From: Pirellulales bacterium
Lineage (GTDB): Bacteria; Planctomycetota; Planctomycetia; Pirellulales; JADZDJ01
Length of the DNA stretch: 32,686 nt
NCBI GenBank assembly: GCA_035656635.1
Contig: DASRSD010000006.1
Span: 1-32,686 of the forward strand
Reading direction: 5' to 3'
The position numbers and the translations under genes are program-made. The notes under the pieces are model-generated. The model was not told the DNA's origin and made no database searches. It was given only the letters and a program-made list of their open reading frames with translations. Shown here in pieces: positions 1 through 32,686 of the stretch. The first letter of the stretch is position 1. Each line of letters begins with the position of its first letter.

Positions 1-1760
1 AGCAAATTCCGTTGATCTTTGGCAAGCTGCTGTACGGCTCGAAATTTCATCGCCTGCGGATGAGTCGTGGCCAGCAAGGCATTGGCATTAGCGCCGCCGG
101 CATGTACGGCGTGCTGACCACGGGCAAGCCGGTGAAAATCATTTCCAAAATTTCGAAAAAATCGCCATCGCATTATTACGAAATTCAAATCAACACCAAA
201 AACAACAAGCCGGAAATCTTGAACGGCCGTGGCGAAGGGGTCGACATTCCCGCCGGCGAGCGGGGCAAAGCATTGATCGAAAAGCACGGCATCGAATGGG
301 TTGCCGTGCACGATGGCGACAAAGAAGTGGCCCACGGCACGCGCGTCACCATCGAGCTGGAAGGCGCCTACAAGCGCGGTCGCGGCAGTGTGGAGGAATA
401 CCTGGAGCAAACCGCCATCGCCAATCCGCACTTGCGGCTGCACTACCAAGATTCCGAAACGAACGAGCGATTATTCGAGCGCTCTACGCATCACTTGCCG
501 CCGGAGCCGAAGGAAATCAAGCCCCATCCTTATGGCGTGGAATTGGGCCGGCTGATCACGATGATGAAAGACGCGCCGGTCTGCACCATTTCGCAATTTT
601 TGACGCAAAACTTTTCACGTGTCAGCCCGAGCGTGGCCCGAAAAATTTGCGAAACGGCGAAGTTGAGCACGCGGGCCAATGTGCATCGCATTGGTCGGCA
701 TGAGGCCGATGCCATTTATCAGGCCGTTCAGCAAACGAAAATCTCGTCCCCCTCGACCGATTGCATCTCGCCCATTGGCGAAGCGCTGCTGCTGAAAGGC
801 CTGCATCAGGTGGTTCCGGGCGAATTTTACGCCGCAGCCACCCGGCCGCCGTCGGTATACCGGGGCAATCCGTTTTTAATCGAAGCCGCCGTGGCCTATG
901 GCGGCGCGCCAATTGGCCAGCGTGTGTCGTTGGAAGTGCTGGCGGAATTGCTCTCCCAAAGCGATGCCCGCACCCTGCGGCAGTTTCTCGTCAGCACGTT
1001 CGCCGGCTTGGGAAGCCAGGCGGCCGATAAAATTCTGGAAGAATCGAAGCTGGGCACGCGGCAATCACCGAGCCGGCTAAAGAAGGAAGAAAAGGCCGCC
1101 CTCCATGCCGCCATGCACAACGTGAATTTGGAAGACGGACAAACCATGACCGTCCTGCGTTATGCCAACCGCGTGCCGCTGCAATTTCAGCACGCCGCTT
1201 GCGCCATTACGCAAACCATCATGAGTACCAATTGGCGCAGCTATGGCCTGCAGCAATCGCGCAATTCGCTCCCCAGCGGGCCGATCACCATCATGGTGCA
1301 CATGGCCAGCGTGTGGGTTCCCTTCACCAGCGAATCGAAGGAAGCCATCGCCGGCTATCCGGAAATTCAAAAAGAACTTCGGCTCGCCCTGCAGGCCGTG
1401 GGACGCAAATTGGGCATGTACCTGCGCCGCCGCATCCGCGTGAAGCAAGAAGGGGAACGCCGCAACATCTTCCTCCGTTACCTGGGCGAAGTAGCCAGCG
1501 CCGTGGGCGAAATCAATCGCACGAATGTGAAATCGTTATACGAAAAGCTGCTGGCCGTGGCAAAAAAGAAAACCGCCGAAGCAGATGTCGTGCTCGGAGA
1601 AAACGGCAAACCCGTGGAAGAATCCGACGCCGAAGATTACGGCGGCAGCGTGCTGATTATCGAAAACCACGCGCCGCTTACGGCAGCCGCAAATGTGCCG
1701 GCCGCTGCGGCAATCACTAGCGAAAAGCCCGGCAGCGCTCCGCTCGCGCGTCGCGGCTAA
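1..1760 (+). CDS. top6B: DNA topoisomerase VI subunit B (5' end outside window)
   Basis: ATPase subunit of type IIB topoisomerase VI, which with subunit A relaxes and decatenates DNA by passing one duplex through a double-strand break. The frame is open from the first bases, so the true start lies upstream and the N-box and DNGxG box of the GHKL ATPase are not visible. What is visible starts with the family block IFGKLLYGSKFHRLR, then the glycine-rich ATP-lid motif SRGQQGIGISA (positions about 57-95). Next come a long helical (H2TH-like) region and the transducer domain. In the transducer, the block VHMASVWVPFTSESKEAI (about 1293-1346) contains the conserved lysine expected to contact the nucleotide. 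About 585 residues remain, so the complete protein would be longer than the archaeal enzymes of about 530 residues. The C-terminal tail is Ala-rich and probably disordered. The top6A gene follows on the same strand. Topo VI is archaeal and plant-typical and patchy in bacteria. Confidence 0.93.
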   Translation, partial: QIPLIFGKLLYGSKFHRLRMSRGQQGIGISAAGMYGVLTTGKPVKIISKISKKSPSHYYEIQINTKNNKPEILNGRGEGVDIPAGERGKALIEKHGIEWVAVHDGDKEVAHGTRVTIELEGAYKRGRGSVEEYLEQTAIANPHLRLHYQDSETNERLFERSTHHLPPEPKEIKPHPYGVELGRLITMMKDAPVCTISQFLTQNFSRVSPSVARKICETAKLSTRANVHRIGRHEADAIYQAVQQTKISSPSTDCISPIGEALLLKGLHQVVPGEFYAAATRPPSVYRGNPFLIEAAVAYGGAPIGQRVSLEVLAELLSQSDARTLRQFLVSTFAGLGSQAADKILEESKLGTRQSPSRLKKEEKAALHAAMHNVNLEDGQTMTVLRYANRVPLQFQHAACAITQTIMSTNWRSYGLQQSRNSLPSGPITIMVHMASVWVPFTSESKEAIAGYPEIQKELRLALQAVGRKLGMYLRRRIRVKQEGERRNIFLRYLGEVASAVGEINRTNVKSLYEKLLAVAKKKTAEADVVLGENGKPVEESDAEDYGGSVLIIENHAPLTAAANVPAAAAITSEKPGSAPLARRG

Positions 1761-1770
1761 ACATTCCTTC

Positions 1771-1868
1771 GCCCATCACCCACTCACCCCATCACCCACT
1801 CACCCCATCACCCGCTCACCCCATCACCCCATCACCCCATCACCCCATCACCCCATTACCCGCTCACC
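1771..1868. repeat. 8-bp tandem repeat between top6B and top6A
   Basis: About twelve consecutive 8-bp units fill the spacer between the top6B stop and the top6A start. The main word is ACCCCATC, with variants ACCCACTC, ACCCGCTC and ACCCCATT. The array is C-rich on the coding strand and ends 6 bp before the top6A ATG. No Shine-Dalgarno sequence is present in this spacer, so the repeat occupies the place of a normal ribosome binding site. Because 8 is not a multiple of 3 and the units are nearly identical, copy number could change by slippage without altering either protein. It resembles the 7-bp repeats at other gene borders in this window. Confidence 0.9.
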
Positions 1869-1874
1869 GCCACC

Positions 1875-3032
1875 ATGGCCAAACGTTCCCGCAAATCTGA
1901 TTCCAACGGTTCCGCCCAAGCCGATCCAGCCAAACTCACGCCCCGTGATAAAAAAACGCTGGGCGTGCTCAAAGACATGGCCAACAACGTGGTGGCCGCC
2001 GCGGAAAAAAAACGCGATCCATTTCTGGATATTCCGGCCCGGAACTTATCGAACGTCAAGTACAACCGGGTCAAACGGTTCATCGAAATGGGCAGCGCCA
2101 AAAACCGCCGGCAATTGTTCAATCTGTCGCAGGCCAAAAGTTACATGCAAACCATGCTGGTCGCCAGCGGCTGCAAGCGCCTGATTGAACAAACCAAAAC
2201 CACCAGTTTGCGAGGCATGTTCTACCTCCTCAAGCACACCATCGAAGGCACCAAGGAAGAAACTTTTTCCGATCAGAACGAATGCGATCCGGTGATCGAA
2301 GATTTGGAAGTCACGCTCAACAGCCTGCGCGAAGAACTGCACTTATACGCTCAAAAGCGCGGCGACATGGTGGGCCCCATTACGCTGGTCGACAGCGGCG
2401 ACGAAATCGATTGCACCCGCATGGGCTCCGGCGGCTACGGCATTCCCTCCATTGTGGAGCCGGAACGCATTGAATTCAAAAAGTGCGACGCCAAATTCAT
2501 TCTGCACGTGGAAAAAGACACCGTTTGGCAGCGCTTCAACGAAGATAAATTCTGGCGCAAGCACAAGTGCATTCTCACGCACGGCGCCGGGCAGCCCACG
2601 CGCGGAGTGCGGCGGCTGCTGTGCCGCATGCACCAGGAGTTGAAGCTGCCTATTTATTGCTTGCTGGATAACGATCCCTGGGGCTATTACATTTACAGCG
2701 TATTGAAGCAGGGCTCCATCAACCTGGCCTACGAAAGCAAGCGGATGGCCATCCCGGATGTCAAATTCATCGGACTGCGCAGCATTGATTTCGAGCGCTG
2801 CCACCTGTCCAACAGCGTAAAAATTACGCTCAACGATTCCGACATTAAACGCGCCAAGCAAATCGCCAGCTATCCTTGGTTCGCCTCCAAAAAGCAGTGG
2901 CAGAAGGAAATTGAACGGATGCTCAAAAACGGCTTCAAGCTGGAAGTGGAGTCGCTGATCTCCAAAGACATCAGCTACGTCACCGAAACTTATGTGCCCG
3001 AGCGGTTGAACGAAGAAGATTGGCTGGACTAA
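1875..3032 (+). CDS. top6A: DNA topoisomerase VI subunit A (Spo11-like)
   Basis: DNA-cleaving subunit of topoisomerase VI, 385 aa, homologous to Spo11. The winged-helix (5Y-CAP) domain holds the motif SLRGMFYLLKH, with Tyr117 as the expected nucleophile that forms the 5'-phosphotyrosine link. The Toprim domain follows, with Glu213 in HVEKD and the acidic pair Asp265 and Asp267 in LLDNDPWGYYIY expected to bind magnesium. The length is normal for the family, with an N-terminal extension rich in Lys, Arg and Ser. The gene follows top6B after 114 bp and the two are presumably co-transcribed. The ATG at 1875 has no Shine-Dalgarno sequence, but conserved sequence begins soon after and no better start exists. 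All catalytic residues are present, so the enzyme should be active if the B subunit is intact upstream. Confidence 0.95.
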   Translation: MAKRSRKSDSNGSAQADPAKLTPRDKKTLGVLKDMANNVVAAAEKKRDPFLDIPARNLSNVKYNRVKRFIEMGSAKNRRQLFNLSQAKSYMQTMLVASGCKRLIEQTKTTSLRGMFYLLKHTIEGTKEETFSDQNECDPVIEDLEVTLNSLREELHLYAQKRGDMVGPITLVDSGDEIDCTRMGSGGYGIPSIVEPERIEFKKCDAKFILHVEKDTVWQRFNEDKFWRKHKCILTHGAGQPTRGVRRLLCRMHQELKLPIYCLLDNDPWGYYIYSVLKQGSINLAYESKRMAIPDVKFIGLRSIDFERCHLSNSVKITLNDSDIKRAKQIASYPWFASKKQWQKEIERMLKNGFKLEVESLISKDISYVTETYVPERLNEEDWLD

Positions 3033-3081
3033 GCCCGTTCGGCACGGCGTTTAGCCCAACTCCTCTCCGGGGCAAGCTGGC

Positions 3082-3825
3082 TTAAAACTCCACTTCCATG
3101 CCGTCCTCGGCGATATCGGCTTCGGGAAAAATATCCACAATTTTGGGCATGCCGATTGGATCGTCCTCTTCGCTAAGCGGATTCATGTGCACCAGCAGCA
3201 AGCGCCCCACGCGCGCGGCCTTCGCCGCCTGGGCCACCGGCGTGGCGCAGCTGTGGCCCGTGAGTTGGGCCATTTTTTCCATGCCGTCGGAATAATAACA
3301 CTCGTGAACCAGCAAATCGACGCCGCGAATTTCATCGATGTACGAGGCACACGCCCCGGGCGTGTTGGTATCGGTTACATAGGCCAGCGAATGCTCGGGC
3401 CAATCCAAGCGCAGGCCCAGCGATCCGCCCGGATGCGCCAGCGGAAAATGCCGCAGCTTGCCGTCGCCAGCCAGCGGCGCATCCTGCACCAACGGCCGCA
3501 TTTCGTAGGGCAACTTGACGGGAAAAATCTGCTCGGCCAGTAAATGGTCGCTGATCGCCGCCAGTTTCTCAGGCAGGGCATGAATGGTCACCCGTTCCAT
3601 TTGCTTTTCGGCCAGCACGTCGAACAAAAACGTCAGGCCCGCCACGTGATCCAAATGGGCGTGCGTTAAATAAATATCCAAGTGCGGCGTAATTAAATGC
3701 TTCCGCACGCGAAACATGGCGGTGCCGGCATCGAGCACAATACCCTGCTCCGGCAGCATCAAGCAGGCGGTATGGCGCTTTTCTGTGGGATGATAGCCGG
3801 CGGTTCCCAACAGATGCAGCTTCAT
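3082..3825 (-). CDS. Metallo-beta-lactamase-fold hydrolase, RNase Z-like
   Basis: A 247-aa metal-dependent hydrolase of the metallo-beta-lactamase superfamily. The N-terminus MKLHLLGTAGYHPTE is the usual first strand and loop of RNase Z-like members. The metal-binding motif HxHxDH is seen as THAHLDH at residues 54-60. Further likely ligands lie in TDTNTPG, LVHECYY, GHSCA and LVHMNP, in the order expected for the fold. No signal peptide is present, so it is cytoplasmic. The substrate cannot be told: tRNA 3'-processing, cyclic nucleotide or quorum-type ester hydrolysis are all possible within this group. The protein lacks an obvious RNase Z exosite arm, which makes a tRNase role less likely. 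I prefer the ATG at 3825 because the conserved fold starts there; an upstream ATG at 3846 would add seven residues, and neither start has a clear ribosome binding site. The gene is convergent with top6A. Confidence 0.8.
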   Translation of the reverse strand: MKLHLLGTAGYHPTEKRHTACLMLPEQGIVLDAGTAMFRVRKHLITPHLDIYLTHAHLDHVAGLTFLFDVLAEKQMERVTIHALPEKLAAISDHLLAEQIFPVKLPYEMRPLVQDAPLAGDGKLRHFPLAHPGGSLGLRLDWPEHSLAYVTDTNTPGACASYIDEIRGVDLLVHECYYSDGMEKMAQLTGHSCATPVAQAAKAARVGRLLLVHMNPLSEEDDPIGMPKIVDIFPEADIAEDGMEVEF

Positions 3826-3946
3826 AATCTGCGCCGGCCCAACCATGGGTCAAAGAAAAGGAAGATCCTCAAGCGCCTTTGGCGCGCCCCCATCGTGAAC
3901 CATTCCCGGCGCTTCGTCAACCGCCCGGCGCACTTGCAGCATATAG

Positions 3947-3965
3947 CCGGGCATGGCATGCCCGG
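3947..3965. repeat. 9-bp-arm palindrome, first of a pair
   Basis: CCGGGCATG, one G, then CATGCCCGG: a perfect inverted repeat of 9-bp arms. It lies in the 227-bp gap between two minus-strand genes, 66 bp from a second palindrome of the same geometry (4013-4031). There is no T-run on either side, so it is not a standard intrinsic terminator. It may be an RNA-processing hairpin or a small repeat. Confidence 0.5.
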
Positions 3966-4012
3966 TGCGTGGCGTCTGGCATGGCCGGTGGCGCGATGGT
4001 TAGCAGTTCCGG

Positions 4013-4031
4013 CCGGCGATGCCATCGCCGG
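4013..4031 (-). terminator. Palindrome downstream of the AsmA-like gene, possible terminator hairpin
   Basis: CCGGCGATG, one C, then CATCGCCGG: a perfect 9-bp inverted repeat beginning about 20 bp after the stop codon of the minus-strand AsmA-like gene. The GC-rich stem and its location fit a transcription end or RNA-protecting hairpin. There is no U-tract on the minus-strand side, so factor-independent termination is doubtful. Confidence 0.35.
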
Positions 4032-4052
4032 CTTTGTGGATTTATAAGGCCG

Positions 4053-7000
4053 CTAGCGCTGCGGCAAGATGTGATCGAGCACGTTGTTCAATCCGTTTTC
4101 GACGGTCGCCCGTGGAATCGCTTCCAGCAGCTTGGCGGTTACGCGCGTGTCGAACTTGGGATCCTTCAAATTGCCGACAATGGGAATGCGAATCATCGGC
4201 TCGTTGAGCGAGGCCAACGGGCTATTGCGTTGGCGGGTCCATTCTTCCTTCAGCGGAATTTCGGCAATGATATTCACCGATTCGTCGAGCCCTACCCAGC
4301 CGCGCGTGCGAATGGTCACTTGCCCAACTTGCATCGAGAGCCCTTGATGGTACATGCGGCCGTCGACCAAATGGAAATCGACTTTCTGATCGTCAATTTT
4401 CAAGAGCGCCGTTTCGCTGCCCAGACCCATAGTGGGCAAGCGGCCTTTGACCAACGCTTCCACTTGCTGGCCAATCATTGCAAACGGGCGGAACAGCGGA
4501 CCGGGAGTTACGCTCATGTTTTTCACAACCAGCCGTCCGCCAATGTCGGCTTTTTCAGGATTCGTTAGCGGCACATGCGCGCCGTCCAACTCGACCGAAA
4601 ATGAACCTTCGGTGCGGGCTGAATCGGACACCATGGGGGCGATGAATTTAATCCAGCTTTTGCTCACCGCTTCGGAAAATTGCACGTTGCTCAAAATGGT
4701 GCCTTTGCCCAGCACGACTTCCGGCGGCCCAGGCGACAAATGGATGAGCGGAGCGATGCTCAATTGGCCGGAGCTGTTTTGACCGGTGAGAATGGCTTCG
4801 ATGGGCTTCAATTCGACGCTGCCGTTTTCTAAATGAGCATTCACATCGATCGGCCCGGTTTGCATGCCGTACAGTTGGGCCTGTGTCCAACCGAGCGAGA
4901 CATCGGCGGTAAGTCCCTTCAAGCACGCAAACGGATCGGAGCCGGCGGTTGCACTGGCGGCGCCGCTGGGAACCGCGGCACTGGCCAGCATTACTTTTTT
5001 ATCTTTCACGCCCAGGGCGCCACGGACCGAAAAGTTTCTGGATTCCCGCCCGGCAAAGGCGACGCGGTCTCCCAAGTACGGCCGCAAGAGCGGGCCCAGT
5101 GCGTTCCAGTCGTAATCCATTTTGCCTGCCAAATTGAGATTTTGCTGACTGCTGAGCGCGTCGATTTTTCCGGCCGCGTGCAAAGCCAGCGCCTGCGAGC
5201 CAATATCGAGCGCCGTCAATTGCATGGCATCGGCCGCGCTGTCGAAGCCGCCTGACGCACCCAGCGTCAATTGGTTCTCCTGCCACACCAGTTGCGGCGC
5301 AGGGCCGGCGGCGGCATCGCGCAATCCATTGCGCGGCGCAGCTTCGGGCGCACCAACAACATACACGGCAAATTGCTCGACGGTGGCCCCCAGCTTGCCG
5401 TTGATGGCCGAGCCGTTCCGATCGACCGCCGCACTGCCAACAAGCAACCCAGTAAATGCATATTTCGGCGGCACGCGCGGATCGCAAATCCAGCGCGAAA
5501 GGCGATTCAAATCGGCCCGGCACGATAAATTGCCTTGCGCCACCAGCGGCCCGCCGCCTCCCAGCGAAACGGTTGCGGCCTCGGTTTGCAGCGAAATGGT
5601 GCTGGTGAGCAACGTGGTGCGGGCCAGCGAAAGTTGATGGCGGCTAAAATCGTAACCGCCTGCCGCTTCCAACTGCACGGTCGGCTCGTCGATGAACAGG
5701 CTGTTCCAACCCCAGGCGTGCAAGCCGCTCACCGTGGCCTTGGCCTGCTGAATTTCTAACCCTTGGCTGGAGTAGGTGCTGTTCACGGCCAGCGTGGCGG
5801 CGCCGCTTAAATCCAGATCTTGCATTCCCAACCAGCCGGCCACGCGCGGCCACCAGCGGCCCAATTGTCCCTGCATTTGAATTTCCACCGGCCAGCGATT
5901 ATCGCCCGAAAGCCCATTCTGCCCCGGCAGTAATTTGGCTTCAATTTGCTCGTGCGTGTTGGCCGCGGTGTTATCTACGGTAGCGTTGAATTGAGCCGCA
6001 TCGAGCCGCCTCAATTTCGCGCCGCTCAGCGCGGCCAAGGTTAAGTTGTCGATGCTGCCGGCGGCCGTCGCCGAGGCCGCCACGGCATCTTCCTGCCACA
6101 CCGGGTTGCCAGGCACGGCAATTTGCAAGCCCTGCAAGCGCACGTCGCTGCTGGCTTGGAATTCGCCGCTTGCGCCGTGCGACCAGTGCAAGTGAGCATC
6201 GCCTTTGCCGGCCAACTTTAGCTGACCAAGATCGATAAACTGCGCCAGCTCGTTCATCAGCCGATCTAAATCGCACTGGGCTTCCGCCTGAAATTGATCC
6301 AGCGAACCCTGCCCGCTGAATGTCAAAAAACTGGACGTGCAATTCAGGGCGTCAATGGTGTAATTGCTCGCCTGGTTGTGAACCGTTAGCTGCAATTGAA
6401 TGGGCTGATCCCAGGTGACACGTCGCCCCCCATACTCGGCCGCTAAATCGCTGGCCACCAATTGCCCGCTCCACGTTTGGCCGGCGCTTTCCGGCTTGCT
6501 GGCCAGCGCAAGTTTTACTTGGCCCGATGTAATTTGTGTGCCGGGACGTACATGCAGCGTGCCAGGCAACATGGCGGCCAATTTCGCCACATCCAGTTGG
6601 CCATCGATCGCTAACGGCAAGCGTGCCAAATCGGCCGCCGTTTCGGGCTGAGTTGCCGCCGGCAGTGCAAACCCGCCGGTCACGTTCAATTGGCCAATTT
6701 CTGAATTGATTCCCAGTTGCGCGATGTCAATTTGCCGATCTTTCACGGTCAGCTTACAGGGCAGGTCTACCCGGGCCAGCCGCAAGCGATCGCTCCCCAG
6801 CGGGCCGCCGGTGGCGGCGACGTTCTCCAAGGCGACATTGCCGGAAATTTGAATGGGGGCGGCTGCCCGATCGGCCGGCGACAAATTCGGATTGAGAGTA
6901 TTGCCGACGCCGTCCAAGCGCAAGTTGGTCGATAGGTTTCCGCTCAGTTGAACGCCTGGAGTAATGCGTTCGGCCAGGCCGCGAAACATGGCCAGCGGCA

Positions 7001-7766
7001 GCGCGTCAATTTTGGCTTCGAAGTGGTCGCAGCCGCCGCTGGCCGCCGGCGCGCTGCTGACGGCCACTTGGGCGGTGCGCCCCTCAACAGGCACTTGCGC
7101 CGCAACCGTCAGCTCCACCGGCAGGCTGCTTTCCGGCGACATGCGCGCGTGCAGGTTGAACTTTTCGACCAGCCACTTTTGGCCGTTCGAAGCGTCCAGC
7201 ACGTTCAGCGTGCCGTCGATAATTTCCGCCGTAATGGCCGGCAAGCGGTGCGGTCCGCTGGCTGGGGCTGGTTGAGTTTCCGGCTCGGGAAATGCCGCAG
7301 GATGATCGGCGCGCGTGGCGAACAAATCTTCCAAATTGCTCCCGTCGGGACGCAGGGCCAAATTTGCTTGCGGCTGTTCAATGCGGAACGTGCCCAAATC
7401 GTTCAGGTTGGAAAGCAGACCGAACAGCGATTTATCGCTGGCCACTTTCGCCAACGATAAAACCACTTCGCCGCGCTCGTTGCGGATTTCGATGTTCGTG
7501 TATTCCAGCGGCGCAAACCAGGAGAGCGAAGCGCCCCCGGCTTGCACTGTGCCGTGCATATTCCGCAGGGCCAACCGCAGCGGGGCATCGCGCAGCGGGG
7601 TACAGGCAATGATCGTGGGCAAAACCAGCACCAAAATGACCAACAGCGCCACTGCCAGCACGAGCCGTTTCAGCCAGCGCCGCTTTTTGGGAGCCTGATA
7701 AGCGCGGGCGCGCGCAGGATCATACGTTGCCTGCCGGCGAGTGCGTCGTTGCGAAACGCTAGCCAT
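4053..7766 (-). CDS. Large AsmA/TamB-like envelope protein
   Basis: A 1237-aa protein with an Arg/Lys-rich cytoplasmic N-terminus, one membrane helix (about residues 36-57, KRLVLAVALLVILVLVLP) and then over 1100 residues of periplasmic beta-rich sequence. Repeated patterns such as QLNVTGGFALP, LNLAGKMDYDWNALGPLL and DFHLVDGRMYHQGLSMQVG are typical of AsmA-like and TamB-like bridge proteins. Those proteins form long hydrophobic grooves thought to move phospholipids between the inner and outer membrane. The C-terminal block (GLSMQVGQVTIRTRGWVGLDESVNIIAEIPL) resembles the AsmA C-terminal region. I chose ATG 7766 because a strong GGAGGG lies 7 bases upstream; an ATG at 7850 would add 28 residues but has no ribosome binding site. 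A lipid-bridge role is an inference from fold type only; no partner gene (tamA, lipid transport) is in the window. Confidence 0.72.
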   Translation of the reverse strand: MASVSQRRTRRQATYDPARARAYQAPKKRRWLKRLVLAVALLVILVLVLPTIIACTPLRDAPLRLALRNMHGTVQAGGASLSWFAPLEYTNIEIRNERGEVVLSLAKVASDKSLFGLLSNLNDLGTFRIEQPQANLALRPDGSNLEDLFATRADHPAAFPEPETQPAPASGPHRLPAITAEIIDGTLNVLDASNGQKWLVEKFNLHARMSPESSLPVELTVAAQVPVEGRTAQVAVSSAPAASGGCDHFEAKIDALPLAMFRGLAERITPGVQLSGNLSTNLRLDGVGNTLNPNLSPADRAAAPIQISGNVALENVAATGGPLGSDRLRLARVDLPCKLTVKDRQIDIAQLGINSEIGQLNVTGGFALPAATQPETAADLARLPLAIDGQLDVAKLAAMLPGTLHVRPGTQITSGQVKLALASKPESAGQTWSGQLVASDLAAEYGGRRVTWDQPIQLQLTVHNQASNYTIDALNCTSSFLTFSGQGSLDQFQAEAQCDLDRLMNELAQFIDLGQLKLAGKGDAHLHWSHGASGEFQASSDVRLQGLQIAVPGNPVWQEDAVAASATAAGSIDNLTLAALSGAKLRRLDAAQFNATVDNTAANTHEQIEAKLLPGQNGLSGDNRWPVEIQMQGQLGRWWPRVAGWLGMQDLDLSGAATLAVNSTYSSQGLEIQQAKATVSGLHAWGWNSLFIDEPTVQLEAAGGYDFSRHQLSLARTTLLTSTISLQTEAATVSLGGGGPLVAQGNLSCRADLNRLSRWICDPRVPPKYAFTGLLVGSAAVDRNGSAINGKLGATVEQFAVYVVGAPEAAPRNGLRDAAAGPAPQLVWQENQLTLGASGGFDSAADAMQLTALDIGSQALALHAAGKIDALSSQQNLNLAGKMDYDWNALGPLLRPYLGDRVAFAGRESRNFSVRGALGVKDKKVMLASAAVPSGAASATAGSDPFACLKGLTADVSLGWTQAQLYGMQTGPIDVNAHLENGSVELKPIEAILTGQNSSGQLSIAPLIHLSPGPPEVVLGKGTILSNVQFSEAVSKSWIKFIAPMVSDSARTEGSFSVELDGAHVPLTNPEKADIGGRLVVKNMSVTPGPLFRPFAMIGQQVEALVKGRLPTMGLGSETALLKIDDQKVDFHLVDGRMYHQGLSMQVGQVTIRTRGWVGLDESVNIIAEIPLKEEWTRQRNSPLASLNEPMIRIPIVGNLKDPKFDTRVTAKLLEAIPRATVENGLNNVLDHILPQR

Positions 7767-8150
7767 CGACTGGCCCTCCATGGCCAAATCCAACCAATCC
7801 GTAATGGGCTCGCCATTGTCCTCGGGAGCCCGCGCCAATGCATCATGCATCGAAAATGGCCGCGAATTCTAAAGGTTTTCGCCTCCTCCTGCCAGATGAA
7901 TCGGACCGCTTAAAACTCGGGGTTTTCAGCATTTCGGGCCAATTCATCACCGCCCACCCAAGTTTGTCCATTAAATTTTCATAAAAGGGTGTGCTGCAGA
8001 TTGAAACCCAGGAACGCAATTGCTGGCGCATTAATTGCACACATTGAAACGCGGGCCCAAAACATCTTTTTTTTCGAGCGATAAGGGATTATCGCTGAAT
8101 AGTTAGCGACCGCGCTGGTTGTTTGACTGCCAGCGCGGAGGGATTGAATC
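7767..8150. other. Divergent gene-free region with two hairpins
   Basis: This 384-bp stretch lies between the divergent AsmA-like gene and the small gene at 8151, so it must hold promoters for both; I could not identify convincing -35/-10 boxes. It has a run of eight T (8067-8074), a hairpin AGCGATAA-GGGA-TTATCGCT (8077-8096) and a second hairpin at 8111-8137 next to a ribosome binding site. The T-run precedes the first hairpin on the plus strand and reads as A on the minus strand after it, so neither strand has a classical terminator here. Confidence 0.5.
8111..8142 (+). promoter_or_regulatory. 5'-UTR hairpin abutting the Shine-Dalgarno of the 8151 gene
   Basis: CGCGCTGG (8111-8118) pairs perfectly with CCAGCGCG (8130-8137) around an 11-base loop. 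The last base of the stem is the first base of the Shine-Dalgarno GGAGGG (8137-8142), which is followed by 8 bases and the GTG start. Stem formation would crowd or partly hide the ribosome site, so it could tune translation. No known riboswitch class is recognised. Confidence 0.45.
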
Positions 8151-8429
8151 GTGGATCAGGGACAGCCTATTTATTCTCTGGAGGCTGGCCGCGAGGTAGC
8201 GGTCATGCCGTTAGGGGCTACGTCGGACAACGATGTAGTCGATATTTTGCCTATTGTTGCGGTGCGCGCATTCACTGTGCAAATTTCTAACGGTCGTCTA
8301 TATGCACGGCAGGATGGTCGCGGATTGGTAACCAACGACTACATCGTGCCCGTGACCGATACCCACAAGCTAGCGTTGCATAGTCGCCAGAAACCAAGGC
8401 CGGATAGCGAAAACAACCAGCCGGAGTAA
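8151..8429 (+). CDS. Small conserved-looking protein of unknown function
   Basis: A 92-aa protein starting at GTG with an excellent ribosome site (GGAGGG, 8-base spacing), which decides the start and supports that this is a real gene. No signal peptide or membrane segment is present. The sequence is a mix of short beta-strand-like segments (VVDILPIVAVRAFTVQISNG, LVTNDYIVPV) with a charged, Pro-rich C-terminus. I do not recognise the family and assign no function. It stands alone: divergent from the AsmA-like gene and followed by a repeat-containing spacer. Confidence 0.65.
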   Translation: MDQGQPIYSLEAGREVAVMPLGATSDNDVVDILPIVAVRAFTVQISNGRLYARQDGRGLVTNDYIVPVTDTHKLALHSRQKPRPDSENNQPE

Positions 8430-8467
8430 GCCTTCCGGCCTGCGGTGCCCGCGACCCACCGCTCGCC

Positions 8468-8492
8468 CCCGACTGATACAGTCGAGCTATGT
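8468..8492. repeat. REP-like palindrome, copy 1 (degenerate)
   Basis: CCCGACTG-ATA-CAGTCGAG followed by CTATGT. This is the same element as at 8526 and 32341 with two changes. It forms a tandem pair with copy 2, with starts 58 bp apart and related flanks (GCAAATGGGTC versus GGAAATGGTCC). Confidence 0.75.
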
Positions 8493-8525
8493 GCAAATGG
8501 GTCTCCGCGACACCGGCCGTTCACT

Positions 8526-8550
8526 CCCGACTGACACAGTCGGGCGATGT
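8526..8550. repeat. REP-like palindrome, copy 2
   Basis: A perfect 8-bp inverted repeat, CCCGACTG-ACA-CAGTCGGG, followed by CGATGT. The 19-bp core is identical to the copy at 32341. It lies in the non-coding gap before the LarA-like gene. Confidence 0.8.
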
Positions 8551-8678
8551 GGAAATGGTCCTCACGACTGACGGCCGGCTGGCTTCTCGACCGGGCGGCC
8601 AATGGGCAGATATGATGGATGAATCTACTGTTACTCATCCGCTCAGGCCCACAACATTCCGTGCAGTCGCAGGGCAGC

Positions 8679-9965
8679 ATGACCAGCTATCCGCAATTCT
8701 TCCGCCTGCGTCAGAAATTCGAGCGGCCACACGTCGCCGACGTTGCCGGCGAAGTGCAGCGGCAATTGGCACGGCTAAACCTGGCGGAAAAAATCAGGCC
8801 GCGGCAAAGCGTGGCCATCACCGCCGGCAGCCGCGGGATTGCCAACATTGCGCACATCATTCGGGCGATCAGCCAACATTTGAAGAGCATTGGCGCTAGC
8901 CCCTTCATTGTGCCTGCCATGGGAAGCCACGGGGGCGGCACGGCCCAAGGTCAATTGCAGCTGCTGAAAGATTACGGCATTACCGAGGAGTTTTGCGGCT
9001 GCCCCATTCGCGCCAGCATGGCGACGGAAATTGTAGGTCAAGCGGCCGAAGGGTTTCCGGTGCACGTTGATCGGCACGCTTGCCAGGCAGATCATGTCAT
9101 CCTGTGCGGGCGCATCAAGCCGCACACCGATTTCACCGGCGACATTGAAAGCGGGCTGATGAAAATGATGCTGTTGGGGCTGGGCAAGCACAACGGCGCG
9201 AAAATTTATCATCGCGCGTTTCAAGATTACAGCTTCGCGCAAATTGTTCGCAGCGTGGCCGCCCAGGTGCTGCAGCGCTGCCGAATTGCCGCCGGCGTGG
9301 CGATTGTCGAAAACGCCTATGACGAAACGGCGCTGATCGAAGCCATTGCCCCGCAGGAAATCGAACATCGCGAAAAACAACTGCTGGTGCTGGCCAAAGC
9401 GTGGATGCCGCGATTGCCGTTTCGCCTGGTCGATATTTTGATCATTGACGAAATGGGAAAAAACATCAGCGGGGCCGGCATCGACACCAACGTGGTCGGC
9501 CGCAAGCAAAGCGCTAATAAGGCCGGCGACGGCGAGTTCCCCAAAGTGCGGCGAATCATTGTCCGCAGCTTAACGCCCGCTTCGCATGGCAATGCGGTGG
9601 GCATTGGCATGGTGGAATTTTGCACCACGCGGTTGCTCCAGCAGCACGACCGGCACGCCACGTGGACCAACATTTTAACGAGCGGCAACCTGGGAATGGT
9701 GAAATATCCGCTGCATTACGATACCGACCGCCAACTGCTGGATGCGGCCCTGCCGACCATTGGCCTCACGGAACCCGCCAACGCGAAGATGCTGTGGATT
9801 AAAAACACACTGCACTTGGCCGAAGTGGAATGCTCGGCCGCGTATTTGCCCGAAGCCCGCACGCGCAGCGATTTAGAAATTCTCACGCCGCTGCGCGATC
9901 TGCCGCTGGATGCCGCCGGAAATTTACCGGTGTTTGAAGCGGAGATTCCTGCCGCCGTGCACTAA
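8679..9965 (+). CDS. LarA-like (lactate racemase-fold, DUF2088) protein
   Basis: A 428-aa protein of the LarA/DUF2088 superfamily. LarA, the founding member, is a lactate racemase that uses a nickel-pincer nucleotide cofactor; many family members act on other 2-hydroxy acids or are uncharacterised. Supporting motifs in order are AITAGSRGIAN near the N-terminus, VPAMGSHGGGTAQGQ, CGRIKPHTDFTGDIESGLMKM and LGLGKHNGAKIYH. These hold the His and Lys cluster expected around the cofactor. I prefer ATG 8679 (MTSYPQFFRL) because upstream residues run into repeat-derived sequence. No larB, larC or larE is nearby, so cofactor supply would have to be encoded elsewhere. The gene is convergent with the BBP7 gene, only 12 bp apart. 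The substrate is unknown. Confidence 0.75.
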   Translation: MTSYPQFFRLRQKFERPHVADVAGEVQRQLARLNLAEKIRPRQSVAITAGSRGIANIAHIIRAISQHLKSIGASPFIVPAMGSHGGGTAQGQLQLLKDYGITEEFCGCPIRASMATEIVGQAAEGFPVHVDRHACQADHVILCGRIKPHTDFTGDIESGLMKMMLLGLGKHNGAKIYHRAFQDYSFAQIVRSVAAQVLQRCRIAAGVAIVENAYDETALIEAIAPQEIEHREKQLLVLAKAWMPRLPFRLVDILIIDEMGKNISGAGIDTNVVGRKQSANKAGDGEFPKVRRIIVRSLTPASHGNAVGIGMVEFCTTRLLQQHDRHATWTNILTSGNLGMVKYPLHYDTDRQLLDAALPTIGLTEPANAKMLWIKNTLHLAEVECSAAYLPEARTRSDLEILTPLRDLPLDAAGNLPVFEAEIPAAVH

Positions 9966-9977
9966 CCGCCTGCCTGC

Positions 9978-12455
9978 CTACCAGCGGCAGCCCAGCGCTA
10001 AATGGGCCCCTTGGTAGAACACATGGTCTTTGCGATCCAATCCGGCGCCGGTGCCGATGAGATCGATTTGATTGGGCGCCAGCGCGACGCCATCCACCCA
10101 CATTAGGTTGTAGCCACCCATCACGGACCAGTTGCGGCACAGGTTAACGTTGACGTTGCTGCCCAAGTCGCCCACAAAGGCCCACACGCCTTGGTGGTCG
10201 CCGGCGCTGCCACGCCCGATTGCGGAACCATCGGTGTTGAAGACCGTTTGGGCCTGACCCACTGAATTGCCAAACGCGCCGGCTTTGCCGGTAATATCCC
10301 ATTCGAGGAAACTGCACTCGGTTTTGAGTCGCACGCCCACTTGGCCGCCAGCCATGTTGTTGGTGGTGCGAATATCGTAAACGCTGGTGCCGACCCCCGT
10401 GACGGTGGAAGCCAAGTCGAACTTTTCATCCAACTGGAAGTAGCGGAAGCCGGCCATCCACATCAGGTTTTCGCAATCGTGGTGCCAGTAGTAATTCAAT
10501 TCCGCATCGTCAATTTGGCTGTTGTAATCGACGGTAATGACACTGGGAGCAGGATTCGCGCCAACCGGCCCGAAGTTTCCAAGCGTGCCTAACGTGCCAG
10601 GAACGGTAAGATCGGCCGCGCCAAATACCGACCGCACCGAATTGAAATCTTGCAAGCCAAAGTACGTGAGTTCCCACGCATCCATCTTGGTGGGACGGTA
10701 ACCGAGCACAAAGCTCGGGCCAGCAAACCAGTCGAAATCGAGATCTTTTGTGCTCAGTAAGTTGTCGCCGGTGGTGGTGTTTTGCACCAGAATTTGCGGC
10801 CGCACGGCGTTGTCGCGCGTCAGCACCAAGGCACCCACGGTGAAATACACGTCGGGCGCAGGCACGCACGGTCCGTCACCGCAGCCACAACCGCAGCCGT
10901 TGCCTTTCCCCTGGCCATCGTTGGGGCAGCTTCCGTAGGGAAATGGTCCGCAACCGGGGCCAGGGCACTTATGATTGCTGAACAGCCAGCAATCGTCTTC
11001 GTGGAAAATCCAACTATGGCAGAAATCGATGCAGCCGTTACTGCAATCGGGATACGGTTTGCTCAAGCAGCAAGCCAGCCGTTGCAAAACGCAAGAACCG
11101 TTCGGATCTTGCGTATTGCACGTGCCATGCTGCCAGCCGCTGCAACTGCGGCATGTATCGGAACCATCGGGCGAGCCCCCGCCACAGTTGCATCCACCGC
11201 CAGCACCGCCCGGACCACCGTAAACGACATCTGGCGGCGGGCCGTCGGTCACGGGCATCGAGCCCATGGCGTAAGTGCCCGAGGCAGAGCCCGGCCCTTC
11301 GACCGACATGGTTGGCGAAGAAGTCGGCATGCCATCGGCGCGGACGTAGGCAATTCGCGGAGACATGACCATCGGCGAGCGCGCAGCGGCGGGCCGTTGC
11401 GGAGGCGGATTCGATTCCTGCTCTACAACTTCGGCGGCGGGCGCTGGGCCGGTGGATTTCGACTTCGAGCCAGTCAACTCTTGGAATGCCGCTTGGACGG
11501 GCCTCCACGGATTCAGCTTCGCCGGAGGTTGGCTTGTGGGACTGCTGGATGTAGCCGATTTGGCTTGAGTAGCCGATGTTTTGGCGGGCGCCCTCGACGA
11601 AGTGTTATCGAACGAAGCGCTGTCCGATGAAGTTTTTTTCGACGGATCAGCGGCTGGCACATCGCGCAGCGGTGTCGGAGCGAGGGTTGGCTGGAAACCA
11701 TCAATCGGTCGCACGGTAAGCGTTGCCGTGCCGGCCGGCAATGTGGCCGGTGCAAAAGCGGCCGGCGGTGTTCCAGTCGTTGTGGGTGCTCCAGTCGTTG
11801 TGCCAGCCGCTGGGTGTGCCGCGGCGCGCGGCGAATTCGCGGGAACGACTGTCGGCGCGCTCATACCGGGAGCGGCCGAATTTGTGGCTCCTCCGCCAGA
11901 AATGGCATTCGCACTGGACGTAGCAGGCGCTGTGGACCAAGTAGCCACGCCCGCTGGTGCTGCCGTCCCGGAACTTGCCGAAGCAATGGGGATGGGAGCT
12001 GCATTAGCGGCCGACGAGAACGGAAATTTCAGCATTTGCGGCGGGGCAGTCGTGGCATTGCTTGCCGATGGCACTGCCACATTTGTCAATGGAACGGCCG
12101 CGTTTGCCGATGGCACTCCCGCATTTGCCACGGTCGCGTTTGCTAATGGCACGGCCGCAGGGCTGGGCTGTGCCGCCGTGATGACTGGCCGCGGTTGCGC
12201 GCCGGTGTTTGCCGGCATGGCAAACGCACCGGGCGCTGTATTCAAATTCGCCGGCTTGCGGGCCGGATCGGAATAATCCAAGGTGTTGGCCGGGCCAGCA
12301 ATTGCGCGACCCAGCGGTACTACGTCGGGACCGTACGCCGGAATTTGCAATCCGTCGTCGGCAGAAGCTTGTCGGGCAACGCACAACGCCAGCACGATGC
12401 AGGCCGTGCTTAGGCCGGCAATCGCGAAGCGCTCGCCCCAAAAGGGCAGTTTCAT
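9978..12455 (-). CDS. BBP7-family outer-membrane barrel protein with Cys-rich linker
   Basis: An 825-aa secreted protein. ATG 12455 is chosen because GGGGGG lies 7 bases upstream; an ATG at 12461 would sit almost on that site. A signal peptide is visible (KLPFWGERFAIAGLSTACIV, cleavage near ASADD). About 370 residues of Pro/Ala/Ser/Thr-rich low-complexity sequence follow, including a heptapeptide repeat. Next comes a segment of about 110 residues with 19 cysteines and many glycines, starting near PPDVVYGGPGGAGGGC. The C-terminal third is a beta-barrel domain of the BBP7 type (DVYFTVGALVLTRDN through the end motif VDGVALAPNQIDL and final YQGAHLALGCRW). BBP7 proteins are expanded in Planctomycetes and predicted to sit in the outer membrane. 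The Cys-rich linker could form disulfides with other envelope proteins, which is an inference. A paralogue follows at 12801-14447. Confidence 0.88.
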   Translation of the reverse strand: MKLPFWGERFAIAGLSTACIVLALCVARQASADDGLQIPAYGPDVVPLGRAIAGPANTLDYSDPARKPANLNTAPGAFAMPANTGAQPRPVITAAQPSPAAVPLANATVANAGVPSANAAVPLTNVAVPSASNATTAPPQMLKFPFSSAANAAPIPIASASSGTAAPAGVATWSTAPATSSANAISGGGATNSAAPGMSAPTVVPANSPRAAAHPAAGTTTGAPTTTGTPPAAFAPATLPAGTATLTVRPIDGFQPTLAPTPLRDVPAADPSKKTSSDSASFDNTSSRAPAKTSATQAKSATSSSPTSQPPAKLNPWRPVQAAFQELTGSKSKSTGPAPAAEVVEQESNPPPQRPAAARSPMVMSPRIAYVRADGMPTSSPTMSVEGPGSASGTYAMGSMPVTDGPPPDVVYGGPGGAGGGCNCGGGSPDGSDTCRSCSGWQHGTCNTQDPNGSCVLQRLACCLSKPYPDCSNGCIDFCHSWIFHEDDCWLFSNHKCPGPGCGPFPYGSCPNDGQGKGNGCGCGCGDGPCVPAPDVYFTVGALVLTRDNAVRPQILVQNTTTGDNLLSTKDLDFDWFAGPSFVLGYRPTKMDAWELTYFGLQDFNSVRSVFGAADLTVPGTLGTLGNFGPVGANPAPSVITVDYNSQIDDAELNYYWHHDCENLMWMAGFRYFQLDEKFDLASTVTGVGTSVYDIRTTNNMAGGQVGVRLKTECSFLEWDITGKAGAFGNSVGQAQTVFNTDGSAIGRGSAGDHQGVWAFVGDLGSNVNVNLCRNWSVMGGYNLMWVDGVALAPNQIDLIGTGAGLDRKDHVFYQGAHLALGCRW
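12061..12159 (-). repeat. 21-bp minisatellite in the BBP7 gene (heptapeptide repeat)
   Basis: Four 21-bp units and one 15-bp shortened unit, each starting TTTGCC or a close variant on the plus strand. On the coding strand they encode a degenerate heptapeptide of the type A-A-V-P-L-x-N in the low-complexity linker. Units are in frame, so copy-number change would only lengthen or shorten the linker. Confidence 0.7.
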
Positions 12456-12800
12456 ATTCATTCCCCCCAGAAACTCGAACGATCAGCCCGGATTCGCAGC
12501 CGCGTTGCTGGGATATACCTTCCCCAACGTCGCCGTCATGGGCATCGCAGCTACATTGGGAAATTTCGGAATGATTCGGGCATCCGGATCATTCCAAACA
12601 GCCGGTGCAACAGTTAGAAACCGTCCAGCCGTCAAATCTTTGTGAAGCTGTAACGATCAGAAGGATTGGTTGACCGCTAGCAGAAGGCTGGCGGCAAGTT
12701 GCTAGCACCAACTCGGAAGATCAGCGTCGGGCAGTTTCGGAAACAGCGATTTGCAGCTAGCAGTACCACGCCCGTAGAGAATGGAATACCGGCACGCCGC
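12456..12800. other. Gene-free leader between the two BBP7 genes
   Basis: A 345-bp spacer on the minus-strand side upstream of the first BBP7 gene. It holds that gene's ribosome site, an inverted repeat at 12568-12595, and a smaller inverted pair, GCTAGCA (12676-12682) with TGCTAGC (12700-12706). No open frame here looks like a gene and no clear promoter boxes could be assigned. Confidence 0.5.
12568..12595. promoter_or_regulatory. Inverted repeat upstream of the BBP7 gene, possible operator or leader hairpin
   Basis: GGAATGAT and ATCATTCC form perfect 8-bp arms around 12 bases that can add a further CGG/CCG pair. It lies about 113 bp before the start of the minus-strand BBP7 gene. There is no T-run, so an operator or leader structure is more likely than a terminator. 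The role is not established by sequence. Confidence 0.35.
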
Positions 12801-14447
12801 TTACCAGCGAGCCATCAAACCGGCATTGGCGCCTTGCATGAACAAGCTGCCTGTTTTGTTGAGGCGCGTGCCGCTGTCGGTGGTGTCGGTGAAATCCAAC
12901 TGATTGGGCGCCAGCGCCACTCCATCGACCCAAAACACCTGATAACCGCCGCGTAAGAACCAGTTCGGACTGAACTGATAATTTCCGTTGAATCCCAACT
13001 CGCCGATGAAGGCCACTTGCGCTCCTGAATTGTGCACGGCGCGCAACGGACTGCTGGGATCAACATCGACGACCACCTGCGACGAGCTAATTTCGTTGCC
13101 GTACACGCCGGCTTTGCCCGTGAGATCGTAAGACCAATTACCGCAGCTTTGCTGGATTCGAGCGCCTCCTTGCAGGCCGAACAAATTGTTGTATGCATTC
13201 AAATTGTAAAAGCCGGTTCCATCGACCGCATCGATGGCGGTAATGCTGAATCTTTCCCCCAACTCGAAGTAACGAAACCCAATCAAGCAGGAAATATTGC
13301 CGTAGCCACGCAGCAAATTGAGTTCCCCATTGTTCACCACGGAATCGTACGTGACCGTGATTTGGTCGGCGCCGATGAACGCCAAGCCGCCGGTCAGGGC
13401 TAAATCGCCGGGCAAGTTCAAATCGCCCATGCCTGTCCGAGTGAGGGAATCATGAAAGTTGAAGATTCCAAAGTAAGTTGCCTCAAACGCGTAGGAGTTG
13501 TCGAACTCATGCCCCAGGGTAATTCGCGGACCGACTTCGAACTGGAAGCCCAAATCGGCCGTGCTGGCCAGCACGTTTGGATCGGTGACATTGGGCACGT
13601 TACTGGTCAAAATCAAGGCTTGATTTCCGGCCTGAACATTGCGCGTAAAGAAAATGGCATCGGCAATGGCGTAGCAACTGGTGGAAAAAACTGGGGCCGG
13701 GACCGGGGCCAGCGGCGGACCGAGTGTGGGCACCGCCGGAGACGAAATCATGGGCGGCGGCGTGGGCCCCGGCATAATCACCGCGCCGGGCGTGGCCCCG
13801 GGAATTGCAGTCGGTGCAGCCTCCGGAACCACCACGTAAGGTTGGCTGGTCGTGGCAACGGGCTGCTGCGTGTAATACGGCACCCGGGGCATCGGCTGCG
13901 GCAACATATATTGGCCGGAAGCAGAGGTAATGGTGCCGCTAAACATCGCCGGCCGCTGGGCCACACGATAAGGATCCCAGGCCGATGACGAACTTAAAAG
14001 CGGCGGAGGGCCAAGGCTCTCGCCATAGGCTGCCGCGGGCGACGGCAATGTTGCCGCGGGCGCTGGAATACTTGGAGCCACCGTGGTCGTGGAAGGAAGC
14101 GCGGCTGTGTAGATGGGCGTGCCGGTAGTGTAAATGGGCGTGCCGGCAGTGTACGTTGTGTAAGCGGGCGGTGTGCTAGTAGTGGATGCCGGCACGCTCG
14201 CGCTGGCTGGAGTGGCTGAACTGGCTGAATTAGCCGCGCTCGAAAAACTGCTCGCCGAACTCCCCGACCCCCGCGCCACCCACGTAGCGCCATCGGGCAA
14301 GCTGCTTCCGGAAGAACTACCGCCGGCAGTTGCCGCAGGATCAGCGGCCCCTTCGAATCGCACGCGCTGGCCGTGCGCAATATCTGCCGAAAACGCCAGT
14401 ACGAAACCGGCGCATAGCGCAAATCGGCAACGGCGAGAGCAGCTCAC
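12801..14447 (-). CDS. BBP7-family outer-membrane barrel protein (paralogue)
   Basis: A 548-aa secreted protein, paralogous to the neighbour at 9978-12455. The GTG start at 14447 is supported by TAGG seven bases upstream. The N-terminus is a signal peptide (CRFALCAGFVLAFSADIAHG). About 240 residues of Ser/Ala/Pro/Thr-rich linker follow, with short repeats such as TPIYTTGTPIYT. The C-terminal barrel domain starts near CYAIADAIFFTRN and ends VFWVDGVALAPNQLDF to the final GANAGLMARW. The motif VDGVALAPNQ is shared word for word with the first paralogue, which shows the common origin of the barrel; the linkers are unrelated, and the Cys-rich block is missing here. It probably resides in the outer membrane. 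Whether the two genes form one transcript is unclear because 345 bp separate them. Confidence 0.88.
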   Translation of the reverse strand: MSCSRRCRFALCAGFVLAFSADIAHGQRVRFEGAADPAATAGGSSSGSSLPDGATWVARGSGSSASSFSSAANSASSATPASASVPASTTSTPPAYTTYTAGTPIYTTGTPIYTAALPSTTTVAPSIPAPAATLPSPAAAYGESLGPPPLLSSSSAWDPYRVAQRPAMFSGTITSASGQYMLPQPMPRVPYYTQQPVATTSQPYVVVPEAAPTAIPGATPGAVIMPGPTPPPMISSPAVPTLGPPLAPVPAPVFSTSCYAIADAIFFTRNVQAGNQALILTSNVPNVTDPNVLASTADLGFQFEVGPRITLGHEFDNSYAFEATYFGIFNFHDSLTRTGMGDLNLPGDLALTGGLAFIGADQITVTYDSVVNNGELNLLRGYGNISCLIGFRYFELGERFSITAIDAVDGTGFYNLNAYNNLFGLQGGARIQQSCGNWSYDLTGKAGVYGNEISSSQVVVDVDPSSPLRAVHNSGAQVAFIGELGFNGNYQFSPNWFLRGGYQVFWVDGVALAPNQLDFTDTTDSGTRLNKTGSLFMQGANAGLMARW

Positions 14448-14727
14448 GAATTAACCTACGCTTCAAATGACAAACGGCACTGCGGCGATCGGTACGGTAA
14501 AAAGACGAGCAAAAACCCCGCCGTCAGCGCAAATCACGAAAAGCTATGGGCCGGGAATCCAGCCTGGGAAGCGGCTTAGTACCCGATGATTTGCCTTGGG
14601 TCAAGACAGAAATTCCGCTCGTACAATTACGGATACGCTAGCAATTTGTATTTCCCCAACGCTGGAGAATATCTGTCCCCCGTATCAACGCACCACCGAG
14701 CGACGGCCGAGCAGCGATCATCCTTAG
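14448..14727. other. Gene-free upstream region of the second BBP7 gene
   Basis: Together with the inverted-repeat element that follows, this makes a 411-bp gap. It must contain the promoter of the minus-strand BBP7 gene. I see its ribosome site near 14454-14457 but no confident promoter or terminator. Confidence 0.45.
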
Positions 14728-14857
14728 AGGCTGTTTCAAAACTGGACTTCCTTCAAGGGTGGCTGGGGTCGAGTGCCGCCGAGCCCCCAGTGAATAGGCT
14801 GCTGGGGGCTCCCTTCGGTCGACCCCAGCCACCCGATTCCTAGTTTTGAAACAGCCT
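14728..14857. mobile_element. MITE-like nested inverted-repeat element
   Basis: A 130-bp element whose ends are perfect 16-bp inverted repeats: AGGCTGTTTCAAAACT (14728-14743) and its complement (14842-14857). Inside are a second perfect 16-bp pair, GGGTGGCTGGGGTCGA (14757-14772) with its complement (14819-14834), and a 10-bp pair, GAGCCCCCAG (14781-14790) with CTGGGGGCTC (14802-14811). Nearly the whole element can fold into one long stem. It carries no gene. The right end touches the stop codon of the FG-GAP gene, so the hairpin may also end its transcript. No clear target-site duplication is visible. It could be a non-autonomous transposon or a dispersed structural repeat. Confidence 0.7.
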
Positions 14858-14858
14858 A

Positions 14859-17150
14859 TTAAGAATTCACATCCAGCGCCAAATAAAATCCGCCGTTAAA
14901 TGCCGGGTCGGGATCCGCTAGCAACTGCGTGTAAAACTGCAACGGTCCAAAGAATTGCGGCACGGCAATTACGTGGCTCAGGCTGGCAGGCGCATCGTTG
15001 GTCAGGGCCATCACAAAGCCGGTGCTATTCGTCACAACCTGCAACGGAGCTAGCTTATTCGGAAAGACGCTGCTTACTTGGAATACCAGCGAAGCCGTGG
15101 GCGTGGGGATCGGAATAATTGTCCACTCCTGCAGCGCCGAGTTCCCTCCCACTCCCGCGCCAACGGTCACCAGCGCCCCCATCGAAGCCACATTCACCCC
15201 GCCTCGAAAACCCGCCGCAAAGGGATTGAACGCCGTCAGCGGCGCCAACGTGGTCTTTACGTTTCCATTGGCATTGCCCGGGAAAATATCCACGGTTGCG
15301 GCCATGCCCGGCCCGCTTCCGACAATAATTTGCGCGCTGCTTCCGGTGAGCAGCACATTGTTCACCACCACGTTCGCCCCTCCTAAAAACTTCGGACTAA
15401 AGGCTAAAAACTGCGTGGTGGGATTGAGAAAACCCACGCCGGGCATCGGCCCCGTGAGCGGCCCAAACGGTTGAACTGCCATGCCGGTATTGATAAACGT
15501 TTGAATCACGGCATTCCCCTGCGTGGGAGAAACGACCAAGTCGTTCAAGCCGTCGCCGTTAAGATCGCCCAACGCCACATTCACTCCGCCGCGGAATTTC
15601 GCGGAATAAACATCAAACTGTTCGATCAGCGCTCCGGTCAGAAGATTAAAAACCTTGATCGTTGGTTCCAGGCCGATGCCCGGTGCGACAATCAAATCGG
15701 GAATGCCGTCGTGGTTTACATCTCCCAGCGCCACGTGCACTCCCCCTTTGAACGTGCTGGCATAGGCCGTGACTTGCGACATAGCCAGGCCCGTCGGCAT
15801 ACCGGTCGCGGCATCCACAATTTTCACCAGCGGTTGGCTCGTTTTCGAAGCCGCAGCACCGTACGCCAAAATACTTTCAATGCCCGACTGCTCAATGTTG
15901 GTAAAGTCCACGGGCTTGGGATTGTTTCCGGCGAAGGTCCATTGCCCCGAACCCGACGGCCCGGTCGTTCGCATGGCTCCGGTGGTGCCCACCAAATTTA
16001 CGGAAAGCGTATCGCCCGGGCTGGTCGTGGGCGCCTCGCCATTGATGCTGATCTCAGTATTCGCATTGGGCGTGACGGCAAAATGGTTGATGCCTTGCGT
16101 GCCATTGAATTGCAACTTCTCCACGCCGACATAACTTTGAACGATTTTCGTGGCGCCGACGTCGACTTCGCCGGTAACGGAGTAATTCACGGCGGTGCTG
16201 CGGCCCGAATCGTCGATGTTCAATAAATCGTTTGGTCCGCTGCCGCCGACTACAGTAACTGGCGAGGCAATTTGAGATAAATCGCCCGTACCGACATTAA
16301 ATACATTATTGTTATTGCCCCCCAGCAGCGACAACGGAGTGTTGGCCGCCAGCGAGGAAACGGTGAACGTATTGGCCAAAATGTTCGAGCCTTGCAAAGT
16401 TAGCCCCAAGGTTCCGCCGCTGGCGGCAAATTGAATGGGCTCGTTTTTGGTGATTCCGGCAAAGTTATCGATTTCGCCGCCGCCAATCGTCACGTTGCTG
16501 TCGGCGTTTGTGGCCCCGCTAAAATCGCTGACGACCATCGTGTTGTTGGCGCCCAATCCCAAATCGACAAACAGCGGCGCCGCGATGTGGTCCAAATTTC
16601 CTTGATTGCCGGGGCTGCCGCCGGCATCGGAAGAAACATTGACCGTGTCGTTGCCAACGCCTCCAAGAATGTGCGTTTCGGTCCCGATTTGCTGGACATT
16701 ATAGGTATCGCCCGACGCCCCACCGTCGACAAACAACTTCTGCACGCCGCCGAAAACGAACTGGATGTTCGGCGTCGTCACCGCGTCGAATATAAAAACC
16801 GGCGTGAACGTAAAAGTGGTGCTGGCGTTGCTCTGGCCGTGAATGATAAATCGAGTTGCGCCGCTTGCGCCGCCGAAGTCAACCTGCGTTACGCCGTTTT
16901 GAGTTACCGTGCCGCTGCCAATGTCGAACGAAATCGAATTGGTCCCGACAATGCTAATTTCCAGCAGATCGGTCGGGCTGGTGCCGGTAAACGACGAGAT
17001 TCCCGCCGCAAACGTGTTCGTAATCGTTAGCATTTGCCGCGATTCCAGCGCTTCAAATGCGCGCGGAGATCGAAACGGCTGCCGGCGCCGGCGACCTGCT
17101 AAAGATGTTCGCCCACGGAAAAGTTCAGCGCCAATTTTAGAAAGCCACAT
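14859..17150 (-). CDS. Secreted FG-GAP/VCBS-repeat protein with LEPR-XLL-like N-terminus
   Basis: A 763-aa surface or extracellular protein. The ATG at 17150 has AGGAG eight bases upstream. The basic N-terminus is followed by AFEALESRQMLT (about residues 29-40), matching the LEPR-XLL-type motif found at the start of large exported planctomycete proteins. Residues up to about 420 form a beta-rich region with Gly/Asn-rich turns such as LGGVGNDTVNV. The second half has four related repeats built on F-x-GGV-x-VA, seen as FKGGVHVALGDVNHDGIPDL, FRGGVNVALGDLNGDGLNDL, FLGGANVVV and FRGGVNVAS. The first two carry the Asp-rich calcium-binding loop of FG-GAP/VCBS repeats. This suggests part of a beta-propeller involved in adhesion or binding. 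No C-terminal sorting signal is recognised. Confidence 0.82.
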   Translation of the reverse strand: MWLSKIGAELFRGRTSLAGRRRRQPFRSPRAFEALESRQMLTITNTFAAGISSFTGTSPTDLLEISIVGTNSISFDIGSGTVTQNGVTQVDFGGASGATRFIIHGQSNASTTFTFTPVFIFDAVTTPNIQFVFGGVQKLFVDGGASGDTYNVQQIGTETHILGGVGNDTVNVSSDAGGSPGNQGNLDHIAAPLFVDLGLGANNTMVVSDFSGATNADSNVTIGGGEIDNFAGITKNEPIQFAASGGTLGLTLQGSNILANTFTVSSLAANTPLSLLGGNNNNVFNVGTGDLSQIASPVTVVGGSGPNDLLNIDDSGRSTAVNYSVTGEVDVGATKIVQSYVGVEKLQFNGTQGINHFAVTPNANTEISINGEAPTTSPGDTLSVNLVGTTGAMRTTGPSGSGQWTFAGNNPKPVDFTNIEQSGIESILAYGAAASKTSQPLVKIVDAATGMPTGLAMSQVTAYASTFKGGVHVALGDVNHDGIPDLIVAPGIGLEPTIKVFNLLTGALIEQFDVYSAKFRGGVNVALGDLNGDGLNDLVVSPTQGNAVIQTFINTGMAVQPFGPLTGPMPGVGFLNPTTQFLAFSPKFLGGANVVVNNVLLTGSSAQIIVGSGPGMAATVDIFPGNANGNVKTTLAPLTAFNPFAAGFRGGVNVASMGALVTVGAGVGGNSALQEWTIIPIPTPTASLVFQVSSVFPNKLAPLQVVTNSTGFVMALTNDAPASLSHVIAVPQFFGPLQFYTQLLADPDPAFNGGFYLALDVNS

Positions 17151-17394
17151 GATGCCAACTCCTAGATGCAGTAATTACGGAGCGAACCGATCGGCGCGGC
17201 GGCCCCAGAATTCCCGGGCAATCGCCTTGCGCGTCACGCGCCGTCAAAATAAACGGTCTGCAGCGGCAAAGCAATCCAAGAAACCGCAAAAAGTCCGGCA
17301 ATCAATGGAGCGCAGCCGCCAGCAAGGCAGAAGTAACTGCGCTGGCTCAGTTTGCATCAGCGCATTACGATTCGGTGCGGTTCGCCGGCCGCGG

Positions 17395-17964
17395 TTATGT
17401 TCTGACCCGTTCCAGGTATTCGCCCGTCCGGGTATCGACCTTAATCATGTCCCCGATCTCGATGAACGCTGGGCAAATGACTTCGGCTCCGGTTTCTAAT
17501 TTCACCGGTTTGGTCAGTTTGGTGGCCGTGTCGCCGCGGACCGCCGGTTCGCAATACTCCACTTTCAGCACCATGTGGTTGGGCGCTTCAATGCTAATGG
17601 GGTTGCCGTTGAACAACAGCAGCGAGCAGTTCGTGCCTTCCTTCAACCACTTGGCGGCTTCATCGACTTGCTCGGAGCTCAATTCGTATTGCTCGTAGCT
17701 GGTGGTGTCCATGAATACGAATTGATCAGCTTGTCGATACAAAAATTGTCCTTCGATCTCGTTAATGTCGGCCGCTTCCAGCGAATCACCGCTTTTGTAC
17801 GTGCGGTCCAACTGCGTGCCGCGCACCAAATTTTTCAGCTTGCATTTGTACAGCGCTTGCCCCTTGCCGGGCTTAACGAAGTTGCATTCGGTCATCAGAT
17901 ACGGATCGCCGTCGATCTGAACCTTCAAACCCTTGCGAAATTGGCTGGTGTTGTAACTGGGCAC
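17395..17964 (-). CDS. efp: Elongation factor P
   Basis: A 189-aa translation factor that binds between the P and E sites and rescues ribosomes stalled at polyproline. The KOW-like N-terminal domain carries the loop KPGKGQA, in which Lys34 is the residue modified in beta-lysylated EF-Ps. Two OB-fold domains follow, with family sequence such as LEAADINEIEGQFLYRQADQFVFMD and the C-terminal IKVDTRTGEYLERV. The start is GTG at 17964, decided by AGGA eight bases upstream. It is transcribed away from epmB with 38 bp between start codons, so the two share one short promoter region. That neighbour is the enzyme that makes the beta-lysine for this modification. The Pro-rich linkers of the surface proteins nearby are the kind of sequence that needs EF-P. 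Confidence 0.97.
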   Translation of the reverse strand: MPSYNTSQFRKGLKVQIDGDPYLMTECNFVKPGKGQALYKCKLKNLVRGTQLDRTYKSGDSLEAADINEIEGQFLYRQADQFVFMDTTSYEQYELSSEQVDEAAKWLKEGTNCSLLLFNGNPISIEAPNHMVLKVEYCEPAVRGDTATKLTKPVKLETGAEVICPAFIEIGDMIKVDTRTGEYLERVRT

Positions 17965-18002
17965 GGTTGAATTCCTACTTCGATTTTCTATGGAAACGGG
18001 TT

Positions 18003-19040
18003 ATGTTATCGAGAATGATTTCAAAATCACTTGTTTCTCGTTCCGCTGTCCGCACCGCTTCGGCCGCAACTTGGCAGCAGGTCATGAAGGAGGCGGTGCG
18101 CGACGCCGGTAAGCTTTGTCGGTTGTTGGAGCTGTCTGAAGAATTTGTAACCCAAGCGGCTCAGGCAGCCGAACACTTTCCGGTATTCGTGCCTCGGCCG
18201 TTTTTGGCTCGGATGCGACACGGCGATCCGGCCGATCCGCTACTTCTCCAAGTGTTGCCCCAGAATCCCGAAACGGCTACGGTTCCAGGATTTACCGTGG
18301 ACCCTGTCGGCGATCTTTTCGCAACGCTTCAGCCCGGTCTGCTCCAAAAATATCACGGGCGTGTGTTGATGGTAACAACTGGAGCGTGCGCCGTCCATTG
18401 CCGCTATTGCTTCCGCAGGCATTTTCCCTATTCCCAAGCGCCCCGGTCACTTACCGATTGGCAACCCGCTTTCGAACAAATTGAAGCGGACGATAGCATT
18501 CACGAAGTTATTCTCAGCGGCGGCGATCCACTCACGCTGGTCGATTCTTTACTGGCGCAGCTTGCCGACCGCTTGGCGCAAATTCCACATTTACGGCGAA
18601 TTCGCCTGCACACACGCTTGCCCATTGTTATTCCCCAACGGATCACGGCCGAATTGTTGAATTGGCTCACCGCCACGCGCTTAACGCCCATGGTGGTGGT
18701 GCATATCAATCACCCGAATGAAATTGATGCCGCGGTGATTGCAGCGCTTGAGCGGCTTCTCGATGCCGGTGTGCCACTGCTAAACCAGGCCGTATTGCTG
18801 CGCGGCGTGAACGATAGCGCCGATGTTCTTACCCAGCTGTGCGAGCAGTTAGTGAATTTGCGAGTGTTGCCGTATTACTTGCATCAACTAGATCGCGTGG
18901 CCGGTGCGGCGCACTTTGAAGTGCCCATTGCGCGCGGTCAGCAAATCATCGCCGAGCTGCAAACCCGGCTGCCTGGCTACGCCGTGCCGCGCTATGTGCA
19001 GGAAATTCCCGGCCGTGAACACAAAGTGGATTTAATGTAG
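18003..19040 (+). CDS. epmB: EF-P beta-lysylation protein, radical-SAM lysine 2,3-aminomutase
   Basis: A radical-SAM, PLP-dependent aminomutase, about 345 aa, that converts (S)-alpha-lysine to (R)-beta-lysine for attachment to EF-P Lys34. The cluster motif CAVHCRYCFRRHFPY has three cysteines at about residues 129, 133 and 136. Other family blocks are VILSGGDPLTL, RLPIVIPQRIT, HINHPNEID, LLNQAVLLRGVND and YYLHQLDRVAGAAHFEVP. The length matches the Escherichia coli protein (342 aa) and there is no C-terminal extension as in clostridial KamA, so EpmB is the better name. ATG 18003 or 18015 are the likely starts; a TTG at 17967 would overlap the efp ribosome site. The ligase EpmA is not in the window. 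The SDR gene follows 14 bp later and may be co-transcribed. Confidence 0.93.
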   Translation: MLSRMISKSLVSRSAVRTASAATWQQVMKEAVRDAGKLCRLLELSEEFVTQAAQAAEHFPVFVPRPFLARMRHGDPADPLLLQVLPQNPETATVPGFTVDPVGDLFATLQPGLLQKYHGRVLMVTTGACAVHCRYCFRRHFPYSQAPRSLTDWQPAFEQIEADDSIHEVILSGGDPLTLVDSLLAQLADRLAQIPHLRRIRLHTRLPIVIPQRITAELLNWLTATRLTPMVVVHINHPNEIDAAVIAALERLLDAGVPLLNQAVLLRGVNDSADVLTQLCEQLVNLRVLPYYLHQLDRVAGAAHFEVPIARGQQIIAELQTRLPGYAVPRYVQEIPGREHKVDLM

Positions 19041-19054
19041 GACTCGTTCCATTA

Positions 19055-20089
19055 ATGGCCAATGTTTTTGTCACCGGCGCCGGCGGATTCATTGGCACGC
19101 AGCTGGTATGGGCATTGCTGCAGCGCGGCGATTTGGTTCATGCATTCACGTTGAACGGAAAATTGACGCCGCCGCCGGGCTTCTTGCCAAACGACCAGCC
19201 TGATTTTACTCATCCGAATGTCAAGCTTGTGACAGGCAACATCACCGACATCGACAGCCTGCGCCACGGCATGGCCGGCTGCTCGCAGGTGTACCACTTG
19301 GCAGGTTACGCGAAAAACTGGGCGCCCAACCTGGACCCGTATATTCAAAACAACATTATCGGGCTGGGTCGCGTTTGTGCAGTTGCTAAGGAACTCGGCG
19401 TGCAACGGGTTGTATGGACCTCCACCATGCTCACCTTCGGTCCGACCGCAAGCGGTGTGATCGGCGAGGAAAACACCGTTCGCACGGCGTCCTCCTTCAC
19501 CGAATACGAACGGAGTAAGGCGGCTGCAGAACATGACGCCGCCCAATTCGCCGCCGATGGCCTGCCGCTTGTTACCGTCAATCCCGGCCGTGTATTCGGC
19601 CCTGGTCGCTTGACCGAAGGCAATTCAATTTCTCGGCTCATCGACATGTACGATCGGGGCAAATTCCCCTTTTTGCTCGGCGGCGGCCGCAACATCGGAA
19701 ATTGGGTATTCGTCGAGGATGTAGTTCAAGGCCTGATCCTCGCGATGGAACAAGGCCGCGTGGGCGAAAAATACCTGCTGGGAGGGGAAAACGCTTCGCT
19801 CAAAGAGTTTTTCGCGCTGGTCGATAAAATCAGCGGCCGGCGGCAGTTCCAAATCACCATTCGTCGCCCCGCAGCAATGGTTTATGCTTGGCTGCAGAAA
19901 CAGCGTGCCCAATGGTTCGGAGTGTATCCGCAAATCACGCCCGATTGGGTCCGCCTGTTTCTGGCCGATTGGGCCTACTCTTCGGCCAAAGCTCAGCGCG
20001 AGTTAGGCTACCGCATTACGCCGCTGGAAGAAGCGGTTCGCAAAACGTACGACTGGCTGCTGCGAGTGCGGACAGCAAAACTAGATTGA
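19055..20089 (+). CDS. NAD(P)-dependent epimerase/dehydratase (extended SDR)
   Basis: A 344-aa extended short-chain dehydrogenase/reductase. The Rossmann motif TGAGGFIG is at residues 7-14 and the catalytic YxxxK pair is Tyr151 and Lys155 (YERSK), with Ser123 or Thr124 as the likely third catalytic residue (WTSTMLTFGP). VNPGRVFGPG is the usual substrate-domain hinge. The layout resembles nucleoside-sugar epimerases, dihydroflavonol reductases and hopanoid-associated HpnA-type proteins; the sequence does not decide between them. The start ATG at 19055 is 14 bp after the epmB stop, so it probably lies in the same transcript. The protein has no signal peptide. Confidence 0.85.
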   Translation: MANVFVTGAGGFIGTQLVWALLQRGDLVHAFTLNGKLTPPPGFLPNDQPDFTHPNVKLVTGNITDIDSLRHGMAGCSQVYHLAGYAKNWAPNLDPYIQNNIIGLGRVCAVAKELGVQRVVWTSTMLTFGPTASGVIGEENTVRTASSFTEYERSKAAAEHDAAQFAADGLPLVTVNPGRVFGPGRLTEGNSISRLIDMYDRGKFPFLLGGGRNIGNWVFVEDVVQGLILAMEQGRVGEKYLLGGENASLKEFFALVDKISGRRQFQITIRRPAAMVYAWLQKQRAQWFGVYPQITPDWVRLFLADWAYSSAKAQRELGYRITPLEEAVRKTYDWLLRVRTAKLD

Positions 20090-20130
20090 ACCCATCGCAC
20101 ATCCACTACATTCCTTTTTGATGGCCTTGA

Positions 20131-20862
20131 ATGGCACTGGCTCCCCTCGTCCAACTTGCCCGTGAAATGCTCCGCGGCGAAAACCGTCGGGCCTCCATCA
20201 TTGTGCTGACCAGCGCCGCGTGTTTGACCGCTTGGCAGTTGACGGGAAATTACAATTTTTGGCTGGCCCATTTGTCGGGCTGGATGGCATTGGGCGTGGA
20301 GCCCAAAATCGCCGCTGGAATTTGGTGGCTGGCCGATAGCGTGCTGTGGCTGGGATTCATCCCGGTGTTTGTCGTCAAAGTGGTGCTCCGCGAACGACTG
20401 AACGAATACGGCATTCGCTTGGGAGACCTGCATTTTGCTGCAGTGTGTTGCCTGCTGGTTGCACCGCTGGTAGTGGCCATTGGATATTTTTCGGCCCAAT
20501 CTCCCGCCTTTCAGGCAATTTATCCGCTCGATCCTGTGGCCCGGCAATCGCCCACGGCGTTAGCCTGGCATTTAGCCGGCCAGTTGCTGTGGTACGCCGC
20601 CTGGGAATTTCATTTCCGCGGCTTCTTACAGTTCGGACTGGAAAAATCGTACGGAATTTCGCTGGGCATTTGGATTCAAGCCCTGGCCAGCACGCTAGCG
20701 CATTTCGGCAGGCCCGGCACGGAGGTTTTCGCTTCCATTCTTGCCGGGCTGCTATGGGGCGCTTTGGCTTGGCGCACGCGCTCCTTGCTGGCCGGCTTCG
20801 CCCAACACTGGCTGCTGGGCGCGAGCTTGGATTTTTGCCTGTGTCGGGCGGCATCCGGTTAG
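20131..20862 (+). CDS. CPBP-family intramembrane metalloprotease-like protein
   Basis: A 243-aa polytopic membrane protein. The conserved core is AWEFHFRG (the ExxxR motif of the CAAX-protease/bacteriocin-processing family), then LASTLAHFGRP (FxxxH-like, with the metal-binding His), then FAQHWLLGASLDF near the C-terminus (last His motif). Hydrophobic segments such as FAAVCCLLVAPLVVAIGYF support several membrane helices. Family members cleave peptides or process prenylated proteins or bacteriocins, and some are immunity proteins; the substrate here is unknown. The first glutamate of the usual EE pair is Trp here (WEFHFR), a small deviation. The stop codon overlaps the convergent kinase-like gene in TTAG. 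Confidence 0.72.
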   Translation: MALAPLVQLAREMLRGENRRASIIVLTSAACLTAWQLTGNYNFWLAHLSGWMALGVEPKIAAGIWWLADSVLWLGFIPVFVVKVVLRERLNEYGIRLGDLHFAAVCCLLVAPLVVAIGYFSAQSPAFQAIYPLDPVARQSPTALAWHLAGQLLWYAAWEFHFRGFLQFGLEKSYGISLGIWIQALASTLAHFGRPGTEVFASILAGLLWGALAWRTRSLLAGFAQHWLLGASLDFCLCRAASG

Positions 20863-21374
20863 AAATCCGGTTCAGCTTCTTCATCAAATTCTGGAAGACG
20901 GATATTCCCGCGGTTAATATCAATGTAATAGATGCCCATCGACCGAAGTTTTGCGAGGATCAAACTGACACGTGGCCAATGAGTGCCGAATAACTCCCTA
21001 TTGTTCTGATGCTGCTCGGCTAATGCTTCTGCCGGAAAGTCCGGCGGCCTATCAAGATACGCCCCGGCAAAATCCAGAATATAAGGCGGCCTTACCAGGC
21101 TGATCTCGATCACTCTTAATTCATCGTCCCAAGCCAATAATTGCGGAACTTCAAATTCATTGATGCGATCCACTTCCAGTTCAGCTAATCTTGCATAAAC
21201 AACCCATTCTCGTTCATACTCCATTTGGCGATCAAACACTTTAACCGCCGAGAGCCGCGTTGAAGACCACACCTGTCCATTAACGCCGCTGCCCAGCGTC
21301 TTAACCAACTCGATATTTCGGCTTTGGGCGAATTGATGCGCACGCTCGGCTGCAGAGGAAAATGGTGCTGACAT
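20859..21374 (-). CDS. Miniature kinase-like protein (unknown function)
   Basis: A 171-aa protein with the outline of a protein kinase-like fold in reduced form. Residues 28-36 (GSGVNGQVW) look like the glycine-rich loop, Lys45 in SAVKVF like the ATP-binding lysine, and Glu54 or Glu56 in YEREW like its helix-C partner. IDINRGNI (151-158) looks like the catalytic loop, with Asp152 and Asn157. The central part has PPYILDFAGAYLDRPPDFP. It ends 13 residues after the catalytic loop, with no DFG motif and no C-lobe, so it is far shorter than a normal kinase of about 270 residues. The start is supported by AGGTGA upstream. Its start codon overlaps that of the 89-aa gene on the other strand. It may be a kinase relative that binds nucleotide or has lost activity. 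Confidence 0.7.
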   Translation of the reverse strand: MSAPFSSAAERAHQFAQSRNIELVKTLGSGVNGQVWSSTRLSAVKVFDRQMEYEREWVVYARLAELEVDRINEFEVPQLLAWDDELRVIEISLVRPPYILDFAGAYLDRPPDFPAEALAEQHQNNRELFGTHWPRVSLILAKLRSMGIYYIDINRGNIRLPEFDEEAEPDF

Positions 21375-21642
21375 GCGATTATCACCTGCCCCCGTCGGTC
21401 ATTCTGCCCGGGTTCGTTTGAGCCTGCGCGCATCTGGCCACGTCGTGCCATTATCTCAGGTTGGTCCGGACTTTTGCATTTCGCGAGAGCCGGTCGAACT
21501 CTTACCTCAAAAAGCCGAAATCGTTGTGCAAATCGACGGCGAAGACCACGTTTACCCAGTGTATCTACCCAAAGGCATGTCTGCCGCGTCTCAGAAATCG
21601 ATGATTGAACTGCTATCCAACGCGCCTATTGTTGCGAGCTGA
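21373..21642 (+). CDS. 89-aa protein of unknown function, divergent partner of the kinase-like gene
   Basis: The protein has an apparent beta-rich pattern: VRLSLRASGHVVPLSQVGPDF, then EIVVQIDGEDHVYPVYLPKGM. No signal peptide, metal site or DNA-binding motif is seen. I do not recognise a named family. Its ATG shares bases with the start codon of the minus-strand kinase-like gene (CATG at 21372-21375), so each gene's promoter and ribosome site must lie inside the other's coding sequence. That arrangement, and the small size of both, suggest a linked two-gene unit, but the function is unknown. The start could be slightly downstream if TTG is used. Confidence 0.6.
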   Translation: MRLSPAPVGHSARVRLSLRASGHVVPLSQVGPDFCISREPVELLPQKAEIVVQIDGEDHVYPVYLPKGMSAASQKSMIELLSNAPIVAS

Positions 21643-21689
21643 TTAGTGCTTCCAAAAGTACGACGATTGTAAGTGCCGCAATCGTGAAG

Positions 21690-23264
21690 CTACAGCGCCG
21701 CGGCGCTTTCGTACGTCCGGCCGCCGCCGGCACAATCTGCCTGTTGCAAGGCAATTTGATAGAGTTTTTGCCCGTACGGCGTGGGGTACTCGCCGGTAAT
21801 GCAGGCCTGGCAAAGCTGATCGGAATCGAACCCAATGGCCCGGGCGATCGATTCCACCGGCAAATAGCGGAGCGAATCGGCCCCCAACCGTTGGGCCATG
21901 GCGGCTTCAGCTTCTTCCGTCAATTGACCGTCTCGCAAAAACGGCGGGGCAAATAGTTCGCCAATCGTCGACATGTCGATGCCATAAAAACAGGGCGCAA
22001 TAATCGGCGGGCAAGCGACCCGCACGTGAATTTCGCGTGCTCCGCCCATTTCTCGCAGGCGATGAATCAGCACCTTCATGGTCGTGGAGCGGACAATGGA
22101 ATCTTCGACCAAAATCACACGCTTGCCTTCCAAAACTTCCCGCAGCGGCGTGTATTTGGTTTCGGCCTTTTGCCGCCGGCTGTTTCCTCCTTCGATAAAC
22201 GTGCGGCCGGTGTAGCGATTGCGAATTAGCCCCTCCACGGCCGGCACGCGCAACCCATAGGCCATGGCATCGGCCGCCGCTTTGCTAGTATCGGGCACGG
22301 GCACCACGACGGTGTCTTTGTCGATTTTCAGCGTTTCCAGGCGCGCTAATTCTTCGCCCAAATGCTTGCGCGTTAAATACACGCTGCGCTCGTCCATCGT
22401 GCTGGCCACGTTGGCAAAATAAATCCATTCGAAAAAGCAATGTGCCTTGCGCGGCTGCCGGGCAAAGGTGTGCAACTCGAACCGTGACGGCGAAATGGAA
22501 ATCATTTGCCCGGGCAACAACGATTTGATGCTTTCCGCCTGAAAGCCCAAATTCAACAATGCCACGCTTTCACTGGCCGCGGCAAATAGCGGGCCTTCCT
22601 TGGCGTAACATAGCGGACGGATTCCCAGCGGATCGCGCACCACCACCATTTCCCCCACAGCGTTTAAGAACACCAGGTTGTACGCCCCGTCAAACCGCCG
22701 CGCTACGTTGCGAAACACATCGACCAAGTCGGGCTGCCCGTCGCCGGAAAGCTCCCGGCTGATTTCGTGCATGATAATTTCGGTGTCGTTCTCGCGGGCC
22801 AAGTGATTATCGCCATCGGCCAGCAGTTTGGCCTGCAATTCGCGAAAGTTGGCCAACTGCCCGTTGAAGCCAAAGCTGAACCATTTGTGCCGCTGCAAAT
22901 GATGCCGCTCGAACGGCTGGGCGTAATTGCGGTCGTCTTCCCCGCAAGTGGCGTAGCGCACGTGTCCAATGGCCGCCCGACCGGCGTATTGGCTCATCAA
23001 GCTTTCGTACTTGCCTCGGTGGCTCATGCGGAACACTTCGCTGACGCTGCCCACGTCTTTGTGCGTTTCTAGAAGCTGCCGGCGATCGGGGTCGTACGTG
23101 GTCATGCCCGCGGAAAGCTGGCCCCGGTTTTGAATATCCAAGAGCATCCGCGGCATTAACCGAGAGATTTCACCCGGACCCTGCGCCGGGCACAAGGGAC
23201 TGGAAGCCGCGGCTGGCAAGTGATAGATCGCCGCCAAACCACATTCATGATGCAATTCGCTCAT
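21690..23264 (-). CDS. purF: Amidophosphoribosyltransferase (PurF), Fe-S type
   Basis: First enzyme of purine synthesis: transfers ammonia from glutamine to PRPP. ATG 23264 is chosen because the glutaminase nucleophile then falls at Cys8 ([12 protein letters not shown]); the longer frame to 23327 adds 21 residues with no family match. The glutaminase domain also has [24 protein letters not shown] and the Asp of NDTEIIMH. The phosphoribosyl domain has [17 protein letters not shown] and the PRPP loop EDSIVRSTT. Cysteines in [24 protein letters not shown] and LCQACITG match the four 4Fe-4S ligands of the Bacillus-type enzyme. Some signature positions deviate (usual RGQESAG and GHNGNL), so this may be a divergent or second PurF of the lineage. 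It is divergent from proB. Confidence 0.88.
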
Positions 23265-23593
23265 GGCACCCCGGGGATGAAAACGTAGGAAAGATGAATC
23301 AAGGGCTGGCGAAAAATTCGTGGGCACTGCATTGTACGGCTGCGAACGTGTTTGCTCAACAACGTGTCAAAACCACTCAAATCGGCCGTTAATTGCGTCA
23401 GTCTTTCTGCTTCCGTATAGGAACGGTATGTTATCGTGGCAGTTACTTCGATGTTCAATTTGACTCCAGCTTTTCCTCACTGGCCAGTGCGACCACCCAC
23501 CGACTCCTGATTCTTGAACCCTGATCACAACTCCGGTTTCTCCACTAACTTCTCCCCCTAACCACTAATCACTAGCCACTAGCCACTTCCCCC
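23265..23593. other. Divergent gene-free region between purF and proB
   Basis: This 329-bp region must hold the promoters of both genes. Its right end is a 7-bp tandem repeat touching the proB start. No purine-type operator or confident promoter could be assigned. Confidence 0.45.
23559..23586. repeat. 7-bp tandem repeat immediately upstream of proB
   Basis: Four consecutive heptamers: TAACCAC, TAATCAC, TAGCCAC, TAGCCAC. A fifth degenerate heptamer, TTCCCCC (23587-23593), ends exactly at the proB ATG. No Shine-Dalgarno sequence is present, so the repeat takes up the ribosome-site position as in the top6A spacer. Confidence 0.8.
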
Positions 23594-24766
23594 ATGCCCG
23601 ACATTCTCCGCCAAGAAATTGCAGCCGCCGCCAACACTTGGGTGGTTAAAGTTGGCACGCGCGTGCTGACCACCGACGATGGCCTGCTCAATCAGGATCG
23701 CGTGGCGGCTTTGGCGGAAGAATTGCATTTGCTGATGCAGGCCGGGCGAAAAGTTTGCTTGGTTAGCTCCGGGGCCGTGGGCGCAGGCTTGGGACGGCTG
23801 GGCCTGAAAAAACGTCCCACCGATTTAGCCCGGCTGCAGGCCGTGGCCGCCGTGGGGCAAACCGCGCTGGTGGAAGCGTACGATCGCAATTTGAAAGCAC
23901 ACGGCCGCCACGCCGCGCAAATTCTGTTGACGGCCGACGATTTAGACAATCGGGCCCGCTATCTCAACATTCGCAACACCATTCTCACGCTGCTGGAGCT
24001 GGGCGCCGTGCCCATCATCAACGAAAACGACACGGTCAGCACCGAAGAGCTGCAAACCACCTTCGGCGATAATGACAGGCTGGCGGCCATGGTCACCAAT
24101 CTGATTCGCGCCCCCCTGCTCGTGCTCCTCTCCGACGTGGCGGGATTATTCGATGGCGATCCGGCCCATCCGAACTCGCGAGTCATTCCCACCGTGGCTA
24201 AGCTGGACGACGATATTTTTTCGCTCGTCCGAGATAAAACCACCGGCATCAGCAAAGGGGGCATGGCCAGTAAGCTCGAAGCGGCACGGCTGGCAACCAC
24301 CGCCGGGGAAAACGTCATCATCGCCAGCGGCAAGCAACGGGACGTGTTGCAACAAATTCATACCGGCGAGAGCGTGGGCACTTTGTTTCTGGCGCAAGGG
24401 CAGGCCGTGGCATCCTGGAAGCGTTGGATTGGCTTCACCGCCCAGCCGCGTGGCACCCTGGTGGTGGATGACGGCGCCCGAACCGCCATCCAGCGGCAGG
24501 GAAAAAGCTTGCTGGCCATTGGCATTGCCGCGGTGGAAGGGACGTTCCGCAAAGGCGACGTGGTGGCCATTCGCGATGCCGCCGGCGTCGAGTTCGCCCG
24601 CGGTTTGTCCAATTACTCCGCCGCTGATGTGGAGCGAATTCAGCGCCTGAAGACCGATCAAATCGCTACAGCCCTGGGCCATTGTCCCTACGATGAAGTC
24701 ATTCATCGCGACAATATGGCCGTCACCGCAAACAGCGCAGCAGGCGGAAAGCAGAAAGCAGAATGA
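23594..24766 (+). CDS. proB: Glutamate 5-kinase with PUA domain
   Basis: Cytoplasmic first enzyme of proline synthesis, phosphorylating glutamate to gamma-glutamyl phosphate. The 390-aa protein has an amino-acid-kinase domain with VVKVGTRVLT, VSSGAVGAGLGRLGL, IINENDTVSTEE, FGDNDRLAAMV, LLSDVAGLFDGDP and GISKGGMASKLEAA. A C-terminal PUA domain follows (from about residue 280; GTLVVDDGARTAI to DVERI). The length is normal for the kinase-plus-PUA form. The last residues (about 15, ending GGKQKAE) are encoded by a 7-bp repeat that forms one arm of a hairpin, so the tail appears to have been captured from a repeat element. No proA is adjacent. The CorC-like gene follows on the same strand. Confidence 0.95.
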   Translation: MPDILRQEIAAAANTWVVKVGTRVLTTDDGLLNQDRVAALAEELHLLMQAGRKVCLVSSGAVGAGLGRLGLKKRPTDLARLQAVAAVGQTALVEAYDRNLKAHGRHAAQILLTADDLDNRARYLNIRNTILTLLELGAVPIINENDTVSTEELQTTFGDNDRLAAMVTNLIRAPLLVLLSDVAGLFDGDPAHPNSRVIPTVAKLDDDIFSLVRDKTTGISKGGMASKLEAARLATTAGENVIIASGKQRDVLQQIHTGESVGTLFLAQGQAVASWKRWIGFTAQPRGTLVVDDGARTAIQRQGKSLLAIGIAAVEGTFRKGDVVAIRDAAGVEFARGLSNYSAADVERIQRLKTDQIATALGHCPYDEVIHRDNMAVTANSAAGGKQKAE

Positions 24767-24806
24767 TAATCTGCTATATTCTGCCTTCCGCCTGCTGCCC
24801 TCTGCC
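24737..24806. repeat. Heptameric repeats forming a long hairpin over the proB stop codon
   Basis: The left arm has heptamers GCAGCAG, GCGGAAA, GCAGAAA, GCAGAAT (24737-24764). The right arm has the complementary-type heptamers TTCTGCC, TTCCGCC, TGCTGCC, CTCTGCC (24779-24806). Pairing blocks are 12 bp (24738-24749 with 24786-24797), 6 bp (24751-24756 with 24779-24784) and 6 bp (24757-24762 with 24770-24775). The seven-base loop (24763-24769) contains the proB TGA. It may end transcription of proB or limit read-through into the next gene. Confidence 0.8.
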
Positions 24807-24821
24807 TGGGGAGATTCCGTT

Positions 24822-26144
24822 TTGCTCGGCACGCTGTTAATCATCCTGCTGCTGATTGTCGCCAACGGCTTTTTCGTCGCCGCGGAAATTGCCATTATCG
24901 CCGCACGCAAAGGACGGCTGGAACAAATGGCCGACGAAGGCAGCCACGCCGCCAAATTGGCCCTGGGCTTAGCCGGCGACCCCAACCGTTATTTGCCCAC
25001 CGTGCAGTTGGGCATCACGCTGGTGAACACGTTCGTGGCGGTGTTTGGCGGCGAGGAATTAGTGAATCCGCTGGCGGAAATCATAGCCAAAATTCCGCTC
25101 GATTTTATCGCCCATCATGCGCATTCCATTTCGCTGGTAATCATCGTGGTGGGACTTACCTTTTTCTCGCTTTTGCTCGGCGAACTGGTGCCCAAGCAAC
25201 TAGCCCTGCGACGGGCGGAATTGCTGGCCCGGTTAGTCGCCCCGGCGCTGCATTGGCTTTCGATTATCGGTCGACCATTTGTCTGGCTGATGGGCCGCGC
25301 CAGCGACGCCGTGCTATTTGTGCTGCGGGCCGGCAAACCTGCGACGGACGAGCCTACCGTGTCGCTGGTCGATATTGAGCACATGATCGAAACCGGCATG
25401 CAAGAGGGCGTATTGGAATCGGTCGAGCAGCGGGTGGCCATGGAAGCGCTGCGATTGGGGGAGCGCACCGTGCGCGATGTCATGCGGCCGCGCATCGATT
25501 TAGATGCACTCGATGTCAACACGCCGGCCGAGGAAGTCATTGGCGCCGTGGCCATGGCTGGCTTTTCCCGCCTGCCGGTTTACGAAGCGGATTTAGATCA
25601 CGTCATCGGCTTTGTGCACATCAAAGATTTATTCCGCCAACTGCACTTGGGCTGGGAAATCGAGCTGCGCAAGCTGCTCAAGCCGGCGCTGTTTGTGCCC
25701 GAATCGATGCCGCTGGATCGGTTGTTGGAATTGTTTCAAGAGCAGCACAACCAATTGGCCGTGGTGCTGGACGAATACGGCGGCACCGAGGGCATGGTCA
25801 CACTGGAAGACGTCATCGAAAAGCTGGTGGGCGAAATCCGCGAAGGGCACCGTTACGATCAGCAGCAAATGTTCGTGGAGCGCGGCAGCGGCACGTGGCT
25901 GGTCGACGGCACGTTTGGCGTTGCCGATTTAATCGAACGCCTCAATTTGCGAATCGACAATGACGAGCCGCGCAGCTACAGCACCATTTCTGGCTTGATC
26001 ATGCACGTGCTAGGCCGCATTCCCACCGTCGGCGACACCACGCAGTGGCACGGCCTGAACTTCGAAGTGGTCGACATGGACGGCCAGCGCATCGATCGGG
26101 TGTTAATTAGCCGGCAACCGCCGCAGGCCGAGCCGGCATCTTGA
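24822..26144 (+). CDS. CorC/HlyC-type CNNM-CBS membrane protein
   Basis: A 440-aa protein of the hemolysin C/CorC family (CNNM transmembrane domain plus CBS pair), whose members export magnesium or cobalt or help cation homeostasis. The start is TTG at 24822, decided by GGGGAG eight bases upstream; an in-frame ATG at 24693 lies inside proB and inside the repeat. The N-terminal CNNM/DUF21 part has FVAAEIAIIAARKGRLEQ, LGLAGDPNRYLPTVQLGITL and SLLLGELVPKQLALRRAE with several membrane helices. A CBS pair follows (RTVRDVMRPRIDLDAL, GFSRLPVYEADLDHVIGFVH, VVLDEYGGTEGMVTLEDVIE). The C-terminal CorC-associated domain (WLVDGTFGVADLIERLNL to the end) is present. The ion is not defined by sequence. Confidence 0.92.
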   Translation: MLGTLLIILLLIVANGFFVAAEIAIIAARKGRLEQMADEGSHAAKLALGLAGDPNRYLPTVQLGITLVNTFVAVFGGEELVNPLAEIIAKIPLDFIAHHAHSISLVIIVVGLTFFSLLLGELVPKQLALRRAELLARLVAPALHWLSIIGRPFVWLMGRASDAVLFVLRAGKPATDEPTVSLVDIEHMIETGMQEGVLESVEQRVAMEALRLGERTVRDVMRPRIDLDALDVNTPAEEVIGAVAMAGFSRLPVYEADLDHVIGFVHIKDLFRQLHLGWEIELRKLLKPALFVPESMPLDRLLELFQEQHNQLAVVLDEYGGTEGMVTLEDVIEKLVGEIREGHRYDQQQMFVERGSGTWLVDGTFGVADLIERLNLRIDNDEPRSYSTISGLIMHVLGRIPTVGDTTQWHGLNFEVVDMDGQRIDRVLISRQPPQAEPAS

Positions 26145-26281
26145 ATGTCTAATGACGAATGTCGAATGAAGCGCGAATGTCGAATCAGGTGCGGATAACG
26201 AAGCCCAAATGATTTTCGTCATTCGGATTTCGTCATTCATTAGACATTCGTCATTAGTGATTCGTCATTTTATCGTCGTCA
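26144..26281. repeat. Heptameric repeat region with inverted arms between convergent genes
   Basis: The whole gap between the CorC-like gene and sppA is made of degenerate 7-bp words. The left side reads AATGTCT, AATGACG, AATGTCG, AATGAAG and again AATGTCG (26144-26082 region ends at 26182). The right side carries the complementary words TTCGTCA, TTCGGAT, TTCGTCA, TTCATTA and more TTCGTCA units up to the sppA stop (26215-26281). The two halves can pair into an imperfect hairpin. Its place between convergent genes fits a two-way terminator. Confidence 0.8.
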
Positions 26282-28102
26282 TTATTTCACGTGCACTTCA
26301 AACGGCAGTGCGTACACCGCCGGTTCGGAGAACAACTGCACGAGCGCTTCGGCCTGGGAAATCTGCTTGAGCAGTTGGCCAGTAACGCTCAGGCTGGACG
26401 ACGGTAAAAACTTCGCTTCGGATTGCATCAGCGGTCCGCCCATCAATTCCTCCAAGAATGAACGGGGCTTGGGCAACAGCAGCCGCTCCACCTTTTCGTC
26501 GCCTTTCAGGCCGGCCAGCTTCTTGGCTTCGTTCACGGCGTCGTCCAGCGTGCCCAGCTCGTCCACCAGCTTGCTCTGCTTGGCCATGCGGCCGGAGTAC
26601 AAGCGTCCGCCGGCTAAAGATTCCAAATCTTTGAGCGACAAATTCCGTCCCTGGGCTGCCTTTTCCGTGAACTGGCGGTAGCAATCTTTCATGGAGCGCA
26701 TGATAACTTCACGCTCCGAATCGCTAAACGGCTCCTCGGAAGACATCCAGCCGTTGTTCTTGCCACGGCTGATGCTATCGGTCGATATGCCGATTTTGTC
26801 GAATAACCCTTTCAGCGCCAATTTTCCCCCCACGACGCCAATCGAGCCGGTCAGTGTTCCCGGCTCCGCGAAAATTTTGTTGCAACCCATCGAAATATAG
26901 TAGCCGCCGCTGGCTGCAATATCGCCCATGCTGGCCACGATGGGTTTTTTCGCTTTAATGCGCGTGATTTCCCGCCACATCAGGTCGCTGGCCATGGCCG
27001 ATCCGCCAGGGCTGTCAACCCGCAGCACAATGCCGACCACCTTCGAATCTTTTTCCGCGTCACGCAGGGCCTTAATGATGGTTTCGCTCCCCAGCCGCTC
27101 GCTCATCATGCCGCCTTTGCTTTCCCCGGTATTGATTTCGCCCACGCAGTACACCACGGCAATTTTCTGTGCGGAACTGGCCTTGCCGCGGGGCTCGCCG
27201 CCAGAAATCAGCTCAAACATTTTCATGAAGCCCGCGAAGCCCGACATGTCTTCCTCTTCCAGTTGCTGCTTGCCGTAATCTTCGGCCAGCACCACTTCCT
27301 CCACGTGTTGCTTCTGCGCCAGGTCTTTGCGAAATTCGTCCAGGTACGCCACCTGGTCGATCAATCCCACTTCCTTGGCGCGGTCGGCCGTGAACAAGCC
27401 CTCGTCGATAACGTCTTTTACCTTGCCGGCATCCAGCTTCCGCTCGGTCGAGACAATTTCCACCAGTTGCTGGTAATAATCGTCGACGACTTTTTCCGTT
27501 TGTCCGCGGAACTCGGGGCTCATTTTTTCGCGCGTCAGCGGTTCATCCGCCCCTTTGTAATCGCCCATTTGCAGCATGTCGGCCTTAATGCCCAGCTTGT
27601 CGAGCAAACCCTTGAAGTACGTAATTTCCAGCCGCACGCCGGAAACCGTGAGCTCGCTTACCGGCGGCATAATAATTTGATCGCACGCACACGCCAGCAA
27701 ATAACCGGCGCTGCGCGTCTCGTACAAATCGGCATACACTTTCTTGCCGGCCTTGCGGGCATGCGCAATGACGGCCCGCAATTCGTCGACTTTGCCGCGG
27801 CCTAAATCGGCATCATTGATGTGAATGACAATGCCATAAATTTTGTCGTCATCGGCGGCCTTGTTCATCCGTTCCATCAGCCGCCCCAGGTTCGGCTGCA
27901 TTTCGCCAAAGATGCCTGGTTGCGTGGGCCCTTCCGGATAACTTTCGTCCAGCATGAAGCTGGCCAGCGTCAGCTTAGATTTCGATTTGTCGGCCGCTTT
28001 TTCGCTTTTGTCGCTGGCGGCTTTTTCGTCGGCCGCCCCCGCCAACCGCGTGGCCAAAAACACACAAACCACCGCCAGATAACCGATTCGTCGCAAGTGC
28101 AT
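26282..28102 (-). CDS. sppA: Signal peptide peptidase SppA, long two-domain form
   Basis: A 606-aa envelope serine protease of the ClpP-like S49 family that degrades cleaved signal peptides. ATG 28102 is supported by AGGAGA eight bases upstream. The N-terminal signal or anchor (LRRIGYLAVVCVFLATRLAG) is followed by a Lys/Ala/Ser-rich linker and two tandem S49 domains. In the long enzymes the catalytic lysine lies in the first domain and the serine in the second. Here they are Lys183 in MGDYKGADEPLTRE and Ser398 in MGDIAASGGYYIS. The second domain also has VLRVDSPGGSAMASDLMWREI and GTLTGSIGVVGGK. Both catalytic residues are present. A central 'GFMKMFELISGG' stretch links the domains. Confidence 0.93.
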   Translation of the reverse strand: MHLRRIGYLAVVCVFLATRLAGAADEKAASDKSEKAADKSKSKLTLASFMLDESYPEGPTQPGIFGEMQPNLGRLMERMNKAADDDKIYGIVIHINDADLGRGKVDELRAVIAHARKAGKKVYADLYETRSAGYLLACACDQIIMPPVSELTVSGVRLEITYFKGLLDKLGIKADMLQMGDYKGADEPLTREKMSPEFRGQTEKVVDDYYQQLVEIVSTERKLDAGKVKDVIDEGLFTADRAKEVGLIDQVAYLDEFRKDLAQKQHVEEVVLAEDYGKQQLEEEDMSGFAGFMKMFELISGGEPRGKASSAQKIAVVYCVGEINTGESKGGMMSERLGSETIIKALRDAEKDSKVVGIVLRVDSPGGSAMASDLMWREITRIKAKKPIVASMGDIAASGGYYISMGCNKIFAEPGTLTGSIGVVGGKLALKGLFDKIGISTDSISRGKNNGWMSSEEPFSDSEREVIMRSMKDCYRQFTEKAAQGRNLSLKDLESLAGGRLYSGRMAKQSKLVDELGTLDDAVNEAKKLAGLKGDEKVERLLLPKPRSFLEELMGGPLMQSEAKFLPSSSLSVTGQLLKQISQAEALVQLFSEPAVYALPFEVHVK

Positions 28103-28343
28103 CGCATCCGTCTCCTGAATTCAAGCTGAAAAATCCGCGGTCGGTCGGCTCTGTTAGCCGTCCTTTAATCCATCCAATTAGTCTAGTCCTGGAATTCCAA
28201 TCAAGCTAGCGCGACTAATCACCCCGGCCCTTCCGAACCCCCTGAATTCGGCCATGGGTTGCCCAAAATTCTCGATAAATCCAGTAATTTCGCCCATTTT
28301 CACGTAACGTTCAACCCGCCGCCCCTCGGCTACAATGCGGGGT

Positions 28344-28550
28344 ATGAAATGCGATAGCTGTGGCGATGAATTCGATGACAAGGGGAAGCTCTGCCCTAAA
28401 TGCGCCCAATTCAAACGGAAGCTCCGGCTCATTCTCATCGTCGGGCTGCTCGTGCCGGTGGGGCTTATAGCACTGCACTTTCTACTGCCGAAAACTAGCG
28501 GCAAGCCGTTGATAACTAACCCGACTGGTCAGTATCCACACTATCCCTGA
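28344..28550 (+). CDS. Small zinc-ribbon membrane protein (unknown function)
   Basis: A 68-aa protein with an N-terminal zinc-ribbon motif C-x2-C-x10-C-x2-C (CDSCG to CPKC), a basic stretch, then one membrane helix (LRLILIVGLLVPVGLIALHF) and a short polar tail. The layout is a cytoplasmic zinc finger anchored to the inner membrane. The start may be ATG 28344, or 28335, which adds MRG; the Cys motif begins right after 28344. TACAAT at 28331-28336 looks like a -10 box but sits too close to the start for a normal leader. The gene is divergent from sppA and upstream of lexA. No function assigned. Confidence 0.6.
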   Translation: MKCDSCGDEFDDKGKLCPKCAQFKRKLRLILIVGLLVPVGLIALHFLLPKTSGKPLITNPTGQYPHYP

Positions 28551-28562
28551 GCCGTCCCTCAG

Positions 28563-28613
28563 AGTTTTTGGGCAGGATTCTTAGTTTTTGGGCAACTCGA
28601 CGTTTTTAGACAA
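28563..28613. repeat. Direct repeats upstream of lexA
   Basis: AGTTTTTGGGCA occurs at 28563-28574 and 28583-28594 (20-bp period), followed by a degenerate third copy, CGTTTTTAGACA (28601-28612). The spacing is about two helical turns, so a protein could bind the copies on one face. They may also be downstream sequence of the zinc-ribbon gene. Confidence 0.5.
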
Positions 28614-28686
28614 AGCCCCAAATGACTGATTATTTGTACAGAATAGTGTTTTTTTATACAGACGGGAATATTTATGCAAAGCCATC

Positions 28687-28714
28687 TTGACTGTGAACAG
28701 GCGTATATTAAACT
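28687..28714 (+). promoter_or_regulatory. Candidate lexA promoter with palindrome in the spacer
   Basis: TTGACT (28687-28692) and TAAACT (28709-28714) are 16 bp apart, resembling -35 and -10 boxes, 66 bp before the lexA ATG. The palindrome CTGTGAACAG (28691-28700) overlaps the -35 box and spacer, an operator-like place where LexA could block its own gene. The motif has only a 2-bp centre, unlike the E. coli box, so this is a guess from position and symmetry. Confidence 0.35.
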
Positions 28715-28780
28715 TCGGTAACGGGCAGACGGGCCCGATGTGGAATTTTGTCCGTCATATTCATTAACCCAGGTGGCACG

Positions 28781-29386
28781 ATGGCCGATATGGAACAACT
28801 CACCAAACGGCAAAAGCTGGTGTACGAATTCATCCGCGACAAAATTCGCAATCGCGGCTACGGCCCCACGGTGCGGGAAATTGGCGAGCATTTTGACATC
28901 GCCTCGCCCAATGGCGTGATGTGCCATCTCAAAGCCCTCGAGAAAAAAGGGCTCATTTCGCGCGAGCCCAACATGTCCCGGGCCATTCAACTGGAACACG
29001 ATGAGAGGGGATTGCCGCTGTCGGGCCGCGTGGCCGCCGGCGTGATGCACGAAGCCATCGAGCAAAACGAGCGGCTCGATTTTGAGGCCGTGTTCAACAA
29101 CAAGCGCAACAATTTGTTCGCGCTGAAAGTCAGCGGCGATTCGATGATCGACGCCCACATTGACGACGGCGATTTCGTGATCATCCGCCGCCAGCAAACC
29201 GCCCAACCGGGCCAAATTGTGGTGGCGCAAACTGCTGATGGCGAAGCCACGCTGAAGCGCTACTTTCCGGAAAAAAGCAAAAAGCGAATTCGCTTGCAAC
29301 CGGCCAATCCGGACATGAGCCCCATTTATGTGAAAGACTGCCGCATCCTGGGCATCGTTTCCGGCGTAGTGCGGAAGGTCGAGTGA
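28781..29386 (+). CDS. lexA: SOS repressor LexA
   Basis: A 201-aa repressor of the SOS DNA-damage response that cleaves itself when RecA filaments form. The N-terminal winged helix-turn-helix has TVREIGEHFDIASPNGVMCHLKALEKKGLI (residues 30-59, quoted in parts by family). The S24 peptidase domain shows the self-cleavage bond Ala86-Gly87 (VAAGV), the nucleophile Ser121 in SGDSMIDAHIDDGD and the general-base Lys159 in ATLKRYF. The length is normal. ATG 28781 is chosen because AGGTGG lies just upstream and it starts MADMEQLTKRQ, the usual LexA N-terminus; a TTG at 28748 adds residues without family match. Direct repeats and a palindrome upstream may be operators. No SOS gene is adjacent in this window. 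Confidence 0.95.
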   Translation: MADMEQLTKRQKLVYEFIRDKIRNRGYGPTVREIGEHFDIASPNGVMCHLKALEKKGLISREPNMSRAIQLEHDERGLPLSGRVAAGVMHEAIEQNERLDFEAVFNNKRNNLFALKVSGDSMIDAHIDDGDFVIIRRQQTAQPGQIVVAQTADGEATLKRYFPEKSKKRIRLQPANPDMSPIYVKDCRILGIVSGVVRKVE

Positions 29387-29397
29387 GTTAGAAGCGG

Positions 29398-29439
29398 TTA
29401 ACAACTAGCGATTAACAATTAGCTGCTAGCCCAGCAACC
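29398..29439. repeat. Heptameric repeats downstream of lexA
   Basis: Consecutive 7-bp words TTAACAA, CTAGCGA, TTAACAA, TTAGCTG, CTAGCCC, AGCAACC start 12 bp after the lexA stop. The two TTAACAA units are exactly 14 bp apart. It is the most degenerate heptamer region in the window. Confidence 0.6.
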
Positions 29440-29545
29440 GAAATGATCCGCCCCAAGCCAACGACTCGTTCGTCGGCCGCATCGCCTCGTCGCCTTCCAA
29501 TCTTCAGGGCACACAAAAACAGATTCGGCCGATTTGAATCCGCAT

Positions 29546-30520
29546 TCAAATCAATTCCGCGATGGGCTCTACGGTGGGCGGAAGCGTGGCCGGGTTGAAC
29601 TGGAAATGACGGAACATCATGGCCAGCACATTTCCCGCACGGTACGGCTGGCTGCGCGATCTTTCGCGCTCGCCGATGGGGCCGGTATCGCCAACCACTT
29701 GGCCCGTTTTCAATCCGCCGCCGGCAAATAGCACGCTGCCCGATGTGGCCCAGTGATTGCGCCCGCCGTGTTCATTCAGCCAGGGCGTGCGGCCAAACTC
29801 GCCGTGGGCAATAATCAGCACGTCTTTGTCCAGCCCGCGCTGATACACGTCGGTAATGAAATCGTATAAGAGCCGATCGTACGCTGGCAGCTTCTCGCGC
29901 AATTCCTGAAAGATGGTTAACGACCGCCCCAACACCCGACCATGTGTATCCCAATTGCCGTGCGGCAAGGCAATGGTTTGGCTGCTTTTGATTTCGATGC
30001 GGCGAGGCGCGGGTTCATCCTCCGCCTCCGTTGCCATCGTTTCCGTAGACCGAACCAGCACCTCAATTCGGCAACCCGCCGGCGCTGCAGCATTTGAATT
30101 CATCACCGACGGATCATGCCGGTCCGCCATTTCCACGCCGTTGACAATCGCAAACTTGTCGGCAATTTTCGCGTGCAGCGGCAAATGCTCGCAGACACGC
30201 ATGCCGGGCACATTGGTGCTGATCGCCCGAAACTCGCCGCGAATTTCCGCCGGCGCAGCGGGCTTCATGTCGTACATATCTAACTGGCTGGGCCCGCCCG
30301 GCAAAACCACGTACACCACCGACTTAACGCCTGGCGTCAAACGCACCAGCGGCTTTGGGCCACGCTGCTGCACGGTTTGAAAGGCCGCCATTGCCGGGCG
30401 AGATAAAAACTGCGGCAGCGCCAGGCCGCCCAGTGTTACCGCCCCGTTTTTGAGAAACTGTCGGCGATTGCCCCCCGCGTTGTCACTTCCCGAAGCACAA
30501 CCGCCTGTGAGCATTTCCAT
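29546..30520 (-). CDS. DUF1501 protein with Tat-type signal, shortened
   Basis: A 324-aa exported protein of the DUF1501 family, found in great numbers in Planctomycetes and related to sulfatase/alkaline-phosphatase-fold enzymes; the role is unproven. ATG 30520 is set by GGGAG eight bases upstream. A twin-arginine-type signal is seen as RRQFLKNGAVTLGGLALPQF (from residue 19). Family blocks are VVYVVLPGGPSQLDMYDMKP, AEIRGEFRAISTNVPGMRVC, EHLPLHAKIADKFAIVNGV, GNWDTHG, ELREKLPAYDRLLYDFITDV, HGEFGRTPWLNEHGGRNHW and FAGGGLKTGQVVGDTG. DUF1501 proteins usually run to 430-480 aa; here the section between NGVEMADRHDPS and LPHGNWDTHG is only about 50 residues, so a middle part seems to be missing. It may be a functional short form or an internally deleted copy. 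The frame is intact. Confidence 0.85.
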   Translation of the reverse strand: MEMLTGGCASGSDNAGGNRRQFLKNGAVTLGGLALPQFLSRPAMAAFQTVQQRGPKPLVRLTPGVKSVVYVVLPGGPSQLDMYDMKPAAPAEIRGEFRAISTNVPGMRVCEHLPLHAKIADKFAIVNGVEMADRHDPSVMNSNAAAPAGCRIEVLVRSTETMATEAEDEPAPRRIEIKSSQTIALPHGNWDTHGRVLGRSLTIFQELREKLPAYDRLLYDFITDVYQRGLDKDVLIIAHGEFGRTPWLNEHGGRNHWATSGSVLFAGGGLKTGQVVGDTGPIGERERSRSQPYRAGNVLAMMFRHFQFNPATLPPTVEPIAELI

Positions 30521-30653
30521 TGAGAGTACTCCCTGTTCTGGCGGAAACTCGGCCGAATCGTCGCCGGCACAAACGTGGTGTCGGGGCAAGCGGTCGATAC
30601 GGTGCAATCTAATCTCCGGTTTCCCGGGCCGCAAGATAGCAGCAAGCAGCCGG

Positions 30654-30724
30654 AATGACCAATGACCAAGCACCAATGACCAAATAAGATTGCTTGTTGG
30701 TCATTGGGAGGTGGTCATTGGGAT
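30654..30724. repeat. Heptameric repeats with inverted arms between divergent genes
   Basis: The left arm has AATGACC, AATGACC, AAGCACC, AATGACC (30654-30681). The right arm has the complementary-type words TTGGTCA, TTGGGAG, GTGGTCA, TTGGGAT (30697-30724). The arms can pair as a hairpin. It lies between the divergent DUF1501 and hydrolase genes, so it is in a promoter region rather than at gene ends. Confidence 0.8.
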
Positions 30725-30789
30725 TTCTGGCAGCCTACAATAAAATCAACTCGGGTAGTAATTGCCCTGATGATTTTTGCGGAAAACGA

Positions 30790-32328
30790 ATGTTGCGAAC
30801 TTGGATGAGAACCGGCGCCGGCCTTGGCGCTGCGCTATTGTTGCTCGCCGCTCCCGCGGCAATTTACGCCGCAGCCACGGTGTTTGAAGTAACGCTTTCT
30901 CCAGCCATTTCCCAGCAGCCGAAAAGCGGCCGATTGTTTCTGTTTACCCAGCCGCTGGCCGAAGGAGAAGCAAGCAATCCACGGACGGCCTCCGAGCCGC
31001 GATTTGGCCCGAACTGGTTTGCCCCGGAGCCGTTTTTTGGTTTGGACGTGCGCGATTTTGCTCCCAGCCAATCGCGGCAAATGGACGACAGCGCCGACGG
31101 CTTTCCCGAAAAACTTTCGAAATTACCGCCGGGCCGGTATCGCGTGCAGGCCGTGCTACAGCACAATCCCGATGCCGCATCGGCCGGGCGCGGCGAAGGC
31201 AATTTCTACAGCGCGGCCCAAGATGTCGAAATCAACACGCGGGCTACGGAGAAAGTGGCGCTGACGTTGGATCACATTGTGCCGCCCGAACTGTGGCCCG
31301 AATCGCGCTGGGCGCAAGAAGTGAAGCTGCCCAGCGATTTGCTCGGCAAGTTTCATCATCGGGAGGTTGTTCAGAAATGCGGGGTGGGGCTGCCGGCATC
31401 GTATTACGACCAGCCCGAGCGGCGTTACCCGGTGATTTACATGGTTCCCGGCTTCGGCGGCTCGCACCGCGAGGCCTTGCAATACGCCAACCAACCCCCG
31501 ACGCCCGACCAGGGGGAAGAAGAATTCATCCGCGTGTTTCTTACCGGCGATTGCTTGTGGGGACATCATGTGTTTGCCGACAGCGCCACCAACGGCCCTC
31601 GCGGCACGGCGCTGGTGCGCGAATTGATTCCGGAAATCGATCGTCGCTTTCGCACCATTGCCGACCGGAATGCGCGGTTTTTGTACGGGCACAGCTCCGG
31701 CGGCTGGGCGGTCCTGTGGCTGATGTTGAATTATCCGGAAGCGTTTGGCGGCGTGTGGAGCGCTTCGCCCGACCCGGTCGATTTTCACGATTGGCAAGGC
31801 ATTAACTTGTACGCCGATCCGCCGCAAAACATGTACGCCGACGATTCGGGCAACCGGCGGCCCATCGCCCGCGCCGGCGACCGGCCCGTGCTGTGGTACG
31901 ACGCGTTCACCCACATGGACGACGTGCTGAAGCGCGGCGGGCAGTTGCGCTCTTTCGAGGCGGTGTTCAGTCCGCTAGGGGCCGATGGCGAGCCGCGCAA
32001 AATGTGGGACCGGGCCACGGGGCAAATTAACCCCGACGTGGTTCGCGCCTGGCAAGCGTACGACATTCGCCTGCAAATCGAAAGGCATTGGCAAAAGCTG
32101 CAACCGTTGTGGGCCGGCCGCGTGCACATTCTGGTGGGAGACCGCGATACGTTTTATCTCGACGGAGCGGTGCACCCGCTGGCCGAAGCGCTGTCACGGC
32201 TGGGCAGCGATGCCGAAGTGCAGTTTCTGGCCGGCGGCGGGCACAGCGACATTTTAACCGCTGATTTTTATCACGGCATTCGCCGGCAGATGAGCGATCT
32301 TTTCCGGCAGGAGCAAACGGCGCACTGA
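30790..32328 (+). CDS. Secreted esterase-like alpha/beta hydrolase
   Basis: A 512-aa exported hydrolase of the esterase-D-like fold. ATG 30790 is chosen because the signal peptide MLRTWMRTGAGLGAALLLLA (cleavage near IYAAA) begins there; a frame open to 30694 runs through a repeat and is not coding. Residues to about 210 form a beta-rich N-terminal domain (FEVTLSPAISQQPKSGRLFL). The hydrolase domain has ASYYDQPERRYPVIYMVPGF and the nucleophile elbow YGHSSGGWAVLWL, with Ser302 as catalytic residue. A likely Asp lies in VGDRDTFYLDG and the His in GGGHSDIL. The substrate is unknown; this group includes carbohydrate esterases and mycolyl-transferase-like enzymes. It is divergent from the DUF1501 gene. 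Confidence 0.83.
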   Translation: MLRTWMRTGAGLGAALLLLAAPAAIYAAATVFEVTLSPAISQQPKSGRLFLFTQPLAEGEASNPRTASEPRFGPNWFAPEPFFGLDVRDFAPSQSRQMDDSADGFPEKLSKLPPGRYRVQAVLQHNPDAASAGRGEGNFYSAAQDVEINTRATEKVALTLDHIVPPELWPESRWAQEVKLPSDLLGKFHHREVVQKCGVGLPASYYDQPERRYPVIYMVPGFGGSHREALQYANQPPTPDQGEEEFIRVFLTGDCLWGHHVFADSATNGPRGTALVRELIPEIDRRFRTIADRNARFLYGHSSGGWAVLWLMLNYPEAFGGVWSASPDPVDFHDWQGINLYADPPQNMYADDSGNRRPIARAGDRPVLWYDAFTHMDDVLKRGGQLRSFEAVFSPLGADGEPRKMWDRATGQINPDVVRAWQAYDIRLQIERHWQKLQPLWAGRVHILVGDRDTFYLDGAVHPLAEALSRLGSDAEVQFLAGGGHSDILTADFYHGIRRQMSDLFRQEQTAH

Positions 32329-32340
32329 ATCGCTGGATAG

Positions 32341-32365
32341 CCCGACTGACACAGTCGGGCTATGT
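32341..32365. repeat. REP-like palindrome, copy 3
   Basis: CCCGACTG-ACA-CAGTCGGG followed by CTATGT, identical in its 19-bp core to the copy at 8526 although about 24 kb away. It sits 12 bp after the hydrolase stop, between convergent genes, so it may act as a transcript end. Confidence 0.8.
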
Positions 32366-32395
32366 AGAAACTGTCGCACTACACCCGAGTGGCTC

Positions 32396-32686
32396 TCATT
32401 TTCCCGCCGCACTGGGCAAGCCGGGAATGTTGAACGGATCTTTCGGTCCGGCCGTGTGTCCGGCATTCTTATCTTCGGGAGCTTTTTTCTTGACGATGTC
32501 CCCCTGGCCAAGATGGATTTTGCGGTACGTTTCGTCCCCGACCACATAATACCAATCGGCAAAGCGGGCGTTCAGCTCTTTGGCGCGCTGCTCTCCCTTT
32601 TTGATTTTATCCTTGTACTCGTCTTCCGTGCGTTGATTTTCCTTCTCGATTTTGTCGCGCTCCGCTTCTAAAGCTTCCTGATCTTC
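32396..32686 (-). CDS. C-terminal 96 residues of an unknown protein (start outside window)
   Basis: An open frame enters from the right edge on the minus strand and ends with TGA at 32396-32398. It encodes a Glu/Lys-rich, probably coiled-coil stretch (QEALEAERDKIEKENQRTED), then LNARFADWYYVVGDETYRKI with HLGQGDIVKKK, and a Pro/Gly-rich tail ending LPSAAGK. The aromatic, ordered block looks like a real conserved C-terminus. I do not recognise a named family; the N-terminal part is needed to decide. It is convergent with the hydrolase gene and separated from it by the palindromic repeat. Confidence 0.7.
   Translation of the reverse strand, partial: EDQEALEAERDKIEKENQRTEDEYKDKIKKGEQRAKELNARFADWYYVVGDETYRKIHLGQGDIVKKKAPEDKNAGHTAGPKDPFNIPGLPSAAGK

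What the first reader, a model, noticed from the sequence alone, without database searches (positions are those of the whole stretch)
20859..21642. Miniature kinase-like gene and 89-aa gene with overlapping divergent start codons
The 171-aa protein has glycine loop, lysine, helix-C acid and catalytic-loop residues but stops before the DFG region. The small partner starts on the opposite strand inside the same CATG. Divergent genes that share start-codon bases force each promoter into the other gene, which usually keeps a pair together and co-regulated. Both proteins look like orderly, conserved small proteins of no named function.
Basis: partly seen in the sequence, partly recalled or inferred. 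Interest (0 to 1): 0.62.

Follow-up and report, generated by a model that had tools for sequence, protein, structure and literature searches.

The report
Tiny kinase paired with PilZ-like protein
A very small kinase-like gene and an even smaller partner gene face away from each other and share the same four start-codon bases, a pairing kept across two bacterial phyla and often found at the control end of CRISPR-Cas immune systems, although this bacterium's copy stands alone.

Summary
K (171 aa, 20859-21374, minus) and S (89 aa, 21373-21642, plus) share CATG 21372-21375. The layout is conserved: S sits divergently beside K in 38 of 41 related loci; start codons share CATG in 34 of 39 pairs and 10 of 12 further ones. 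In 392 genomes of the phylum K and S each occur in 13, 12 in common.

K does not simply lack its DFG. The family ends after the catalytic loop, but an invariant DFA within 'VLDFAGAYLD' precedes helix E; profile tests and predicted strands suggest a permuted DFG. S resembles a PilZ barrel without the c-di-GMP motifs.

In relatives the pair heads CRISPR-Cas loci on 16 of 41 contigs, often with a crRNA-like mini-array whose spacer matches a site before the first cas gene. The window copy has no cas genes nearby and its genome no Cas1 match.

Best guess: a toxin-antitoxin-like kinase/antidote pair that CRISPR-Cas loci recruit. Function is untested.

The parts
20859..21374 (-). K: minimal kinase-like protein, 171 aa
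   Evidence: PADLOC ST_Kinase E 4.9e-42; AlphaFold2 mean pLDDT 93.2
21373..21642 (+). S: small PilZ-like barrel protein, 89 aa
   Evidence: mean pLDDT 87.5; best PDB matches are PilZ domains
21372..21375 (.). CATG: overlapping start codons of K and S
   Evidence: shared in 34 of 39 pairs and 10 of 12 further ones
21276..21293 (-). K glycine-rich loop GSGVNG (residues 28-33)
   Evidence: G28 and G30 invariant in 31 sequences
21240..21242 (-). K ATP-site lysine K45
   Evidence: invariant in 31 sequences
21207..21209 (-). K helix-C glutamate E56
   Evidence: invariant in 31 sequences
21042..21092 (-). K residues 95-111 RPPYILDFAGAYLDRPP: proposed permuted beta8-DFG-beta9, D101 as the metal-binding Asp
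   Evidence: P97, D101, F102, A103, D108, P111 invariant; strands 98-99 and 105-107; un-permutation tests
20904..20921 (-). K catalytic loop DINRGN (residues 152-157)
   Evidence: D152 and N157 invariant in 31 sequences

Best explanation
K and S form a self-contained two-gene module. K is a minimal ATP-binding kinase of about 160 residues whose DFG segment is moved to between hinge and helix E. S is a small PilZ-like barrel that most likely binds and restrains K. The pair behaves like a toxin-antitoxin cassette: K is the growth-arresting or effector kinase, S the antidote, and the shared CATG ties both start sites together so that neither can move alone. CRISPR-Cas loci (mainly type I-G) recruit the cassette into their control region, between a crRNA-like RNA gene and the stretch before the first cas gene, where it may guard the system or act when it fails. 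The window copy is an orphan in a genome without a Cas1 match. SHOWN: both genes, their conserved pairing and start sharing, the folds as predictions, the genomic association with cas genes. INFERRED: permuted DFG (indirect evidence), K-S binding, K toxicity, any guarding role.
For: Pair: (Fisher p 7e-21). G28, G30, K45, E56, D101, D152, N157 invariant in 31 of 31, cas-linked or not. PDB fold matches to APH(2''), RIO-type and receptor kinases. Un-permuted K: hhalign score 72.7 against 60.3 native, 0 of 100 column shuffles as high; PDB profile best E 1e-05 and 330 hits, against 0.0012 and 149 native and 0.0002 and 130 shuffled. S to PilZ. Cas genes on 16 of 41 contigs, on S's side and strand in 16 of 16. 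Decay asymmetry among 62 stretches: in 13 S is uninterrupted while K is broken or absent; the reverse only in L021, where K is also 5'-truncated (scored by hand; p 0.0045 for 13 of 13, 0.024 for 13 of 14 against gene length). Patchy: 13 of 392 genomes.
Against: No toxicity or binding data; no complex could be predicted. Divergent orientation is unusual for toxin-antitoxin pairs (recalled). No match on plasmids, phages or viral contigs, so no sign of present mobility. 0 of 14 K-bearing stretches of the phylum survey (L142 repeats L004) has a cas gene, only a WYL-like hit in L145. The crRNA-like spacers match a site before the cas genes, not the K promoter. Some broken K copies may be assembly errors or related strains; L145, whose S match is weak (E 1e-3, positions 20-67), was counted as intact. 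S without K at a type I-G locus (L148) suggests that S may have a cas-linked role of its own. Two controls do not favour the permuted DFG (see the pseudokinase rival).
Confidence: 0.42

Rival explanations
1. K and S are regulators of cas expression: K phosphorylates S or a cas regulator, and S, ahead of the cas genes on their strand, helps set cas transcription. Orphan copies have been rewired.
For: In relatives the pair lies between a crRNA-like element after K and a matching site before the first cas gene; S reads toward the cas genes; WYL-domain genes nearby in L011, L016 and L148; S kept without K at a type I-G locus (L148).
Against: Persists with invariant catalytic residues in loci without cas genes and in a genome without Cas1; linked to at least three kinds of Cas effector; the S model's best matches are PilZ domains.
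Confidence: 0.22
2. An autonomous signalling or anti-phage pair (kinase effector with sensor barrel) that co-locates with CRISPR-Cas only as part of defence islands.
For: Association with several Cas effectors and a type IIG restriction-methylase-like gene in L012; patchy distribution; orphans.
Against: In 16 of 16 cas-linked contigs the cas gene lies on S's side and strand, tighter than loose island clustering.
Confidence: 0.22
3. K is a pseudokinase lacking the metal-binding Asp; 'VLDFAGAYLD' is only a hinge and alpha-D feature, and K acts by binding.
For: The segment sits where hinge and alpha-D usually lie. Single-sequence gains are small (mean 7.1 to 10.4 bits, shuffles 8.0) and beat all 30 shuffles in 18 of 31 members; a copy of the segment appended at the end beat all other transplanted windows in only 13 of 31 (mean 9.7 against mean best 9.8); in the window's own K the gain is 0.2 bits and the segment is not aligned. 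The best of 100 column shuffles came close (72.3 against 72.7).
Against: Profile searches and strand lengths favour the permuted DFG; D152 and N157 are invariant.
Confidence: 0.22
4. The S reading frame is not a gene but an antisense shadow of the K upstream region.
For: Short; no Pfam or NCBIfam match for this protein.
Against: Conserved as protein over two phyla, confident barrel model, found without K (L148, L149).
Confidence: 0.01

Closest known systems
PADLOC PDLC01137 'ST_Kinase' (described as next to type I-C systems in Rhodopirellula)
   Same: K is a member by profile (E 4.9e-42, residues 10-159 of 171, profile 7-161 of 162); a CRISPR neighbourhood is already noted in the model's description
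   Different: The description printed by the tool does not mention S, the shared start codons, a permuted DFG or the crRNA-like element; links seen here include I-G, Cas3b and V-B (Cas12b) loci
APH(2'') and RIO-type kinases (protein-kinase-like fold)
   Same: Predicted N-lobe, helix E and catalytic loop superpose (Z 7.4-8.7, 123-131 residues)
   Different: K ends after the catalytic loop; its DFG-like segment precedes helix E; no activation segment or lower C-lobe
PilZ domains (BcsA, Alg44, VCA0042)
   Same: The S model matches them best (Z 9.0 to about 6; the first 15 rows are PilZ proteins as far as I recognise them; unrelated barrels such as HCV protease follow at 5.8)
   Different: [DN]xSxxG in 0 of 30 and RxxxR near the N-terminus in 5 of 30, so c-di-GMP binding is not expected
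CreR / CreTA / CrePA crRNA-like regulators (review PMC12737573, passages read)
   Same: Repeat-like mini-array beside the cas operon with partial complementarity to a site before the cas genes, as described for CreR
   Different: Here it usually follows a protein-coding kinase gene; the spacer does not match the K promoter, so it is not CreTA or CrePA as described

Membership tests
PADLOC ST_Kinase PDLC01137 | profile match over the model | tested here: met
   E 4.9e-42, model positions 7-161 of 162
Protein-kinase-like fold | glycine loop, Lys, helix-C Glu, catalytic Asp and Asn | tested here: met
   G28, G30, K45, E56, D152, N157 invariant in 31 of 31
Protein-kinase-like fold | DFG metal-binding Asp after the catalytic loop | tested here: not met
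   Sequence ends after the catalytic loop; an equivalent in permuted position is proposed, so K is described as kinase-like, not filed as a canonical protein kinase
Protein-kinase-like fold | phosphotransfer activity | not testable with these tools
   needs an assay
PilZ | six-stranded barrel fold | tested here: met
   Prediction only: six strands; best PDB matches are PilZ domains, Z 9.0 with rmsd 9.2 over 84 and 8.3 with rmsd 2.5 over 73 residues; Foldseek E only 0.03
PilZ | RxxxR and [DN]xSxxG c-di-GMP motifs (recalled) | tested here: not met
   [DN]xSxxG 0 of 30, RxxxR in the first 30 residues 5 of 30; so 'PilZ-like', not a c-di-GMP-binding PilZ
Type II toxin-antitoxin | toxin arrests growth, antitoxin neutralises it by binding | not testable with these tools
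   decay asymmetry only
Type II toxin-antitoxin | co-directional operon (recalled as typical) | tested here: not met
   divergent in each pair found
CreTA / CrePA | crRNA-like spacer complementary to the toxin promoter | tested here: not met
   where a match above shuffles exists it lies before the first cas gene; window has no repeat tag near the pair
CreR | crRNA-like element with partial complementarity to the cas promoter region | tested here: met
   8 of 10 elements tested in relatives; that the site is the promoter is inferred from position; absent from the window

The most novel reading that the evidence does not exclude
K is a natural circularly permuted minimal kinase (DFG segment before helix E) acting as the toxin or effector of a start-codon-sharing pair with the PilZ-like antidote S, and this protein cassette is built into the control region of type I-G CRISPR-Cas, transcribed together with a CreR-like RNA, so that immunity, its autorepression and a kinase death switch are wired through one CATG.
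Probability: 0.25. Interest if true: 0.88.

Novelty: new variant of a known kind. Interest (0 to 1): 0.7.

Why it matters
In a published survey only 457 of 42,055 overlaps between well-characterised genes were divergent, and none of the divergent overlaps over 60 bp was judged real (PMC2478687, passages read; it does not judge 4-bp overlaps). Here a 4-bp head-to-head start overlap is kept across loci labelled Planctomycetota and Verrucomicrobiota, so initiation from shared bases can be tested directly. If the DFG is permuted, K would be, to my knowledge, among the smallest complete kinase active sites. The link to CRISPR-Cas control regions makes guarding, or a backup kinase response, experimentally testable.

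Tried and rejected
Pfam and NCBIfam gave no significant family for either window protein (only FTA2 at E 0.026 for K). Plasmids, phages and viral contigs: no K relative. Papers: 10 searches; searches returned nothing; the listings shown held no title on this pair or on a permuted kinase. The library is partial, and I cannot say that it is unpublished. I read passages of PMC1079889, PMC2478687, PMC2716372 and PMC12737573, no whole paper.

Split-kinase idea (S supplying the DFG through its GPDF): dropped, since that motif is not conserved throughout S and K has a DFAG of its own. CreTA reading (crRNA-like RNA repressing K): dropped, spacers match a site before the cas genes. Second spacers gave no clear match (L014 31, L019 37, L027 27, L030 29, L015 8, L020 5 of 40 shuffles as good). 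The first spacer scoring (12-nt seed) found nothing significant in L153, L148 or L162, and for L162 I had read the wrong flank. The later scoring (first 17 nt without position 6) was chosen after seeing the L153/L008 match, so L008 and L148 are not independent of that choice; one of the two L148 spacers was tested only by the first scoring. L007 and L015 have tags but no match above shuffles (38 and 15 of 60). Single tags in L010, L037, L038 and L041 were taken as chance. Cas1 at genome level is not clearly linked to K (7 of 13 K genomes against 135 of 392). No sigma-70 promoter or terminator pattern in window 20850-21900; other promoter types are not covered. Shine-Dalgarno-like motifs upstream in 11 (K) and 12 (S) of 36.

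Mended on checking: survey stretches with K are 14, not 13; one search failed and is no evidence; the transplant control is now told; the odds of the pseudokinase rival rose from 0.20 to 0.22 for it.

Full report
Observation. ORF listing and sequence confirm K (20859-21374, minus, 171 aa) and S (21373-21642, plus, 89 aa) with start codons inside one CATG at 21372-21375. K's stop codon also overlaps the stop codon of the convergent neighbour (20131-20862). Beyond S, on the other strand, lies an ORF at 21690-23327 that I recognise from memory as amidophosphoribosyltransferase (no call).

A conserved pair. A scan of species genomes with K gave 41 loci, labelled Planctomycetota, Verrucomicrobiota or just 'bacterium' and the like. 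With profiles built from them, S lies divergently next to K in 38 of 41 (none in L021, L039, L041). The distance between the two conserved domains is nearly always 1 modulo 3, as expected if the frames are locked by a shared ATG. Start codons share CATG in 34 of 39 pairs with a K 5' end, the window and the second own-genome copy included. The exceptions are L004, L011, L026, one of the two pairs in L027, and L031. In 13 survey stretches and one further contig, 11 of 14 share CATG, 10 of 12 after removing L135 and L142, which repeat L043 and L004. The own genome has a second pair on contig 43. Over 392 genomes drawn from the phylum, K occurs in 13 and S in 13, 12 in common; Fisher p is 7e-21. 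The K-only genome (G339) holds K fragments (L150). K and S distances correlate over 30 pairs (Mantel r 0.66, 0 of 5000 permutations); this shows co-inheritance, not binding.

K. PADLOC names the family ST_Kinase with a model of 162 positions, so K is not truncated: the family ends right after the catalytic loop. In 31 aligned members G28, G30, K45, E56, P97, D101, F102, A103, D108, W133, D152 and N157 are among the invariant columns. AlphaFold2 gives pLDDT 93.2. The 50 PDB rows shown are kinases or ribosomal particles with a kinase chain: APH(2''), RIO-type, TGF-beta and activin receptor kinases, Z 7.4-8.7, the APH(2'') and RIO-type rows aligned to model residue 163-166. The tool warns that Z near 8 can be a common arrangement.

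Permuted DFG. The predicted strands 98-99 and 105-107 bracket D101-F102-A103-G104 and equal in length the strands 158-159 and 148-150 that flank the catalytic loop, which fits the beta8-DFG-beta9 against beta7 and beta6 pattern of kinases (recalled; the tool gives no strand partners). I moved residues 95-111 behind the catalytic loop and rescored. Against 18 Hanks kinases of the same genome, full-sequence bits rose in 31 of 31 members (mean 7.1 to 10.4; deletion 7.8; shuffles 8.0) and beat all 30 shuffles in 18 of 31. Against this reading: a copy of the segment appended behind intact K beat all other transplanted windows in only 13 of 31, and in the window's own K the gain is 0.2 bits without the segment being aligned. 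Profile-profile score was 60.3 native, 63.3 with the segment deleted, 72.7 un-permuted, 63.0 with the segment reversed; 100 column shuffles had mean 64.3 and maximum 72.3, none reaching 72.7; 44 other windows reached at most 68.4. Against PDB sequences, with 16 of the 31 members: un-permuted best E 1e-05 and 330 hits at E<=1; native 0.0012 and 149 (0.0016 and 131 with all 31); one shuffled control 0.0002 and 130. The alignment places VLDFAGA on the DFG of HIPK2. I could not inspect coordinates, so this stays an inference, at about 0.65.

S. AlphaFold2 pLDDT is 87.5. The best PDB matches are PilZ domains: Bcs cellulose-synthase entries at Z 9.0 (84 residues, rmsd 9.2) and 8.3 (73 residues, rmsd 2.5), then VCA0042 and Alg44 near 7; unrelated barrels follow at 5.8. 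Foldseek alone is weak (E 0.03). The c-di-GMP motifs are absent or rare ([DN]xSxxG in 0 of 30, RxxxR near the N-terminus in 5 of 30).

CRISPR-Cas context in relatives. Neighbour clustering and PADLOC scans of 19 chosen neighbours showed cas genes beside the pair. A tblastn count with 13 query proteins gives 16 of the 41 contigs: L006, L007, L008, L011, L014, L016, L019, L020, L022, L024, L026, L027, L030, L031, L032, L037; the cas gene lies on S's side and strand in each. Most look like type I-G; L006 and L011 have Cas3b, which I read as type I-B; L022 has Cas12b and Cas4-Cas1. Longer stretches show operons with Cas3g, Cas7g, Cas5-6g, Cas4-1, Cas2 and an array, headed by the pair: L153, L156, L160, L162 (K broken) and L163, with a Cas8g match in L153, L162 and L163. 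Of 14 K-bearing stretches of the phylum survey (L142 repeats L004) none has a cas gene within the 15.7-20 kb held (L145 has a WYL-like hit), so the association is frequent but not general, and the two samples differ. The survey S at L148 lacks K but heads a type I-G locus with a 16-repeat array.

crRNA-like element. The repeat tag GGCCCCATTGAAGC (up to 2 mismatches) lies on K's strand soon after K in L007, L008, L014, L015, L019, L020, L027 and L030, in 6 of these 8 as a pair 71-104 bp apart; in L032 and L148 it lies beyond S. That is 9 of the 17 cas-linked loci (L148 included) and L015; background is 22 hits in 532 kb, L148's own array included. In L148 the element matches the local repeat in 29 of 36 positions, next best elsewhere 21; in L153 26 against 20. 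In L156, L160 and L164 no such copy stands out with the local repeat, in L162 it is weak (20 of 36), and in L163 the best match (23) reads as a hairpin. The spacer after the tag matches, over the first 17 nt without position 6, a site between S and the first cas gene in L008 (14 of 16), L014 (13), L019 (15), L020 (16), L027 (16), L030 (15), L032 (13) and L148 (14): 8 of 10 elements tested, with shuffles as good in 0-2 of 40-100. L007 and L015 gave no match. TTC, TTT or TTA precedes each site. This is what a review describes for CreR (PMC12737573, passages read). That the site is the cas promoter is inferred from position.

Decay. Reading through stops in 62 stretches (scored by hand), S is uninterrupted while K is broken or absent in 13 (L002, L010, L019, L030, L031, L032, L038, L143, L144, L148, L149, L164, L166). 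The reverse is seen only in L021, where K is also 5'-truncated. L165 was dropped (contig end); L008 and L018 were scored intact because the stop is terminal; L145, with a weak S match, was scored intact; L035, L039, L041, L150 and the second K of L026 are damaged on both sides or lack S. Against gene length p is 0.0045 or 0.024. Related strains and assembly errors weaken this.

Window copy. No cas hit in the 32.7-kb window, no repeat tag within 1.2 kb of the pair, and no Cas1 match in the genome (95.6% complete). Active-site residues are intact, so it is probably functional.

Verdict. A real, conserved and unusual gene pair. The kinase-like fold, PilZ-like fold and cas association are supported; the permuted DFG is likely but unproven; a toxin-antitoxin-like role is my best guess at 0.42, with regulation of cas genes and an independent defence role as rivals.

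Noticed in passing
L148 (G373:C1:1206001-1226000), 9589-9697: Degenerate type I-G repeats 73 bp apart between S and cas3, opposite strand, with a spacer matching a site just before cas3: a CreR-like element in an I-G locus that has S but no K.
   Followed up: partly
L022 / L157: A K-S pair heads a type V-B locus (Cas12b) with Cas4-Cas1 and Cas2 on the other side of K.
   Followed up: no
L015, 5505 and 5591: K-S with the crRNA-like element but no cas genes and no spacer match on the 10.4 kb held; looks like a locus that lost its CRISPR-Cas operon.
   Followed up: no
window 20859-20862: K's stop codon overlaps the stop codon of the convergent gene 20131-20862, so K overlaps a neighbour at both ends.
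   Followed up: no
window 12-3032: Two adjacent ORFs (582 and 385 aa) look to me, from memory, like topoisomerase VI subunits B and A, unexpected in a bacterium of this kind.
   Followed up: no
L012:3-2639: Type IIG restriction-methylase-like gene (PADLOC) beyond S on its strand.
   Followed up: no
L026, 4327-5360: A second, N-terminally truncated K without its own S directly follows an intact pair at a type I-G locus.
   Followed up: no
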